Of a DNA stretch of 64,000 nucleotides, positions 1 through 64,000 are shown one piece after another. This DNA is from Gammaproteobacteria bacterium. GTDB taxonomy: Bacteria; Pseudomonadota; Gammaproteobacteria; Granulosicoccales; Granulosicoccaceae. The notes under the pieces are model-generated. The model was not told where the DNA came from. It made no database searches and worked only from the letters and a program-made list of their open reading frames with translations. A program made the position numbers and the translations under genes. The stretch covers positions 30,127 to 94,126 of the forward strand of contig JAHQVR010000197.1 in the NCBI GenBank assembly GCA_019634245.1, written 5' to 3'. Each line of letters starts with the position of its first letter. The first letter of the stretch is position 1.

Positions 1-224
1 TGAAAGATCGAGACACACTCGACCGTCTGCCTGAGGCGGTCAAACAACAATTGGGGCAACCAGAATTTGCGCTGGAATTCGATCTGACCCCAACCCGTAA
101 GCTCGGTTATGAAGACCCTGCGGAGGTTTTGACAAACCTTGAGTCGCAGGGCTTTCACCTGCAGATGCCCAAGGAGGATGTCGAGGCCATCCTGGATCGC
201 ATCGCCAACCCTCGCGCGGAATAA
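1..224 (+). CDS. YcgL domain-containing protein, C-terminal part
   Basis: Only the last 73 residues lie in the window; the first complete codon begins at base 3 and the stop is TAA at 222-224. The fragment contains LPEAVKQQLGQPEFALEF and, near the end, LESQGFHLQMP, which I recognise as the body of the small YcgL family (about 95 residues, gammaproteobacterial, function unknown). The family is usually short, so little more than 20 residues are probably missing upstream. It is convergent with the two cytochrome genes that follow, with about 20 bp between the stops. Confidence 0.8.
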   Translation, partial: KDRDTLDRLPEAVKQQLGQPEFALEFDLTPTRKLGYEDPAEVLTNLESQGFHLQMPKEDVEAILDRIANPRAE

Positions 225-243
225 CCCTTCCGCGTTTTGCGAA

Positions 244-591
244 TTAAGGACGCGGCACCGTTTGCAGCGCTCCTTCCTGAGCTGCGTAGTAGGCGGCCAA
301 ATTGGCGATATCCTCATCGGTCAGAGCCGCAGCCATAGGCATCATGATCGCGTTAGCACGATCACCACTGCGATAAGCTTTCAGTGCGTGGACTAGGTAG
401 CTTTCATATTGTCCCGCCAAATTAGGATACAGCGGCGCGATCGCCACTCCGGTTTCGCCATGACAGGAGGCACACACCTGAGCGGCTTTTTCCTTTCCGG
501 CCTCTATGTCTCCTGCATGAACATTGAACACAGCCAAACCTAGCAGGCACAGCCCTTGACCAAATCGTTTTAGTTGCGCCGTCATCATCAT
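244..591 (-). CDS. Periplasmic class I cytochrome c (c553/c4-half type)
   Basis: A 115-residue monohaem cytochrome. A signal peptide ends near residue 26 (VHA/GD). The haem motif CASCH is at residues 40-44, followed by [17 protein letters not shown], as in cytochrome c553/c4 domains, and a candidate axial methionine lies in the [14 protein letters not shown] stretch before the C-terminal helix [12 protein letters not shown]. It is a soluble electron carrier in the periplasm. It starts inside the stop codon of the upstream cytochrome gene (TGA/ATG overlap at 588-591), so the two are probably co-translated. Three consecutive ATG codons (591, 588, 585) leave the exact start open. The redox partner cannot be told from the neighbours. 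Confidence 0.85.
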
Positions 592-935
592 TTCTTCCCA
601 AGACCTGCAAAGTAAGCGGCGATATCCGCGATATCAGTATCCGAGAGCAATGTCGCGTTGGCTTGCATCGTCCGATGATTTCGCTCTTTTGACTTATAGG
701 CCTTTAAAGCAGCGACCAGATACTCTTCATTTTGGCCGGCGATAAAAGGCACATGGTAGGTGGGATACGTATTCACATAGTGCTGCACACCGTGGCAACC
801 CAGGCAGGTTTGCGCTTTTTTCGCTCCAGCGGCGCTATCGCCCGCATGAGTAGGACCGCTAATCGTTAGGCAACTCAGCACAACGGCCGACGTTGCCAAA
901 CGGACAAAGGGCAATGCCCTGAAGGAAGTTTTCAT
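588..935 (-). CDS. Periplasmic class I cytochrome c, second of a pair
   Basis: A 115-residue monohaem cytochrome. I chose the ATG at 935 because it gives a standard signal peptide ([10 protein letters not shown], then a hydrophobic core ending THA); a GTG at 971 would add 12 residues that do not look like a signal peptide. Haem motif CLGCH at residues 44-48; the [22 protein letters not shown] segment supplies the likely methionine ligand and the final helix. It resembles its downstream neighbour in length and C-terminal pattern, so the pair probably arose by duplication. Probably a diffusible electron carrier; the pathway is not shown by the context. Confidence 0.82.
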
Positions 936-1042
936 GGTTGATTCAATTATGTCGAAATGTTGTGGTGGCACCGTCGCCCAAAAATGCTCAGATTTTACTC
1001 GGCCTCAATGGGGCGTGAGAATGGTAATAGTCTAGCTGTTCG

Positions 1043-1056
1043 TGGCGCATGCGCCA
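1043..1056. terminator. Perfect 14-bp palindrome downstream of htpG
   Basis: TGGCGCATGCGCCA reads identically on both strands and lies 18 bp beyond the htpG stop and about 108 bp before the cytochrome start. A GC-rich stem in this place could end htpG transcription, but no run of T follows on the minus strand, so it is not a classical intrinsic terminator. A protein-binding site is the alternative. Confidence 0.35.
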
Positions 1057-1073
1057 ACCATCGAAGCCCAGTT

Positions 1074-3026
1074 TCAACCATTCTCGTGCAATGCCACAAA
1101 CATTTCATTCATCCGTTTGACAAAGCCAGCACCATCGTCAAGCTGTCCACCATCAGCCAGCAAGGCTTGGTCCAACAACAATTGGGACCAACTCGCAAAG
1201 CGATCTTCATCCTGCTCTTTATCGAGCAAACCAAGTAGCGGATGAGAAGGGTTAACCTCCAGCACCGGTTTATTGTCGGGTAGCTCGTGGCCCGCCTGCT
1301 TCATAAGCTGTTGCATATGTAGAGCCATATCCTGCTCACCAAGCACCACACAGGCCGGTGAGGAGGTGAGACGAGTCGATGCTCTCACATCGCTGGTAGT
1401 GGCATCCAACGCCGCTTTGATGCGCTTGATCAGAGGTTCAGCCTCGGCAGCCTGCTTGGCCTTTTCTTCTTTCTCAGCCTTTTTCTCCGCAGAATCGACG
1501 CCAATATCACTCAGATCCAGATCACCTTTGGCAATCGAATCAAATGACTTGCCATCGAATTCAGTGAGATAGGACATCATCCACTCATCCACTCTATCGT
1601 GCATCAGCAGCACTTCAATGTCTTTGTCTTTGAAAATTTCCAGGTGAGGGCTATTCACCGCAGCCTGATAACTGTCGGCCGTGATGTAGTAGATCTTGTC
1701 CTGCCCACTTTTCATGCGGGTCATATAGTCAGCTAGGCTCGTTAACTCTTTTTCAGAACTCATCGCCGTGCTGCTAAAACGATAGAGCTTAGCCACCTGG
1801 TCCTTGTTGGCAAAGTCTTCCCCAGGCGCTTCTTTCAGGCAAGGTCCAAACTCTTGCCAGAACTCAAGATATTTTTCGGGTTCATTGGCCGCTATATCTT
1901 CGAGCAAACTCAGCACCTTTTTGATCGACGCTCGCCGTATGCTGTCGATGACCTTGTTGTTCTGAAGAATCTCTCGCGAAACATTTAAAGGCAGATCGCT
2001 GCTGTCGACCAGCCCGCGCACAAAACGCAAGTATCGAGGCATCATTTTCTCAGCCTCATCCATGATAAACACTCGCTGCACAAACAGCTTAATACCGTTG
2101 CGCTGACTCACAGCTTCGTATAAATCAAACGGAGCTTTTTTCGGTATGTACAGCAGCGATATGTATTCTGATGTTCCTTCTACGCGATTGTGCGCATACG
2201 CCAGAGGTGCTTCGTAATCGTGACAAATTTGCTTGTAGAACTCGTGATAGTCCTCGGTGGAGATATCCGCTTTTGGCTTGGTCCAAAGCGCTGAGGCAGC
2301 ATTGACTTTTTCCAATTCGGGCACCTTTGCAGGTGAATCATCACCCTCCTCTTTGGGAGGTACATGCTCGAGCATCATGATTGGGAAGGTAATGTGATCA
2401 GAATACTTGGAGATGATGTTGCGCAATCGCCAATCGTTAACAAACTCTTTGCAGTCATCCTTTACCTGCAGAATCACTTTTGTTCCGCGGGATTCTTTGT
2501 CTACCGAAGAGATGGCAAAACCACCACTGGCATCCGATTCCCATTGCACAGCATCGCTGACCGCCTCTCCAGCGCGCCGAGTGACTAGCGTGACCCGATC
2601 AGCGACGACAAAGGCCGAGTAGAATCCAACACCAAATTGCCCGATCAGTGCTGCATCGGTTTTTTGATCGCCTGTGAGAGATTCTAAAAATTGCTTGGTG
2701 CCAGATTTCGCGATGGTGCCAATGTTGGCAATGACTTCCTCGCGATTCATGCCAATACCATTATCCTCAACGGTGATCGTACCGGCCTCTTCATCCGCCG
2801 ATACAATAATACGCAGTTCACTGTCATCTTCTAGTAAAGAACCGTCGGCTATCGCTTCAAATCGCAATTTATCGCACGCATCCGAACAATTGGAAATCAA
2901 CTCGCGAAGGAAAATTTCCTGGTTGCTATACAACGAATGAATCATCAATTGCAGCAGTTGACTCACTTCAGCCTGAAAGGACATCTGCTCGGCTGCTGGG
3001 TTGTCCACTTTGCTTTCTTCACTCAT
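1074..3026 (-). CDS. htpG: Molecular chaperone HtpG (bacterial Hsp90)
   Basis: A 650-residue Hsp90-family chaperone, an ATP-driven cytoplasmic dimer that remodels client proteins. The N-terminal GHKL ATPase domain is clear: NQEIFLRELISNCSDACDKL (ATP-binding Asn), DNGIGM, the lid segment IGTIAKSGT, and GQFGVGFYSAF. The middle domain includes the LNVSREILQ motif with the catalytic arginine. A Glu/Lys/Ala-rich stretch (AEKKAEKEEKAKQAAEAEP) lies before the C-terminal dimerisation domain. The length matches the family (E. coli 624). Oddity: the usual NASDAADKL is NCSDACDKL, with two cysteines beside the nucleotide site. It stands alone; no sigma-32-like promoter was convincing upstream. Confidence 0.98.
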   Translation of the reverse strand: MSEESKVDNPAAEQMSFQAEVSQLLQLMIHSLYSNQEIFLRELISNCSDACDKLRFEAIADGSLLEDDSELRIIVSADEEAGTITVEDNGIGMNREEVIANIGTIAKSGTKQFLESLTGDQKTDAALIGQFGVGFYSAFVVADRVTLVTRRAGEAVSDAVQWESDASGGFAISSVDKESRGTKVILQVKDDCKEFVNDWRLRNIISKYSDHITFPIMMLEHVPPKEEGDDSPAKVPELEKVNAASALWTKPKADISTEDYHEFYKQICHDYEAPLAYAHNRVEGTSEYISLLYIPKKAPFDLYEAVSQRNGIKLFVQRVFIMDEAEKMMPRYLRFVRGLVDSSDLPLNVSREILQNNKVIDSIRRASIKKVLSLLEDIAANEPEKYLEFWQEFGPCLKEAPGEDFANKDQVAKLYRFSSTAMSSEKELTSLADYMTRMKSGQDKIYYITADSYQAAVNSPHLEIFKDKDIEVLLMHDRVDEWMMSYLTEFDGKSFDSIAKGDLDLSDIGVDSAEKKAEKEEKAKQAAEAEPLIKRIKAALDATTSDVRASTRLTSSPACVVLGEQDMALHMQQLMKQAGHELPDNKPVLEVNPSHPLLGLLDKEQDEDRFASWSQLLLDQALLADGGQLDDGAGFVKRMNEMFVALHENG

Positions 3027-3076
3027 AAAAATTGCGCCTGTCTAAAAAACAACAACGGAAGATCTGGGGATGGCTA

Positions 3077-4294
3077 TTATAATTTCAAGGGCCGGGTAAG
3101 CAATATCATTATAAGGCCGACCATTAGCCCCCAGAATGCACCCGAAATTCCCCACAGAGTGATACCTGAAGCAGAGGCTAAAAACGTAACGGCTGCGGCT
3201 AGACGGGTAGATTCGTCGCGAAACGCCGCCACGGCAGACGCGGAAAACGCGCCAATCAGCGCCAGGCCAGCCACCGCCTCAATCAGAATCACCGGCGCTA
3301 AAGATACGAAAGCCGTTGTCACACCAGCGAAAACGCCTAAAACGATGCTTATTACACCAAAAGTCACCGCAGCAACATAGCGCTTGTCTTTGTCTGGTCC
3401 GCCTTCCTCACTGGCCATCATAGCGGCCACTATGGCCGATAAATTCACCGCATGCGCTCCAAAAAACGCACCCACGGTACTGAACATGCCCGTGGTGGTA
3501 ATGAGTTGAGCTGGCGGTGTGTTGAAATTATTGGCTCTTAGCACGGCAATACCGGGCAAATTTTGGGAGGCCATGGTCACAATAAACAATGGCAACGCGA
3601 TACCGATTGCGGCCTCAAACGAAAAACTGGGACGCACAAGTATTAATTCTGGAATCAGACTTTGAGTTAATGTGCCGCGCCAATCAGAAGGATATTCAAT
3701 AGCGATAACGACGACGACGACGAAGCTCAAAAGTGCTGCCGGCACGGCCAAGTGGCGGTTAATGCGGATAGCCACAATCCACGCCAGCAGAATGGGCAAC
3801 CCCATGGCTGGGCTGTAGGCAATCGCCTTAAAAGGAGCCAGACACAACCCCACAAGAACACCCGCTAACAGCGCGTTAGCCAAAGCCTGAGGTATAGCCT
3901 CTACCGCTTTCGCCAAAGGTCGAAACAAACCGGCCAGCGCCAACAGTAAACCACACAAAATGAATGCACCGACCGCTTCGGGGAAACCGCCGGGCACGAC
4001 CCCTGAGCTGGCTAACAACGCAGCTCCTGGTGTTGACCATGCCACCCCGACAGGCATCCGTGTGCGTAGGCTCAGCGCAATGCTGCAGGCACCCATCGCA
4101 ATCGCGGCGACCATCAATCCTGAAGCAGCTTGGGAATCACTGGCGCCGACTCCACGCAACCCTTGCAACACCACCGCGAAGGACGATGCAAATCCGACAA
4201 AGGCCGCCAGTGCGCCAGCAAACACCGATTGAGGTGTTAGGTCGCGCCGCAGATTGGCAGCCCGACCGGAGGATCCGTCTACAGACTCACCCAT
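3077..4294 (-). CDS. BenE-family benzoate/H+ symporter-like membrane protein
   Basis: A 405-residue, very hydrophobic protein with about 12 membrane segments. The pattern matches the BenE family: RDLTPQSVFAGALAAFVGFASS at the start, GVAWSTPGAALL, PQALANALLAGVL and LPLFIVTMASQNLPGIAVLRA in the middle. BenE proteins are annotated as benzoate/proton symporters, mostly by homology, so the substrate here is uncertain; no aromatic degradation gene is near. It lies between rplS and htpG with 33 and 50 bp gaps on the same strand, so it may be read through from the ribosomal operon. The start ATG falls in a CCATAA/TTATGG inverted repeat. Confidence 0.88.
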   Translation of the reverse strand: MGESVDGSSGRAANLRRDLTPQSVFAGALAAFVGFASSFAVVLQGLRGVGASDSQAASGLMVAAIAMGACSIALSLRTRMPVGVAWSTPGAALLASSGVVPGGFPEAVGAFILCGLLLALAGLFRPLAKAVEAIPQALANALLAGVLVGLCLAPFKAIAYSPAMGLPILLAWIVAIRINRHLAVPAALLSFVVVVVIAIEYPSDWRGTLTQSLIPELILVRPSFSFEAAIGIALPLFIVTMASQNLPGIAVLRANNFNTPPAQLITTTGMFSTVGAFFGAHAVNLSAIVAAMMASEEGGPDKDKRYVAAVTFGVISIVLGVFAGVTTAFVSLAPVILIEAVAGLALIGAFSASAVAAFRDESTRLAAAVTFLASASGITLWGISGAFWGLMVGLIMILLTRPLKL

Positions 4295-4326
4295 AAGGGT
4301 TTATGGCGAGTCAACCATAACAACAA

Positions 4327-4671
4327 TTACAGCTTTTCTTTGATTCGCGCAGCGCGACCGGTGAGTCCACGCAGATAGTACAGTTTGGAACGACGTACGT
4401 CGCCACGGCGTTTCACTTCAATGTCAGCGACCAACGGGCTGTAGGTTTGGAAAACACGCTCGACGCCTTCGCCATGGGAAATCTTCCGAACCGTGAACGC
4501 CGAGTGTAGGCCGCGATTACGTTTCGCTATCACCACACCTTCAAACGCCTGCAAACGCTCCCGGCTGCCCTCTTTAACCCGAACCTGAACCGATACAGTG
4601 TCACCAGGACCAAATTCAGGAATCTCTTTGCCCATTTGTTCCTGATTGATTTCGTCAATAATAGTGCTCAT
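4327..4671 (-). CDS. rplS: 50S ribosomal protein L19
   Basis: A 114-residue protein of the large ribosomal subunit, at the interface with the 30S subunit. I use the ATG at 4671 ([12 protein letters not shown]), which matches the family start; an upstream in-frame codon at 4713 would run into trmD. Recognisable are [43 protein letters not shown] and [21 protein letters not shown]. It is the last gene of the conserved rpsP-rimM-trmD-rplS operon, 13 bp after trmD. Confidence 0.98.
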
Positions 4672-4684
4672 TCGCTCATACCTG

Positions 4685-5431
4685 TCAAGATTGCGCGTTC
4701 TTATCAGCCGCAATCGTAGTCAAAAACCGTGTGTCATCATCAGTAAGATTGACGATGTCGAGTAACTCTTTACGCCGCGTATACGTTCGTTGCAACGCTT
4801 GTTGGCGTCGCCAAAGGGCGATCGCTTTGTGATCGCCCGAAAGCAACACACTTGGCACCTTGGTGCCGGCAAAATCTTCCGGTCTCGTATAGTGAGGACA
4901 GTCCAACAAACCCGTATCCCCGAACGAATCTTCTTCAGCAGAATCCGGGTGTCCCAACACGCCAGGGACCAAACGACTAACCGCATCAATCACGGCCATC
5001 GCTGCAATCTCTCCACCACTGAGCACAAAGTCTCCGATCGATAGTTCACAATCGACGCACTGCTGGACAAAACGTTCATCCACCCCTTCGTACCGACCCG
5101 CGACCAGTATGATCGAGCCCATCCCTAGATACTGACGGGCTTTCACCTGATCAAATCGTTCACCTTGCGGACTCAGCATGACCACGCTCGCCGCTGGCAT
5201 CCGTTCCTTCAACGCCGCCACCGATCTAACCAAAGGCTCAGCCTTCATCACCATCCCAGGGCCGCCACCGAAGGGTCGGTCATCAACCGTGCGATGAACA
5301 TCTTCGGTGTGATCTCGCGGATTCTCACACTGAATGTTCAGTCGGCCATCACGCCAGCTTCGCCCAATGACCCCTTTTTCAAAGTGCTCAAGAATCATTT
5401 CGGGGAATAAGGTCACCACCCCGAAATCCAT
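4685..5431 (-). CDS. trmD: tRNA (guanine-N1)-methyltransferase TrmD
   Basis: A 248-residue SAM-dependent enzyme that methylates G37 of tRNAs reading codons that start with C or G, preventing +1 frameshifts. The start at 5431 ([12 protein letters not shown]) matches the family; in-frame TTG and ATG codons at 5449 and 5446 would overlap the rimM stop and add six residues. The trefoil-knot SPOUT motifs are present: [36 protein letters not shown]. The C-terminal tRNA-binding part carries LDCPHYTRP and [14 protein letters not shown]. It is in the ribosomal operon between rimM and rplS. Confidence 0.98.
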
Positions 5432-5445
5432 ACCCGCACCCCGCA

Positions 5446-6006
5446 TCAATAGTCTGGATCCCAGTCAATGTGAATTTCCTTATCGACCACATTGACCTTG
5501 CGCACCACATCCGGCCTAATCCACGGAACGAGCAATTCAGCTCCCGGTGTCGTCGGCTGTCGTTCGTCGCTCAACACCATCACATCATTCGCCCCGGTTT
5601 CAATCAGTCGTTTGACTCGGCCTATTCGCTGATACGACGACGCTGCCTTGTGGTCCTGGCAAAACACATTACAACCAATCAGATCGCGCCAGTAATACTC
5701 GTCGCGATTCAGTTCCGGTAAGGCTGAGCGGCTCACAGCGATGGTCACGCCTTTGAGCGACATAGCCTGATCGCGATCATCGATGTTCTCAAGCCGAGCG
5801 ATGATGGTCTTGCCGTGCCGTCGGCCTTCGAGCACGTTAATTTCACGCCACTGTCCCGGTTGACCTACCCACCACTCCGGATAGGCAACGATGTTCTCCC
5901 GAGGATCTGTTTCCGAATGAATTTTCAGCCAACCACGTACACCATGAACCCCAACAATGCGGCCCAGCGTGACGACGTCGTCGGAACCAGAGTCAGGCTG
6001 CCGCAT
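5446..6006 (-). CDS. rimM: 16S rRNA processing factor RimM
   Basis: A 186-residue assembly factor for the 30S head that binds S19 and the 16S 3' domain. The N-terminal RimM barrel starts with [20 protein letters not shown]; the PRC-type C-terminal barrel has [12 protein letters not shown] and [12 protein letters not shown] and ends in HIDWDPDY. Its ATG lies 14 bp inside the end of rpsP, so the two are translationally linked. Confidence 0.96.
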
Positions 6007-6250
6007 GCTCCTTGCGATAGTCCTTGACGACTTTCTTGACTCGATCGCTCATCTGAGCTCCGACGCCAACCCAATAGTCCAACCGCTCCAGATCCAACTG
6101 CACTGGGACTGAGGCACCCTTAGAGAGTGGATTGTAAAAACCAAGACGCTCGATATAACGACCATCACGACCGTTACGGCTGTCCGTGGCGACGATATGG
6201 TAGAACGGCTTTTTCTTGGAGCCACCGCGCGACAAACGAATGCTAACCAT
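5993..6250 (-). CDS. rpsP: 30S ribosomal protein S16
   Basis: An 85-residue primary 16S rRNA-binding protein. [20 protein letters not shown] and [17 protein letters not shown] are family signatures, and the length fits (E. coli 82). It is the first gene of the rpsP-rimM-trmD-rplS operon; a promoter candidate lies about 65 bp upstream. Confidence 0.98.
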
Positions 6251-6316
6251 GGGAATTTCCGTGAATTTTCTGTCTCGAGGCCCTCGCTCTTGCGCGGCCC
6301 CTAAAGTGAACTCCCA

Positions 6317-6322
6317 ATTGTA
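6317..6322 (-). promoter_or_regulatory. Candidate -10 box for the rpsP operon
   Basis: On the minus strand TACAAT stands 67 bp before the rpsP ATG in the ffh-rpsP gap. The matching -35 position (about 17 bp upstream) reads TTCCTC, a poor match, so the assignment rests on the -10 box and position. Between it and rpsP there is a 6-bp GGGGCC/GGCCTC stem (one G-U pair) that might be leader structure. Confidence 0.4.
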
Positions 6323-6372
6323 TCGGAAAAAAGCCTTTGGAGGAACTTTTTTTGAACAATCTGGCGGCGGAG

Positions 6373-7728
6373 TTACATCATGCCTGGCGGCAACTGGCCC
6401 TTCATACCCCGCATCATCTTGGCCATGCCGCCTTTGGACATTTTTTTCATCATTTTGCTCATCTGCAGATGCTGCTTGAGCAAGCGATTGACATCCTGAA
6501 CCTGAAGGCCACTGCCCGCCGCAATGCGTTTCCGGCGGGACCCCTTGATGACCGCTGGAAACCGCCGTTCTTGCGGTGTCATTGAGTTGATCAGAGCGAT
6601 CATGCGCTTGAATTCACCATCATTGACCTTGCTCTTGACCGAGTCCGGCAGCTCTCCGGCTCCGGGTAATTTGTCTAGCATGGCTGCCATGCCGCCCATA
6701 TTGCTCATTTGTTCCAGCTGATCGCGCATGTCTTCCAAATCGAAGGTTTTCCCTTTCTTGATCTTTTTGGCTAGCTTTTCGGCCTTTTGGTGATCGACCT
6801 TGGCGGTGACTTCTTCGACCAAACTGAGTACGTCTCCCATACCCAGAATGCGAGATGCCACCCGGTCGGGATGGAACACCTCCAGCGCATCCGTCTTTTC
6901 GCCTGACCCAAGGAATTTGATAGGCTTGCCGGTAACCATCCGTACCGACAGCGCCGCCCCGCCGCGGGCATCCCCATCGGTTTTGGTCAAAACCACACCA
7001 GTTAACGGCAGCGTCTCGCCAAAGGCTTTGGCAGTGTTGGCCGCATCCTGTCCAGTCATGCTATCGACAACAAACAAGGTTTCAACAGGCGACACGGCCG
7101 CGTGCAGCGCTTTGATCTCGGCCATCATCGCATCGTCTATCGCCAAACGACCAGCGGTATCCACCAGCAGCACATCCATGAATTGCGTCTTTGCAGCCGC
7201 AATGGCCGCTTTGGCGATGGCCTCAGGAGATTGGCTTACGTCGCTGTCGAAGAAGGTGACATCAATCGATTCTGCCAAGGTTTGCAGCTGTTTGATGGCC
7301 GCCGGACGATAGACGTCGCAACTCACCACCATGACTTTCTTACGCTCTGTTTCCTTCAACAGCCGCGCAAGTTTGCCCACTGTCGTGGTTTTACCCGCAC
7401 CCTGAAGTCCCGCCATCAAAACCACTGCAGGTGGCTGGACAGACAAATTCAACGGCTCGGCTTGCTCACCCATAATGGCAGTGAGCTCATCGCTGACAAC
7501 TTTGATCAGCGCCTGGCCGGGTGACAAACTGCTAATGACCTCCTGTCCTAAGGCTTTTTCTTTGACGCGTTCGGTGAAGGTTTTCACCACAGGCAAGGCA
7601 ACATCAGCCTCCAGCAAAGCCATACGCACTTCCCGCATGGTATCTTTGATGTTGTCTTCGGTAAGACGCCCCTGCCCGCGCAGCGTTTTCAGGGTGCGAC
7701 CGAGCCGCTCACTTAATGAATCAAACAT
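6373..7728 (-). CDS. ffh: Signal recognition particle protein Ffh
   Basis: A 451-residue SRP54 homologue that binds 4.5S RNA and signal sequences and delivers ribosomes to FtsY. I start at ATG 7728 ([20 protein letters not shown]), the family N terminus; an in-frame codon at 7815 would overlap the divergent gene. The GTPase motifs are [15 protein letters not shown] and [10 protein letters not shown]. The methionine-rich M domain follows, ending [10 protein letters not shown] 65-bp gap separates it from the divergent CcsA-like gene. Confidence 0.98.
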
Positions 7729-7793
7729 TGCAACTAATCCAATGGTCTTTGCAGGCACAGTATAACGGCCCAGTCGTAAAGGGCTTGGGTTAA

Positions 7794-8579
7794 ATGCTGG
7801 ATGTCCTGCTCTCAATAACCGCGGCGGTGTTGTACAGCATCGCGAGTGTGATGCTGTACCAGAGTCTGCTCAGTGACCAATCGCGCACCCGCTGGCTATC
7901 ACTGGCCCTGATCGCCGCCTTGATCCATTTGGTGGTGACGGTAAAGCTCACCGGAGTTCCAGTCGCCTTGCATTTACCCTTCTTTACCGCTTTGTCGGTG
8001 ACCGGGTTAGCGATGGTTTTACTGCTGCTTGCACTGTGCTTATCCCAACCGGCAGACTATCTGGGGCTCATGGTTCTGCCACTAGCTGCCGTGGTTCTGC
8101 TGGCCGGACAAATACACCAGGGCAATCAATCCGCCATAGATGCGTCGATAAAATTCCATGTGCTCTCATCGCTGATTGCCTACGCACTGCTGGCATTAGC
8201 AGCCGCACAAGCCTTGCTGGTCGCTTTGCAACGGCACTATCTGAACCAGCACAAACCCACGGGCTTTGTCCGAGTGCTGCCAGCCCTGCAGCGCACAGAA
8301 TCCCTGCTATTTGCTCTGCTAGGCGCCGGTTTTGTGATGCTAACGGTGTCCTTGGCCACCGGGTGGGCGTATCTCGATAATATGTTCTCTCAGCAGGTAG
8401 CGCACAAAACCGTTCTGTCATGCATGGCCTGGGCAGTCTTTGGGCTTTTACTGTTCGGTCGATGGCAGTTTGGCTGGAGAGGTAAGCGGGCGATTAATTG
8501 GACACTGGCCGGCTTTTCCCTGCTGTTGGTCGCCTATTTTGGCAGCAAATTAGTTCTCGAACTCATCCTTAAACGCTGA
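7794..8579 (+). CDS. CcsA/YpjD-like cytochrome c assembly family membrane protein
   Basis: A 261-residue integral membrane protein with about eight hydrophobic segments, of the size and pattern of the YpjD/CcsA-like proteins that neighbour ffh in many gammaproteobacteria (cytochrome C assembly domain family). The family is related to haem-handling proteins CcmC and CcsA, but the tryptophan-rich WWD region of true haem handlers is not obvious here, so a haem role is inference only. It is followed by a CorC/YfjD-type gene, as is usual for this locus. Confidence 0.8.
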   Translation: MLDVLLSITAAVLYSIASVMLYQSLLSDQSRTRWLSLALIAALIHLVVTVKLTGVPVALHLPFFTALSVTGLAMVLLLLALCLSQPADYLGLMVLPLAAVVLLAGQIHQGNQSAIDASIKFHVLSSLIAYALLALAAAQALLVALQRHYLNQHKPTGFVRVLPALQRTESLLFALLGAGFVMLTVSLATGWAYLDNMFSQQVAHKTVLSCMAWAVFGLLLFGRWQFGWRGKRAINWTLAGFSLLLVAYFGSKLVLELILKR

Positions 8580-8582
8580 GTT

Positions 8583-8612
8583 TTGCTCAATCTGCGTTTG
8601 CGTTGCTATGAT
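8583..8612 (+). promoter_or_regulatory. Promoter candidate for the CorC/YfjD-like gene
   Basis: TTGCTC (8583-8588) and TATGAT (8607-8612) are separated by 18 bp, with TG two bases before the -10 box (extended -10). It sits directly after the stop of the CcsA-like gene and would start transcription about 25 bp before the TTG start codon at 8646. Confidence 0.5.
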
Positions 8613-8645
8613 GGAACTTGCGTCACTACTTGAGCCACTACTTAC

Positions 8646-9950
8646 TTGAACACCATCCCCATCGGTGTGTTGCTGGTTATCCTGGCACTGCTGATACTGA
8701 TGTCCGGTTTTTTCTCCGGTTCTGAAACCGCGTTGATGTCATTGAATCGCTATCGTTTGCGGCACCAGGCAAACAACGGCAACAAGGCCGCCCAGCGAAC
8801 TGCGCGCTTACTAGAGCAGCCCGAGAGACTGATCAGCCTGATTTTACTCGGCAATAATTTTGTTAACATCCTGGCCTCTGCAGTAGCAACGATTATCGCT
8901 CTGCGCTTAATGGGTGAGCCCGGCATTGCCGTGGCAACAGGATTGTTAACACTCATCATTCTTGTGTTTGCCGAAGTCACGCCAAAATCGTTCGCCAACA
9001 AGCGCTCCGAGAAAGTCGCCTTTATCGCATCCGCCGTGTACGCACCCTTAATGGTGATCACCTCCCCCATAGTGTCGGTAGTGAATTGGCTAAGCATGCA
9101 GGTGCTGCGCTTTTTTAATGTGCGTCTTGCGGAGGCCGATGATGAGCACTTAAGTAGTGAGGAACTTCGAACGGTGCTCAACGAAACCAGTGGCTTGATC
9201 CCACAACGACATCGCGAAATGTTAGTGAATATTCTTGACCTGGGCACTGTGTCGGTTAATGACATTATGGTTCCCCGCAATGAAATCGTAGGCATTGACC
9301 TAGAAGATCCCTGGGAAGAATCACTCAAAATGCTGACCAACAGTCAGCATGGCCGATTGTTGGTGTATCGCGGTTCGGTCGACGGGGTCATTGGGTTCAT
9401 CTACTTACGCAAAATGCTCGATGCACTGCGCAGCGGCAACATCACTCGCGAGTCTCTCGAAGCCGTGGTGCGTGATGCGTACTTTATTCCTGAAGGCACC
9501 ACCCTGACTGTGCAGCTACTAAATTTTCAGCGGGAAAAACGTCGGATAGGGTTGGTCGTAGATGAATATGGAGATATCCAGGGCCTATTGACTCTGGAAG
9601 ACATTCTTGAAGAAATTGTTGGCGAGTTTGACAACGATCCGCAAATTGCGCCTCCAGAAATACGACCACAAGGTGATGGCAGCTTTATTGTAGAGGGAAC
9701 GGCACAGGTTCGAAATATCAATAAGACGTTGCAATGGACCTTACCCTCAGACGGACCTAAAACCCTGAACGGCATAGTGTTGGAACACTTTGAAAATTTT
9801 CCTGCACAGGGAGATACGTTTATATTCAATGGGCATCCCATCACCGTTCTGGCGGTGGAAGAAAATCGTGTCAAGCAAGTGCGCATCGAACCAGCACGCT
9901 TCGATCCAGATAATGATTCAGAGGATCAAATGGCGGTCGGTGGATCCTAG
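8646..9950 (+). CDS. CNNM/CorC-family membrane protein with CBS pair (YfjD/CorB type)
   Basis: A 434-residue protein with the DUF21/CNNM transmembrane domain (MSGFFSGSETALMSLNRYRL, residues about 20-40; about four membrane segments to 150), a CBS pair (about 195-325; NDIMVPRNEIVGIDL and VVDEYGDIQGLLTLEDILEE) and a C-terminal CorC/HlyC FAD-like domain (GDGSFIVEGTAQVRNINKTL). Proteins of this type are linked to magnesium/cobalt efflux. The start is TTG at 8646; the next ATG would delete the first membrane segment. A gap of 9 bp to radA suggests one transcript. Confidence 0.9.
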   Translation: MNTIPIGVLLVILALLILMSGFFSGSETALMSLNRYRLRHQANNGNKAAQRTARLLEQPERLISLILLGNNFVNILASAVATIIALRLMGEPGIAVATGLLTLIILVFAEVTPKSFANKRSEKVAFIASAVYAPLMVITSPIVSVVNWLSMQVLRFFNVRLAEADDEHLSSEELRTVLNETSGLIPQRHREMLVNILDLGTVSVNDIMVPRNEIVGIDLEDPWEESLKMLTNSQHGRLLVYRGSVDGVIGFIYLRKMLDALRSGNITRESLEAVVRDAYFIPEGTTLTVQLLNFQREKRRIGLVVDEYGDIQGLLTLEDILEEIVGEFDNDPQIAPPEIRPQGDGSFIVEGTAQVRNINKTLQWTLPSDGPKTLNGIVLEHFENFPAQGDTFIFNGHPITVLAVEENRVKQVRIEPARFDPDNDSEDQMAVGGS

Positions 9951-9959
9951 ATAAAGGCT

Positions 9960-11318
9960 ATGGCCAAAGCCAAATCCCAATTTCAATGCACCGAATGCGG
10001 TGCGGTATTCTCCAAATGGAATGGACAATGTAGCGACTGTGAAGCCTGGAATACGCTCACTGAAGTCGTGGCGGTCAACTCGCCGCCTGCGTCTGATCGC
10101 TTTACCAATTATGCAGGTGCCAGCGGTATCTTGAACGCTAGCGAAGTCTCGCTCAGCGAGCAAACACGACTGCCCACCGGACTGAGTGAACTGGACAGAG
10201 TGCTGGGTGGTGGCTTGGTACCCGGCTCAGTAACGTTACTCGGTGGTGATCCTGGCATTGGCAAATCCACCGTACTGTTGCAGTGTTTAGCTTATCTAGC
10301 AGAGTCAAAACGAACCTTATACATCACTGGCGAAGAATCGCTTCAGCAAGTGGCCATGCGGGGCCATCGATTGGAATTGCCGATAGAGCGGTTGCGCCTG
10401 TTAGCCGAAACTCGCATTGAAGGCATCCTTGCACACGCCGACCAGGAAAAGCCTGAGATCATGGTGATCGACTCCATTCAAACCATGTTTACCGATTCTT
10501 TGACTTCCGCGCCAGGCGCCGTTGCTCAGGTCAGAGAAGCCTCTGCTCGATTGGTGCGATATGCCAAACAAACGGGTACCTCCGTCTTTCTCGTTGGACA
10601 TGTGACGAAAGAAGGTGCTCTGGCAGGACCTCGGGTGCTTGAGCACATGGTCGATACCGTGTTGTATTTTGAAGGCGACCCAGGCAGTCGGTTTCGCGTG
10701 ATACGCGCGGTCAAGAATCGCTTTGGTGCTGTTAATGAGCTGGGGGTTTTTGCCATGAGCGAAACCGGCTTGAAGGTCGTGACCAACCCGTCAGCCATTT
10801 TTCTCTCCCGACACCCAGAACCGGTCAGTGGCAGTGTGATCATGGTGACACGGGAGGGAACCAGACCGATGCTGGTCGAAGCACAGGCGCTCGTAGACGG
10901 TTCTCATCTGGGCAATCCTCGCAGAGTGGCACTGGGACTTGAACAGAATCGACTGGCGATGCTGCTCGCTGTTCTACATCGTCATGCCGGTATCGCGATG
11001 TTTGACCAGGACGTATACGTTAACGTGGTGGGCGGTGTGCGCATATCCGAAACAGCCGCTGACCTAGCTGTGGTGCTGGCTGCGCTGTCCTCCTTCAGAA
11101 ATCGACCCCTCCCGCCAGAACTTGTGGTTTTTGGAGAAATTGGATTGGCAGGAGAAGTTCGACCCGTTGCAAATGGCGAGGAGCGTTTACAAGAATCGAT
11201 CAAGCACGGATTCAAAAGAGCTATTGTGGCCGAGGCAAATAAGCCCAAAAAACCGATCAAAGGGCTACAGGTGGATGGGATTCATCGCCTTCACGAAGCC
11301 ATTGATTTGATAGACTAA
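9960..11318 (+). CDS. radA: DNA repair protein RadA
   Basis: A 452-residue RecA-related ATPase that drives branch migration in recombination. Zinc finger cysteines at 10, 13, 24 and 27; Walker A GGDPGIGKST at 95-104; Walker B MVIDSIQT; the RadA-specific KNRFG motif (VKNRFGAVNELGVF); a C-terminal Lon-protease-like domain with FGEIGLAGEVRPV. The length fits the family (E. coli 460). It lies between the CorC/YfjD-like gene and xseB on the same strand. Confidence 0.98.
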   Translation: MAKAKSQFQCTECGAVFSKWNGQCSDCEAWNTLTEVVAVNSPPASDRFTNYAGASGILNASEVSLSEQTRLPTGLSELDRVLGGGLVPGSVTLLGGDPGIGKSTVLLQCLAYLAESKRTLYITGEESLQQVAMRGHRLELPIERLRLLAETRIEGILAHADQEKPEIMVIDSIQTMFTDSLTSAPGAVAQVREASARLVRYAKQTGTSVFLVGHVTKEGALAGPRVLEHMVDTVLYFEGDPGSRFRVIRAVKNRFGAVNELGVFAMSETGLKVVTNPSAIFLSRHPEPVSGSVIMVTREGTRPMLVEAQALVDGSHLGNPRRVALGLEQNRLAMLLAVLHRHAGIAMFDQDVYVNVVGGVRISETAADLAVVLAALSSFRNRPLPPELVVFGEIGLAGEVRPVANGEERLQESIKHGFKRAIVAEANKPKKPIKGLQVDGIHRLHEAIDLID

Positions 11319-11347
11319 TTGTTGTCTACCTAAGAAGAGTTACTGAC

Positions 11348-11599
11348 GTGGCTGCCAAAGCGCGAAAAATTCCAAAGTCCACACGCTTTGAAGATGCCCT
11401 GGGTGAATTAGAGTCCATCGTTAAATCACTCGAATCGGGAGACCCTTCGCTGGAACAGTCACTGGAGCAGTTTGAACGTGGCGTAAGCCTTGCGCGGTTT
11501 TGCCAACAAAGCCTCAAGGAGGCAGAGCAAAAAGTGCAAATCCTGATGGATGATAAGGATGTCGAGACGCTCGAAGCCTTTGATGAATCCAGTGAGTAA
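11348..11599 (+). CDS. xseB: Exodeoxyribonuclease VII small subunit
   Basis: An 83-residue protein, GTG start at 11348. FEDALGELESIVKSLESGDP and LEQSLEQFERGVSLARFCQQ are typical of XseB, which pairs with XseA to degrade single-stranded DNA in both directions. It overlaps the ispA start by 17 bp, the usual xseB-ispA-dxs order. Confidence 0.95.
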   Translation: MAAKARKIPKSTRFEDALGELESIVKSLESGDPSLEQSLEQFERGVSLARFCQQSLKEAEQKVQILMDDKDVETLEAFDESSE

Positions 11600-12491
11600 C
11601 GTGCCGCTAGAACAGCGGATTGAGCGCTACCAGCAGCGCGTTGACCAGGCCCTGATAGAACAACTACCAGCTCGCGACGGAACCCGTACGGATCTGCAAG
11701 CGGCCATGCACTACGCGGTCACCAATGGGGGTAAACGCATACGTCCCGTGCTGGTGTACGCCACCGGCCAGGCCTTGGGTGTGGGTGCGGGCCGTCTGGA
11801 TATCCCTGCCTGTGCAGTCGAGATGATGCACGCTTATTCGTTGGTACATGATGACCTACCGGCCATGGATGATGATGATCTCCGCCGCGGCAAGCCCACC
11901 TGCCACAAAAAATTCGACGAAGGCACTGCCATTTTGGCAGGAGATGCCCTGCAAGCGCTGGCCTTTACCCTGCTGGCTGCCAACCCAGACCCAGACCTTT
12001 CCGATCAAAGCAAGTTGCGAATGAGCGCCGTACTCGGCGATGCTAGCGGAGCCAATGGCATGGCAGCCGGTCAAGCCATCGATCTTGCCTCGGTGGGCTC
12101 AATGCTTGAGCTGGAAGCACTTGAGGCCATGCACTCACTGAAAACTGGCGCGCTAATCCGTGCCAGTGTCATGCTCGCAGCGTTAACCGCTGAGCTCACA
12201 GACAACGATCTATTAACGCGACTTTACCACTACGCCGGTGCGGTCGGACTATGCTTTCAAATTGTCGATGACATTCTCGATGTCGTTAGCGACACCGAAA
12301 CCCTGGGAAAAACACAAGGCGCCGACATAGCGTTGAATAAGCCTACCTACCCTGCGTTGTTAGGCCTCAATGGTGCTCGTCAACACGCCAGGCAAATGCA
12401 CGAGGCCGCCATGGCGCATTTGGAAGGTCTGGGAGACGATTTTGAGGAATTACGTGAGTTTTCAGCCTTCGTTCTCGAGCGCAGTTTTTAG
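11583..12491 (+). CDS. ispA: Polyprenyl synthetase, geranyl/farnesyl diphosphate synthase
   Basis: A 302-residue trans-prenyltransferase that condenses IPP with allylic diphosphates to farnesyl diphosphate. I take ATG 11583 (MNPVSNVPLEQRIERY); an in-frame start at 11550 lies deep in xseB. The first aspartate-rich motif DDLPAMDDDDLRRG and the second FQIVDDILDV are intact, as is GGKRIRPVLVY. It sits between xseB and dxs, as in many gammaproteobacteria. Confidence 0.95.
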   Translation: MNPVSNVPLEQRIERYQQRVDQALIEQLPARDGTRTDLQAAMHYAVTNGGKRIRPVLVYATGQALGVGAGRLDIPACAVEMMHAYSLVHDDLPAMDDDDLRRGKPTCHKKFDEGTAILAGDALQALAFTLLAANPDPDLSDQSKLRMSAVLGDASGANGMAAGQAIDLASVGSMLELEALEAMHSLKTGALIRASVMLAALTAELTDNDLLTRLYHYAGAVGLCFQIVDDILDVVSDTETLGKTQGADIALNKPTYPALLGLNGARQHARQMHEAAMAHLEGLGDDFEELREFSAFVLERSF

Positions 12492-12530
12492 CAACATTGA
12501 GATAAAAACTTCTTATGGACGGTTTAACAC

Positions 12531-12560
12531 TTGTCAGCCATACGACCAACGGCGGATAAT
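12531..12560 (+). promoter_or_regulatory. Promoter candidate for dxs
   Basis: TTGTCA (12531-12536) and GATAAT (12555-12560) with an 18-bp spacer, in the 95-bp gap after ispA. Transcription would begin about 20 bp before the dxs ATG. This would let dxs be expressed apart from xseB-ispA. Confidence 0.55.
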
Positions 12561-12586
12561 CCCGAACCTACCCGATTGATACGACT

Positions 12587-14494
12587 ATGGACACCGCGAA
12601 CCGCTTCCCGTTGCTTGAGACCATCGATACGCCAGCCGACTTGCGTCGACTGGACGAAGCGGACCTACCTGCATTGGCCAACGAGCTGCGCCAATTTGTT
12701 ATCGAATCAGTGGCGGTTACGGGTGGTCATCTAGGCGCTAGTCTTGGCACGATCGAATTAACCGTCGCACTTCACTATGCGTTCAAGACCCCTGACGATC
12801 TGTTGGTGTGGGATGTAGGGCACCAAACCTATGGCCACAAAATCCTTACAGGTCGCCGTAAACGCATGGACACCATGCGGATGAAAGATGGTCTGGCCGG
12901 TTTTCCCAATCGGTTGGAAAGTGACTACGACACGTTTGGAGTGGGTCATTCCAGCACGTCAATCAGCGCCGCTCTGGGAATGGCATTGGCGATCCGCAAA
13001 CAAGATCTTGAGGATGAAAAAAAGGTGGTTGCCGTCATAGGCGATGGTGCATTGACCGCCGGGCTGGCCTACGAAGCACTGAATCACGCAGGTGGCGTAA
13101 AAGCCAACATGTTGGTAGTGCTCAACGACAACGACATGTCGATTTCCCCCAATGTGGGCGCTATGAACAAATACCTGGCCAGGATACTGACCGGCAAATT
13201 TGTGGTGGGTGCTCGTGAAGGCAGTAAAAAAGTACTGTCGAAGGTACCACCGGTTTTAAAATTTGCGCGACGCACCGAAGAACACGTGAAGGGCATGGTC
13301 GTACCCAGCACCTTGTTCGAAGAACTGGGTTTTAACTATTACGGACCCGTCGATGGCCATGATGTCGATAGTTTAGTGAGCGTGCTGCAAAATCTACGAG
13401 AAGTAAAAGGACCGGTTTTCTTGCATGTGGTAACCCAAAAAGGTCATGGTTATAAGTTTGCAGAGCAGGATCCACTTGCACTACACGCGGTAACGCCCTT
13501 CGATCCAACAACCGGCAAGAGTTTAAAATCAGGCAAATCCAATCGCCCTACTTACACTTCCGTGTTTGGCAATTGGCTCTGTGATATGGCAGAGCTCGAT
13601 GAACGGGTGGTGGGCATCACTCCTGCGATGCGCGAAGGTTCCGGCCTGGTAGAATTTGAAAAACTGTTTCCAGATCGCTACTTCGATGTCGGTATTGCTG
13701 AGCAGCATGCCGTGACGCTGGCAGCCGGGTTAGCCACTCAAGGTCAAAAACCCGTAGTCGCCATCTATTCAACGTTTCTACAAAGAGCCTATGATCAGGT
13801 AATACACGACGTTGCGATACAAAATCTACCCGTGTTGTTCGCCATAGATCGCGCAGGGCTAGTCGGACCTGACGGCGCGACGCACGCCGGTAGTTTTGAT
13901 TTTACGTTTATGCGGTGTCTGCCCAATATGGTTGTTATGGCACCGGCCAATGAAAACGAATGCCGACAAATGCTCTATACGGGCCACTGCCTTGATGGCC
14001 CAAGTGCGGTTCGCTACCCCAGAGGTCAAGGTCCGGGTGTTGATATAGATACAGAGATGACCGCATTGCCCGTCGGTGTGGCTGAACTTTGCCATGAGGG
14101 CGATAACGTTGCACTGCTGGCCTTTGGAACGATGGTTGAACCGGCCACCGTGATAGGCAGAGAATTTGGTTTCACTGTCGTCAATATGCGCTTTGTAAAA
14201 CCCATTGATTCCGAGATGCTCATATCTCTTGCGAAAGATCATCAGAAATTTGTGACGTTGGAGGAGAACTCTGTCGCTGGCGGTGCGGGCGCTGCTGTGG
14301 TCGAAACGCTTGCAGAGCTGAATATCGATGTACCTGTAGAACTCATCGGCTTGCCGGATGAGTACATCGAGCACGGCAGTCGAGAAGAGCTGCTACACGA
14401 TTGCGGTTTAGATGAAACTAGTTTGCGTGACCGACTTATGCCATTGACAGAGTCGATTCTGTCGACAACTCTGCAGGTGTCTGTGCCTCGGTAG
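12587..14494 (+). CDS. dxs: 1-deoxy-D-xylulose-5-phosphate synthase
   Basis: A 635-residue thiamine diphosphate enzyme that joins pyruvate and glyceraldehyde 3-phosphate, the first step of the MEP isoprenoid pathway. Visible: [31 protein letters not shown], the ThDP/Mg motif [15 protein letters not shown]...NDND, the transketolase pyrimidine domain ([32 protein letters not shown]) and the C-terminal domain ([13 protein letters not shown]). Length and start fit the family. The last 59 bp overlap the convergent MBL gene. Confidence 0.98.
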
Positions 14495-15272
14495 TTGAAT
14501 CGGCATCTGCACACAATTGAAACCAAGCACTCGCACAGTGCTGTTGCAGTACGGTCACTCTATCCTTAGAGAAACCAATCGCATTTTGTATCGACACCAA
14601 CGCTTTAGCATCACTGTTGTTTTGTTCGCTTAAGTGCCCGAGAAGAATGTGTTGTAACTCCGGCCTATCAAGTTTTTTTATAACCACTGCAGCCTGATCA
14701 TTGCCTAAATGACCAAATTCGGACTGTATACGAGCTTGCAATGATGGTGGATAGGGGCCGTTTCTAAGCATCTCTGTATCGTAGTTACATTCGATGATCA
14801 ATCCATTAACGTGCCTGATCTTTTCAAACACATGCGGTGTACAAACGCCTAAATCAGTAACGCACGCAAAGCGCACCCCTTGGCTTTCAAACACAAACTG
14901 ACAAGACTCAGCCGCATCATGCGGCGTTGGAAAGGGATCCAATTCAACATCGCCAATGCTGAAGCGTTCATGAGCATGGAACACATGTGTGTGAGCAAAG
15001 CGCTTGTCGCGCAAGCGCTGATAGGTGCCATGCGTCAACCACACCGGCAAACCAAACTTTCTCGATAATGGGCCCGCACCACGCACATGATCGCCGTGTT
15101 CGTGAGAGATTAGAATGCCGTCAAGTTCCGATGGCGTTAGACCCAGATTGGCCATCCTGGCGACGGTTTCTTTGGCAGTAAATCCACAATCAAGTAGTAA
15201 GGTGGTTCGCCCACTTTGGACCACTGTGGCGTTGCCCGAGCTGCCACTGCCAATCGATGCGATTTTGAGCAT
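14436..15272 (-). CDS. MBL-fold metallo-hydrolase (YycJ/WalJ type)
   Basis: A 278-residue metallo-beta-lactamase-fold hydrolase. The metal motif HEHGDH is at residues 57-62, with further ligands likely in [14 protein letters not shown] and [25 protein letters not shown] at the start is typical of the YycJ/WalJ branch, whose members act as nucleases; the activity here is not established. It is the last gene of the dapA-bamC-MBL group, 21 bp after bamC. The C-terminal 20-odd residues ([20 protein letters not shown]) are polar, look unstructured and overlap dxs on the other strand. Confidence 0.85.
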
Positions 15273-15293
15273 AGTGGCTAAAGTAGTGTTGAG

Positions 15294-16268
15294 CTAAGCA
15301 AGCGCATCGCGCAAGGCCACCAGCAACGACTGCGCCTGAGAGTCGTCCACCGCCGCGCCATCGGCGCTTTTTAAACTCACTCGCACAGCACTAATATGAA
15401 CAGGCTCCACCGACACCACCCACTGTTGCTGTTCAGTATTGATCACACGTATTTGACCAACGCTCGAATCACTGCCGATGATTTGATAATTCAACTGACC
15501 CAATACTGTCTCAACGGCACTAAACGACGGCTCATAGCCTCGATGCACGACCAGCAAGTTACCGGAACCAGTCGCCCGTAGCACAGCGTTGTCGAGAACG
15601 TTCGATGCCTGTGCAGGGGATAAAATACCCTTGGCTTTTTGCTCATCCACACCGACAAACACCAACAATCGAGACAACAAGGCGTTAGTGTTTTCCGGAT
15701 AGTAGGATTCTTCGGGCCATGCAACGTCTGGATTGGCATCTTCCGCAGAAGAAAGCTGGACTCTGCTAAATAACCGGGTGCCTTGGCCACCACGCTCTAG
15801 GCGAAAGGCCACACGCGTCATCGCATCGTTGTTACCAATCAGGTTTTTCAATAAGCCTCCATCATTTTCTACATCAGCAGCGCGCCACTGAGTCACCACT
15901 ATTCCAGCGGCGGGTTGTGTTTGTTCTACCTTGAATTGCTCATGACGAATAAAGGCCAGCAACCGCGGCCAGACATCTTCCGGTGTGCCACTGATTTCAA
16001 GCCAGCTTTGATCGCCTTGCCGAACAAATTCCACCGATCGAAACGCAGGTAGAAGCGTATTGCGGGTTACCGCACCACCCGCATTGCCCGGAAGCACAAA
16101 CTGCTCACCATCACTGACATTATTTAAGTCAGGCGGCACTTGCAAAGGCGCAGCGGTACTCGAATCGCTGCTGTACACAACATCGGGACTGGTGTGTCTG
16201 TAACCCAACTGGCACCCGGCCAGTGGCACAAACACACACAACGCACCCGGGATTAACAAATTTTTCAT
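15294..16268 (-). CDS. bamC: Outer membrane protein assembly factor BamC
   Basis: A 324-residue lipoprotein of the BAM complex. The signal peptide ends in the lipobox LAGC with the lipidated cysteine at residue 19. The unstructured N-terminal segment that binds BamD follows (YRHTSPDVVYSSDSS, PLQVPPDLNNV), then two helix-grip domains (SWLEISGTPEDVWPRLLAFI; SGNLLVVHRGYEPSFSAVETVL). It starts immediately after dapA (stop and start adjacent), the usual arrangement. Confidence 0.93.
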   Translation of the reverse strand: MKNLLIPGALCVFVPLAGCQLGYRHTSPDVVYSSDSSTAAPLQVPPDLNNVSDGEQFVLPGNAGGAVTRNTLLPAFRSVEFVRQGDQSWLEISGTPEDVWPRLLAFIRHEQFKVEQTQPAAGIVVTQWRAADVENDGGLLKNLIGNNDAMTRVAFRLERGGQGTRLFSRVQLSSAEDANPDVAWPEESYYPENTNALLSRLLVFVGVDEQKAKGILSPAQASNVLDNAVLRATGSGNLLVVHRGYEPSFSAVETVLGQLNYQIIGSDSSVGQIRVINTEQQQWVVSVEPVHISAVRVSLKSADGAAVDDSQAQSLLVALRDALA

Positions 16269-17144
16269 CTATAAAGCACCTGCTTTGATCAATGCCTGTC
16301 GAACAGGTTCATGAAACGACTCAGCCAACGGCGTTAGCGGCAACCGTATACCAGGCCCGATCAAACCCATCTGTGTCAATGCCCATTTGACGGGAATCGG
16401 GTTCGATTCGTGGAACAGCGCCACATGTAAATCACCAATAACCTGGTCTATAGCTTCTGCTTGCTGCACATCACCAGCCATCGCAGCAGTGCACAGCTCC
16501 GCCATTTGCCGCGGCACCACATTTGCGGTGACCGAAATGTCACCATGACCACCTGCCAACATGCTCTCCCGTGCTGTCGCATCATCGCCGGTGAGCACTA
16601 AAAATCCATCCTCGCAAATAGCCAATAGCTCTTTGATCCGTGCCACATCGCCATAGGCCTCTTTAATGCCCACAATATTATCGACCTTTGAGAGGCGCGC
16701 CGTCGTTGCCGGCACCATATCCAGAGATGTTCTTCCCGGTACGTTATAGACAATTTGAGGAATGTTTACCGCTTTAGCTACCGCTTGGAAATGTTGATAC
16801 AAACCTTCCTGAGTGGGTTTGTTGTAGTAGGGAGTCACCAACAGGCAGGCATCTGCACCCGCCGTTTGGGCATGTTCGGTCAGCTCAATCGCTTCCGCTG
16901 TCGCATTGGCACCAGTGCCAGCGATAACGGGTACGCGTTTATTGACCTGATCGATGGTGCGCTTGATCACCTCACCATGCTCAGGTACGGTCAGAGTGGC
17001 CGATTCTCCGGTGGTCCCAACCGACACAATGGCGTTAGTGCCAGCCTCAATATGAAACTCAATAAGCTTTTCCAGTGACGCAAAATCAACAGCACCAGAC
17101 TCGAGCATCGGGGTGACGAGGGCCACCATACTGCCTTGGAACAT
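16269..17144 (-). CDS. dapA: 4-hydroxy-tetrahydrodipicolinate synthase
   Basis: A 291-residue class I aldolase that condenses pyruvate with aspartate semialdehyde, committing aspartate to lysine and diaminopimelate. The Schiff-base lysine is K161 (VGIKEAYGD), with Y133 (IVYNVPGRTS) and T44/T45 (GTTGES) of the catalytic triad, and Tyr in LLVTPYYNKPTQ. Length as in E. coli (292). It precedes bamC without a gap. Confidence 0.98.
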   Translation of the reverse strand: MFQGSMVALVTPMLESGAVDFASLEKLIEFHIEAGTNAIVSVGTTGESATLTVPEHGEVIKRTIDQVNKRVPVIAGTGANATAEAIELTEHAQTAGADACLLVTPYYNKPTQEGLYQHFQAVAKAVNIPQIVYNVPGRTSLDMVPATTARLSKVDNIVGIKEAYGDVARIKELLAICEDGFLVLTGDDATARESMLAGGHGDISVTANVVPRQMAELCTAAMAGDVQQAEAIDQVIGDLHVALFHESNPIPVKWALTQMGLIGPGIRLPLTPLAESFHEPVRQALIKAGAL

Positions 17145-17223
17145 GATTTACTCTTTTAACCATTTATCAGGTGCATCGTAGCATTGACTGAGCATGCCTA
17201 TGCGATAAACGGTGAAGATCTGA

Positions 17224-18321
17224 TCAGGCTTTAACCGATTCAGAGCTCACGTCGGAGGACGGGTCGGACGTGGCGTGGGGTCGCGGCCAGGCCTTTAAAA
17301 CAGACTGCGCAAGCGTGGCCAACGGGATAGCGAAAAACACTCCCCATATACCAAACACGCCGCCAAAAAACAGCACGGCAACGATGATCGCCAATGGATG
17401 CAGATTCACCACTTCCGAAAACAACAACGGCACCAGCACATTGCCATCGAGAATTTGAATGATCTGATACACCAGAATCAGATAAACAAATTTCGCTGAC
17501 AAACCCCATTGAAAGAACGCAATGATCGCAATCGGAACCGTCACCGCGACCGCACCGACATAAGGAATAATGACCGAGATGCCCACCAAAAAACTCAGTA
17601 GCAGTGAATAGTTTAAATCCATCAAGGCAAAAACGACGTAGCTAGCAGCCCAGACAATGGTTATTTCAACAAATTTTCCGCGGATGTAATTGGCAATTTT
17701 CTGATCGACTTCCCGCCACACCTGTAACGATAATTCGTTGCGCCTTGGCACAAAGGTATTAAACCAGGCCAATAACTTGTCTTTGTCTTTTAAAGTAAAA
17801 AACACCATTAGCGGCACGAGTACAGCATACACACCAATCACCACCATGGTGCCCAGTCGAGCAATAGAAAACTCCAACACGTTTTGCGTGAACTTGCCCA
17901 GTTCAGATCGAACGTTACTGATTAAGACGCTGATTTGCTCGACAGTGAACACTTCTGGGTACAGTTCAGGCAACCGCAATGCCTGCTCTTGAGCGGTGGC
18001 AATCATGCCGGGAACTTCGCGAACAATTTGCGTAAATTGTTGTGAAAGTACAGGCAAAACACCAAATAAGATCACTAGTGAGAGCGCAATCGCCAGCGCT
18101 AGGACAACAATAACTGAAAGGGTGCGAGGTATTCCCCACCGCTGTAAGGTGGATACCAAACCTTCCAACAAATACGACAGCACTAACGCCACCAGCGCTG
18201 GTGCTAAAATATCACCCAGGAAAATGACAATACCAAAGCCAACCAACAACAACAGCGCAAGAATCACTGCCTGTGGATCTGAAAAATTGCGGGCATACCA
18301 ATCGCGGATGATGTCCAGCAT
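17224..18321 (-). CDS. AI-2E family (PerM/TqsA-like) membrane protein
   Basis: A 365-residue protein with about seven to eight membrane segments in the AI-2E transporter pattern: FLGDILAPALVALVLSYLLE near the N terminus, VFFTLKDKDKLLAWF, IRGKFVEITIVWAASYVVF, and the C-terminal block IPYVGAVAVTVPIAIIAF with LFFGGVFGIWGVFFAIPLAT. Family members are implicated in export of autoinducer-2 or sodium/proton antiport; the substrate here is unknown. It lies 79 bp upstream of dapA on the same strand. Confidence 0.88.
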   Translation of the reverse strand: MLDIIRDWYARNFSDPQAVILALLLLVGFGIVIFLGDILAPALVALVLSYLLEGLVSTLQRWGIPRTLSVIVVLALAIALSLVILFGVLPVLSQQFTQIVREVPGMIATAQEQALRLPELYPEVFTVEQISVLISNVRSELGKFTQNVLEFSIARLGTMVVIGVYAVLVPLMVFFTLKDKDKLLAWFNTFVPRRNELSLQVWREVDQKIANYIRGKFVEITIVWAASYVVFALMDLNYSLLLSFLVGISVIIPYVGAVAVTVPIAIIAFFQWGLSAKFVYLILVYQIIQILDGNVLVPLLFSEVVNLHPLAIIVAVLFFGGVFGIWGVFFAIPLATLAQSVLKAWPRPHATSDPSSDVSSESVKA

Positions 18322-18398
18322 GTACCCGATATTCTCCTGCGAGGTTTAAGTGGTGGTTGAAGACAAGCCCGTGTAAGCCTATCTACAACTCATTATGC

Positions 18399-18421
18399 CA
18401 TTCACCCACACGTGGGTAATG
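18399..18421. repeat. Inverted repeat in the PerM-LysR gap
   Basis: CATT c ACCCAC AC GTGGGT AATG: a 6-bp inner and 4-bp outer stem with a single bulged C. On the minus strand (direction of both flanking genes) a run of seven T precedes rather than follows the stem, so it is not a standard terminator for the LysR gene. It may be an operator or a factor-dependent stop. The rest of the 167-bp gap shows nothing I can name. Confidence 0.4.
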
Positions 18422-18488
18422 ACAAAAAAAGCTCCGTTTACAACTTAGTAAGTAGCAATATTGGTGCACAAGCGCCCATGGGAGGACG

Positions 18489-19406
18489 CTATTTCATTGA
18501 CGCGTCAATATCCGAATCGCTGTAGTAGCTACGGGCAAACTGAAACAACTCATCCATGAGCTGGGACCGGAATTTCTGCCGCTGGCGCACAAAATAGAAT
18601 GGACGCTTCAATCGAGGTGTTAAGGGTAGGGCCACTAGGGTACCCAGGGCCAACTCCTTGTCCACGGTCGCTGAAGACAATATTGATATCCCCATGCCCG
18701 CCTGAATAGCGCCTTTGATCGCTTCAGTGCTTCCTAGTTCAAATGTCCTGACCAATTGATCCTCATGTAACCCAACCGATTCTAGAAAGTTCGCAATCAC
18801 CGAGCGAGTGCCCGAACCGTCTTCACGAAAGATAAAGGGATAGTCCAACAACTGCTGTGGAGACACCTGATCAGTGGAAGCCAGCGGATGATCCACCGGC
18901 ACCAGCACCATAAGCTCATCCCATTGGAAGTCTTCAACCAACATCTGTTGGTTATTCACCTCACCTTCTACCACTCCGAAATCGATCGAATTATCTGCGA
19001 CCAGCGCAACAATGGCGTCGGTATTGGCCACTCGAAGCCTGACCTGCACTTCAGGAAACTGCTTCTGAAACCCGCCCAACAAACCGGGCAACATGTACTC
19101 CGCTATCGTGGTGCTCGCGCCGAGGGTCACCAGACCGGTATGGTCTCCAGTCAGCGCTTTTACGGATTCTTGCATTTCATCGTACAAACCAATGATCCGA
19201 TCGGCATAGCTGAGCACCTGCTCGCCCGCCTGGGTCAAACTGATGCGATTGTTTGAGCGATCGAACAACCGAGTATTAAAATCCACCTCTAACTGCCGAA
19301 TCTGATGTGTCACAGCCGGTTGTGTCATATTCAGAATTTCGGCTGCGCGCGTAAAATTAAGTACACCCGCAACGGTGTGGAACACTTGTAATCGTCGGTC
19401 AGACAT
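18489..19406 (-). CDS. LysR-family transcriptional regulator
   Basis: A 305-residue regulator. I use ATG 19406 ([20 protein letters not shown]), which places the winged helix-turn-helix at residues 3-60 ([20 protein letters not shown] is the recognition region). The substrate-binding domain follows from about 90 ([18 protein letters not shown]). The substrate-domain pattern resembles LysR proteins of the CysB/CbbR side of the family, but I cannot name the inducer. It is divergent from proS with a 133-bp intergenic region; LysR proteins often control such a divergent neighbour, but proS is normally housekeeping, so this is doubtful. Confidence 0.9.
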
Positions 19407-19502
19407 ACCTTGCACCTGGAGCAAAAATAAGGGCGGCCGAGGCCACCGCATCGATATAGTACCAATACCCGACGAAACACCCTGTGCAATCGCCCAACTG
19501 GC

Positions 19503-19508
19503 TATACT
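19503..19508 (+). promoter_or_regulatory. Candidate -10 box for proS
   Basis: TATACT stands 31 bp before the proS ATG in the LysR-proS divergent region. No good -35 hexamer is found at 16-18 bp (the nearest is TGTGCA at 15 bp), so the call rests on the -10 box alone. Confidence 0.4.
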
Positions 19509-19539
19509 TATCGCGCATAGCCACCGAGATTGTCGTCAG

Positions 19540-21237
19540 ATGCGCGCCAGCCAGTTCCACATTGCCACCACGAAAGAGACCCCTGCCGATGCCGAGGTCA
19601 TCAGCCACCAGCTCATGTTACGAGCTGGCTTGGTCCGAAGACTTGCCTCAGGCTTGTACTCTTGGATGCCTGTGGGCTTGCGAGTATTGCAAAAAATCGA
19701 AGCTATTGTTCGCGAGGAAATGAACAAAGCCGGTGGCATTGAGATGATTATGCCCGCCATACATCCGGCGGAACTGTGGCAAGAATCTGGCCGTTGGGAA
19801 CAGTACGGCCCAGAACTATTGCGGTTGCACGATAGACACAATCGAGAGTTTTGCGTTGGTCCGACACACGAAGAAGTCATTACGGACATTGCACGACGTG
19901 AACTTCGCAGCTATCGACAACTGCCGATCAATTTCTATCAGATACAAACCAAATTCCGTGATGAAATCAGACCGCGTTTTGGCGTCATGCGAGCTCGTGA
20001 GTTCATCATGAAAGATGCCTACTCGTTCCACCTGAGCGCAGAGTCGCTACACGATACGTATCTAGATATGTTTAAGGCTTACAGTCAGATATTTGATCGG
20101 ATCGGATTACGCTATCGGTCGGTCGATGCCGACTCTGGCAGTATCGGCGGTGCGTTATCGACAGAGTTCATGGTACTTGCCGACAGTGGCGAAGATGCCT
20201 TGGCATATTCCAGCACAGGCAGCTTTGCTGCGAATGTGGAAAAAGCGGCAGTGGTGTGTACCTCCACTCGCGATGCACCTACGCAAGCCTTGCAAAGCAT
20301 CGACACACCCGAGGTTCGCACCATCGAAGATCTCGACACGCATCACGGTATCAAAGCCTTCGAGTCGGTGAAAACCTTAATGGTACAAGGTGAAGAAGTG
20401 CCAGTGGTTGCACTGATCATTCGCGGCGATCACGAACTGAATGCCATTAAAGCAGAGAAGCTGGATGAGGTACAAAGCCCGCTCACATTTGCTAACGCCG
20501 AGCAAATTCGCACGGCAGCCGGGGCTGACGCAGGCAGTCTGGGACCAGTAGGACTATCGATTCCAGTGCTGGTCGATGCCGATGCTGCAGCGCTGAGTGA
20601 CTTTGCCTGTGGCGCGAATCAAAATCACAAACATTTTACTGGGGTGAATTGGGGACGTGATTGCCCCGAACCGACTGTTTACGACCTTCGCAATGTGGTG
20701 GAAGGTGACCCGTCTCCTGATGGCAACGGCACTATAAGCATTGACCGTGGCATAGAAGTGGGGCATATATTTGAACTCGGCACCAAGTACAGTCAGGCCA
20801 TGAATGCATCTGTGCCTGATGAAAATGGCAAACCACAGATCATGCACATGGGTTGCTATGGCATCGGCGTTACCCGCGTTGCGGCAGCCGCTATCGAACA
20901 GAACAACGATGACAAGGGCATCATCTGGCCAAAAGCCATTGCACCTTTCGAAGCCGTCGTAGCCCCGATTCACATGGCAAAATCTGACAACGTCCGTGAA
21001 CACGCCGAAAAACTGTATCAGCAACTGCTAGATGCCGGTGTTGACGTGCTGTTTGACGATCGGCCGCTGCGCCCGGGTGTCATGTTCGCAGATATGGAGT
21101 TACTCGGCGTGCCACATCGATTCGTCATTAGTGAAAAACTACTCGCTGAACAACAGGTGGAATACAAAGGTCGCCGCGACTCCGAAGCGCGATTGATCAG
21201 TTTCGATGAGGCTATCTCGCTGGCGGTGGAAACCTAA
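19540..21237 (+). CDS. proS: Proline-tRNA ligase
   Basis: A 565-residue class II aminoacyl-tRNA synthetase. ATG 19540 ([20 protein letters not shown]) is the family start; an in-frame codon at 19375 would extend into the LysR gene. Motif 2 is seen in [20 protein letters not shown]; the bacterial insertion (editing) domain lies about residues 225-400, with motif 3 in [18 protein letters not shown]; the C-terminal anticodon-binding domain has [20 protein letters not shown]. Length matches the E. coli type (572). Confidence 0.97.
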
Positions 21238-21239
21238 GA

Positions 21240-21779
21240 CTACTGACGCTGCATAAACAGCGTCACTTCAGCGAACGTTAAACCAAATTTCCTAATATAA
21301 GCTCGATTAACAATCGTACTGTCATCCAAGGCCCAAATCCAATCATTGAAGTTCACGCGATACTGCCGATCACCCACGGGTAAATCCATTTTGTACCGCC
21401 AATTGAACGCATTGCCCCAGCTGCGACCTGCTGCACCTGGCAGAACATCATCGGCAGAACCTGTGTAGCGCCCATCAGACAATCTTTGTATGGTCCAGAT
21501 GCGTTTTTCAACGCCTTCGCCAAGACCATAGGTGAACGTTTCGTCCAAAACCAACTGATCATCTGCGAAGCTACCATCAATATCAACAGTGAACCGCTGC
21601 ACAACATCGCCGTCACGATTCTGCACAATGCCCCAGGCTTTGACAGTGCCATCAAAGAACTCCTCAAGCACAAACTCAGGTGATTGCTCACGGTAACTCT
21701 GAGCATCCATGCCCGCACAGCCTGCTAAGAGCACTAAAGACACCAAGCTAACTACCCATGCGTGTAACGATTGGATCAT
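21240..21779 (-). CDS. DUF3833 lipoprotein
   Basis: A 179-residue lipoprotein with lipobox LLAG-C (Cys21). The body (FDGTVKAWGIVQNRDGDVV, GEGVEKRIWTIQRLSDGRY, FNWRYKMDLPVG, RAYIRKFGLTFAEVTLFM) matches the DUF3833 family, a lipocalin-like beta-rich family of unknown function. It is last in a three-gene minus-strand group with a chalcone-isomerase-like protein (9 bp gap) and DUF2878. The three often occur together in gammaproteobacteria, sometimes with fatty-acid-modifying enzymes that are absent here, so a membrane lipid role is only an inference. Confidence 0.83.
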   Translation of the reverse strand: MIQSLHAWVVSLVSLVLLAGCAGMDAQSYREQSPEFVLEEFFDGTVKAWGIVQNRDGDVVQRFTVDIDGSFADDQLVLDETFTYGLGEGVEKRIWTIQRLSDGRYTGSADDVLPGAAGRSWGNAFNWRYKMDLPVGDRQYRVNFNDWIWALDDSTIVNRAYIRKFGLTFAEVTLFMQRQ

Positions 21780-21788
21780 GATTACCTC

Positions 21789-22307
21789 TTAGGAGCCAAG
21801 GTTCAAAAGCTTTTTTCGCAGTCCCGGTTCAGAGCTGGATTCGCCTAACCAAATATTAAAAAACAGCGTGGTAAACGCTTCATCCCGGATCGACCCAACG
21901 GGCTCTGCATTGTAGAAAAACAGGGTATGCCCCTGATCGTTTCTGACTCCGGTGATGTTATTCCCTTTCTTCACATCAGGAATGATGTCATGGAGCTCCG
22001 CGGCCCAACTCGCCAGCTGGGTAGCATCGGAAAAACCTTGAGAACGTATTTCCTTTATCGTCTTTTCAACAATCTTTTTTCCCTTCAGTTTTCGCAGGTA
22101 AGTCAAAGACAAGGCAAACGGTTTGTTGGAATCGTACTGCCCATCAGGTGCGTAGAGCACGGCATCAAACACATCCCAGAGCATAACGGTCAAACGTCCT
22201 TCGCCGACGGCTGATGCATTGGCCCACTGCGCTTTGGCCACTTCGTCTGTAGCAATAGCAGAAGCACTGGCGAGCAATGCCAGAATGAGCACCGCTACCT
22301 TAAGCAT
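21789..22307 (-). CDS. Chalcone isomerase-like periplasmic protein
   Basis: A 172-residue protein with a signal peptide (about residues 1-19, SAIA). The sequence GRLTVMLWDVFDAVLYAPDG and FALSLTYLRKLKGKKIVEKT matches the chalcone-isomerase-like family of bacteria, which share the fold but lack evidence for flavonoid chemistry; fatty-acid binding has been proposed for related proteins. C-terminal block: LFFYNAEPVGSIRDEAFTTL. Its start overlaps the end of the DUF2878 gene by 8 bp. Confidence 0.83.
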   Translation of the reverse strand: MLKVAVLILALLASASAIATDEVAKAQWANASAVGEGRLTVMLWDVFDAVLYAPDGQYDSNKPFALSLTYLRKLKGKKIVEKTIKEIRSQGFSDATQLASWAAELHDIIPDVKKGNNITGVRNDQGHTLFFYNAEPVGSIRDEAFTTLFFNIWLGESSSEPGLRKKLLNLGS

Positions 22308-22812
22308 GTCTGAACTTCACTATTGTCTGCGTTATCCATACAAACATTCCCATCAACGCCGTCCACACCACCAGCAACACTAAAGCCGTCCATACCGGAC
22401 CATAAGGCAACGCTACCGCACCCAATCGCGCAGCCGCCAGGTAGGTCAGCGGAGCCCCTACTGCAGCCAACGCAATGGCCCACACAGGTCGGGCAAAGAA
22501 ATAGGCTAGAGCATGGCGGAACGTTGCGGCAAACCCGATCCATATACCCACCAACCACAAAGGAATAGGTAATACAGAGGCCTCTGGAGTAAACACAAAC
22601 CAACCGGTGAGAGTCAGTACGCTGTCGACACACACACCGATCAAGGTGCAACTGACCACAATGAGTGATTCTGTGAGACGGTCTTTGACCCACCAAAAAT
22701 GCAACACCAGCAACACCAACAGCACCGCAGCAAAACGTTCCTTACCTAGCACTCCAATGAACCAGATACCTTGATAGATCGCAATATTGGCCCAAATCGG
22801 ATAGGCAGGCAT
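22300..22812 (-). CDS. DUF2878 membrane protein
   Basis: A 170-residue integral membrane protein with about five hydrophobic segments; PAYPIWANIAIYQGIWFIGV, LIGVCVDSVLTLTGWF and LWLVGIWIGFAATFRHALAY match the DUF2878 family of unknown function. I take ATG 22812; an in-frame GTG at 22839 would add nine residues. It is the first gene of the DUF2878/chalcone-isomerase-like/DUF3833 trio. Confidence 0.8.
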   Translation of the reverse strand: MPAYPIWANIAIYQGIWFIGVLGKERFAAVLLVLLVLHFWWVKDRLTESLIVVSCTLIGVCVDSVLTLTGWFVFTPEASVLPIPLWLVGIWIGFAATFRHALAYFFARPVWAIALAAVGAPLTYLAAARLGAVALPYGPVWTALVLLVVWTALMGMFVWITQTIVKFRHA

Positions 22813-22896
22813 GACCACAGACTCAGGTGTTAACCGCACAAAACCATTTTACGACATTCCGCCTGAGCAAGATCATGCTCACGGCGCCTGAACCCA

Positions 22897-24780
22897 CTAA
22901 CCCAGCAATGGCGCCGGTGTGACCTTTAGGATCTCGTCGTAGGACGTTGCGCCTTGCGAGACTTTAGACAGCCCACTCACTCGCAATGGCCGCATACCAT
23001 CTTTATAAGCTTGCTTGCGAAGAGCTTCAACCGCAACCGTAGGTACGATAAGCTCTTGCAAGGCAGGCGTCATGCGTAATAGCTCGTAAATCCCAGCTCG
23101 GCCCATATAGCCTGACTGTCGACACTCCAGGCAGCCAACCGGCTGGTTCATTTGCGCCGGTGGCTCAGACTTCCATGGCGACATGTAGGCATTCCATTGG
23201 TCGGCATCGACGTCGGTCGTAGTAGTACAGTGGGGACAAAAGGTTCTTATCAATCGTTGCGCTACCACACCAATTAGCGTGGATCGAATCAGATAGTACG
23301 GTACGCCTAGCTCCATCAATCTCGCCACGGCAGAAGGTGCGTCGTTCGTGTGCAAGGTCGACAACACCAAGTGGCCGGTTAAAGCCGCTTGCACGGCCAT
23401 CTGTGCGGTTTCCAAATCGCGGATCTCACCGACCATGATGATATCTGGATCCTGCCGGAGCAGTGTGCGCACACCCGATGCAAAATCCAGATCGATATTG
23501 TGCTGCACCTGCATTTGATTGAATTGGGGCATGACCAATTCGATTGGATCTTCAACGGTGCACACATTGACATCGTCAGTGGCCAACTGTTGCAATGTGC
23601 TATAGAGCGTGGTTGTTTTACCTGAACCTGTAGGGCCCGTTACCAGCAAAATACCGTTTGGCTGTCGAATCATTCCTTCCCAAATGTCCAATTCATGTTT
23701 GTCAAAACCCAATTGACTCTGGTCTTTTAACAACACATCTGGATTAAAGATACGCATAACCATTTTTTCACCAAACGCGGTGGGCATGGTTGAAATACGC
23801 AGTTCCACTTCTTTATTCTCGGCATTTCGGGTTTTTAGACGGCCATCCTGAGGACGTCGCTTTTCAGCCACATCCATTCGGCCCAAAATTTTCAGACGAC
23901 TGGTTACCGCCGCCATGACAGGCGCTGGCATGTCATACACTTGCTGCATTACGCCATCGATACGAAAACGCACACCGCCTATGTCACGCCTAGGCTCCAA
24001 ATGAATGTCACTGGCACGCTGCTCGTAGGCATACTGCAATAGCCAGTCAACAATACTGACGACATGACTGTCGTTAGCTTCCAACTTACCACCACGACCT
24101 AACTCCATTAGCTGTTCTAAGTTTTGAACAGCGCTCTTATGCGTGCTGTGGTCTTGATTAGCGTTCAGCACCGATTTGGAGAGTGAATAGAACTCAGCCA
24201 AATAACGCCGAATGTCTTCTGGGTTAACGATGACCAGACGGATTTCTTTGTTGATGGCGCGGCCCAGTTCCTGCTGCCATTCATCATAGAACGGCTCAGC
24301 GGTTCCAAACACGACATAGTCTGGGGTAGCTTCCACACAGATGATATTGAACCGCTGCGCGTAGGCTGAAGAGGTGATCGCAGTAACCGACGGTACATCG
24401 ACTTTCAGTGGATCGATCCGTAACCAGGGCAACTCCACTTTCTCAGCCAGCCATCGGGTTAAACAATCCAGATCCACTTTTTGCTCTGGATCACGAGCGT
24501 GCGCCCAACCACTATCGGCAATTCTCTCTAGCGGCCCTTTCTGCCTGCCAGGTCCATCATTTTGACTGACACTGCGCAGAATCTGACTATTGGATTCTTC
24601 AATCAGTCCATCGATGAGTAAGCCATCCAATATGGCCTCGAGCTCTAATTTGCCCGTTTGAGGATTTGCGAACCGTTTGGCGTTTTCTGTTAACACGTAA
24701 GAATGCTCGATGAACTTCAACACCCGGTTATCGGCGACCTGCCCCAAACAGTGAACCCAGAGTGAATGAAAGAGCGGCAT
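22897..24780 (-). CDS. GspE/PilB-type secretion/pilus ATPase, solitary
   Basis: A 627-residue hexameric motor ATPase. Layout: N-terminal region (1-110) unlike the family average, a MshE/GspE N2-like region (about 115-205), then the catalytic part: Walker A GPTGSGKTTT (382-391), Asp box TVEDPIELVMPQFNQ, Walker B DIIMVGEIRD, His box STLHTND, and a zinc-binding pair CPHC...CLEC followed by SGYMGRAGIYELL. It is longer than PilB (about 565) through its N terminus. No pilus or secretion gene is beside it; it lies between the DUF2878 trio and divergent wrbA. Start: ATG 24780, with GTG 24789 as an alternative. Confidence 0.9.
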   Translation of the reverse strand: MPLFHSLWVHCLGQVADNRVLKFIEHSYVLTENAKRFANPQTGKLELEAILDGLLIDGLIEESNSQILRSVSQNDGPGRQKGPLERIADSGWAHARDPEQKVDLDCLTRWLAEKVELPWLRIDPLKVDVPSVTAITSSAYAQRFNIICVEATPDYVVFGTAEPFYDEWQQELGRAINKEIRLVIVNPEDIRRYLAEFYSLSKSVLNANQDHSTHKSAVQNLEQLMELGRGGKLEANDSHVVSIVDWLLQYAYEQRASDIHLEPRRDIGGVRFRIDGVMQQVYDMPAPVMAAVTSRLKILGRMDVAEKRRPQDGRLKTRNAENKEVELRISTMPTAFGEKMVMRIFNPDVLLKDQSQLGFDKHELDIWEGMIRQPNGILLVTGPTGSGKTTTLYSTLQQLATDDVNVCTVEDPIELVMPQFNQMQVQHNIDLDFASGVRTLLRQDPDIIMVGEIRDLETAQMAVQAALTGHLVLSTLHTNDAPSAVARLMELGVPYYLIRSTLIGVVAQRLIRTFCPHCTTTTDVDADQWNAYMSPWKSEPPAQMNQPVGCLECRQSGYMGRAGIYELLRMTPALQELIVPTVAVEALRKQAYKDGMRPLRVSGLSKVSQGATSYDEILKVTPAPLLG

Positions 24781-24798
24781 GTGACACACTGCGCAACC

Positions 24799-25398
24799 AT
24801 GAACTCACGAATACTTGTTCTTTATGATTCGGTCGACGGTAACACCGAAGCCATGGCCACCGCGGTCGCCCGCGGAATCAACGCCGTCAGCAGCTGCGAA
24901 GCGCTGCTGCGGCGTACCCCACCGGTGAGCGCAGATACGCGCGCCACCAAAGCACCAGTCCCTGATACTGGAGCACCGTATGCCGAGCTAGCCGATCTAT
25001 CCGCGATCGATGGACTCGTGATGGGCAGCCCCACACACTTTGGCAATATGAGCGCCTCGATGAAATATTTCCTGGATCAAACCTCGCGAGATTGGATGAG
25101 CGGTACTCTGACGGATAAACCGGCCGGTGTGTTTACCTCCACAGGTAGCTTACATGGCGGCATGGAAGCAACGTTACTCAGCATGATGGTGCCTTTGTTA
25201 CACCACGGCATGGTGTTGTGCGGCCTACCCTACTCTGAACCTGATCTCATGCAAACCAGCAGCGGCGGGACACCGTATGGGCCAAGCCATTGGTCAACAG
25301 AAAACGCCGATCGATCGATCAGCGAGGAAGAAAGTAGATTGTGTACAGCACTGGGTCGACGAGTCGCCACCATGGCCAGGCGATTAAAGCATGACTAA
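24799..25398 (+). CDS. wrbA: NAD(P)H:quinone oxidoreductase WrbA
   Basis: A 199-residue flavodoxin-fold FMN enzyme that reduces quinones by two electrons, protecting against oxidative stress. ATG 24799 (MNSRILVLYDSVDGNTEAMA) gives the FMN phosphate loop at the N terminus; an in-frame ATG at 24766 would overlap the divergent ATPase gene. GSPTHFGNMSASMKYFLDQT, STGSLHGGMEATLLSMM and HHGMVLCGLPY are WrbA hallmarks. Overlaps the next gene by 8 bp, the usual wrbA-DUF2069 pair. Confidence 0.95.
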   Translation: MNSRILVLYDSVDGNTEAMATAVARGINAVSSCEALLRRTPPVSADTRATKAPVPDTGAPYAELADLSAIDGLVMGSPTHFGNMSASMKYFLDQTSRDWMSGTLTDKPAGVFTSTGSLHGGMEATLLSMMVPLLHHGMVLCGLPYSEPDLMQTSSGGTPYGPSHWSTENADRSISEEESRLCTALGRRVATMARRLKHD

Positions 25399-25789
25399 AA
25401 TCCAATGGACACGAACGCTTGCCTTGCTGGGCTATTTCGGCTTGCTGGCGGTCCTACTCAACTGGTTCTTGTGGATCGCCCCACCAAAACAGGTACCCCG
25501 CGCCCTGTTACTTATCGTGCTGGTGGTGCCTCTGTTAATTCCCTTACGCGGGCTGCTGTATGAAAAGCGATACACTTATCAATGGACATGCTTCCTCGCA
25601 TTGTTCTACTTCATCATCGGTGTCGATGTAGGGTTCAATCGGCTTGGTCCTGAGCGACTCATGGGCGTATTAACTGTGGCATTCAGTTTGATGTTTTTCA
25701 CAGGTGCCATGTATTACGCCAAATACACAGGCACTGGGAAGAAGCGACAAAAAAAAGCACCCAAAACCCGCGAAAATTCCACTCACTAA
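25391..25789 (+). CDS. DUF2069 membrane protein
   Basis: A 132-residue inner membrane protein with four hydrophobic segments, of the DUF2069 family: LNWFLWIAPPKQVPRALLLI, LRGLLYEKRYTYQWTCFLAL and YFIIGVDVGFNRLGPERLMG are the recognisable parts. The C-terminal tail is basic (GTGKKRQKKAPKTR). The function is unknown. It overlaps wrbA and is convergent with hda, 2 bp apart. Confidence 0.85.
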   Translation: MTKIQWTRTLALLGYFGLLAVLLNWFLWIAPPKQVPRALLLIVLVVPLLIPLRGLLYEKRYTYQWTCFLALFYFIIGVDVGFNRLGPERLMGVLTVAFSLMFFTGAMYYAKYTGTGKKRQKKAPKTRENSTH

Positions 25790-25791
25790 CA

Positions 25792-26481
25792 TCAGTTGCC
25801 CGCTAAGGCTTCGCGCACCAACGGAATGGTTAAGGCCCGACCGTGGCTCAATGTGGTTCGGTCCATAAGATCTACGATCGTCACCAAATGACCGATGTCG
25901 CGTTTTTGCCGATTTAAAATATAGTGACAGACTTCTTCACTAGCACTCATACCTCGGACCGCAAACACCTGGGACAGTGCAGCCGGCAGGTCTGTATCTG
26001 ATAACGGAGATAGCGCAAACACTGCGCCCCAGCTGAGTCTTGTACGTAGGTCTGGCAATGCCAACGGTAACTCATCAACAGCGGTTCGGCAGAAAAACAT
26101 CAGGCGTGTACCAGAGGCCTTACAGCGATTAATACAATGAAACCACGGTTCCTCAGCATGCTGGTGTAACTGCTCAAATTCATCTACACAAACCAGGTCA
26201 TACTGCTCTAACCCAACTAAGGCCTCGGGTTGTCGCAACCATTCCGCCGGAATATAGGCAACTCGATAACCTTGAGAATTCGCTTGCGCACATGCAGCCA
26301 TGGCTAAGTGAGTTTTTCCCACCTGTTCCGGGCCGTGAACAAAAAACTGCGTATCCGCACTGTTGTTATGGGTCATTCCAGCAATGGCGGCCACGGCCAC
26401 AGCGTTGGCCTCGGTGGTATAAAACGATTCAAAGGAGGCACTCGAAGTTGAATCGAGCTGTAGAGTCAGTTGTGGATGCAC
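25792..26481 (-). CDS. hda: DnaA regulatory inactivator Hda
   Basis: A 229-residue AAA+ protein that, with the DNA-loaded sliding clamp, stimulates hydrolysis of DnaA-bound ATP to prevent re-initiation. The N terminus QLTLQLD fits the clamp-binding motif position. P-loop HGPEQVGKTHLAMAA, Walker B YDLVCVDEFEQL, sensor region GTRLMFFCRTAVDEL, arginine-bearing DLRTRLSWGAVFAL; the C-terminal lid has ILNRQKRDIGHLVTIVDLMD. It sits downstream of DUF2066, the common order. Confidence 0.95.
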   Translation of the reverse strand: MHPQLTLQLDSTSSASFESFYTTEANAVAVAAIAGMTHNNSADTQFFVHGPEQVGKTHLAMAACAQANSQGYRVAYIPAEWLRQPEALVGLEQYDLVCVDEFEQLHQHAEEPWFHCINRCKASGTRLMFFCRTAVDELPLALPDLRTRLSWGAVFALSPLSDTDLPAALSQVFAVRGMSASEEVCHYILNRQKRDIGHLVTIVDLMDRTTLSHGRALTIPLVREALAGN

Positions 26482-26494
26482 CGGTGTTGGATCG

Positions 26495-27742
26495 CTATCT
26501 CAAATAGTCCAAACTGAGCTCCACATTACCGGCTAAGGCACTGCGGGTCACTGATGCCGGAGCGCCGGTTTGCCGAAGCCAATCAATGGAACTTAAGGCA
26601 GTGACCACATCCCGAACACTACTTCGTGGGCTAATGCTAAATACCATACCGTCTACACTGATTTCCTTCACCGACGCTATCGATACATTATTTACAGACG
26701 CCATGAACTTTAAAACGTCGGCATAGCTAGCGACCGAATTGATCGAAGACACCCAGATAAGGGCTTCAGATTGAGTCGGGCCACTGGTGTTGCCCAGTTG
26801 AAACGCCGTTGCAGTGCCCGCTGCATTATCGGGTGAGCGCAACCAACCCAGCCCAGTTTGTAGTGCCGCATCCAGGCTAGTACTGGTAACACTACTTTCT
26901 TCGGATTGTCCGTCTGCTGTAAAGCGTGTCCAGCGACCTGTCCAGCCACCAGTGCGGGCCCGCGATAGATCGGCTACCGCGATGATCTGTTGTCCATAGC
27001 GCGTCGAAGCGGCAATGATCTTTTCCAAATCAACCGAGCGGAGGTCGTCAGCAGTTAAATTAGCCTGATCCGCAGAATCAACAAACGGGAACGTCAGTGT
27101 TAAACCCAAGCCACCAGCAATTTCATTGGCCCGTCTGACAATTTTTTCGCCGCTGCTCCCGCCGACTAAAACATCCTCACCATTATCGTCAATCAGCAGC
27201 CAGACCAGCGCCTGCCGCACACTGGCAAACGGTGTGGCACTCTGGTCTGCGGCGGGCTCAGTCGTTGAAGAAGCGTTGCCCTTACGGGCAATTAATTGCC
27301 GAATCCGGCTACTGTTGAACGACACGCTCATCAGCTGCGTCGCTTTACCGGTGGCTCGAACTCTATCCGTGACGGACACATCGCGGCCAATCACCTGCCC
27401 AACTTCGGGAGTACGGTAGGCCACCGACTCTACATAATCTTCAGCATTCGCTAAACCCGCTCGAATATCGTCGCGATTGAGCAAAGTTTTATCACCACTA
27501 TTACGCAACAACACCCGACGCATCGCCACAAGAAAGGCAGCACTTTGTTCTGAATCACTGCGATCAGCAATAGCCACTTCATCCGTAAAGGCATCAGACT
27601 GTGCGTGTGCCCCGCCAAGCATGAGAAGCATTAAAATAAGCGCACACACCGAGCTCCCAATGATCCCAGCGCATTTTCGACTATTTTTTACAAGCTTTCT
27701 ATTCGATTTCACTGCTTGAGACTCAATCCAAAGGCGTATCAT
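26495..27742 (-). CDS. DUF2066 secreted protein
   Basis: A protein of about 405-415 residues. A signal peptide is clear (hydrophobic IIGSSVCALILMLLML ending AHA/QSDAF). Recognisable for DUF2066: FLVAMRRVLLRNSGDKTLL near residue 75 and RQALVWLLIDDNGEDVLVG. Function unknown; the family is found beside hda and purM in gammaproteobacteria. The start is uncertain: ATG 27742 gives a long N-terminal extension before the signal core, while GTG 27712 gives a normal signal peptide; neither has a good ribosome binding site. It is divergent from purM. Confidence 0.82.
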   Translation of the reverse strand: MIRLWIESQAVKSNRKLVKNSRKCAGIIGSSVCALILMLLMLGGAHAQSDAFTDEVAIADRSDSEQSAAFLVAMRRVLLRNSGDKTLLNRDDIRAGLANAEDYVESVAYRTPEVGQVIGRDVSVTDRVRATGKATQLMSVSFNSSRIRQLIARKGNASSTTEPAADQSATPFASVRQALVWLLIDDNGEDVLVGGSSGEKIVRRANEIAGGLGLTLTFPFVDSADQANLTADDLRSVDLEKIIAASTRYGQQIIAVADLSRARTGGWTGRWTRFTADGQSEESSVTSTSLDAALQTGLGWLRSPDNAAGTATAFQLGNTSGPTQSEALIWVSSINSVASYADVLKFMASVNNVSIASVKEISVDGMVFSISPRSSVRDVVTALSSIDWLRQTGAPASVTRSALAGNVELSLDYLR

Positions 27743-27791
27743 TGTACAGGCCAACACCGGTCACCCAATCTAGCAGATTAAAACAGACTTT

Positions 27792-28829
27792 ATGACTGAC
27801 ACAATATCCCCGAAAGGCCTGACTTATAAAGACGCCGGCGTAAATATTGATGCAGGTAATGAGCTTGTGGCGCAGATCAAGCCATTTGTCAAACGCACAC
27901 ACAGAAGTGGTGTTCTTGGGGGTCTGGGCGGGTTCGGTGGGCTCTTTGAGCTGCCTGCCGGCTACCAAAAGCCTGTTCTGGTCTCAGGAACTGATGGCGT
28001 TGGAACAAAGTTGCGGCTGGCTATCGACTTGCAGCGACCAGATTCTGTGGGTATCGATTTAGTGGCTATGTGTGTTAACGACATCATCGTCACGGGTGCC
28101 GAACCGCTTTGGTTTCTCGACTATTTTGCGACCGCCCGTTTGGATGTGGACCAAGCCAGTAAAGTGATCGAAGGCATTGCCAAAGGTTGTGAGTTGGCGG
28201 GAGCTGCACTGCTCGGAGGGGAAACAGCCGAAATGCCCAACATGTATCACGATGGTGATTACGACTTAGCTGGTTTCGCTGTGGGCATCGTTGAAAAAGA
28301 GCATATTATCGATGGCAGTGCGGTGTCGGCTGGCGATGTGTTGATCGGCCTAAGCGCATCCGGCTTGCACTCCAATGGCTATTCGCTGGTGAACAAATTG
28401 CGAACATCTGCAAATCTGGAAAGCCCCTGCGGTGAGACAACGCTTGCCGATGCGCTACTTATGCCCACTCGCATTTATGTGAAGGCTTTGTTAGCAATGC
28501 TGTCCGTCGTTACACCCAAAGCGATGGCCCATATCACCGGCGGAGGACTTACCGAAAATCTACCGCGAGTTCTGCCTGATAATTGTCTGGCAGAGATTCA
28601 ACTCGACAGTTGGACAAGACCAGCAGTGGTCGACTGGGTTCAGCACGCTGGCAACATCGAAGATAGTGAAATGCTGCGAACCTTTAATTGTGGAATTGGG
28701 ATGGTGATCGTCGTGGCACCCGAGCAGGCTGAGCCTGCGCTCAATGTTTTAGCGAGCGCAGGGGAAGAAGCTCAGGTGATCGGCTCTATCAGTCACAGCG
28801 CCGGCCCTGCCATAGTGGAGTATCTCTGA
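27792..28829 (+). CDS. purM: Phosphoribosylformylglycinamidine cyclo-ligase
   Basis: A 345-residue AIR synthetase that closes the imidazole ring in purine synthesis with [19 protein letters not shown], the [12 protein letters not shown] motif, [20 protein letters not shown] and [20 protein letters not shown] are all intact, as are [13 protein letters not shown] and [15 protein letters not shown]. Two bases separate it from purN. Confidence 0.98.
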
Positions 28830-28831
28830 TT

Positions 28832-29485
28832 GTGAAAAAACTGGTCGTCCTAATTTCAGGGCGAGGTTCGAACCTACTGGCATTACTGAACGCGATCGAA
28901 GCAGGCAGCCTGCATGCCGAGATCGTCGCTGTTATCAGCAATCGAAGCGAAGCACCCGGGCTGGAATTTGCCCGATCCCGTCACATTCCGAGCATCGTCG
29001 TACCCTCCAAAAATCGCTCCCGAGCAGATTTTGAAGCGGAATTGAGCGCCGCGATAGAACAATACTCTCCGGATTGGATCATTTTGGCAGGGTTCATGCG
29101 CATTCTAGGATCCGACACGGTGGATAGATTCGAGGGCCGTATGTTCAACATCCATCCCTCGTTACTGCCGAAATACACCGGACTCAATACCCACGAACGA
29201 GTGTTAGCAGCGGGAGATCAGGAGCACGGCGCTAGTGTACATATTGTTACAGCGGAACTCGATGGCGGTCCGGTAATCGGACAAGTGAAAGTTTCGGTGT
29301 TTCCAGATGATACGGTGGAGACGCTCTCACAACGAGTGCTTGCGCAGGAACACACACTGTATGTTCAAACTATGGAAATGTGTGTTCAGGAAAACATTTC
29401 GATGAAACAGAATTGCTGTTATGTCGACGGTAAAGCGGTGAGCTTGCCACTATTAACGTTAGATAACCGGGCGATAGAAACCTGA
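28832..29485 (+). CDS. purN: Phosphoribosylglycinamide formyltransferase
   Basis: A 217-residue formyl-tetrahydrofolate-dependent GAR transformylase. GTG start at 28832. VLISGRGSNLLALLNAI binds the phosphate of GAR; the catalytic set is in NIHPSLLPKYTGLNTHERVL (Asn and His) and the distal Asp in TAELDGGPVIGQ. The usual GLxTH segment is kept. It follows purM closely and precedes a DUF3108 gene by 3 bp. Confidence 0.97.
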   Translation: MKKLVVLISGRGSNLLALLNAIEAGSLHAEIVAVISNRSEAPGLEFARSRHIPSIVVPSKNRSRADFEAELSAAIEQYSPDWIILAGFMRILGSDTVDRFEGRMFNIHPSLLPKYTGLNTHERVLAAGDQEHGASVHIVTAELDGGPVIGQVKVSVFPDDTVETLSQRVLAQEHTLYVQTMEMCVQENISMKQNCCYVDGKAVSLPLLTLDNRAIET

Positions 29486-29488
29486 TCG

Positions 29489-30232
29489 ATGTCTTCAGTG
29501 AATACGCTTAAACACTTCCTTTGCATTGTGTGGAGCTTAACGCTACTCAGTGGCGCATCAGCCACCTATGCCAACGACGAAATCAACCCATTCCAGGCGG
29601 TGTTCAGTGTCGGCAACGATACCTTCCATGCTGGGGATGCAAAACTGACACTCATCGAGCACGAAGGCCAATGGAGCTACAGTTTAATAACCAAACCTCG
29701 CGGCGTGTTTAAATTAGCCGGTAAAGGCAATATTGCCGAGAACAGTGATCTACACATTTCCAACGGTCCAGCGGGTTTGGTTTTTCAACCCACACAGTAT
29801 TCGTACCGACAAGACAACGAAGCTCGGCGCAGCGTCGACGCAACTTTTGACTGGACGAGCCAAAACCTGACCTACACCCGTCGTGGCGAAACCAAAACCA
29901 TTGAGATCGACACCCCTCTTCTCGACCGTTTATCCGTAACACTTGCAGTGATGCAGGCACTCAAGGAAGGGTTTGAAACCGCCGACTTTCAAGTGTTTGA
30001 TCACGGCTCAATCAAAACGATTCGCTTTATCAATCAAGGTGAGCAAAAGATTGAAACCAAGATGGGTACCTTCGATACCATTCACGTAAAGCGCGAGACC
30101 GTCGGTGGCAGCTCACGGCACTCGGAAATCTGGTTTGCGCCGATTCTGGACTACGTACCGGTCAGGTTAGAGCAATTCAAACGCGGCGATTTGGTGGCCA
30201 GAATGACCCTTAAAGACTTGTTGGAACCTTAA
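29489..30232 (+). CDS. DUF3108 periplasmic protein
   Basis: A 247-residue protein with a signal peptide (about 1-28, ATYAND). NPFQAVFSVGNDTFHAGDAK, TKPRGVFKLAGKGNIAE, and the C-terminal block TKMGTFDTIHVKRETVGGSS...TEIWFAPILDY-like (here HSEIWFAPILDYVPVRLEQF) mark DUF3108, a lipocalin-like beta-barrel family of unknown function. It is third in the purM-purN-DUF3108 group, an order common to pseudomonad-type genomes. Confidence 0.86.
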   Translation: MSSVNTLKHFLCIVWSLTLLSGASATYANDEINPFQAVFSVGNDTFHAGDAKLTLIEHEGQWSYSLITKPRGVFKLAGKGNIAENSDLHISNGPAGLVFQPTQYSYRQDNEARRSVDATFDWTSQNLTYTRRGETKTIEIDTPLLDRLSVTLAVMQALKEGFETADFQVFDHGSIKTIRFINQGEQKIETKMGTFDTIHVKRETVGGSSRHSEIWFAPILDYVPVRLEQFKRGDLVARMTLKDLLEP

Positions 30233-30249
30233 GCCGGAGCTAAACGACG

Positions 30250-31089
30250 CTACCAGAAGCGTTTTTTGAACACGGCTCGAAGACGATAGTCAGGGTTTTC
30301 GACACTGTCATCGGTGACTGCTTCTACTGGCAACTGCAATTGAGCAGAGAACGTGAATTTGCGGTTTTCCCAAAACAGGCTGGGGTTTAAAAACCAGGAG
30401 CTGGATGACTCCAGCGGATCGGCATCCGATTCTAATTCGTTCATATCGAAATCGCCTTGCAGTGACAGCAACCACAATGGGGAGGCGCTAGTCAGACCTG
30501 TCAAACCGAGACGACGACCCGTGGTGACATCGAGCGACAATACATCGGATTGATCAGCACCATGGATGTCATCGTCGAATTTTTCCAAATTGACGTCCAC
30601 GCCACCGTACCAAACCCGACCCAAACGACCGTACGATAAACCGAGCATGCTGGAACTCACGTAAGCCGTGCCGTCGATATCTTTGTCTTCATGCTCGATC
30701 TTCACCCCAGCCGAATATGAAAAACCGTTGTGCAGATCAGGAAAATGCTCTTGATAGGCATAGCCGGTATCCGAATCGCTACTGCGAACATCCACTACCG
30801 GAGTACCAAACATATTCAGCCCAAAGCCGCCTTCTCGACTAAAATCAGGCAATGCGGGTTTTAGCTTGAAGGAAAACTCAGTTTGACGTTCAGTATCGAA
30901 GACAGGCTCCTCGTCAATCTCAGTGCTACGGGTGAAACGAATTGGGGTTAACTCTTCTGGGTCGAGTTCAAAGGGCGCGTCATCCAACTCTGGTTCAAGC
31001 GACAGACTGTAAGGGTCATTTGATTGAGCACACGCCGCCGACACCACAAAAGGTGCGAGTAGGGCAGAGATGGCAAGAGTGCGCTTCAT
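30250..31089 (-). CDS. Unrecognised secreted protein, probable outer membrane beta-barrel
   Basis: A 279-residue protein from ATG 31089 (MKRTLAISALLAPFVVSAAC); an in-frame start at 31152 would put 21 polar residues before the signal peptide. After the signal peptide comes an acidic, Glu/Asp/Pro-rich linker (about 25-70), then alternating hydrophobic/polar strands with many aromatic residues (HNGFSYSAGVKIEHED, YGRLGRVWYGGVDVNLEKF, WFLNPSLFWENRKFTFSAQL) and a terminal aromatic residue (VFKKRFW), as in outer membrane barrels. I do not recognise the family. It is convergent with the DUF3108 gene and divergent from darP. Confidence 0.65.
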   Translation of the reverse strand: MKRTLAISALLAPFVVSAACAQSNDPYSLSLEPELDDAPFELDPEELTPIRFTRSTEIDEEPVFDTERQTEFSFKLKPALPDFSREGGFGLNMFGTPVVDVRSSDSDTGYAYQEHFPDLHNGFSYSAGVKIEHEDKDIDGTAYVSSSMLGLSYGRLGRVWYGGVDVNLEKFDDDIHGADQSDVLSLDVTTGRRLGLTGLTSASPLWLLSLQGDFDMNELESDADPLESSSSWFLNPSLFWENRKFTFSAQLQLPVEAVTDDSVENPDYRLRAVFKKRFW

Positions 31090-31238
31090 GAGTTTTCGAA
31101 CGTTCCTCGATAGCTGTGGCAGACTTTGATCATTAAATATCGGTTGTCGCAAAAAAACAACGTCTAATTACCCTTTTTTCAACATTTTCATAGTAATGCA
31201 GTTGATTCTTGACGATGAATCCAATGAGCCTTGACTAA

Positions 31239-31799
31239 ATGATAGCTAAAGACGGCGATTCTGCAGAGAATTCTGAAGACTTCGATGACCTCTCAGAAGT
31301 GTCAAAAAGTCAACTCAAACGAGATGCTCTAGCGGTGCGGCGCCTCACCGAGATTCTCGGTGGCATGAGCGCAGAACAACGCGGTGCGGTCCCTCTGCCC
31401 GATCCCATTCGAATAGCGCTAGCGGAGTTGGATCGCACGGGCAGCCGTGGCGCGCGGAAACGCCAAATCGGCTTTGTCACCAAATTATTACGAAAAACCG
31501 AGTTAGGACCGATTGAGGCGGCCGTTGAAGCGGAGCAGCTGCGGGCTCGAGCACATACGCTAGCGCACCATCGCGTTGAGCAATGGCGTGATCAGTTGCT
31601 GGGTTTAGCGGATGATTCTCCTAACGATGCATTGACAGCCTTGGTCAACGAATTCCCCGAGATTGATCGCCAGCTCGTCTCCCAGTTACAGCGCAATGCC
31701 TTAACCGAACGAGCGCGGAACCCCGATGCGCCTTCGAAATCGGCCAGGCAGTTATTCCGTGTCGTGCGCGATGCCATTGCCGATAGTGAACCTTATTAA
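31239..31799 (+). CDS. darP: Ribosome biogenesis factor DarP/YjgA (DUF615)
   Basis: A 186-residue all-helical protein that associates with late 50S precursors. The N terminus is acidic (SAENSEDFDDLSEVSKSQLKR), then the family core: DALAVRRLTEILGGMS, LPLPDPIRIAL-type segment (here VPLPDPIRIALAELDRTGSR), GARKRQIGFVTKLLRK, and at the end ARQLFRVVRDAIADSE. The length fits (E. coli 183). The neighbouring lipoprotein gene starts 5 bp after its stop. Confidence 0.93.
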   Translation: MIAKDGDSAENSEDFDDLSEVSKSQLKRDALAVRRLTEILGGMSAEQRGAVPLPDPIRIALAELDRTGSRGARKRQIGFVTKLLRKTELGPIEAAVEAEQLRARAHTLAHHRVEQWRDQLLGLADDSPNDALTALVNEFPEIDRQLVSQLQRNALTERARNPDAPSKSARQLFRVVRDAIADSEPY

Positions 31800-31803
31800 T
31801 CCC

Positions 31804-32853
31804 ATGCGTCACTCTTGGCCGCTGGCAATGCTAGTGCTGGGTGTATGGTTGGTGGGCTGCACCACGGCCCGAACTCAACCCGAACTATCTCGGGCGCCAC
31901 CGATCAGCACTACACCTACACCTACACCTACACCAGCACCTACACCAGCACCAGCACCAGCACCAGCACCAGCACCAGCACCAGCACCAATAGACAATCT
32001 ACCGTTTCAGGTGGCCACGCAAAATCACCCGCAACTCGCTGAAATCAGCGGCCTGGTTCCCTCGCTCATAGAGTCGAATCGGTTGTGGGTCGTCAATGAC
32101 AGTGGCCATGCATCAGAAGTACACGCATTGAACCAACAGGGCGAGCTCGAATATACCGTGCGGCTGTCGATCGAGAACCGGGACTGGGAGGATCTGGATA
32201 TTCTTGCGATCAATAACCAGTCTTTTCTACTGATCGCTGATATTGGCGATAATCTAAAACGACATAGCGAATACGCGATTCACTTTTTTAATGAAAGCCG
32301 TTTGGTTTCTGCAGGCACAGAGCGACTAGAACCGGATGCCACAGTGCGGTTCCGCTATGACGATGAGCCACACAACGCCGAAGCACTCTTTTCCGATGGT
32401 GAGTATCTGTACCTACTCACTAAAGAACCCTTGCAACAGGGTCAAGCCGTCAACGGTGGCGTCTATCGACTACCGATCGATTTAACAAACTCATCGAAAC
32501 TTCAAAAGGCAGAGCGAATCGCCACATTGGGCCTACCACCGCGTTCGGTATCATCGCGGTTTCTGGCGCGTCTGGCCGGTTTCGACATGGAACAACCCAC
32601 AGCAGCGATGCGCTCAGCCGACCGTCGCTCACTCTACGTACTTAACTACCGGCATATCATGGTGTTTCATCGTGCCGTTGGTGAAACTTGGGCGCGCGCG
32701 CTTTCCAGAGAAGGTGTGCGGTTACATACCCACAATCTACCTCAAGCGGAAGCACTCGGTGTCAGCGACGCCGGCAATCTATGGGTTATGAGCGAGAAAC
32801 TACCCGCTCAGTTATGGCTCTACGCCGGAGATTCAAAGCTGACCAGCCCGTAG
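31804..32853 (+). CDS. Lipoprotein with Thr/Ala-Pro repeat linker and propeller-like domain
   Basis: A 349-residue lipoprotein from ATG 31804: signal MRHSWPLAMLVLGVWLVGC with lipidated Cys19, then a (Thr/Ala-Pro)n linker at about residues 37-63, encoded by a perfect hexanucleotide tract. The rest is a single globular domain: LAEISGLVPSLIESNRLWVV, VNDSGHASEVHALNQQGELE, NRDWEDLDILAINNQSFLLI, ADIGDN, PHNAEALFSDGEYLYLLTKE. This arrangement (ISGL, NDSG, DWED, DIGDN, EA) is that of an uncharacterised beta-propeller-like family; I know of no function. The stiff linker should hold the domain away from the membrane. It is convergent with yhdP, 7 bp apart. Confidence 0.75.
   Translation: MRHSWPLAMLVLGVWLVGCTTARTQPELSRAPPISTTPTPTPTPAPTPAPAPAPAPAPAPAPIDNLPFQVATQNHPQLAEISGLVPSLIESNRLWVVNDSGHASEVHALNQQGELEYTVRLSIENRDWEDLDILAINNQSFLLIADIGDNLKRHSEYAIHFFNESRLVSAGTERLEPDATVRFRYDDEPHNAEALFSDGEYLYLLTKEPLQQGQAVNGGVYRLPIDLTNSSKLQKAERIATLGLPPRSVSSRFLARLAGFDMEQPTAAMRSADRRSLYVLNYRHIMVFHRAVGETWARALSREGVRLHTHNLPQAEALGVSDAGNLWVMSEKLPAQLWLYAGDSKLTSP
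31911..31988 (+). repeat. Hexanucleotide tandem repeat inside the lipoprotein gene
   Basis: Thirteen 6-bp units without interruption: TACACC four times, AGCACC, TACACC, then AGCACC seven times. Being a multiple of three, gains and losses keep the frame and change the linker by two residues (Thr-Pro or Ala-Pro) per unit. The pure tail of identical units suggests recent slippage. Confidence 0.95.
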
Positions 32854-32860
32854 ACTTGAT

Positions 32861-35800
32861 CTACTGCGACAAAGACTCTGGAGTTATGGGTTTGATGGAC
32901 GGATTATCCCAAGAACCGGTGAGCGTATATTGCATTAGGCCAATGCGGTCAAAATCGACACCAATTGCTTTGAGAAAACCGCCAGCCAACAAAGCTCCCA
33001 CGCCACCACTGGCTCCCCCGGAGATCGCGCCAATGATCGGTAATGCTGCACTGACTCTTGGCAGCACAGTGATCTCCTGGTTGTACTGCTGGGTCAATAT
33101 ATTCAGCTCTCCCGTTATATCGATGACACCAACCGCACCGTTAAGTTGAATCAGCCGAGTGTTAGCAACACCGTTGGCCAACTCTACCTCACCCTTAATG
33201 GAATCGTAATCCAAACCATCCTGAGTGATGTCTTTAAAATCAAAGCTAATTCGGCGCGGTAGTGTCTGCAGCGCAAACAACCCCATTAATCGTGCTGCCC
33301 CCGGTTCGAGTTGCAACAGCCGACCACGTTGTAAATCCAGTTCAAAGTTACCGTTGAGCTGAGCTAACCGAGGAGCATAGAGTGGGCCTGGCCACTGCAA
33401 AGAAGCAGACGCAGTGCCCTCACCTTCATTCATCACACCGGTCATGCCTAACCTTTCCATGGTCTCTCCCAAGTCGCCGCTCTGCAACGTCAGGTTCACT
33501 TGCGTTAGGTGCTTGCCAGCCAACGTAGGATTGACGTTTTGCGGGTCGCGTAATCGCCAATAGCCTTCGCCGATCAACTGTGATGTTTCGTTAGCAAAGC
33601 CCAATGCATCGATGCTCAACCCCCCCACCTGTGGTCGAGTACGTATCACCAAGTCTTTTACATCCCACTGCTCCCACAGTAGATTTGCAACCCGAATATC
33701 CAACGGCGGCAGTAATCGAGGATCAATTAAAAACGTGTCGCTAACCGGTGACTCTGAAGGCAATCCAGACACCACCTGTTTTTCAAAACGGTCCAATCGA
33801 GCCAACGCTTTTATGTCTTTTTTCCAATACCGCCTCGGATAGCGAACATTGCCGCTCAGAGATTGGTTACGGATAACAGCGTTTAGATAGGTGTCATCGC
33901 TGTTGGCCTGAAGTTGAGCCGACCCCAGATCATTGGAACCGATCATAAGTTGATTGGTTCTAAGGTTAGCCGAGACCAATAGCAATGGTTGTCTGGTAGA
34001 TCCTTTGGGTAAATCTGCCACCAGCGTTTTTACTGTATTGACCCAACCATCGAGTGACACTCTCGAGGCTGCCCCATCCACCCGAACACCGGCTGCCACC
34101 GGCTCGTGAATAACCCCGCCACCAAAGCGCATCGTTAATGAGTAAAGTTTTTTATTTCTTACTACGATACGACTGGAAAGCGCGTCACCGTATTCGACTA
34201 GCCATTGCTGGTCTCTATCTCCGGCAACTAACTGCGTCTCGATTGAGACACCCACACTAGAGGAGTTGGTTTTTCCCAACGGAGCCGGCAACACTAACGA
34301 AGAGCCAACTAAATCGCTAGTCGCCAACAGGCGTAAACCATCAGCACGACTTTTAGACGAATGCGGCACCTGCAATTGGACAGTCCATTGCGCTGGCCCA
34401 TGGATGAATCTGTCTAGGGGCAGTTGATAGTGCTGCATGACATCCTTCGCACTCAGTGCACCCCGAAGTGCTAACTTGGTTACTCGCTGCCCAGAAGAAT
34501 CAATTACCGTGTCCCCATCAAGCTGAACCTCAGCACCTAAAGTCGACGCTTTTAAATTACGAATTCGAATCCCCTGACCTGTAAATCCGACTGCTCCAAC
34601 GACATTGTCCAGAGTCAAGTTAGAGCGTGCGAAGGCAACGGTGTTGTTGCGCAGAAATACCGAGCCCTTCACTTTCATATCCTGCACGATAGGCCGCTTA
34701 TTTTGCCGCCTCAGTGGCATGTCCACCGTTAGATCCATTTGTGCTCGGCCCGTACCGGAGGCATCCACCAAAGCAGGTCTTAACACTCGCTTTAAAGGAC
34801 CGTTATTGGCAAATTGCAATAGTTTCTGCACTGTTCCATCCGCCGTGCCATCAACGCTTAACCACGGATCGCTTAAATCATCGACATTGATCGAAGCTTG
34901 GGTAATACCGACACCCGCTAACACTGCCTTGTCAACGTCTATGGACAAGTGCAACCCACCGATATCTACTCGCGCTGCGACATCCTGAAACGAAGGCCAG
35001 TTTCGAATCGCAGCAATCTCGGCCTCTGTTAGATCAAACCCAACCTTGAATACGCCTTCACCATGATTAAACGGAAATTCATCCATCTGACCAAACAACA
35101 AAATTTTCCCGTTGCGCAAACGTCCTGAATTCAGAGCGCGATTCATCCAAAGATAGGTGGAACTGGGTAGGATCTTTTTCGGTAATAACGGTTTTAGTAG
35201 TGCGACATCTTCCAGCTCAAATCCACCTTGTACATCCAAATGCGGAGCCTGACCGGTCTTTTTGGAAAGCCGGACTCGAGCAGTGCTACCCAAACCCGTA
35301 TCAACCAACGATATTTGTCCTGATATCTTACTCTCTTCCGAATCAGACAAATCAATATTCAAATCGGACGTGAACGCCGCTATCTGAATTGGTTGTTCGT
35401 ACCAAGCGGGAAAAACGATAGTTGATTGTTGTCCTAATAAGGTTACTACACCCTTATTGTCATCAATCGCAATTCGTCCCGAGACATTATTAACACCTGG
35501 AGTGAATTCGCTCGCTTGAGCATATAGATCCTGAAGACCTGCTGAAAACGCGATAGAGCGTTTATCCGGCTCTGAACCTATCCCGTTACGGTTTTTACTC
35601 TGCGAATACTCAATCGTCCAATTCGTGAGCTGGCCGTTAGGGCGCATACGTTCCAGCAAAGGCAGGTCCCTGGCCGCAATCATCATTTCAGTGATCATCG
35701 GTATAGACAACGAATCCCCACTGCCAGACACTTGCCAAGGTGTATCACCGGAGGTTTGATGGGTGACTTGAACGTTTTTCAGCAGCGTTTCTTGCGATGG

Positions 35801-36841
35801 GTGAGCTAACCGAATTGCGGGGGCTCGCAGTGAGTAAGCACCATCGAGTTGTTCGAAACTCATATCCGATTCGACGGCGTGAATAATGGTTCTTCCCGTT
35901 TGTTTATTGCGAACAGGGCCAGAGCGAAATTGCCCGCGGGCAGACTGGACTGCACCCTGTTCAAGGCTTCCCCAAATTTGCACACTTGCTGTGGTATCTA
36001 AGTCTCCCAAAAAATCTGCAGAGGAGTCGTTTTGGGTAAACAGAGATTTTAGAAAATCCAGACCTCGCAGATTTAAATCTTCAGCTTGCAGATGAAAGTC
36101 ACCGCTCGCGGATTTGAGCTCGTTATCGGTGCTTCGGACATCAGCACCCATAGCCAAAGCGCCTCCTAGCACATCCGGTAAATCCATATCGAGCCGCACT
36201 TGATGCACACCATTGTCGGTTTCGGCTCTGATATTGACTCCCTGCAGGAGTAGCTCCTGCTGGTTACCGTTAACCAACGTCACGTTCGCATCCAGAAGGC
36301 CGACTTTTTCCGCCTTTAACAACCAGGACAAGACATCGATACCCGGCGCCGATACCGTATCTGCAGCTTGTCCGTTGACATCAACACCGTGCAACCGCAA
36401 CGAACCATCCGAACCTTGTTCCACCACCAACTCAGCGCCAACCAGTGATAACTCCGAAATCACCGGTAGTCGCGCCATCATAGATTTTGCGAAGTTAAGA
36501 TCAATCAACAGTTCATCAAAAGTCACCTGCCGATCGTCAGACTCAATCACTCGTACATCGCTCGCCCGCAGTTCTGGACCAAATTCTCGCCAGCGCAAGT
36601 CGAGCGTGCCAATCTCTACTGGGTTTTGAAGCTTTTCGCTCAAACCCGCTTCAATGTCGGGTTTGTAGTTAGCGATATATGGAAGTCCGATGCGGGCCGC
36701 TACAGTGAGCAACGCTAACAAAATTAATAAAATGGCCACGAACAACAGAATGTAACGCAACATCGTGCGGGCACCACGCACCACCCAAGGATTGGCTCGA
36801 CGGGTATGACTCTGAACTGTTGGGGTAGATGTGCTGATCAT
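32861..36841 (-). CDS. yhdP: YhdP-family envelope protein (AsmA-like)
   Basis: A 1326-residue protein anchored by one N-terminal membrane segment (about residues 27-50: RYILLFVAILLILLALLTVA) with the rest periplasmic. The DUF3971 region and the C-terminal AsmA-like region mark YhdP, an inter-membrane bridge that carries phospholipids to the outer membrane with TamB and YdbH. The C-terminal part shows LTQVNLTLQSGDLGETMERL, ARLMGLFALQTLPRRISFDF and PLIGAISGGASGGVGALLAG. Length is close to the E. coli protein (1266). It follows rng by 6 bp, the usual order. Confidence 0.94.
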   Translation of the reverse strand: MISTSTPTVQSHTRRANPWVVRGARTMLRYILLFVAILLILLALLTVAARIGLPYIANYKPDIEAGLSEKLQNPVEIGTLDLRWREFGPELRASDVRVIESDDRQVTFDELLIDLNFAKSMMARLPVISELSLVGAELVVEQGSDGSLRLHGVDVNGQAADTVSAPGIDVLSWLLKAEKVGLLDANVTLVNGNQQELLLQGVNIRAETDNGVHQVRLDMDLPDVLGGALAMGADVRSTDNELKSASGDFHLQAEDLNLRGLDFLKSLFTQNDSSADFLGDLDTTASVQIWGSLEQGAVQSARGQFRSGPVRNKQTGRTIIHAVESDMSFEQLDGAYSLRAPAIRLAHPSQETLLKNVQVTHQTSGDTPWQVSGSGDSLSIPMITEMMIAARDLPLLERMRPNGQLTNWTIEYSQSKNRNGIGSEPDKRSIAFSAGLQDLYAQASEFTPGVNNVSGRIAIDDNKGVVTLLGQQSTIVFPAWYEQPIQIAAFTSDLNIDLSDSEESKISGQISLVDTGLGSTARVRLSKKTGQAPHLDVQGGFELEDVALLKPLLPKKILPSSTYLWMNRALNSGRLRNGKILLFGQMDEFPFNHGEGVFKVGFDLTEAEIAAIRNWPSFQDVAARVDIGGLHLSIDVDKAVLAGVGITQASINVDDLSDPWLSVDGTADGTVQKLLQFANNGPLKRVLRPALVDASGTGRAQMDLTVDMPLRRQNKRPIVQDMKVKGSVFLRNNTVAFARSNLTLDNVVGAVGFTGQGIRIRNLKASTLGAEVQLDGDTVIDSSGQRVTKLALRGALSAKDVMQHYQLPLDRFIHGPAQWTVQLQVPHSSKSRADGLRLLATSDLVGSSLVLPAPLGKTNSSSVGVSIETQLVAGDRDQQWLVEYGDALSSRIVVRNKKLYSLTMRFGGGVIHEPVAAGVRVDGAASRVSLDGWVNTVKTLVADLPKGSTRQPLLLVSANLRTNQLMIGSNDLGSAQLQANSDDTYLNAVIRNQSLSGNVRYPRRYWKKDIKALARLDRFEKQVVSGLPSESPVSDTFLIDPRLLPPLDIRVANLLWEQWDVKDLVIRTRPQVGGLSIDALGFANETSQLIGEGYWRLRDPQNVNPTLAGKHLTQVNLTLQSGDLGETMERLGMTGVMNEGEGTASASLQWPGPLYAPRLAQLNGNFELDLQRGRLLQLEPGAARLMGLFALQTLPRRISFDFKDITQDGLDYDSIKGEVELANGVANTRLIQLNGAVGVIDITGELNILTQQYNQEITVLPRVSAALPIIGAISGGASGGVGALLAGGFLKAIGVDFDRIGLMQYTLTGSWDNPSIKPITPESLSQ

Positions 36842-36847
36842 GGAATG

Positions 36848-38311
36848 TTAATGCAAAACCACATCAAACTGCTCTCGTGAATACAATTGTTCACCTTGTA
36901 GCCGAATAGGCACACCCACAAAATCTTCCAATTCAGCCAGTTCGTCTGATCGATCTTCGCTAAACCATTCCACCATCTCAATCGAGGCTAGAACCAGCAC
37001 CGATTCAATGTCGAATTGCCGAACCTGCCGGATAATCTCTCTAGCTATCTCAAAGCCAACGGTATCAGCCGTTTTGAGCATCCCACGACCGGTACACACG
37101 GGGCATTCATCGCATAACACCTGTTCAAGGCTTTCTCGAGTTCGCTTGCGCGTCATTTCAACCAAGCCCAAATCAGAGACATCGCTGACTTGAGTTTTAG
37201 CGTGGTCTTTTTCTAAGGCTTTCTCCAACGCTCTGAGCACTTGTCGTCGATGCTCCGCTTCAGTCATATCGATGAAATCGATGATGATGATGCCACCGAG
37301 ATTTCGCAGCCGCAGTTGCCGAGCAATCGATTGGGCCGCTTCCAGATTAGTCTTGAATATCGTTTCTTCCAAATTGCGTTTACCCACAAACGCACCGGTA
37401 TTAACATCAATGGTAGTCATCGATTCGGTTTGATCGATAATCAGATAGCCACCAGACTTCAACAGAACTTTTTTATCTAGGGCCTTGGCAATTTCATCTT
37501 CGACACCATGCAAATCAAAAATCGGGCGTTCGCCTGGATAATGTTCAATGCGTTCTTTCAATTCAGGAATGTATTCTTCACAGAATGACACGCTGTTCTG
37601 AAACGTTTCTCGTGAATCGATACGTATTCGCTCTATGGATGCACCTTTAATATCTCTTAGCATCCGTTGCACCAATGGCAAATCCCGGAAAATAACCTCC
37701 CCGGGTGCGCAGGCCTGTCGCTTCACTTGCATGCCCGCCCAGACCTTCGCCAGATATTTCATATCAGCGATCAATGCATCTTCATCAATACCCTCTGCCG
37801 CAGTGCGCACAATGTAGCCAATATTTTCATCAGCGCGTAGAGAGAGCACGAGCTCGCGCAATCGATTGCGCTCTTCTTCGTTATCAATTTTTGCCGATAC
37901 GCCAATGCCGTTCTCATGAGGCATCATCACAAGGTATCGCGACGGTGCGGTCAGGTTCGACGAAACGCGCGCACCCTTAGTGCCCAATGGATCTTTAGCC
38001 ACTTGCACAGCCAACACTTGACCTTCTGTCAGCATTTGCGAAATCGTTCGATTGACCCGCTCACCCTTATCATCCATATCGACACTGCCAGCGACATCCG
38101 AAATATGTAGAAACGCCGCTCTCTCCAAACCAATGTCGACAAAAGCGGCCTCCATCCCCGGCAGTACGCGCTTCACCTTGCCCTGAAAGATCGTGCCCAC
38201 CAACCCAATCTTGCGCACCCGTTCCACCCACACTTCGGTCAGCATGCCATTTTCAACAGTGGCCACTCGGGTTTCCTGGGGGGTGACATTGATGAGCAAT
38301 TCTTCTGTCAT
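36848..38311 (-). CDS. rng: Ribonuclease G
   Basis: A 487-residue endoribonuclease of the RNase E/G family (16S rRNA 5'-end maturation, mRNA decay). S1 domain in residues about 35-125 (GTIFQGKVKRVLPGMEAAFV, DIGLERAAFLHISD); catalytic aspartates in TTIDVNTGAFVG and IIIIDFIDM; zinc-link cysteines in CDECPVCTGRG. It lacks the long C-terminal scaffold of RNase E, which identifies it as RNase G. It is between maf and yhdP. Confidence 0.97.
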   Translation of the reverse strand: MTEELLINVTPQETRVATVENGMLTEVWVERVRKIGLVGTIFQGKVKRVLPGMEAAFVDIGLERAAFLHISDVAGSVDMDDKGERVNRTISQMLTEGQVLAVQVAKDPLGTKGARVSSNLTAPSRYLVMMPHENGIGVSAKIDNEEERNRLRELVLSLRADENIGYIVRTAAEGIDEDALIADMKYLAKVWAGMQVKRQACAPGEVIFRDLPLVQRMLRDIKGASIERIRIDSRETFQNSVSFCEEYIPELKERIEHYPGERPIFDLHGVEDEIAKALDKKVLLKSGGYLIIDQTESMTTIDVNTGAFVGKRNLEETIFKTNLEAAQSIARQLRLRNLGGIIIIDFIDMTEAEHRRQVLRALEKALEKDHAKTQVSDVSDLGLVEMTRKRTRESLEQVLCDECPVCTGRGMLKTADTVGFEIAREIIRQVRQFDIESVLVLASIEMVEWFSEDRSDELAELEDFVGVPIRLQGEQLYSREQFDVVLH

Positions 38312-38343
38312 AGGCCTCGGTAATTCTTATTCACGGACAAAGC

Positions 38344-38958
38344 TTAGTTCTCGTTGGCTGAACGGACCTTGAATACATCAAAATCGAGTTCCGCCAGCAT
38401 TTGGACAGTGTCGTATAGGGGTAATCCCACCACATTACTGTAACTGCCCGTTACGTCTTGGACAAATGCAGCGCCAAGACCCTGAATAGCATAGGCTCCA
38501 GCCTTGCCTGCAGGTTCTCCAGACTGCCAATATCGCAGCGCATCCATCGACGAAATCTCACCCATGGTGACCTGGGTTTGAACCACGCGCACCCGCTGCT
38601 CTGACCCAGACACCACGCACACCCCCGTGATGACTTGGTGGGTTCGCCCACTCAGAGAGTGCAACATTCGCAAGCCGTCCGCCTCATCGACGGGTTTACC
38701 CAGAATATCTCCGTCGAGCTGCACCACGGTATCCGCGGCGATAATAATGTTTGATGTCGACCTGGGATGGGCCCGTGTCTGCTCAGCACTCACTACTTGG
38801 GCTTTACCGATGGCTAAACGTTCCACCAAGTGTAGGGCGGACTCGTGTGAGTGCGGTATTTCATTAATGTGCGCAGGCGCCACCACAGGATTTAAGCCTA
38901 GCTGCTGAAGCAATGCCCGTCGCCGCGGCGATTGGGAAGCCAATACTAATGTGGGCAT
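38344..38958 (-). CDS. maf: Maf-family nucleotide pyrophosphatase
   Basis: A 204-residue nucleoside triphosphate pyrophosphatase of the Maf family (YhdE branch by its place before rng), which removes dTTP/UTP and modified nucleotides. LASQSPRRRALLQQLG is the substrate loop; AADTVVQLDGDILGKPVDEA and SGRTHQVITGVCVV carry the catalytic and metal residues; GKAGAYAIQGLGAAFVQDVTG closes the domain. It ends 32 bp before rng and follows rlmH with 1 bp between. Confidence 0.93.
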   Translation of the reverse strand: MPTLVLASQSPRRRALLQQLGLNPVVAPAHINEIPHSHESALHLVERLAIGKAQVVSAEQTRAHPRSTSNIIIAADTVVQLDGDILGKPVDEADGLRMLHSLSGRTHQVITGVCVVSGSEQRVRVVQTQVTMGEISSMDALRYWQSGEPAGKAGAYAIQGLGAAFVQDVTGSYSNVVGLPLYDTVQMLAELDFDVFKVRSANEN

Positions 38959-38959
38959 A

Positions 38960-39421
38960 TCAGCCGCGATGGTATGGATGATTGGTGAGCAAACTATGCG
39001 CTCGATACAACTGTTCTAATAAAACGACGCGCACGAGTGGGTGTGGGAACGTCAGTCGCGACAAGCTCATCGATTGATCTGCACGATCCAAACAGCGCTG
39101 GTGTAACCCCTGCGGCCCGCCTATCAGAAACGCCAGTGGCTTTCCCAACCCCTGCCATCGTTCCAACTCGGAGGCCAGGTCTTCAGTCGACCAAGACTTT
39201 CCGTGCGGATCCAGACAGACAAGGTGGGATTTTGCATCAACATTGGCCAGTAGCGATTTCGCCTCCACGGCCATCTCCGATAAGCGATCGGAGGCAGGCG
39301 CTTGGACCACTTCTTTAATACGAAATCGCCAGTGGGACGGCAACCGTTTGCGGTAATCTTCCACACCCGCAGCGACCCAATCGGGCATACGTTTACCTAC
39401 GGCGTGAAGCGTTACCTGCAC
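38960..39421 (-). CDS. rlmH: 23S rRNA pseudouridine-1915 N3-methyltransferase RlmH
   Basis: A 153-residue SPOUT methyltransferase acting on m3-pseudouridine 1915 in helix 69 of assembled ribosomes. MQVTLHAVGKRMPDWV at the start; the knot region with FLIGGPQGL and the C-terminal LTFPHPLVRVVLLEQLYRA...NHPYHR are diagnostic. It follows rsfS by 11 bp. Confidence 0.97.
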   Translation of the reverse strand: MQVTLHAVGKRMPDWVAAGVEDYRKRLPSHWRFRIKEVVQAPASDRLSEMAVEAKSLLANVDAKSHLVCLDPHGKSWSTEDLASELERWQGLGKPLAFLIGGPQGLHQRCLDRADQSMSLSRLTFPHPLVRVVLLEQLYRAHSLLTNHPYHRG

Positions 39422-39432
39422 TAGCGGCTAAG

Positions 39433-39810
39433 CTAGCTAGTCGCAATCAAAGTATCAGCGGGTTCTTCTGATGCTTTGCCCGGCGCTACCGACCAAAGCT
39501 TTTCCAGTGCGTAGAAATCACGCTTCTCTTGGGTCATTACATGCACGATGACATCGCCAAGATCGATCAGCACCCAATCGGATCTGTCATCACCCTCAAC
39601 ACTCAAGGGAATATTTTGCTTGGCTTTGACTTGCATTTTGACTTCGTTCGCCAATGAGCGGACATGTCGCATGGACGTGCCTGTCGCTATCAACATCACA
39701 TCGGCAATGCTGGTTTTATCGCGAATATCCAGCACCTGGATATCAATGCCTTTGAGATCTTCTAAGGCCGATGTGGCCAATTCAGTCAGTTGATTACTGT
39801 TCATACTCAA
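39433..39810 (-). CDS. rsfS: Ribosome silencing factor RsfS
   Basis: A 125-residue protein that binds L14 and blocks subunit joining in starvation. ALEDLKGIDIQVLDIRDKTS, MLIATGTSMRHVRSLANEV, DDRSDWVLIDLGDVIVHVM and the aromatic DFYALEKLW are family marks. It lies between nadD and rlmH as in most bacteria. Confidence 0.97.
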   Translation of the reverse strand: MSMNSNQLTELATSALEDLKGIDIQVLDIRDKTSIADVMLIATGTSMRHVRSLANEVKMQVKAKQNIPLSVEGDDRSDWVLIDLGDVIVHVMTQEKRDFYALEKLWSVAPGKASEEPADTLIATS

Positions 39811-39849
39811 AAATATGTTCTTTGAACCCTCATTGTAGATAAATTCCGC

Positions 39850-40461
39850 TCATCGATACAGGCCATGTTGCTCAATATAGCCATGAACCGAGGCGGGTAA
39901 CAGGAATTTAACCGTTCGACCTTGGGCAATACGGTGTCGGATCTGGGTGGCCGAGATATCCAGTTGAGTCAGCGTACAGCGGCTGATCCCCAGCGACTGA
40001 GGCGGCCCGCCGTCCCCGCGGAGCAAGCGGGTGCCAAAGTCGGACAGTTCAGCATTAGGCCGATCGATAACGACCACCTGCGCCAGAGTTAAAATGGTTT
40101 CCCATCGATGCCAAGAATCGAACTGAGCAAACGCATCCACGCCCATGAAAAATAGCAATTCACTGCCTGGATGTTCTTCCGCAACGGCAGTGAGGGTATC
40201 CACGGTGTAGGAGGGGCCATCGCGCAAGGCTTCGCGCGTGTCTACGGACAAGCGGTCCACATCGGTCGTGGCCAACTGCAGCATCTCTACTCTGTGATCG
40301 GTGCTGGCATCGGGCGTATCCCGATGTACCGGTTGATGATTGGGAACCAGAAACAGCGTGTTAAGGTCGTATCGTTCGGCCAGCTCCACAGCACTTTGAA
40401 GATGGCCATTGTGGACAGGATCGAACGTACCACCAAACAAACCCAGGCGAGTTAACGGCAA
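39850..40461 (-). CDS. nadD: Nicotinate-nucleotide adenylyltransferase
   Basis: A 203-residue nucleotidyltransferase that makes deamido-NAD from nicotinate mononucleotide and ATP. GLFGGTFDPVHNGHL carries the T/HxGH nucleotide motif; MGVDAFAQFDSWHRWETIL and the C-terminal ISATQIRHRIAQGR (ISSTxxR motif) are intact. It is followed by rsfS after 39 bp. Confidence 0.97.
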   Translation of the reverse strand: MPLTRLGLFGGTFDPVHNGHLQSAVELAERYDLNTLFLVPNHQPVHRDTPDASTDHRVEMLQLATTDVDRLSVDTREALRDGPSYTVDTLTAVAEEHPGSELLFFMGVDAFAQFDSWHRWETILTLAQVVVIDRPNAELSDFGTRLLRGDGGPPQSLGISRCTLTQLDISATQIRHRIAQGRTVKFLLPASVHGYIEQHGLYR

Positions 40462-40524
40462 ACGAAGGCCTCTATGCTGCTATGAGAAGTGGATTGATAA
40501 AACGTGGCTTGAGCCAGACGCCGA

Positions 40525-40695
40525 TCACGCAGCGGCTCGCTCAAACCACGTTTTTTTCATCGCTATTTTCTCTTGCTGACGTTTGGCTTTCGTCGACTTT
40601 TCGTGCCGACCACCTTTGCCGAGCAATGGATTTGCCGCAACAGAATTTCTAACATCCTTAAGCTGCTTACGCTTTACTTTGTGTTTGTTCTTCAT
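40525..40695 (-). CDS. Small, strongly basic protein of unknown function
   Basis: A 56-residue protein from ATG 40695 (MKNKHKVKRKQLKDVRN); an in-frame ATG at 40716 would add seven residues. About a third of the residues are Lys or Arg; the middle carries ANPLLGKGGRHEKSTKAKRQ. It has no membrane segment or cysteine. Its basic make-up suggests nucleic-acid or ribosome contact, but I cannot name a family. The frame is open between proA and nadD on the same strand with 43 and 63 bp gaps, which supports a real gene. Confidence 0.6.
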   Translation of the reverse strand: MKNKHKVKRKQLKDVRNSVAANPLLGKGGRHEKSTKAKRQQEKIAMKKTWFERAAA

Positions 40696-40738
40696 GAGTA
40701 CTTCCTTAAGTTGCATCCCTTTATAAACATATAAACCA

Positions 40739-42013
40739 TTAACGTCGAACCGTACCGTCGCCGTTGACCACGTATTTTTCAGTGGTTAAGCCGAGAACTC
40801 CCACTGGGCCTCGAACGTGCATTTTGTCGGTACTAATACCAATTTCGGCACCTAAGCCGTATTCTGCACCGTCCGCAAAGCAGGTGGCCGCATTGACCAT
40901 CACAGAGCTGGAATCTACCGCGCGGGTAAACTGCCGAGCGCGTCGCAAATCACCGGTGACGATCGCATCGGTATGGCCCGAACCGTACCGGCTAATGTGA
41001 TCGATCGCCTGATCAGGACCATCAACCACCCTTACAGATAATATGGGGCCTAAATACTCGGTTTTCCAGTCTTCTTCGGTCGCCTCATTGATCTCTGGCA
41101 GGATCTTTCGAGCCGCCTCACACCCTCTCATTTCGACATTATGAGGAGCAAATTCCGCAGCGAGCTTGGGTAGCAGTTGTGCTGCACGACTGCGGGCAAC
41201 TAACAAGGTTTCCATGGCACCGCAAATGCCATACCGATAGGTCTTGGAATTCACGGCAATGTCGACGGCCATCTCAGGTTCGCAATGATCGTCCAGATAG
41301 ACATGACAAATGCCATCCAAATGCTTAATCACCGGCACGCGCGCTTCTTCGCTAATGCGCGACACCAGGCTTTTGCCACCGCGAGGAATAATGACATCAA
41401 TGTGTTGATCGCTGGCGAGCATCGCCCCCACCGCCGCCCGATCTGTCGTGGATACGAGTTGCACAGCAGTGTCAGGTAAACCGGCCGCAGTTAAACCTTG
41501 CTGCACGCAGTCTGCAATGATCAGATTGGCACGAATCGCTTCTGAACCACCACGTAAAATCACCGAATTACCGGCTTTGATGCACAAGCCCGCGGCATCG
41601 GCGGTTACGTTCGGCCGTGATTCATAGATAACTCCGATCACACCCAGTGGCACTCTCATGCGGGCGATCTCCAAACCCGAGGGTTGTCTTTGTGTTTCAG
41701 ACAAAGCTCCGATGGGGTCTTGTTGTTGCGCCACATTGCGTAACCCATCAGCCATCGACACCACCCGTGCTGGATTCAATTCCAAGCGATCCAGCAGAGC
41801 AGCACTTAACTGTCGTTCCTTGGCCGATGCAAGATCTTTAGCATTGGCCGACAGTATCGACTCGCTGGCTGCCATGATGGCATCAGCCATCGCTTCCAAG
41901 GCCTGGTTTTTGGTTTTAGTGGATGCAGAAGCGAGAACGCGCGACGCTACTCGGGCATCCGCGCCCATTTGCTGCACTAACGCCACGGGATCTAAATCGA
42001 TGGATTTATTCAT
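40739..42013 (-). CDS. proA: Glutamate-5-semialdehyde dehydrogenase
   Basis: A 424-residue NADPH-dependent gamma-glutamyl phosphate reductase of proline synthesis. [46 protein letters not shown], and the catalytic-cysteine region [17 protein letters not shown] (in most homologues CNAMETLLVH) are visible, with [27 protein letters not shown] near the end. Odd: the usual Cys-Asn before AMETL is Cys-Gly here. ATG 42013 and GTG 42019 are both possible starts. No proB neighbour is present. Confidence 0.95.
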
Positions 42014-42090
42014 TTTCACTCACACACCAACAAACGCACAACTCAATTAGGTTCAGTACACTAGGGCCGTTTCCGGACCCAACCAATATC

Positions 42091-42864
42091 ATGCAGCTGA
42101 TTGATTCACATTGCCACATCAATTTTCCCGATTTCGACGGTCGAATACCCGAAATTGTGCAAAACGCAGCAACCAACGATGTCACTACGATGTTGTGCAT
42201 CGCCACCAGCTGGGAAAATCAGCCCGAGGTGCTGCAACTGGCGGAGCAAAATCCTCAGATTTTAGCGGCCATCGGTGTCCATCCGACAACAGAAGGTGGC
42301 TATGAACCCAGCACCGATGAGTTGGTGAGTGCCTGCGCGCACCCGCGTGTGGTTGGCATGGGAGAAACCGGGCTCGATTATTTTCGAAGCGAAGGCGATC
42401 TCACCTGGCAACACGAGCGCTTTCACCGACACATCGATGCTGCTATCCAAACCCAGCTACCACTGATTATTCACACACGTGCAGCAGCGGCGGATACGAT
42501 GGATGCGCTGCGCGATCACAATGCGCGAGACGCAGGCGGTGTGATGCACTGCTTCGCCGAAGATTGGGACATTGCCAAGCAAGCCCTGGATATTGGTTTT
42601 TATATCTCTTTCTCTGGCATCGTGACGTTCAAAAGTGCCAAGGCGGTGCAAGAGGTAGCGCTCAAAGCACCGCTGGATAGAATCCTGGTGGAAACCGATG
42701 CACCCTACCTCGCCCCTACTCCGCACCGCGGCAAACAAAATGAACCGGCCTATGTTCGCCACACCGCTGAATTTATCGCCGAGCTGAGAGGCGCAGCACT
42801 ACCGGAAATTGCTGAAGCAACGACAGCGAATTTTTATCGGTTGTTTAGTAAGAGTGTCGCTTAA
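42091..42864 (+). CDS. TatD-family metal-dependent hydrolase
   Basis: A 257-residue TIM-barrel DNase of the TatD family. ATG 42091 (MQLIDSHCHINFPDFDGR) is the family start; an upstream in-frame codon at 41923 lies inside proA. Metal ligands: DSHCH, GMGETGLDYFR, PLIIHTRAA, MHCFAEDW, VETDAPYLAPTPHRGKQNEP. It belongs to the YcfH/TatD group, 3'-5' exonucleases; which paralogue it is cannot be told. It is divergent from proA, 77 bp apart. Confidence 0.93.
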   Translation: MQLIDSHCHINFPDFDGRIPEIVQNAATNDVTTMLCIATSWENQPEVLQLAEQNPQILAAIGVHPTTEGGYEPSTDELVSACAHPRVVGMGETGLDYFRSEGDLTWQHERFHRHIDAAIQTQLPLIIHTRAAAADTMDALRDHNARDAGGVMHCFAEDWDIAKQALDIGFYISFSGIVTFKSAKAVQEVALKAPLDRILVETDAPYLAPTPHRGKQNEPAYVRHTAEFIAELRGAALPEIAEATTANFYRLFSKSVA

Positions 42865-42915
42865 TGTAAAGGCGCTGATTTTATCGAACTGAGTCCGACC
42901 ACAGTAAACCAATGG

Positions 42916-44037
42916 ATGATAATGCAAACTGATAAATCCACGATTGTTATTGCCGGTGCGGGCCCATCAGGTCTCACTCTCGCTATAGAGCTCAACCGTC
43001 TTGGCATTCCTTGTGCCATCTTCGACAAAGCATCCGGTCCTGCTCCGATGCATGAAAGCCGCGCCTTGGCCTTCAATTCACGCAGTCAATCACTACTTGC
43101 CACCAGTGGCGTTACAGAAAGCATTGAAACAGTCTCTCATCCGGTCGAGCGTGTGCGTTTTTGCTGGAAAGGACAAATGCGCAATGAAATCTCAATCAAA
43201 GCCGATTCGCAACAACCTAATAAAATGTTGATTGTCAGACAAGGCCAGATCGAGCGCAAAATGCTTGAACATCTGCAACAAAAAGGCATTGAAGTCAGTT
43301 GGAATACAGAGCTAGCTGAGTTCACTGAACAGAATGACCATGTAACCACCACTTTTATGGGGCAGAAAGGTGAACATCACAAGATCCAGTGTCGATATCT
43401 TGTCGGCTGCGATGGCGCTCACTCATTTGTACGCAGAAATGGGGGCTATACGTTCGAAGGTGAAACAGATCCCCAATTGTGGTCTTTAGCGGATGTTTCG
43501 ACTACAGATGATCGCTTTGCGCACACACTCACGGCAGATCTCTCACCCGGTAAAGCGTTTGCCACTATGCCCATCGAAAACAATCTGGTTCGCCTCATCC
43601 ACAATGGTCCAGACTTACTTCAACGTCACCCGTTTGCTCATTTACAAACAAATGTACATTGGCAATCAGAGTTTAAAGTGTCCTATCGGCTGGTAAAACT
43701 GTTCAATAGGGGTCGTACCTTTTTATGTGGCGATGCCGCACACATTCATTCCCCGGTCGGCGGGCGTGGGATGAATCTGGGTATTGAGGATGCAGCAACA
43801 CTTGCGTGGCTTTTGCAAAAAAACAGTGAGCTCGATTACACATCGTTGCGCCGACCCGTCGCGGTAAAGGTGCTCAAGCTCACACACAACCAAACCTCTC
43901 AGATGAATGCATCGTCCATGGTTTCCAGCATTCTTAAACAGTTTGGCCCTAAGCTCATTTCGCTGGCACCTGTCAAACGTTCCTTTTTAAAAACATTACA
44001 CGGGCTCGACACACCAGATCCAGTGTGGCTGGATTAA
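42916..44037 (+). CDS. FAD-dependent aromatic-type monooxygenase
   Basis: A 373-residue group A flavoprotein hydroxylase. The dinucleotide-binding loop VIAGAGPSGLTLAIELNRLG is near residues 10-30; the DG motif YLVGCDGAHSFVRR is central; the FAD-ribityl motif LCGDAAHIHSPVGGRGMNLG is at about 271-290. Substrate unknown; no aromatic or ubiquinone pathway gene is adjacent, and it lacks the C-terminal thioredoxin-like domain of phenol hydroxylases. The following 80-residue VapC remnant is convergent, 6 bp away. Confidence 0.88.
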   Translation: MIMQTDKSTIVIAGAGPSGLTLAIELNRLGIPCAIFDKASGPAPMHESRALAFNSRSQSLLATSGVTESIETVSHPVERVRFCWKGQMRNEISIKADSQQPNKMLIVRQGQIERKMLEHLQQKGIEVSWNTELAEFTEQNDHVTTTFMGQKGEHHKIQCRYLVGCDGAHSFVRRNGGYTFEGETDPQLWSLADVSTTDDRFAHTLTADLSPGKAFATMPIENNLVRLIHNGPDLLQRHPFAHLQTNVHWQSEFKVSYRLVKLFNRGRTFLCGDAAHIHSPVGGRGMNLGIEDAATLAWLLQKNSELDYTSLRRPVAVKVLKLTHNQTSQMNASSMVSSILKQFGPKLISLAPVKRSFLKTLHGLDTPDPVWLD

Positions 44038-44043
44038 ACTGTT

Positions 44044-44286
44044 TTACAGCTGCCGCACATCTGCTCTGAACCTATTCAACCAATGGTCAATGGCAAGCCA
44101 TTTTTCAAAGTGCTTAAACGCAGAATCATTCGTGATTAAAGTGGCATTAACGGCTGCAGCATGAGCACCGATAAGCAGGTCTCGGTTGCTCAAACTAACA
44201 CCTTTAGATTCGCCGAAGGCGCGTAACAAGGCATAGGATTCTGCAGCATCTGAACCCGAAAGGCATTTTGTCTTAACTCTTGCCAA
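44044..44286 (-). pseudogene. VapC-like PIN-domain toxin remnant, C-terminal part only
   Basis: An 80-codon frame with TTG as the only start. Its body SNRDLLIGAHAAAVNATLITND followed by FKHFEKWLAIDHWLN aligns with the C-terminal half of VapC/PIN endoribonucleases (conserved aspartate in NRDLLIGAHA and the D of TND). A full toxin has about 130 residues; the N-terminal half with the first catalytic aspartates is missing, as an in-frame stop lies 39 bp before the TTG and the pilin-like gene ends 24 bp upstream. No vapB-like gene is nearby. I take it as a decayed toxin gene cut at its 5' end; a small intact gene is less likely. Confidence 0.65.
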
Positions 44287-44310
44287 ATCAAGTAATGAGA
44301 ACTGCGATCG

Positions 44311-45045
44311 TTAAGGTAGCTGCCCAGATTTAACCAACCAATACACCAATTCACTCTTGCCCACCCAAACAAGCTGATCATCGAACGGTGTATCTGAATG
44401 AGAGCTGTAACTGCCTTGAAAAAATTGTTGATCACCATTTTGATTGACGGCTTGATCCGACTGAGCACTATCATCCTGCCCAAGCGAGTACACAACGAAT
44501 ACGGCGGCAGCCTCACGCCGCGGAGAGCCGAGACAGTCGTCCATTGAATCAACACAGACCCTCAAACCAGCCTTGAGAACACTGGCACCAACAGACTTTA
44601 TTTCATCCGAATGAACCCAATCATCCCACACTGAATTACCCAGCGACTCATGGTTAGATTGACTTAACGAGTACCGAATAGGCCTGTGCCAAGCATCGAG
44701 CAAAACACTGTGTGATGGACCTGCACCGTCAGAGTGCCAAAAAGATGAAGGAATTCCTCCCGAATACGAAACGCAGTTGCCATCCTCGTCAACGACAGTT
44801 TGCTCGTGTACGTTCAGTGGTATGGGGCAAGGCAAACGCCCATGTGACATCGCATAGCCGAGAATAACCTTCGTTACGGTCTGCAGTTGGCTGCTGGTTT
44901 TACTCTCATTTTGCCTCTGTATTCGCAGACCCATCGGTGTCATCAACGATCCCGCTAGTACACTGAGCACGGTGAGTACAATAGCAAGTTCGATGAGCGA
45001 AAACCCTCGTAACGAGTGCACGATTTGCCTATCAAAGCGGATCAC
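44311..45045 (-). CDS. Prepilin-type protein with LPCP domain
   Basis: A 244-residue pilin-like protein; GTG start at 45045 overlapping the stop of the preceding gene (GTGA). Class III leader of 14 residues ending G, then FSLIELAIVLTVLSVLAGSL: cleavage after Gly14 and the Glu at mature position 5 are present. The globular part has VTKVILGYAMSHGRLPCPIP, a pattern shared with the next gene upstream, and four cysteines (LPCP, GNC, RVCVDSMDDC) that may form disulfides. It is much larger than major pilins (about 150), so a minor or tip pilin is likely. Last gene of the MSHA-like operon. Confidence 0.85.
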   Translation of the reverse strand: MIRFDRQIVHSLRGFSLIELAIVLTVLSVLAGSLMTPMGLRIQRQNESKTSSQLQTVTKVILGYAMSHGRLPCPIPLNVHEQTVVDEDGNCVSYSGGIPSSFWHSDGAGPSHSVLLDAWHRPIRYSLSQSNHESLGNSVWDDWVHSDEIKSVGASVLKAGLRVCVDSMDDCLGSPRREAAAVFVVYSLGQDDSAQSDQAVNQNGDQQFFQGSYSSHSDTPFDDQLVWVGKSELVYWLVKSGQLP

Positions 45046-46040
45046 TGGGCATTCTCAGGTGATAGCCCGATCCACACTTTGTCATTATCTATGGAGTACT
45101 TTTTAAGAACACGAAACTGACAGTGGGAACGCTCAGCTGCGCGACAATTGGTGTCGACTATTAATCCCAGACTCTCATACCACCGATTACGTAAAAACCA
45201 ATGCCGATGCGAAAGCTCTGTGTTATCGATAATTTGATCCAACGAATCTTCACAATCGGAGTCACTCAGATCTGTAGTTAGCCAGATCAGAAAACCGACA
45301 CCCGAAAATCGATTTTGCTCGGAGCCTTCATCGGCGCATACCTGTTCTAAATACGGCTTACACGAGGCTCCCTGCTGGGCACATCGCCTCTCTCCAGCTT
45401 TGGATAACCTTCTCACAGCCCAAGTGGCAACCCGCAAGGCAGCACTGTGAATAAAATCACTTGCATATAGTGTCACAGTGGGATAACGAGCCAAACGACT
45501 CGCAGCCATAGGTAGTAACGGTTGTTGTGAGAACACCTGTTCCAGCAACGCTTGGGCTTGCATCTGTGCCATAGAATTTGGCAGCTGTACAAGAAACGCC
45601 ACTGCTTCCCTTAGCGTAGTATCGGCTACCGATAGATTAACTAGCCGGTTAACTGGATTGTTAATGAAATTTGAAGACACCACATACCATAGCCGACCAT
45701 CCGCTGGAGATAAGAAGCGATAGGATTGATCCGAAAATTGAATGTAACTGGGCAACAGACCAATGGCATACCTACCAGATCCACACGGGGGATTGGGACC
45801 AGCCTTCAATGGCAATGAAGGACTATCAGTGTCATCGGTATCTGGGCACGGCAAATGCCCCGGCCCTGCGCCATTGACTCCATAAAGATCTTGATAGCTT
45901 GTCGCATAGGCGATCAAACTCAAACGAGCATCCCCAAGAGGCTTAGGCCATCGAGATTGATCATCGATCGAATTCTCAGACAACCCCAGAAAGCTTAACA
46001 GCGTTATCAAGAGCAACCATGAGCCAGTCGTTAGCTTCAT
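45042..46040 (-). CDS. Secreted cysteine-rich protein with pseudopilin-like LPCP domain
   Basis: A 332-residue protein from ATG 46040 (MKLTTGSWLLLITLLSFLGL, a Sec-type signal; an in-frame codon at 46064 would add eight residues). It lacks a prepilin cleavage motif. ARLSLIAYATSYQDLYGVNG followed by GPGHLPCPDTD and DGRLWYVVSSNFINNPVNRL is the pattern of a pilin-associated family whose members usually sit behind a pilin helix; the same LIxYA...LPCP core is in the neighbouring pilin. Eight cysteines in the mature part suggest a disulfide-bonded exported protein. Role unknown; tip adhesin or pilus-associated subunit are guesses. Confidence 0.72.
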   Translation of the reverse strand: MKLTTGSWLLLITLLSFLGLSENSIDDQSRWPKPLGDARLSLIAYATSYQDLYGVNGAGPGHLPCPDTDDTDSPSLPLKAGPNPPCGSGRYAIGLLPSYIQFSDQSYRFLSPADGRLWYVVSSNFINNPVNRLVNLSVADTTLREAVAFLVQLPNSMAQMQAQALLEQVFSQQPLLPMAASRLARYPTVTLYASDFIHSAALRVATWAVRRLSKAGERRCAQQGASCKPYLEQVCADEGSEQNRFSGVGFLIWLTTDLSDSDCEDSLDQIIDNTELSHRHWFLRNRWYESLGLIVDTNCRAAERSHCQFRVLKKYSIDNDKVWIGLSPENAQ

Positions 46041-46041
46041 A

Positions 46042-46902
46042 CTATTGCACGTTTGGCCCAACAACCAGGCTTAATTTGGATCCGCCACGCAAGTGCAGCC
46101 TCAATTTCTTTCCATGATCGAACAGCTCAGCTGATTCAATTTCTGGGTGTTTCTCTACTGGCAATCCATCGATAAATAATTGTGTATCAGCCCCAAGAAC
46201 CAATCCTGTTAGCCGGTAGCGACGCTTTGACCTGGATTCATAACGCTTTGTCTTTGGCGGCGGCGTAGCCACAACAGCAGAGGCGTGTTCTATTCGCTGC
46301 TGTGGTTCGTTCTCGTTGGTTGTTACGCCTGCCATTGTATTGGTGTGGTACACATCAAAAACGCACTGCAATTGAGTTGTCTTAGAGAACGTATAATTGC
46401 AATGCCGAACTTCAAGCGGCCAGGGTGAAATCGCTGCTTGTATTCTTGTACGGATCGCGATCATCGGGCTTGTTAAATCTGATGCATAGCTAATGCGTAT
46501 CCGGGAAACAAACACCCCCGGATCATCTTGAGAATCTGCGACACTCACTTTCGGATACAGCCTGACGGGCTCTTCAACACTTAATTCCATTAAATGGATG
46601 CCTAGGTTTTCACGGGAGTTTTTGACAGACTCATGAATCGCTAAGTTTAGTTCTCGCATCGTTTCTTTTAACGTAGCCTGTCCCACTTGTGGCGTCGAAT
46701 CCGGAGGAAAAGCATCGTTTATAGATAGATCGACGGCAGTCCAGTGATTGTTCTTAAGATGCAAACCTCGCAACTCCTCCGCCATGTCCGCAGAAGGCCA
46801 ATACATTACAAACAGCAGAATCAATAGCGCACTGGTGACAATAAAAATACAAATCTTATACAACCAACGAGCGTGACATACCCTGGCGAACGTCACGTTC
46901 AA
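46042..46902 (-). CDS. PilO/GspM-like membrane protein with PilP/MshK-like C terminus
   Basis: A 286-residue bitopic protein: short cytoplasmic tail, membrane segment about 15-35 (ICIFIVTSALLILLFVMYW), then periplasm. The middle (75-165) looks like a ferredoxin-like assembly domain by length and position only. The end (228-282) RRYRLTGLVLGADTQLFIDG followed by EIESAELFDHGKKLRLHL resembles the small HR/MshK/PilP domain that touches the secretin. It would link inner-membrane platform and outer-membrane secretin. It starts with TTG 46902 overlapping the PilM-like stop (TTGA). A GTG at 46896 is an alternative. Confidence 0.6.
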   Translation of the reverse strand: MNVTFARVCHARWLYKICIFIVTSALLILLFVMYWPSADMAEELRGLHLKNNHWTAVDLSINDAFPPDSTPQVGQATLKETMRELNLAIHESVKNSRENLGIHLMELSVEEPVRLYPKVSVADSQDDPGVFVSRIRISYASDLTSPMIAIRTRIQAAISPWPLEVRHCNYTFSKTTQLQCVFDVYHTNTMAGVTTNENEPQQRIEHASAVVATPPPKTKRYESRSKRRYRLTGLVLGADTQLFIDGLPVEKHPEIESAELFDHGKKLRLHLRGGSKLSLVVGPNVQ

Positions 46903-48389
46903 TTCTGCGCAGACATTTCATCTTGAAGCACCATAAACACTGAATACGCTCCAGCGGAGCTATCATTCAAAAATAGATCATCCGTTGGAGCTACCAGTAG
47001 ATCAGCAGACCGGACAAAAGAAGCCGCTCGCAAGCGGTTTACAAACTCAACTATCTGCCCCTGTTGTTTTCTTGCACTCAAGTCTCCACTAACGACACCA
47101 GACAAGACAACATTTAAGTGCTCCGGAATTGGTCTTTCGAGATCAAGATCTCTGTACGACACGGTGTCATCAAGGTGCCCACCTTTAGAAAAGCTCAAGC
47201 GTTGTAGCTCAAGGTTTGAAAATTCCTTGTAAATATCTAATACGCCCTGATACCAACTCTCGAAGGCAGCCGGTGGTTCTGCCTGCAATGATTCCAGCGA
47301 ATTCAAACTGTCAACTAACATGCTCGCCTGCGGATGGATAGACAGTGCAGATTGTTTATGGGTTTGAATAGAGTCGTTTAGATGTTTCAGAGTTTCTTGT
47401 CTCTTTGAGCGTTGTGCAAACGCTTCAACGGCGATAGATGCGGTGACTATAACCATCATCACGGCAATACCGAGTGACAAAGCATTCGCAACCGCTACCC
47501 ACCGAAGTGAAACCGCCTGTTTTTGTGCATCACTAAACGACCATTGATGGGAAGCCAATACCGCTATTCGACCAAAGCAGCGCCACTTGGTAAAACTCAA
47601 TCGAGTGGCAGATTTAAGCACATTGATCATGCCAGTCCAACGCTGCACTTCTAAAGGTATTTGAATATCTGTTTCGGGACCATGAACCATCAGTTTGGCA
47701 ACAGCTGAACCGGTACTTAATATTTGCCGTTGCTCTGTTAGCCAGTTATCTCCTCTTAATAATACTGGGACACCCTCATCGACAAGACCCTCTGCTTGCA
47801 AATACTCAATCGCATCCAGTACAGCTTGAGCCTCCTGACCAGTTACCACTCGACGGCTCGATACAAATGTGGCTTCACCCGCAGATGCGAACACCAGGCG
47901 TAACTCACTACCTTGGTCAAACTCTAACGTATCCACACAGAGGGCTGATTGTCGACCAAAGCTCCGGTATAGCTCCGATGAGATGGACTCTGAGTAGGAA
48001 TTCACAGTTGATATACGACCGATTCGCGAATAGTTCTCCAACCATTGCTGGATTGAGTCAGGCAGGGATACGGTGTTGATAATAAAGCGAGCTTTAGTGA
48101 CAGGAAAACGCAAATACACAATTCGACTATTAGGATAATCTTGCTTAAGCTGAGCAACGAAATGGCGTCTAGCGAAGTAATCACGCCATAGTCGACCTAC
48201 CCTTACCCACTGTATGGTTTCGATGCTTTCAAGCTCTGCGGCAATAAACACACGAAGCGATTCATTCATCTTCGCTACTGCGGGAACATCGGGCAGGCTA
48301 AGCTCACCTCGACCATTAAAAGAGGGACTCAAATCCTCGACAGAAAAAATCATCACCGAGTCTTCCTCCACGGCGATTACCTGGCTCAT
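46899..48389 (-). CDS. PilM-PilN / GspL-like bitopic assembly platform protein
   Basis: A 496-residue protein from ATG 48389, overlapping the GspF-like stop (ATGA). Cytoplasmic N-terminal part of about 295 residues (weak PilM/GspL actin-like character: LCVDTLEFDQGSELRLVFAS), one membrane segment at about 298-322 (WVAVANALSLGIAVMMVIVT), then a helical stretch (about 323-400) and a PilN-like periplasmic domain. This is the topology of GspL or of a PilM fused to PilN. In T4P it would couple the cytoplasmic motor to the PilO-like partner, which is the next gene. Family assignment rests on topology and place more than on motifs. Confidence 0.6.
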   Translation of the reverse strand: MSQVIAVEEDSVMIFSVEDLSPSFNGRGELSLPDVPAVAKMNESLRVFIAAELESIETIQWVRVGRLWRDYFARRHFVAQLKQDYPNSRIVYLRFPVTKARFIINTVSLPDSIQQWLENYSRIGRISTVNSYSESISSELYRSFGRQSALCVDTLEFDQGSELRLVFASAGEATFVSSRRVVTGQEAQAVLDAIEYLQAEGLVDEGVPVLLRGDNWLTEQRQILSTGSAVAKLMVHGPETDIQIPLEVQRWTGMINVLKSATRLSFTKWRCFGRIAVLASHQWSFSDAQKQAVSLRWVAVANALSLGIAVMMVIVTASIAVEAFAQRSKRQETLKHLNDSIQTHKQSALSIHPQASMLVDSLNSLESLQAEPPAAFESWYQGVLDIYKEFSNLELQRLSFSKGGHLDDTVSYRDLDLERPIPEHLNVVLSGVVSGDLSARKQQGQIVEFVNRLRAASFVRSADLLVAPTDDLFLNDSSAGAYSVFMVLQDEMSAQN

Positions 48390-49417
48390 AGCAAACCTCC
48401 TACCTCTATCAATCGTTGATAAATGGGTAAAAACACACCCAGCACTATCCAAAGCAGAATTCCACCTGCGAATAGATAGGACAGAGGCACGAGTTTTTTG
48501 AAGAATGATTCAATTCGGTTTTTTTCTTGCGTCAGTAGCAGATGACCGATCGTTTCAATGCGCTGTATAAACTCTCCGCTTTTCTCAGAAAGCGTTAGCA
48601 TTGAAATCAGTCCCTGAGGTATCAAATGCTCAGTCTGTACACTTTGTGAGAAAGCCTGTCCACCGGAAACCGCTTCACGAACCCTCTTAAGCCTGTTGCA
48701 AAGCTTTTTATCAGCACACAGATTCTCACCTACCTGCATGGCTCTAACAAGAGGCAGCCGATGGCGTAGAAGTACCGCGATTGTTCGATAATATCGGACT
48801 AAATGAAAACGGCTAAAAATATAAACGGAATCTGTAGGCAAGCGGCGTCTTACGAAAAACAGCAGCAGTAAAACAGCCGCTACGAACACCCCAGGTAACA
48901 GTCCTGAATCTATTACTTCATGAAGGCGAATTAGATTCAATGAAAAAAAAGAGTGTGATACATCGCCTTTATCCATAAAATCTGTAGCTTTTGGCACTAG
49001 ATAAAGGATTTGGAATAGCGCAGCGGCAAACAATACACTAGAAGATATCAGTGGATACCAAAGGCTACTAATTAAAGATTTTTTAAGAGTAAATAGCCAG
49101 TCACGATATTGATTGATCTCTCGAATCGCCTGAACCAGGTTGCCAGTATGCTCCGCTTGCCGCACCAGCGCTACAGCAAGACCGCCAAACACATCTTCAT
49201 GAACAGCCAGCACATTGGCTAAACTACGGCCTTGGTTAAGCTGGGATCGTATGTTTGTGGTAATAGGCTTGATTGAGTGAGATACAGGAAAGCGCTCTAA
49301 GTACTCCAAGGCATCGGCAACTGAATAGTGGGCACTGAGTAACTCTTCAAACAACTCCAAGAATCTAGAGACATCTTCGCTGGGGACTTTGTTAAGCTTC
49401 ATCAAGCGCACAAGCAT
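48386..49417 (-). CDS. GspF/PilC/MshG-like inner membrane platform protein
   Basis: A 343-residue type II secretion F-type protein with two repeats, each of a helical cytoplasmic bundle followed by membrane segments: FLELFEELLSAHYSVADALE / SSVLFAAALFQILYLV in the first, IAVLLRHRLPLVRAMQVGEN / LFAGGILLWIVLGVFLPIYQ in the second, with one further membrane segment at about 200. SMLTLSEKSGEFIQRIETIG is the family-type loop. It is slightly shorter than PilC (about 405). ATG 49417 is used; TTG 49423 overlaps the motor stop. Confidence 0.88.
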   Translation of the reverse strand: MLVRLMKLNKVPSEDVSRFLELFEELLSAHYSVADALEYLERFPVSHSIKPITTNIRSQLNQGRSLANVLAVHEDVFGGLAVALVRQAEHTGNLVQAIREINQYRDWLFTLKKSLISSLWYPLISSSVLFAAALFQILYLVPKATDFMDKGDVSHSFFSLNLIRLHEVIDSGLLPGVFVAAVLLLLFFVRRRLPTDSVYIFSRFHLVRYYRTIAVLLRHRLPLVRAMQVGENLCADKKLCNRLKRVREAVSGGQAFSQSVQTEHLIPQGLISMLTLSEKSGEFIQRIETIGHLLLTQEKNRIESFFKKLVPLSYLFAGGILLWIVLGVFLPIYQRLIEVGGLL

Positions 49418-49419
49418 GA

Positions 49420-50787
49420 TCAAACACCCATCTCGCCGACGATGGGAGTGGCCTCCAAAACTCCAAACACCCGCTCAAACTCCGCTGGTTCGATGACCCC
49501 CTGGGTTAACAAAGAACGAGCTGTCCTCCACATGGGTACAAAACCACTTAACGTCGCATACGTGTCTAATCCACTCAATTCCGCAGGTGTACAAATACAC
49601 TGCCTTACTGCCTCAGTAATCGGCAATACTTCCACCACCGCTTGACGTGATGTGTGATTTAATGAGTCTCCTTTAGTTCGTACTCGAACCAAACGTTGAC
49701 TGACCACCATGCTCAAAGACGCAGCCACCATCTCAGCATCACCGCTTAGGTCTATAAGTCTGCGGAGTGCCAGTATGCAATTCGCGGCGTGAACGGTTGA
49801 CAACATCAAGCGGCCACTGAGTGTTGCTCGTAAGCATTGCTTTACCGATTCAGAATCCCGCAATTCACCAATCAATAACACATCCGGATCTTGCCTAAGA
49901 ACAGCCCTAATGGCTTGAGCTAAATTCATTTTGTTTAAATTACCCAAGGACGTTTGTCGTACACGTGGCAATGAAAATTCAACTGGATCCTCCAACGTCA
50001 TCACGTGATTCGTATCGTTCTCCAACTCCCTTAACATGGCATAAAGAGTGGTAGTTTTTCCGCTACCAGTGGGTCCGCAAAGTATTATTAATCCGTGTGT
50101 TGATTTCAGACCTTGATGCAATAACTGCAAGGAATCTGCAGAGGTAATTAATTGGCTCAGCGATTGCCAGGAGCGTTGTTTTTGAACTCTCACAACGGTG
50201 TTCTCACCGTTTCGCACAGGGAAAGTTGAGACCCGGAAATCAACAGCCTCATCAAGAACATTGTGGCGAATCAAACCATCTTGGGGCATTCGCGATTCTG
50301 CGATGTTCATTTCGGCTAACACTTTAATGCGAACCAAAATGGCTTCTAACCAGGACTTGGTTATAGAGCATACGGGTTCGAGAACACCAGCAACACGAAA
50401 CCGAATTCTCAGAGAATCATCTTCCGGTGATAAATGAATGTCAGAAGCATCGCGAATAACTGCATCTTGGAACAGGGCCTCTACCAGTTCAACCGCAGGA
50501 GTCTCATCCTCAGAGCTCGATGAGTATTTTAAAACCACGGTTGAAAGTGCGAATCGATTTCCATAGGCCGCATTCAGCCCGCGTTGCACTTCCAGAGCAG
50601 ACATCGGCTGCCAGTCCAACTGCATGGTCATTGTCAGACAGTGTTTAACCTGTTCGCGCAGCTGAACATTTGGCTCAACGGCAACTCCCAATCGAAGCGT
50701 GATTCCGTCACTAAGAATTGAAATGGGCAGTACACACAGGCGACGAGCATCGAATTCATTTATCAGCAAGGTGGCATCCTTTTTCAC
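49420..50787 (-). CDS. GspE/PilB/MshE-like motor ATPase without zinc motif
   Basis: A 455-residue hexameric assembly ATPase. Walker A CGPTGSGKTT at 237-246, Asp box MTLEDPVEFSL, Walker B VLLIGELRDSES, His box STVHAANC; AESRMPQDG and the arginines around SDIHLSPEDDSLRIRFRV are in place. The four-cysteine zinc element of GspE/PilB/MshE is missing: the stretch after VSQRLVRVR goes straight to the C-terminal domain. The N-terminal region is short (about 100 residues). It is adjacent to the secretin (10 bp) and overlaps the GspF-like gene. Confidence 0.9.
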   Translation of the reverse strand: MKKDATLLINEFDARRLCVLPISILSDGITLRLGVAVEPNVQLREQVKHCLTMTMQLDWQPMSALEVQRGLNAAYGNRFALSTVVLKYSSSSEDETPAVELVEALFQDAVIRDASDIHLSPEDDSLRIRFRVAGVLEPVCSITKSWLEAILVRIKVLAEMNIAESRMPQDGLIRHNVLDEAVDFRVSTFPVRNGENTVVRVQKQRSWQSLSQLITSADSLQLLHQGLKSTHGLIILCGPTGSGKTTTLYAMLRELENDTNHVMTLEDPVEFSLPRVRQTSLGNLNKMNLAQAIRAVLRQDPDVLLIGELRDSESVKQCLRATLSGRLMLSTVHAANCILALRRLIDLSGDAEMVAASLSMVVSQRLVRVRTKGDSLNHTSRQAVVEVLPITEAVRQCICTPAELSGLDTYATLSGFVPMWRTARSLLTQGVIEPAEFERVFGVLEATPIVGEMGV

Positions 50788-50797
50788 CTGGCTTCTC

Positions 50798-52309
50798 CTA
50801 CGTAGATACCATTGGATGAAGCAGAATAATCAGCTCAGACTTGCGATTAACCTCTTTTATCGATCTAAAGAATCGCCCCAGCAAAGGAACATCTCCCAAG
50901 AAGGGTATTTGGTTCTCCACCGTGTCTTTGCTGTCTTGAATCAATCCGCCAATCACAGCGGTTTCTCCATTTTCAATTCTCAGCAATGATTCCATTTCCC
51001 GAACCTGGATTTCAGGCACCCCGTTGGTGACATTGGCGGCCGCCAATTCTGGATTAGGATCATTAACAAACCCCAAAATACGCGATAGTGTCGGTCGGAT
51101 ATTCAGCATCACTGCATTATCGTCGCTGATAAACGGAGTAACGTTCATAACCAGGCCAACAGGAACCGTTTTGATTTCGGTTTGCGTGACAACTTCATCG
51201 CGACTATCGCTACTACGTCGCTCCACCTGTACAGTGAAATACACTCGATTGTCGACCACTTTCAAAACTGCTGACTGGTTATTCAATGCAAGCAATTGAG
51301 GCCGAGAGATAATATTGACATCGCCAAATTGCTCCAATAGGCTCAGCGTCGTCGCAACATCTGTTGAGCCGTCTTGAAACACCCAACTCATAAGCCCAGT
51401 GGGTGCAGGCAGACGATCAACAGTCTCTTCACTGAGCACGGGGGATTGTGTTAAGACTGAAGCAGCATTCAGTGACGGCAGTCGTTGTCCGATCACTTGC
51501 CAATCGACACCTGCGGAGAATTCCTCTCGAAGAACAACCTCCAAAACGGATGCCTGTATGAGCACCTGCTTCTCAGACTGGGAGGCTAGCCGCTGTAAGT
51601 ATTGATCAAGCGCCGCATGTGCCTCATGAGAGCCATACAGCGTAATAAATCCAGCATCTCGATTGATCGTAGCAATCGGATTACCACCGAGAGCACTTAG
51701 CAACTTTTCAACATCAGACTCTACCGATGACCAGAATGTGTGATCAACAGCGTTTTCAATTCGCGTTTCCGAACTGTTGGCCACCAAACCAGCACCTTGT
51801 GTCGTGCTGTTAATCGTGCCAACTTGAGTAGCGAGCCCAACAGTACTGACCATACGGCGATTAAGATTTAAATAGTTAACTGGATAAGTATCGGTATATG
51901 GTGTTGCACCCCAAATATGCAGCACCGAAAACTCAATTTCCCAATGCAATGGGGTTTGAGAGGACAGCCGTGACAGCGTTGCATCCAAAGACAAGTCTTG
52001 GGAACGGAAAGTCACTCGCGCATCTAGCTCATCGTGTAACTCCAACCCTAAACCGGCATCGGTTGCCAGCGCATAAAGCAGGGTCGGTAATGCCATATCT
52101 ACAGCATTGACTGACAAGGTGTGCGCTTGGTCATCAATAGGTGCAGCACTGGGCGCGCTCTTGGTTGATACAGCAGCAGGAACAGCCGCGTCGCCACTTA
52201 ACCAATCCAGAAGCTCGTTATTAGAAGAAGAGTCGGGTGTGCCACAGCCGTACACAAGACAAGAAAAAGGTAGGCACAATAGAAAGCGTAGTAAAAACCA
52301 AAAGCTCAT
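50798..52309 (-). CDS. MshL-like secretin (lipoprotein)
   Basis: A 503-residue outer membrane channel protein. Signal sequence with a candidate lipobox LVYGC (Cys22; Tyr at -2 is unusual). STN-like domain about 65-118, secretin N-type domain about 186-245 (SSVESDVEKLLSALGGNPIA), and the secretin core 247-500 with NIISRPQLLALNNQSAVLKV, VGLVMNVTPFISDDNAVMLN and the signature FLGDVPLLGRFFRSI...ELIILLHPMV. The size and single N domain are like MshL, and much smaller than PilQ or GspD. The ATG overlaps the stop of a four-codon mini-frame in the leader. Confidence 0.9.
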   Translation of the reverse strand: MSFWFLLRFLLCLPFSCLVYGCGTPDSSSNNELLDWLSGDAAVPAAVSTKSAPSAAPIDDQAHTLSVNAVDMALPTLLYALATDAGLGLELHDELDARVTFRSQDLSLDATLSRLSSQTPLHWEIEFSVLHIWGATPYTDTYPVNYLNLNRRMVSTVGLATQVGTINSTTQGAGLVANSSETRIENAVDHTFWSSVESDVEKLLSALGGNPIATINRDAGFITLYGSHEAHAALDQYLQRLASQSEKQVLIQASVLEVVLREEFSAGVDWQVIGQRLPSLNAASVLTQSPVLSEETVDRLPAPTGLMSWVFQDGSTDVATTLSLLEQFGDVNIISRPQLLALNNQSAVLKVVDNRVYFTVQVERRSSDSRDEVVTQTEIKTVPVGLVMNVTPFISDDNAVMLNIRPTLSRILGFVNDPNPELAAANVTNGVPEIQVREMESLLRIENGETAVIGGLIQDSKDTVENQIPFLGDVPLLGRFFRSIKEVNRKSELIILLHPMVST

Positions 52310-52346
52310 AACAAATCCATTTGTCGGGGCAGTCCTTCCTGGACTG
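52306..52346 (-). promoter_or_regulatory. Secretin leader: mini-frame and 6-bp hairpin
   Basis: On the minus strand CAGTCC-AGGAA-GGACTG (52346-52330) forms a 6-bp stem whose loop carries the purine-rich AGGAAGG. Ten bases later begins ATG GAT TTG TTA TGA (52320-52306), whose stop overlaps the secretin ATG at 52309. The arrangement could couple secretin translation to the mini-frame or hide the ribosome site in the stem. Confidence 0.35.
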
Positions 52347-52415
52347 TTCTTCGTATGAGACTACAACACTAAGCGTTGATTAATCTCTTGCAATCACGAA
52401 AGCTCTGAGCAAAGG

Positions 52416-53381
52416 CTACACAGCAACCAGTGCTATCGCAGCGGCCATCGAGGCCACGATGCCAAAGCCGAACACCATCACCACACCTCGACGGTGGCGG
52501 ACCAAGAAAGAGCGTTTCACCGGCGATTCAGGTTTAGCCGGTAAGCCCGCCATCATAAGATGAGACATCGACAAACGATCAGCATCTTCCAGGCTAGCAA
52601 TCATGAAAGCATTGCGTGCCAGGTTGTTGATCGTTCGAAACACTCCATCAGAGCGATCGGCGATGAAATAGGCCATTTCACGTGTGAATAAGTACCGCCG
52701 ATTAAAATCGAACAGCAACATGTGGTGGTGCAGATACTCCGAGATCTCCGCCAGGGTCAATCGCCTCAAAAAGTGCTCGGGAGCAGAGGCCGACAGCGGT
52801 TGGGTGGGTGCGCGATCATCGCTGGGTTCGAACAACACAAACTGAAATACTGGCTGTCCATAGGTTTCCAAAGAGGCCAGTTCCTCTAATACCAGTCTCG
52901 CTCGATGCTCTAAACGCTGCGACGAATCGATTATCAGTAAAAAGGGCTTGTCACCCGGTAAGGGCCCCAACAGCGCGGCACGCAGCCGGGTTATGGCAGC
53001 TTCCATAACTTCTTCACTCGCACCGCGCGAAGCTTCTTTGAGCGATATGATGGCGGCGTCGCCTGAACAAATTTCGATCAGCAAATGACGGATGACGCTT
53101 TCCAGACTTAAATGACTGTGGTCATAACGGATAATGTTGTAACGATGTTGCAGCCGCTCGGCGACCACCAGACTCATCATCGTCTTACCACTGCCCTTTT
53201 CACCGGCAATCGTAATCGAAACTTGCCCGTCGGAAAGCGACCGTATCGTGCCATCGATTAACTGGCCACGATCACCACCACCAAAGAACAAGAAAATGTT
53301 ATTGGCATTATGAAACGGTCCGTGCGTTGCGGAGTAATACTGCTTTCGATCAGCACCAACACTAGAGTCTTTCAAACCCAT
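52416..53381 (-). CDS. ExeA/MshM-like AAA protein with C-terminal membrane anchor
   Basis: A 321-residue protein of the ExeA/GspA/MshM family. P-loop AGEKGSGKT (59-67). The Walker B position reads FLLIIDSSQRLE (Asp152): the residue after Asp is Ser, not the usual catalytic Glu. AAA lid region YLHHHMLLFDFNRRYLFTRE and RSDGVFRTINNLARNAFMIA. A membrane segment lies at the C terminus (about 297-320). It lacks the periplasmic peptidoglycan-binding part of ExeA. Family members help secretin assembly or pilus biogenesis; here it is the first gene of the locus, 106 bp before the secretin. Confidence 0.82.
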   Translation of the reverse strand: MGLKDSSVGADRKQYYSATHGPFHNANNIFLFFGGGDRGQLIDGTIRSLSDGQVSITIAGEKGSGKTMMSLVVAERLQHRYNIIRYDHSHLSLESVIRHLLIEICSGDAAIISLKEASRGASEEVMEAAITRLRAALLGPLPGDKPFLLIIDSSQRLEHRARLVLEELASLETYGQPVFQFVLFEPSDDRAPTQPLSASAPEHFLRRLTLAEISEYLHHHMLLFDFNRRYLFTREMAYFIADRSDGVFRTINNLARNAFMIASLEDADRLSMSHLMMAGLPAKPESPVKRSFLVRHRRGVVMVFGFGIVASMAAAIALVAV

Positions 53382-53441
53382 AAAAAAATGCCACCTGTCC
53401 GGTCAATAAACTTGATAATGGTTCGTCTTCCCGGACGGAAA

Positions 53442-53457
53442 ATTGAGCACGCTCAAT
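53442..53457. promoter_or_regulatory. Operator-like palindrome between the pilus-like locus and trmL
   Basis: ATTGAGC-AC-GCTCAAT, a perfect 7-bp inverted repeat in the 172-bp divergent region, 61 bp before the AAA gene and 97 bp before trmL. As both genes point away from it, a terminator is unlikely; a regulator binding site is the better reading. A TCCGG...CCGGA repeat also flanks the proximal part of the region (about 53399-53435). Confidence 0.45.
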
Positions 53458-53553
53458 CGAATAGTGCATATTCATATAGTTTGTGGATTTACTTTACTCA
53501 AGTTAAGTTCAACACATCTTGTGTTTCACCCATTTGTGACAATAGATTGGCGT

Positions 53554-54030
53554 ATGTTTCACATCATTTTATTTGAACCAGAAATTCCACCAAACACCGG
53601 TAACGTCATTCGATTGTGTGCCAATAACGGCTGTGTATTACACCTCATTGAACCTTTGGGTTTTTCAATGAACGAAAAAGCGTTACGACGTGCAGGGTTG
53701 GATTATCACGATACTGCCAAGCTGCACATCCATGCGAATGCTGAGCGCTGCTTCAATGCAATTAAAGCTATGGGCTCACGGATTTATGCATTGAGTACAA
53801 AAGGTACAACTCGCTATACAGAGGGGCGTTATCGAGACGGCGATGCATTCTTATTCGGCCCGGAAACTCGCGGCTTACCAGAAGAGATACGCAATCACGC
53901 AGAAGTGGAAGAAGTGTTGACGCTACCGATGCAGGCTAATAACCGAAGCCTGAATTTATCTAACGCGGTGGCGATAGTCAGCTATGAGGCCTGGCGACAG
54001 CAGGACTTCAGCGGTGCCATTGACCGCTAA
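53554..54030 (+). CDS. trmL: tRNA (cytidine(34)-2'-O)-methyltransferase TrmL
   Basis: A 158-residue SPOUT enzyme that methylates ribose 34 of tRNA-Leu. ATG 53554 (MFHIILFEPEIPPNTGNVIR) is the family start; an in-frame codon at 53443 lies in the intergenic palindrome. Knot motifs: LFGPETRGLPEE and LPMQANNRSLNLSNAVAIV. It is convergent with secB, 10 bp apart. Confidence 0.97.
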   Translation: MFHIILFEPEIPPNTGNVIRLCANNGCVLHLIEPLGFSMNEKALRRAGLDYHDTAKLHIHANAERCFNAIKAMGSRIYALSTKGTTRYTEGRYRDGDAFLFGPETRGLPEEIRNHAEVEEVLTLPMQANNRSLNLSNAVAIVSYEAWRQQDFSGAIDR

Positions 54031-54040
54031 CGGCTGTAAG

Positions 54041-54547
54041 TTACTGCGGTGTTTCAGAACTGGGTGCGTTCTGCTTCGCTTGTTGCACATGCTGTGCGTA
54101 GAGCGCATCAAAATTTACTGGGTCGAGCAGCAACTGAGGGAAGCCGCCTTTTTGCACCAATGAAGCAATTTCTTCACGCGCAAACGGAAACAGGATATTC
54201 GGGCAAAAACTACCCAGCATGGGCGCCATACGTTCTTCAGGTATGCCCGAAATCTGGAACAATCCGGCCTGCTTTACTTCTATCAAGTAGGCCACCTCAT
54301 CTTCGAGCTTGACGGTAACCGTCACGGTCAACACACTCTCAAAGAGGTTGTTGTCGTGCTTGGCGGTTTCCGTGTTTAGGTGCAAGGATACGGCTGGCTG
54401 CCAGCTTTTATTCGTGGTGAATATCTTTGGAGACAGTGGCGATTCGTACGAGCAGTCCTTTAAGTAGACGCGCTGGATTTTAAACACCTGTCCTTCAGAG
54501 GCAGGTTTCGTGTCACCGGCGGCGGCCGGAGTGTCGGGTTCAGTCAT
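54041..54547 (-). CDS. secB: Protein-export chaperone SecB
   Basis: A 168-residue tetrameric chaperone that holds preproteins unfolded for SecA. FKIQRVYLKDCSYESPLSPK and QAGLFQISGIPEERMAPMLG, FCPNILFPFAREEIASLV and FPQLLLDPVNFDALYAQ are characteristic. The N terminus is somewhat long and Ala/Thr/Asp-rich. It belongs to the rhodanese-grxC-secB group. Confidence 0.96.
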   Translation of the reverse strand: MTEPDTPAAAGDTKPASEGQVFKIQRVYLKDCSYESPLSPKIFTTNKSWQPAVSLHLNTETAKHDNNLFESVLTVTVTVKLEDEVAYLIEVKQAGLFQISGIPEERMAPMLGSFCPNILFPFAREEIASLVQKGGFPQLLLDPVNFDALYAQHVQQAKQNAPSSETPQ

Positions 54548-54564
54548 AGTGGGGGAATCCGGTA

Positions 54565-54834
54565 TTAGGGTTGGCTCTGCTGCTCGTACAGACTCTCGAG
54601 TTCACCGTCTGCATCAAGCTCGGCCAAATCGTCAAATCCGCCCACATGTTGATCGCCGATCCAGATTTGAGGAACGGTATGGCGGCCGCTGCGCTCTTCC
54701 ATGGTGCGTCGTAGCTCGGGATTGCCATCTACCACCAAACTGTCATAAGCCCAACCCTTTTTGTCGAGCAAATGTTTGGCAGCACGACAAAAACCACACA
54801 GGGCTGATTCGTACACAGTAATTTGAGCAGGCAT
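54565..54834 (-). CDS. grxC: Glutaredoxin 3
   Basis: An 89-residue dithiol glutaredoxin with the active site C13-G-F-C16 (ALCGFCRAAKHLL), the TVPQIW cis-proline loop and the GGFDDL glutathione site. The usual CPYC/CPYC-like motif is CGFC here. It sits between the rhodanese gene (1 bp) and secB (17 bp). Confidence 0.93.
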   Translation of the reverse strand: MPAQITVYESALCGFCRAAKHLLDKKGWAYDSLVVDGNPELRRTMEERSGRHTVPQIWIGDQHVGGFDDLAELDADGELESLYEQQSQP

Positions 54835-54835
54835 C

Positions 54836-55261
54836 TTATTTAGATACTAGGGGCAAATTGGCTTTTTCCCAAGCCCCTACTCCACCGGTAATGGTGTGCA
54901 ACTGGGTAAATCCGTTTTTTTTCATCTTCGACGCCGCACGTGAGGCGCGCATGCCATTGTCGCAATACAGCACGACATTTTTCTCTTTAAATTTATCGAT
55001 CTCGACCAGTCGCTTATCGAGGCTGCTCACCGGTAGGTTGCGGGCATTGAGAACATGGCCAGCTTTAAATTCCTTTTCGTCCCGAACATCCACCACTAGA
55101 GCATCGCCTTTGTTTAGAAGTTGCGTAGCCGCAAATGGCGACAAGCCCGTTACGCCAGAGGCCACCCGTGAATATTCTGTAAATATGATCATGCCCAGCA
55201 CAGCGGCAAAAGCCATCCACAAAAAGGGATGATTGCCGACAAACTCCACAAACTGTTGCAT
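54836..55261 (-). CDS. Membrane-anchored rhodanese (YibN type)
   Basis: A 141-residue protein with an N-terminal membrane segment (about 12-28) and one rhodanese domain: LNKGDALVVDVRDEKEFKAG, and the active-site loop VLYCDNGMRASRAASKM with the catalytic cysteine. This is the arrangement of YibN, found with grxC and secB in gammaproteobacteria. The sulfur acceptor is unknown. Confidence 0.9.
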   Translation of the reverse strand: MQQFVEFVGNHPFLWMAFAAVLGMIIFTEYSRVASGVTGLSPFAATQLLNKGDALVVDVRDEKEFKAGHVLNARNLPVSSLDKRLVEIDKFKEKNVVLYCDNGMRASRAASKMKKNGFTQLHTITGGVGAWEKANLPLVSK

Positions 55262-55275
55262 GGCTATCGGACCAC

Positions 55276-56121
55276 TTATTCTTTGTTGGCCAAATACTCT
55301 ACGGCCAGCACCAACTCTTCATCGGTCAGAGTCGACGCACCGCGCGCTGGCATAGCCCCTTTGCCGGTGATCACCGTTTGGGCCAGAGTGTCATAGCCCA
55401 TCTCGATGCGCGGGCCCCAAGCGTCTTTATCACCAATTTTCGGCGCATTAGCGACTCCAGAGATATGGCAGCCCACACAGACCGAATCAACCGTCGCTTT
55501 GACGTTTTCAGGAATCATTGTCGCGGCGGCCGTAGCTGCACCGGCCATCGACTCAGCCGATCCACTTTCAGCCGCTGCATCGGTATCGGTGCTAGCAGAA
55601 TCACTGGCGGCAGTTTCTTCAGGTTCGGCATCAGACCCAGCGCTATCGGTGTCTCCGAGTCCAGCCAAGTATTTAACCGCCAACGCGATTTCATCATCGG
55701 TGTAGGTGGAGCCACCCCGGGCTGGCATCGTCCCCTTGCCGTTGATCACACTGGCCACTAGAGCTTCCAAGCCGAGCTCGCGACGCTCTGCCCAGGCCGC
55801 CTCATCTCCGGTAGCCGGAGCTCCGCCAACGCCCGCGGCATGGCAGGCAGCGCAGGCCCCTTCATTCACCAACTGTTCGCCGGTCTTGGGAACACTGGCC
55901 ACTGCAACGATCTCAGCGGGTGCTTCGGTTCGGACCCTGCCTACGGGTGCGATACGCTCCAACAACGCCTGCCGCAGCACGGCATCGTTAGCTCCATCCC
56001 CTTCACCACCGAGTGATCGCGCAGCGACCATCAACACGATGGTGAGTACGGTGAGTGCTCCTAAAACGGCCAGCATGACCTTGACCATGGCATTATCACC
56101 GTGGGCTTCAGTGGAACTCAT
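55276..56121 (-). CDS. Dihaem cytochrome c5-like protein with duplicated domain
   Basis: A 281-residue membrane-anchored cytochrome: one N-terminal membrane segment (about 13-32), then two cytochrome c5-like domains. Haem motifs CAACH and CVGCH; each is followed by the same plan (GxGTMPARGGSTYTDDEIALAV in the first; GKGAMPARGASTLTDEELVL in the second) with an axial methionine in MPARG. The two domains are plainly duplicates, separated by an Asp/Ser/Ala/Glu-rich linker of about 50 residues that may be flexible. It probably hands electrons between a membrane donor and a terminal acceptor. Confidence 0.9.
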   Translation of the reverse strand: MSSTEAHGDNAMVKVMLAVLGALTVLTIVLMVAARSLGGEGDGANDAVLRQALLERIAPVGRVRTEAPAEIVAVASVPKTGEQLVNEGACAACHAAGVGGAPATGDEAAWAERRELGLEALVASVINGKGTMPARGGSTYTDDEIALAVKYLAGLGDTDSAGSDAEPEETAASDSASTDTDAAAESGSAESMAGAATAAATMIPENVKATVDSVCVGCHISGVANAPKIGDKDAWGPRIEMGYDTLAQTVITGKGAMPARGASTLTDEELVLAVEYLANKE

Positions 56122-56164
56122 ACGTATTCTCCAAACACAAGGCTATTAAACGGGCGGTATTGTA

Positions 56165-56695
56165 TCAGTGATCGGCCCCAGGATTGCGGTCTGAATCGGC
56201 TTTGAACATGCGTTGAAACACATCATCCCGGCGCACTTTCCAGTGCCATAAGGCAGCCAGAACATGCAGACTTACCATCACCGCCACGATCCACTTTCCC
56301 CACTCATGCAAAAGTGATGCTGATTCGATACCCAGATAGTAGTGCACAGCTCCGGTGACGGCCATGAGCAATACCACCAGATAGAGGGAAAATTGGAATA
56401 TACCTAGCAGGCGAGCCACGCTTGGCGTTGTCTGGCCAGCTGCAACCGGCACCGGGCGTTTTCGTTTTAAGTACAACCGATAACAAACCAGACACACCAG
56501 CAGCGCACCGATCCAGACATGCGCCGTGATCACCAAAAACTGCCAGGCATTGGGGGATCCGCCCTGACCGACCACCGCAAACCCATCTGATAAGACGTCC
56601 TGAAATGCGTATTGGCTCAGAACCAGTGCCGCGGTCCACCAGTGCAGATGTCTCTGAAGAGCGCTATAGCGCCGTGCCGGTGGTGATTTGGCCAT
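56165..56695 (-). CDS. Cytochrome b561-like membrane protein
   Basis: A 176-residue four-helix dihaem b-type cytochrome. ATG 56695 (MAKSPPARRYSALQRHLHWW). Histidine ligands are plausible in LQRHLHWWTAALVLSQ, VITAHVWIGALLV, GAVHYYLG and SLHVLAALWHWKV. Such proteins pass electrons between quinol and periplasmic carriers. It is 43 bp upstream of the dihaem cytochrome c, a likely redox partner. Confidence 0.88.
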   Translation of the reverse strand: MAKSPPARRYSALQRHLHWWTAALVLSQYAFQDVLSDGFAVVGQGGSPNAWQFLVITAHVWIGALLVCLVCYRLYLKRKRPVPVAAGQTTPSVARLLGIFQFSLYLVVLLMAVTGAVHYYLGIESASLLHEWGKWIVAVMVSLHVLAALWHWKVRRDDVFQRMFKADSDRNPGADH

Positions 56696-56790
56696 GGATT
56701 GCCTGGTGATGTTCTTAATTAGTATCTGCACCCGTATACTACGTCAGACAGGGCAATTCCAAACACCCAAAGCGGCGTCGCCATTTCGAC

Positions 56791-57273
56791 ATGAGCTTAC
56801 CCGATCCAATACGACGAGCAGCCGAGTTAGTCACAGGTGACGATAACGCGGTGGATCTCGAACGTCGACTCAAACTCGATATCTTCTCCAGCATCGGGCG
56901 AATCAAACCAGCGCTTACTGACAACGTAGATTTTGAAAAAGAGGTGCTCGACGGATCGTTTTTCGCCGATCTGCCAGCTTCACTACAAGGCATTGCCATT
57001 GCCCGATGCGAAGGAACCTTAGCGTTTTATCAGCGTGTGGGCTGGCAACCGAACTATCTAGATACACCGCTGCACATTTGCGTCCCAGAAACAGCTCGGG
57101 AACCATTGCAACAACGTTATCACGCTAATACGCTTCATGATCTGGCCTACGTGCATCCCAAACATTTCGAAAAGATGCTCGGTAAAGCACAGGCCGCTCA
57201 ACTATGGGAGACGCTGAAACGATTCACAGCAGACCCTGATGGATTCCGCGCTGAGCAAGAACCACAACACTAG
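56791..57273 (+). CDS. Unrecognised soluble protein ahead of an ABC transporter
   Basis: A 160-residue protein without a signal peptide or membrane segment. It contains DLERRLKLDIFSSIGRIKPA, an alpha-helical N-terminal half, and TLHDLAYVHPKHFEKMLGKA near the end. I do not recognise the family. The last 35 bp overlap the ABC ATPase start in another frame, so the two are probably translated together and it may belong to the transporter system. Confidence 0.7.
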   Translation: MSLPDPIRRAAELVTGDDNAVDLERRLKLDIFSSIGRIKPALTDNVDFEKEVLDGSFFADLPASLQGIAIARCEGTLAFYQRVGWQPNYLDTPLHICVPETAREPLQQRYHANTLHDLAYVHPKHFEKMLGKAQAAQLWETLKRFTADPDGFRAEQEPQH

Positions 57274-57994
57274 CGAATTGCACAACTCACTTACCTCTCC
57301 GGTGTTGACAGTCTCTGCACTGAAACACGCATACCCCGTAGGTCAGAGCACACGCGCGGTACTCAACAACATCAATCTCGAACTGTGTGCTGGAGAGATT
57401 GTGGCGCTCTTAGGAAGAAGTGGTTCGGGTAAGTCCACATTGTTGAATTTACTCAGTGGCCTGGAGGCTATTCAGTACGGCGAGATCACTTTATTTGGAC
57501 AACCGATGCGTGGCTTGACGGACAGACGTCGAACTTTGCTGCGCCGGGAACGCATCGGCTTTGTCTACCAGGCATTTAATTTGGTGCCAACGCTTACGGT
57601 GGCTGAGAACATCCTACTGCCACTGGCACTGAATAACGTTCCACCCGAACAACAAGCACAACGTTTGCACGATATGCTGCACAAGATCGGGTTATCTGAT
57701 CGTGGCTCGGACTATCCGGACAAACTCTCTGGCGGCGAGCAGCAACGAGTGGCACTCGCTCGAGCCATCATTCACAACCCGCCCTTACTGCTGGCTGATG
57801 AGCCCACGGGCAATCTCGATGCCCAAACTGGACGGCACGTTTTAAATCTACTCAAAACACTCGTGGCGCAGCGCAATTGTGCGTTACTCTTAGTCACCCA
57901 CAGCGACGAAGTCGCCGAGCAGGCAGATCGCGTGCTCACCATCCAGGATGGATCACTTGTGTCTGGCGCGGACACTCAACCCAGCGCATGGTAG
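57239..57994 (+). CDS. ABC transporter ATP-binding protein (MacB/LolD type)
   Basis: A 251-residue ATPase. Walker A GRSGSGKST, Q-loop FVYQAFNLVPTLTVAENILL, signature LSGGEQQR, Walker B LLLADEPTGNLD, H-loop LLLVTHSDE. The sub-family features (TGNLDxxTG) are those of the MacB/LolD group, which pair with FtsX-type permeases. The gene overlaps the 3' end of the upstream unknown and the 5' end of the permease gene. Confidence 0.95.
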   Translation: MDSALSKNHNTSELHNSLTSPVLTVSALKHAYPVGQSTRAVLNNINLELCAGEIVALLGRSGSGKSTLLNLLSGLEAIQYGEITLFGQPMRGLTDRRRTLLRRERIGFVYQAFNLVPTLTVAENILLPLALNNVPPEQQAQRLHDMLHKIGLSDRGSDYPDKLSGGEQQRVALARAIIHNPPLLLADEPTGNLDAQTGRHVLNLLKTLVAQRNCALLLVTHSDEVAEQADRVLTIQDGSLVSGADTQPSAW

Positions 57995-60486
57995 CTCTAC
58001 TGCTACGCTCCAGTGTGTGCTTTTATCGCCGGCACCCGCTGCAACTCCTGCTGTCTTTCTTAGGCATTGTTCTGGGTGTCAGCATTGTTACCGCCGTACT
58101 GATCACCAACCGAAGTGCCCAACGGGCTTTTGAGATAACGGTTCAATCACTGTACGGTGCGACCACCCATCAGATAGAGGGTGCGCTAGGAGTTCCGCAA
58201 GAACAGTACACCTCGCTAAGAAAATCCTTCCCCTCTCTGCTTATGGCACCCGTCATTGAAGGTCACGTAGAGCACCAAGGCAATGTGCTATCCGTACTCG
58301 GATTGGATCCGCTAGCAGAACTGTTTTTTGAACGCTCGTTCTCAGAATCGAACAACGCGCTCAGCGCCGTGCGGCACGGTGTGTTGGTTAACCGCAGGAC
58401 ATTAGAACAGCTTCAATTAACGGTCGGCGAGCCCTTGGAACTGAACTCTGGCGGTGTCTTGCACAGTCTGGATGTGATCGGTGAATTCTCCACACTCGTC
58501 GATGCCGCTGGTGAAGGTTTAATACTCACCGATATAGCGATCGCCCAGTCGTTGTTAAATAAAAATCAGCGCATTGATCGAATCGATTTAATGATCGACG
58601 AGACCGACGCTGTGTCGGTCGCAGCGCAACTACCGCCCGGCCTACGCATAGTCCCTGCATCCCAACGACAGCAAAGTATGCAATCGATGACTCGGGGATT
58701 CCAAATCAATTTGACGGCCATGAGTCTGTTGGCCCTAGTTGTCGGGTTGTTTCTAATACACAACACTATGACATTCGCCGTTCTGCAAAGACGAGAGAAC
58801 TATGCCGTTAAGCGTGTAGTAGGGGTAACCTCTCGCGCATTGGGCTTGTCTGTGTTAGCCGAATCTGCGTTGATCAGCCTCGCTGCATCGGTCACCGGCC
58901 TGCTTCTGGGCTATCACATTGCGGGACTATTAATTGCGCTAACGACACAAACCATCAATGATCTGTACTTTGTCTTACATGTGCAGGAGTTGTGGTTTCC
59001 GCCTTCAGTAGCTGTCCTGGGCATTTTTCTCGGCGTCGGCAGCAGTCTACTTGCCGCATCACTAGCCGCATTGGAGGCCGCACAAACGGATCCGATCAAT
59101 GCAACATCACGTTCACATATTGAATCGCAAAATCAGCGAGTCCTACCTTGGCTTGCCAGCTTTGGCGCGAGCCTGATCGTGCTCGGCCTAACGATCGGTG
59201 GGCTCTCCACAACCTCCCTACTCTGGGGATTTATTGCTCTGACGTTGGTGCTGATCGGATACGGCTGTGCGATTCCGTTTGCCACGTTAATCATTAGTAG
59301 GAAGCTGCATCGACGCGTAGCATCCTGGGGTATCGCTGTGTCGATGGCTATTGGTAGCGTACAGAGAAACATAAGCAGAACTGGCATTGCCATCGCCGCT
59401 CTCACCATCGCAGTTGCCGCGACGTTTGGCGTGAACGTCATGATAGAGAGCTTTCGAACCTCCGTCGATCGTTGGCTTGCGACCACCCTACAGAGTGATT
59501 TCTATGTATCAGTTCCTCAAAGTGATTCCTCTCAAGCAGCGCAGTCGTTATCCGATGAATTTTTAAAGACCGTTGAACAATTACCGGGAGTTTCCGACAC
59601 CAGCACCAGCTTTGTCATCAAAGCCACCACCCGCAGCGACAAGATTAACCTACGCGTTTTGTCGCCTCATGCAGGAAGTCCCGATGCCTTTCATTTTCTT
59701 GAACTAAACGAGGGTGGCTGGACTTTTTTTTCCACCAATGATGCTGTGTTTATCAGTGAACCTTTAGCCACCAAGAACGAACTGCGCCCCGGAGATGTGA
59801 TCGAGTTGTTTACAGAGTTCACAGGATACCAGCCCTTTATCATCGCTGGAGTTTATCAAGACTACGGGTCAAGCCATGGCCGCATGACAATGCACATAAA
59901 CACGTATCAACAACATTGGTCAGAACAATCAATCGCTTCCATTGGGTTAATAGTGTCACCCGATGCGGATCGGCAGAGAGTTGAAACTGCACTCAAGGCA
60001 CTGATTCAACAACACCGGCAACCTCTTCTCTATCGATCCAACACAGATATTCACAAAGAATCGTTGGCCATATTTGATCGAACCTTTGAAGTCACCCGGG
60101 TTTTGCGATGGCTAACGGTTGCGGTGGCAGTCATCGGGATTTTCAGTGCACTACTTGCTCTACATTTAGAACGAGCAAAGGAGTTCGCTATTCTTCGCGC
60201 CTGCGGCACAACGCGCCGACAAATACTACAGATCGTGATGCTACAAACGCTTTATATGGGGTTGATGGCAGGCGCCTTGGCCCTACCCCTTGGCTGGGTT
60301 ATGTCCGAAGTACTGATCAAAGTCATCAACGTGCGATCGTTCGGCTGGAGTATGGCAGGCCTTATTCCACCCGGTGCTGTTACAGAAGCACTCGCCATCG
60401 CCGTGGTCTCAGCGCTGGTAGCTGGACTGTATCCCGCCTGGCGAATCGGAAAATTCTCCATTGCTGCACAAATACGCAGCGAGTAA
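57988..60486 (+). CDS. FtsX-type ABC permease, two-domain (832 residues)
   Basis: A permease from ATG 57988 (MVALLLRSSVCFYRRHPLQL), overlapping the ATPase stop. One membrane segment about residues 15-37, a periplasmic domain of about 200 residues, then a first FtsX set (about 245-340: MSLLALVVGLFLIHNTMTFA), a second cluster of helices to about 480, a second periplasmic domain (about 500-700), and a C-terminal FtsX set (about 715-830: RAKEFAILRACGTTRRQILQ). Duplicated FtsX domains in one chain mark permeases of the type that move lipoproteins, lipids or peptides; the cargo is unknown. Confidence 0.93.
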   Translation: MVALLLRSSVCFYRRHPLQLLLSFLGIVLGVSIVTAVLITNRSAQRAFEITVQSLYGATTHQIEGALGVPQEQYTSLRKSFPSLLMAPVIEGHVEHQGNVLSVLGLDPLAELFFERSFSESNNALSAVRHGVLVNRRTLEQLQLTVGEPLELNSGGVLHSLDVIGEFSTLVDAAGEGLILTDIAIAQSLLNKNQRIDRIDLMIDETDAVSVAAQLPPGLRIVPASQRQQSMQSMTRGFQINLTAMSLLALVVGLFLIHNTMTFAVLQRRENYAVKRVVGVTSRALGLSVLAESALISLAASVTGLLLGYHIAGLLIALTTQTINDLYFVLHVQELWFPPSVAVLGIFLGVGSSLLAASLAALEAAQTDPINATSRSHIESQNQRVLPWLASFGASLIVLGLTIGGLSTTSLLWGFIALTLVLIGYGCAIPFATLIISRKLHRRVASWGIAVSMAIGSVQRNISRTGIAIAALTIAVAATFGVNVMIESFRTSVDRWLATTLQSDFYVSVPQSDSSQAAQSLSDEFLKTVEQLPGVSDTSTSFVIKATTRSDKINLRVLSPHAGSPDAFHFLELNEGGWTFFSTNDAVFISEPLATKNELRPGDVIELFTEFTGYQPFIIAGVYQDYGSSHGRMTMHINTYQQHWSEQSIASIGLIVSPDADRQRVETALKALIQQHRQPLLYRSNTDIHKESLAIFDRTFEVTRVLRWLTVAVAVIGIFSALLALHLERAKEFAILRACGTTRRQILQIVMLQTLYMGLMAGALALPLGWVMSEVLIKVINVRSFGWSMAGLIPPGAVTEALAIAVVSALVAGLYPAWRIGKFSIAAQIRSE

Positions 60487-60507
60487 CTCCAAGTTGGTCT
60501 GATTTTT

Positions 60508-60846
60508 GTGAACCAGCTATCGGAAGCTGACTGGATCAGGCCGTGGATCCGTGGTTTGATAATAACCGCTTTTATTTTACTGAAGAGTTTGGGTAACCGA
60601 GTTATACGCATGCAAGCCCCGCGAGATTACGCAGAAACCTCAAGGTCGTCTGACCCTGATTCGACCCAAACGAACGAAGGCATGACTATTCGCAAGCTGG
60701 TGGATCGCTATCACTCAAACCAACCCATAACTGATCAAATGATCAATGATGCTTGTCGGCGAATGGATTCGGTTTACCACTTCAAAACGACACCAGCGCC
60801 GCGCCCTCCATCGGCTCTCCAGCGCTGGTTTAAATCCGTCTTCTAA
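60508..60846 (+). CDS. Small protein of unknown function after the permease
   Basis: A 112-residue frame starting at GTG 60508, 21 bp after the permease stop. Residues 15-32 (RGLIITAFILLKSLGNRVI) might be a short membrane helix; the rest is polar and ends in APRPPSALQRWFKSVF. An internal ATG at 60682 (MTIRKLVDRYHSNQP) gives a 54-residue alternative with no membrane segment. I do not recognise it. The gene is open, on the same strand and of similar base use, so a coding role is likely but not certain. Confidence 0.45.
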   Translation: MNQLSEADWIRPWIRGLIITAFILLKSLGNRVIRMQAPRDYAETSRSSDPDSTQTNEGMTIRKLVDRYHSNQPITDQMINDACRRMDSVYHFKTTPAPRPPSALQRWFKSVF

Positions 60847-60913
60847 CTCTTCCTCTAGTGTACCAATCGGGTTGCTATACTGACCGCTTCTTTGGAGCGT
60901 GTTACTCCCACCT

Positions 60914-61549
60914 ATGCAAAAAACCATTGGCCTGGTGCTACTTCTGTGCGCCTACATACTGCTCATACCGGGTCTAACCCAACCTATGCTCAGTGTCCAA
61001 GGAACGGTAGAACGCCAAAAACTGGTGGAAGTTGGGCGTGACATTATCAAAGAGAATCAATCTGGTTCGTCAATTTTCAGCGGGCTAGCAGAGATGGTCA
61101 TCGACAACATTAAATCCACCGGTACGATCAATGCGTTTGATAAAACGCAAAGCATTCTGGGAACGGCAAAACAACTGTACGAATCGAACCACATTCCTGT
61201 GGCGCTGCTTATTCTGCTATTTAGCGTGGTAATCCCTTTATTAAAAGGACTTTTGGTTCTGGCTACGCAATTCGCTCTAAGCGAACCTCACCGCACCCGA
61301 GTGGCTCGCTTTAACAGCGCCATCAGCAAGTGGTCCATGGCAGATGTGTTCGTGGTGGCAATCTTTGTGGCATACCTTGCGGTCAATGGGATGCAAGAGA
61401 GCACAGGGTTAGTAGACTTTGACGCCTCACTGGGCAACGGATTCTATTATTTTCTTGGGTATTGTCTGCTCGCCATACTGGCGACACAAATTCTCTATTG
61501 GCGCAGTGAGCCAGTCTCAGCCACGCTACGGGTTAACAACGAAGCCTGA
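60914..61549 (+). CDS. Paraquat-inducible protein A-family membrane protein
   Basis: A 211-residue membrane protein from ATG 60914; an in-frame start at 60899 lies 15 bp upstream. Four segments are visible: LVLLLCAYILLIPGLT, ALLILLFSVVIPLLKGLLVL, MADVFVVAIFVAYLAV and FLGYCLLAILATQILYW. The region KWSMADVFVVAIFVAYL after a periplasmic loop fits the PqiA family, which in the PqiABC system helps lipid traffic between membranes. PqiB/PqiC homologues are absent here. Its last 24 bp overlap the convergent lipoprotein gene. Confidence 0.75.
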   Translation: MQKTIGLVLLLCAYILLIPGLTQPMLSVQGTVERQKLVEVGRDIIKENQSGSSIFSGLAEMVIDNIKSTGTINAFDKTQSILGTAKQLYESNHIPVALLILLFSVVIPLLKGLLVLATQFALSEPHRTRVARFNSAISKWSMADVFVVAIFVAYLAVNGMQESTGLVDFDASLGNGFYYFLGYCLLAILATQILYWRSEPVSATLRVNNEA

Positions 61550-61924
61550 TCGACTCCATATGGATCCACCGACGTTGTTCACCGCTCGTACTCGCCAGGC
61601 ATGATGCAGAGAAGGCTCCATCGCGATGGTCTTCTCTAGGCTGCACACATCGGCCACACAGATATCGCTTGGATGTAAATCCACTGTCAGATACTTCATG
61701 TCCTTTTGATGCGTAAAATCATAGACGTGAAACTCATAAGACGTTGCGCGCGGTACCGATTGCCATTGAAACGTAACCGTGGCGTTGTTCAAGATAGTGA
61801 TACCGTCTGATGGTGCCAATGGCTGCGGTGTAGCCGGCAGATCGTCGTAAAAAGGCGTGATTTCGCACCCCACAAGAAGGAGTAAGCACAGGGCTAAATA
61901 TACGTTTTTAATGGTCATAGTCAT
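61526..61924 (-). CDS. Lipoprotein with fibronectin type III-like fold
   Basis: A 132-residue lipoprotein from ATG 61924 (MTMTIKNVYLALCLLLLVGC, lipidated Cys20); an in-frame start at 61951 exists. Mature part: PATPQPLAPSDGITI, ATVTFQWQSVPRATSYEFHV, HHAWRVRAVNNVGGSIWS, the A/B strand and WxVRAVN pattern of a fibronectin III-like beta-sandwich. The role is unknown; such domains often bind proteins or polysaccharide at the cell surface. Confidence 0.7.
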   Translation of the reverse strand: MTMTIKNVYLALCLLLLVGCEITPFYDDLPATPQPLAPSDGITILNNATVTFQWQSVPRATSYEFHVYDFTHQKDMKYLTVDLHPSDICVADVCSLEKTIAMEPSLHHAWRVRAVNNVGGSIWSRSGFVVNP

Positions 61925-62084
61925 GCTAATTATCGGAATACAAGCGTCCACACATTCACAGTATCGCCTGTTTTCCTGACCTTGGTAACACTTTGAATTG
62001 CAAATTCTATAGGTATCTGTACTTGTCTGGCATTCAGCCGATACTCCATTGTGAATTGGTTAACTTAAAACTACTGGGTGTGTT

Positions 62085-62768
62085 ATGGCCGCGTGTATTT
62101 CTTGTGTTCAGCGTCTCGGAACGATGCTATTACCTGCAACCGCTTTGATTCTGTCCAGCTGCGGTGGCAATAGCGGTCTCCTACAATCAGCGTCGGAAAC
62201 CACCCATGGTGCTGACGCTGTTGAAGCTGCCGAGCAGGCTGCGGAGGCACAAGAAGCAGAAAGCTCAGAGAGCAGCCCCAACCAAAGCGCTGCCAATGGC
62301 CATTCTGAGCCCGCTGAGTTAGCGGCCTGCGATGCTGAATCGGCAGACATTCAAGCTAGTGTTATGGCGATCATCAATGAGGCTCGAACGTCGGGATTTC
62401 AGTGTGGCTCTACCAATGTCTCAGCCAAGAGTTCGATGGGTTGGAGCAGCTTACTCGAAGATGCAGCAAGAGCCCATGCCGAGGATATGGCAGACGCTAA
62501 CTTTTTTGATCATATGGGCTCGAACGGACTGTATGTGGACAACCGCGCTGAAGCCGCGGGCTATTTGTGGCTCTCCGTTGGTGAGAATATAGCCGCAGGG
62601 CCCGATCACACTGAAGAGGTGATGAATGATTGGCTGGCCAGCGAAGGCCACTGCAATAACATCATGAGTGACTCCTATACCGAAGTGGCGGTTGCGTGTG
62701 CCACTAACACACAGTCACAATATGGCGAATATTGGGTGATGGTACTGGCCACTCCACTTCCCCGCTAG
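62085..62768 (+). CDS. CAP-domain (SCP/PR-1) lipoprotein
   Basis: A 227-residue protein. The N terminus contains a lipoprotein signal (LILSSCGG; lipidated Cys26), then a Glu/Ala/Ser-rich low-complexity linker (about 35-75), then a CAP domain: VMAIINEARTSGFQC, ARAHAEDMADANFFDHMGSN, VGENIAAG, VMNDWLASEGHCNNIMS. The HxMG and GEN motifs of the CAP cavity and a likely disulfide pair are in place. Bacterial CAP proteins are often cell-surface or secreted with unclear activity. Start ATG 62085; an internal ATG at residue 14 is also possible. Confidence 0.88.
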   Translation: MAACISCVQRLGTMLLPATALILSSCGGNSGLLQSASETTHGADAVEAAEQAAEAQEAESSESSPNQSAANGHSEPAELAACDAESADIQASVMAIINEARTSGFQCGSTNVSAKSSMGWSSLLEDAARAHAEDMADANFFDHMGSNGLYVDNRAEAAGYLWLSVGENIAAGPDHTEEVMNDWLASEGHCNNIMSDSYTEVAVACATNTQSQYGEYWVMVLATPLPR

Positions 62769-62849
62769 AGCGTCACCAGTAGCATCGCGCACCCAAGCTA
62801 GCAGCGCTGTGGCATAGTACGCAGGCTTCCACTGTGTCGAGTTACCTAG

Positions 62850-63437
62850 GTGCTGACTTTTGTTTCAGCCGTTTTTCTATTGCTGATTACTCCTGGACCC
62901 GGCGTACTATCCACCGCCGGAGTCGGTTCCTCGTTCGGTAAAACTGCGGGCCTGCGGTACTTAATCGGACTGTTCATCGGAACGAACTTAGTGGCATTGG
63001 CGGTCATCACTGGCGTGGCGGGTTTACTACTCGCGCATGAAGGCGCACGGACGGTGTTGCTCATCGCCTCAACACTCTATTTGGTGTATCTAGCCCTGCG
63101 TATTGCGACAGCCGGCTCGTCCATCGCCTTTATTACACGCGAAAAGCCACCGAGTATCTTCGATGGTATTACCTTGCAAATCATCAACCCCAAAGCCTAT
63201 GTAGTGAACACGGCCGTATTCACGGGCTTTCCGCTAGCCGGTTTTTCTTTTGGGACAGAAATGCTGACCAAGTGTGTTTTACTCAACGCGATCTGGATTC
63301 CCATCCACCTGCTTTGGTTGAGCCTAGGAATCGGCATTGATAAATTAGACCTAGATAGACGCTGGCAACGGCTGATAAACATCGCCATGGCGATCGCGTT
63401 GCTCGGCGTTGTGGGCCTAGCTGCGTTGTACAGCTAG
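62850..63437 (+). CDS. LysE-family translocator
   Basis: A 195-residue membrane protein of the LysE/RhtB exporter family with about six membrane segments. GTG start at 62850. The family N-terminal signature is seen in FLLLITPGPGVLSTAGVGSS, with FGKTAGLRYLIGLFIGTNLV, LYLVYLALRI and the central LQIINPKAYVVNTAVFTGF. The exported amino acid is unknown. The next gene starts 2 bp later. Confidence 0.87.
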   Translation: MLTFVSAVFLLLITPGPGVLSTAGVGSSFGKTAGLRYLIGLFIGTNLVALAVITGVAGLLLAHEGARTVLLIASTLYLVYLALRIATAGSSIAFITREKPPSIFDGITLQIINPKAYVVNTAVFTGFPLAGFSFGTEMLTKCVLLNAIWIPIHLLWLSLGIGIDKLDLDRRWQRLINIAMAIALLGVVGLAALYS

Positions 63438-63439
63438 CG

Positions 63440-64000
63440 ATGACCCCCCCGATCTCCTCTTCGGTCACAGCTCGTTCGTTCGGCCTAATTTTAGTGGCCT
63501 ACTTCCTGTTCGCCTCGCTAGACGCTGTGGCAAAGTGGTTGGCTACCGAAGGGTATGAACCTCTATTTCTGGCCTGGGTGCGATTTGTACTACATGTATT
63601 AGTGGGCGGTGTGCTTCTACAATGCTGGAAGCACCCGGGCCGCTATACCTTATCCCGCTGGCCACTTCAGGGTTTTCGGGGCCTGTTGCTCGCAGGTGCA
63701 ACCATTAGCAACTTTGTGGCCGTCGGTTATTTACGACTGGACCAAACCATGACGCTGTTTCTAGCATCGCCTTTTCTCGTAGCGTTGTTAGCCGGACCAT
63801 TACTCAACGAGTGGGTAGGCCTGCGGCGATGGATAGCGATTGGCGTTGGTTTCATCGGCGTACTCGTGGTAATGCGCCCCGGAACCTCGATGTTCCAATG
63901 GCCTATTTTGTATGCAGCACTAGCCACCGTATTTTTATCCCTTTATTTCATCAGCACGCGCTACTTGCATGGCGAATCCAGCGATAGTCTGTTGCTCTAT
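63440..64000 (+). CDS. EamA/DMT-family transporter, N-terminal part
   Basis: ATG 63440, 2 bp after the LysE-family stop. The 187 codons in the window encode about six membrane segments of a 10-segment DMT exporter: FGLILVAYFLFASLDAVAKW, ATISNFVAVGYLRLDQTMTL, FLASPFLVALLAGPLLNEWV, IAIGVGFIGVLVVMRPG. The frame continues past the end of the window. Substrate unknown. Confidence 0.85.
   Translation, partial: MTPPISSSVTARSFGLILVAYFLFASLDAVAKWLATEGYEPLFLAWVRFVLHVLVGGVLLQCWKHPGRYTLSRWPLQGFRGLLLAGATISNFVAVGYLRLDQTMTLFLASPFLVALLAGPLLNEWVGLRRWIAIGVGFIGVLVVMRPGTSMFQWPILYAALATVFLSLYFISTRYLHGESSDSLLLY

Follow-up and report, generated by a model that had tools for sequence, protein, structure and literature searches.

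A type IV filament machine comprises, in the generic model presented in PMC6668835, an ATPase, a platform protein and a major pilin, and the account of MSH loci in that paper places no prepilin peptidase inside the locus. In Vibrio MshE, c-di-GMP is bound by the N-terminal domain, as reported in PMC4624765. The Pih pilus of Pelobacter, compared here by its description in PMC3543383, is likewise a type IV filament system that is small, atypical and poor in pilins. The locus studied here, from a Granulosicoccaceae genome, resembles MSHA in its secretin of the MshL kind, its AAA protein and its MshE/MshG-like motor and platform, as well as in a TPR protein found in broader relatives. Like the MSH loci portrayed in PMC6668835, it holds no prepilin peptidase. 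With the T2SS it shares homologues of GspE, GspF and the secretin and a pilin-like protein without Glu5, and with T4aP the common assembly logic.

The locus lies at positions 44311..53381 of the window, the whole stretch of 64,000 nucleotides that was analyzed, and all of its genes are on the minus strand. As an earlier note had described, it consists of eight same-strand genes; the ORF list of the window gave eight intact head-to-tail ORFs, of which the most widely spaced neighbors are separated by 106 bases and the others touch or overlap. An identical gene order was found again in other Granulosicoccaceae loci and is therefore not a matter of chance, and synteny shows that the block stays at one site in many species. 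It is flanked at 53443..54547 by trmL on the plus strand and secB on the minus strand, both named by NCBIfam, and this flank is conserved in relatives. The earlier note was right that the locus encodes neither an MshN-like TPR protein nor a prepilin peptidase; for the latter, Pfam and NCBIfam profile scans of the locus ORFs found none. An Rfam scan of the 64-kb window returned 0 matches.

The earlier calls for the secretin, motor, platform, AAA and prepilin-type proteins are backed by Pfam and NCBIfam profiles. The ExeA/MshM-like AAA protein (52416..53381, 321 aa) has a C-terminal membrane segment and matches Pfam AAA_16/AAA_22, with only 24.6 bits against TIGR03015, far under the cut-off. The secretin (50798..52309, 503 aa; Pfam Secretin, 143.5 bits) is assigned to the MshL kind by its score and tree position. 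It scored 239.5 bits against the MshL model TIGR02519, under the cut-off of 250.2, whereas the secretin of a relative (L061) clears it with 255.7 bits; the cut-off therefore fails to separate the lineages. The GspE/MshE-like assembly ATPase (49420..50787, 455 aa; Pfam T2SSE, 292.8 bits) keeps its catalytic boxes in the motif alignment, and the GspF/MshG-like platform protein (48386..49423, 345 aa) matches Pfam T2SSF with 106.7 bits. Through these T2SSE and T2SSF matches, the window supplies the ATPase and the platform of the generic model outlined in PMC6668835. The GspE, GspF and GspD models scored far under their cut-offs on the window proteins, and the PilB model gave the window motor 270 bits of a cut-off of 676.

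To place the locus, motor, platform and secretin were concatenated in one tree, in which the MSHA clade was labelled by gene order. The window and the Granulosicoccaceae fell within a broader gamma- and betaproteobacterial group as one clade (support 100/100), and this clade is sister to canonical MSHA (MSHA 100/100). The single motor and secretin trees agreed in placing both proteins outside canonical MSHA, the motor tree with a support of only 85 for the clade and without holding the Granulosicoccaceae together. The branches of the window are long, 1.64 in the concatenated tree and 2.56 for the motor in the motor tree. Membership in T2SS or T4aP was rejected, as the core proteins fall outside the T2SS clade in the concatenated tree and the motor falls outside the PilB clade in the motor tree. 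We took the name RLPCP system for this sister lineage from a motif in a pilin, and defined it by an AAA gene that precedes the secretin gene, two pilin-like genes (K and PIL) that follow the scaffold genes, and a KGQ/LPGD pilin in the genome. The window shows this order, with AAA ahead of the secretin and the K/PIL pair behind the scaffold genes. Searches of the open-access PMC literature brought up no description of a system of this type.

The gene order of the RLPCP system, AAA-secretin-(TPR)-E-F-scaffold-K-PIL, differs from the scaffold-secretin-AAA-TPR-E-F-pilins of MSHA; the scaffold genes are weakly alike, and the K/PIL pair replaces the MSHA pilin set. Its motor, platform and secretin are in another clade than those of the T2SS, and a T2SS is present separately in the same genomes (L111, L119, L151 and L164). 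In distinction to T4aP, whose PilB-type motors form their own clade, the locus lacks PilT/PilU, which are present in the genomes of relatives. The Pih major pilin is said in the description in PMC3543383 to lack the PilD motif, whereas PIL and the KGQ pilin carry it.

Two proteins that had been called bitopic platform proteins follow the platform gene. The first, MN (46899..48452, a 517-aa ORF), is bitopic and holds the PilM/PilN (MshI) position, an assignment based on a weak family profile match and on position. The database copy has 496 aa, and the start is likely near 48389. No Pfam or NCBIfam family matched MN, a protein search with the 517-aa sequence alone recovered only itself among the matches listed, and a PDB sequence search with its profile gave three weak unrelated matches (E 0.11 or worse). 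The MN family matched the MshI profile at 23%, its C-terminal half was closer to MshJ (61.6%) than to MshI2 (19.4%) in profile comparison, and the O family did not match MshJ (1.9%); the naming of the subunits is therefore unsure. The second, a 286-aa protein (46042..46902), is a probable fusion of PilO-like and PilP/MshK-like parts. By profile, residues 42-191 match the O family (94.5%) and, for the window protein alone, residues 228-285 match the P family (47%); three O+P proteins that are each encoded by a single gene, taken as a set, gave no match to the P family (1%). Two genes occupy this position in 10 of the 12 relatives examined. From such weak profile matches and from position we infer that one PilM/PilN-like protein and one PilO/PilP-like protein make up a scaffold in the inner membrane.

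The last two genes encode K (45042..46064, 340 aa) and PIL (44311..45045, 244 aa). PIL is a prepilin with a GFSLIE signal and the RLPCP motif; it matches Pfam N_methyl and exceeds the cut-off of TIGR02532, which adds a pilin with a class III signal to the generic-model parts of the window, and it has weak NCBIfam matches to GspG and GspH. K had been taken for a Sec-exported, Cys-rich protein. We rejected that reading because the profile of K can be aligned with that of PIL across 204 columns (99.6%, E 6e-25); with Granulosicoccaceae sequences alone, only 71 columns aligned (96.7%). On the evidence of the profiles and of the N-termini of relatives, K is a homologue of PIL and thus a second pilin-like protein, one that lacks Glu5. 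GspK of the T2SS is likewise a pilin without Glu5. The database copy of K has 332 aa, which fits the ATG at 46040 as its likely start. A protein search yielded 120 homologues including K itself, the PDB sequence search with the K profile gave no matches, and a Pfam scan of five K proteins showed no domain, hence none of a tip adhesin.

The earlier note also stated that there is no major-pilin gene. This holds for the locus only, as relatives carry a candidate elsewhere, the KGQ/LPGD pilin; in the 64-kb window tblastn found none (best match E 1.1). Of genomes carrying the RLPCP system, 20 of 20 had the KGQ/LPGD pilin. In a sample of the class, with MN as the marker, 28 of 29 positive genomes had it versus 6 of 114 negative ones (p 9e-23). 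It occurs alongside MN or K in 32 genomes, and in 16 of these it lies within 8 kb of one of the two genes. In two genomes (G070 and G073) the system was present but no strong KGQ match, and in two others (G080 and G090) such a match but not the system. In Granulosicoccaceae relatives the gene is usually on another contig than the locus, and the prepilin peptidase of the relatives is the PilD of the T4aP locus. This co-occurrence and linkage make the KGQ/LPGD pilin the likely main filament subunit of the RLPCP system in relatives. A main pilin encoded at another locus would explain why the window locus seems to lack one.

These results bear on whether the locus builds a filament or a T2SS-like device, in which K and PIL would form a short pseudopilus that drives proteins through the secretin, with no long filament. 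The few pilins of the locus, the absence of Glu5 from K as from GspK, and the weak GspG/GspH matches of PIL would suit such a device. We consider it unlikely, however, since motor and secretin lie outside the GspE and GspD groups, the KGQ pilin accompanies the system, and no cargo gene was recognized in the gene maps. The earlier suggestion of a short pseudopilus or secretion device had been drawn from the missing pilin; it loses ground with two pilin-like genes in the locus and a third that tracks the system.

The view of a minimized machine was borne out for the Granulosicoccaceae. The TPR gene is absent from 22 of 22 Granulosicoccaceae-type loci, whereas 42 of 43 broader loci have it. In the window motor, Pfam detected no MshEN domain and the alignment no CxxC motif, and c-di-GMP control through that domain is therefore probably lost; MshEN was not detected in 5 of 13 motors, and some species may have no sensor for c-di-GMP on the motor. 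The AAA protein keeps Walker A and lacks the second acidic Walker B residue, as in 20 of 20 rows compared, and in Granulosicoccaceae may bind ATP without hydrolysis. Together with the long branches, the missing Walker B residue and the undetected MshEN domains could be read as a system that is decaying and no longer functional. This is improbable given eight intact ORFs, the conserved motor boxes and a block kept at one site in many species. All 14 related genomes also retain an MshL-grade secretin.

A canonical MSHA stands at the trmL-gpsA-secB site used by the Granulosicoccaceae RLPCP loci in one locus (L137) and beside secB-gpsA in another (L139). A normal MSHA operon from which a local deletion removed the pilin genes would agree with these sites and with a secretin near the MshL cut-off, but is highly improbable, as the tree separates motor, platform and secretin from the MSHA clade with full support and the gene order is unlike MSHA, both systems occurring together with different orders in eight mapped genomes. 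A motor and secretin inside MSHA with an adjoining pilin set had been named beforehand as the test; the trees placed both outside, neither the MSHA gene order nor its pilin set is present beside the window motor, and Granulosicoccaceae loci with enough downstream sequence have no pilin set after the last gene. The relationship to MSHA claimed earlier thus stands, as that of a distinct relative: judged from trees and gene order, the window locus is not a trimmed MSHA operon and belongs to a sister lineage of MSHA.

We regard the locus as probably the assembly machine of an MSHA-like type IV filament with K at the tip, the KGQ pilin in the shaft and a role in adhesion. In keeping with this, 13 of 14 related genomes have a single MshL-grade secretin and 12 of 14 have a prepilin peptidase. 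K, without Glu5, would start the filament and cap its tip, and PIL would link K to the shaft. The shaft would be formed by the KGQ/LPGD pilin, encoded at another locus as relatives suggest and processed by PilD from the T4aP locus. The ATPase and the platform, within the PilM/PilN-like and PilO/PilP-like scaffold of the inner membrane, would add pilin subunits, and the filament would exit through the secretin. By analogy with MSHA, surface adhesion is the most likely role.

On balance we favor the view that gamma- and betaproteobacteria have a separate class of type IV filament machines, the sister of MSHA, which in the Granulosicoccaceae is placed at the trmL site and reduced. Such a class would have been overlooked since its secretin is taken for MshL, its scaffold and K proteins are annotated as hypothetical, and the gene for its shaft pilin often stands alone as an orphan. 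Recognition of type IV filament systems usually relies on a single locus, while the shaft gene may sit elsewhere, and a whole sister group can pass as MSHA by its secretin when its scaffold and K proteins belong to no named family. The findings offer a concrete three-pilin model, with K as tip, PIL as linker and the KGQ pilin as shaft, and a natural series in the loss of accessory parts, probably including c-di-GMP control. As Granulosicoccus is described in PMC9238374 as a common kelp symbiont, an adhesion machine in this genus would matter ecologically.

The locus consists of eight intact minus-strand ORFs that follow one another head to tail from 53381 to 44311 in the window, in keeping with the eight co-oriented genes of the earlier note. 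Searches of the window ORFs against Pfam and NCBIfam recognised the AAA protein, the secretin, a prepilin signal, and the motor and platform as GspE-like and GspF-like. No family was matched above its cut-off by the proteins of 517, 286 and 340 aa, the first and last of which have 496 and 332 aa in their database versions. The secretin scored 239.5 bits with the NCBIfam MshL model, narrowly missing the cut-off of 250.2. Also on the minus strand, 3' of the last pilin gene, an 80-aa ORF (44044-44286) resembles a PIN domain in its C-terminal half (26.7 bits) and is perhaps a toxin-antitoxin remnant.

Relatives were collected by scanning one genome per species with the window secretin, and the best 80 of 149 confirmed stretches were used. 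Each of the top twenty (L001-L020) bears a Granulosicoccus or Granulosicoccaceae label, at 44-53% identity; the other sixty, at 31-43%, come from more Granulosicoccaceae and from other gamma- and betaproteobacteria. Gene content and order of the block in Granulosicoccaceae loci are those of the window. A Granulosicoccaceae-type set of 22 loci (L001-L020, L024 and L032) was used, and the window was assigned to this group on trees and synteny. Broader loci have an extra TPR gene between secretin and motor, found in 42 of 43 (a count of loci, not species, several being one genome twice). It is missing in 22/22 Granulosicoccaceae-type loci including the window, counted where both secretin and motor are seen and with L011 incomplete; the earlier note likewise described no MshN-like TPR protein in the window locus.

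Both an MSHA-looking locus and a second locus were mapped in eight genomes (G017, G086, G100, G106, G111, G113, G139 and G152). The former has the canonical-looking order secretin-AAA-TPR-E-F-pilins with PilM/N/O/P-like genes upstream, and the latter the order AAA-secretin-TPR-E-F-MN-O-P-K-PIL, in which MN and K correspond to the 517- and 340-aa proteins, O and P are scaffold families, and PIL is the 244-aa prepilin. This second locus is of the window's type, here called the RLPCP system after a motif of PIL. In trees labelled by gene order and profile scores rather than by named references, the motors (78 rows) formed MSHA, PilB, GspE and RLPCP+Granulosicoccaceae clades with supports of 99, 100, 100 and 85; the window branch was very long (2.56), and the Granulosicoccaceae motors of L016, L019, L024 and L032 lay closer to the broader set. 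The secretin tree (89 rows, with random subsets of 22/30 MSHA, 26/57 RLPCP and 8/12 outgroup rows) supported MSHA and RLPCP+Granulosicoccaceae at 99 each and placed the window next to L017 and L018 at 83. A concatenated motor, platform and secretin tree of 48 loci, built by a careful method, gave 100/100 for both MSHA and RLPCP+Granulosicoccaceae, 100/99 for Granulosicoccaceae and 97/99 for RLPCP, with the window's nearest sister left open. These supports place the locus outside MSHA in all three trees, and the earlier proposal of a relative of MSHA, not an ordinary MSHA operon, is therefore sustained.

Of the 22 Granulosicoccaceae-type relatives, 19 have trmL next to the locus; the stretches L016 and L020 begin within the secretin, and L015 has neither trmL nor an AAA gene in 3.3 kb upstream. 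The trmL gene also adjoins broader loci (L027, L029, L041, L062, L064, L078, L131 and L144) and a canonical MSHA locus (L137), and in G100 the MSHA and RLPCP loci are consecutive. Tandem duplication followed by differing losses would explain the shared trmL site and the arrangement in G100. Because 13 of the 14 draft genomes G001-G014 have a single MshL-grade secretin (G007 has two), most of them seem to be without canonical MSHA. A split form occurs in L031/L166 (G013) and L033/L167 (G014), where a secretin without a motor occupies the trmL site and E-F-MN-O-P-K-PIL lies at a separate place. In seven genomes (G002, G003, G004, G006, G007, G009 and G011) the contig with the locus encodes a further GspE-like ATPase, at a distance of about 30-57 kb; in L113 (G007) and L121 (G009) neither F nor secretin is beside it, and the L121 copy has MshEN and T2SSE domains. 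A sigma-54 response regulator lies 5' of the three broader loci examined (L061, L067 and L036; domains checked for L061). The best NCBIfam model of the L061 regulator (6009-7403) is a PEP-CTERM-box regulator, below cut-off, and that of the AAA protein is likewise PEP-CTERM-related and under its cut-off.

Several changes mark the Granulosicoccaceae-type loci. Walker A, Asp box, Walker B and His box are all conserved in the window motor, which has no CxxC motif; at least one is present in all 16 aligned relatives (just one in L017 and L018). The N-terminal domain of Vibrio MshE is described as binding c-di-GMP (PMC4624765). Of 13 Granulosicoccaceae-type motors searched for MshEN, 8 have the domain, those of L013, L017, L018, L020 and the window giving none (for the window, among matches listed to E 0.07). 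The motors of L004, L009 and L013 contain 15-18 cysteines, whereas the broader motors listed with them have 4-5. In the AAA protein, Walker B is without its second acidic residue in 20/20 Granulosicoccaceae-type rows and retains it in the four broader and three MSHA rows compared; the Granulosicoccaceae-type protein may have lost hydrolysis.

The scaffold proteins of broader loci were compared with those of MSHA profile against profile. TPR matched MshN at 99.1% and P matched MshK at 81.6% (E 1e-5). The match of MN to MshI was weak (23%, E 9e-4) yet spanned 257 columns, its C-terminal part matched MshJ at 61.6%, and O gave no match to MshJ (1.9%). MN, O and P likely fill the general PilM/N/O/P role, with one-to-one equivalence to those names being unsure. 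Residues 42-191 of the window 286-aa protein match the O family (94.5%) and residues 228-285 the P family (47%), and these separate matches suggest an O+P fusion. L017 and L018 also have a single gene at this place; a three-row set of the single-gene proteins matched the P family at 1%.

Homologues of the 340-aa protein carry N-terminal leaders such as QSG/YALLLxxxxL. By a loose pattern, 55 of 58 K proteins have a Gly leader and none has Glu at position 5. Profiles of K (54 rows) and PIL (42 rows) align over 204 columns from the leader on (99.6%, E 6e-25). The most plausible reading of K is therefore a pilin that lacks Glu5 and is a paralogue of PIL, which replaces the earlier description of a Sec-exported Cys-rich protein. 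The K proteins of broader loci are longer and, by eye, the pilin-type region is seemingly repeated.

Some broader loci have an additional prepilin (GFTLVEIAIVLVIIGLLLGGVLKGQ..., LPGD motif), the KGQ pilin and candidate main pilin, after PIL or, in L063, ahead of the secretin; tandem pairs of KGQ-type pilins lie 3' of PIL in L069 (11704-13209) and L070 (19685-21257). With the L132 copy as query, it was found in 20/20 system-carrying genomes. In a class sample of 143 genomes, including the known carriers G002 and G017, 34 had a strong match (E 3e-20 or better; next best E 1.5e-11). By a hand tally of match tables, 28 of the 29 MN-carrying genomes had such a match versus 6 of the 114 without MN (Fisher p 9e-23); for MN or K as marker the counts were 32/34 versus 2/109 (p 4e-27). 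These p-values overstate independence, the species being related. The exceptions are G070 and G073, without a strong match, and G080 and G090, with KGQ and neither MN nor K. As a control, MN and K are both absent from 12 of 15 genomes with top MshL scores (L081-L095), and these 12 gave no strong match. Linkage is evidence separate from co-occurrence: in 16 of 32 genomes the KGQ gene shares a contig with K, PIL or MN and is no more than 8 kb away. It is on a different contig from the locus in 12/12 of G001-G012, and its neighbours include asnS (L172, L175) and an MlaF-like gene (L179, G018). The 64-kb window holds no KGQ pilin (best tblastn E 1.1), which extends the earlier remark that the locus lacks a major-pilin gene.

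A prepilin peptidase is present in 12 of the 14 genomes G001-G014, adjoining pilB/pilC in the two compared (G002 and G009), and the pilins would be matured by PilD acting in trans. Because it lacks Glu5, K would begin the filament tip, by analogy with GspK, the Glu5-less pilin of T2SS; PIL would be the link next to K, the KGQ pilin would polymerise, motor and platform would provide the drive, and the secretin would let the filament pass.

We found no published description of the RLPCP system in the open-access literature, and the MN homologues bearing a name, among 120 listed of 457, are called 'hypothetical protein'. The passages on Granulosicoccus pili in a kelp study reporting type IV pilus genes in this genus make no mention of it (PMC9238374). 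A superfamily study gives one MSH system among 309 representatives and, in a later tally, 191 MSH and 884 systems kept as 'generic' (PMC6668835); the RLPCP lineage may lie within its MSH or 'generic' set. A secretion device is a less likely alternative. Given its kinship with MSHA, the most likely role of the RLPCP system is adhesion.
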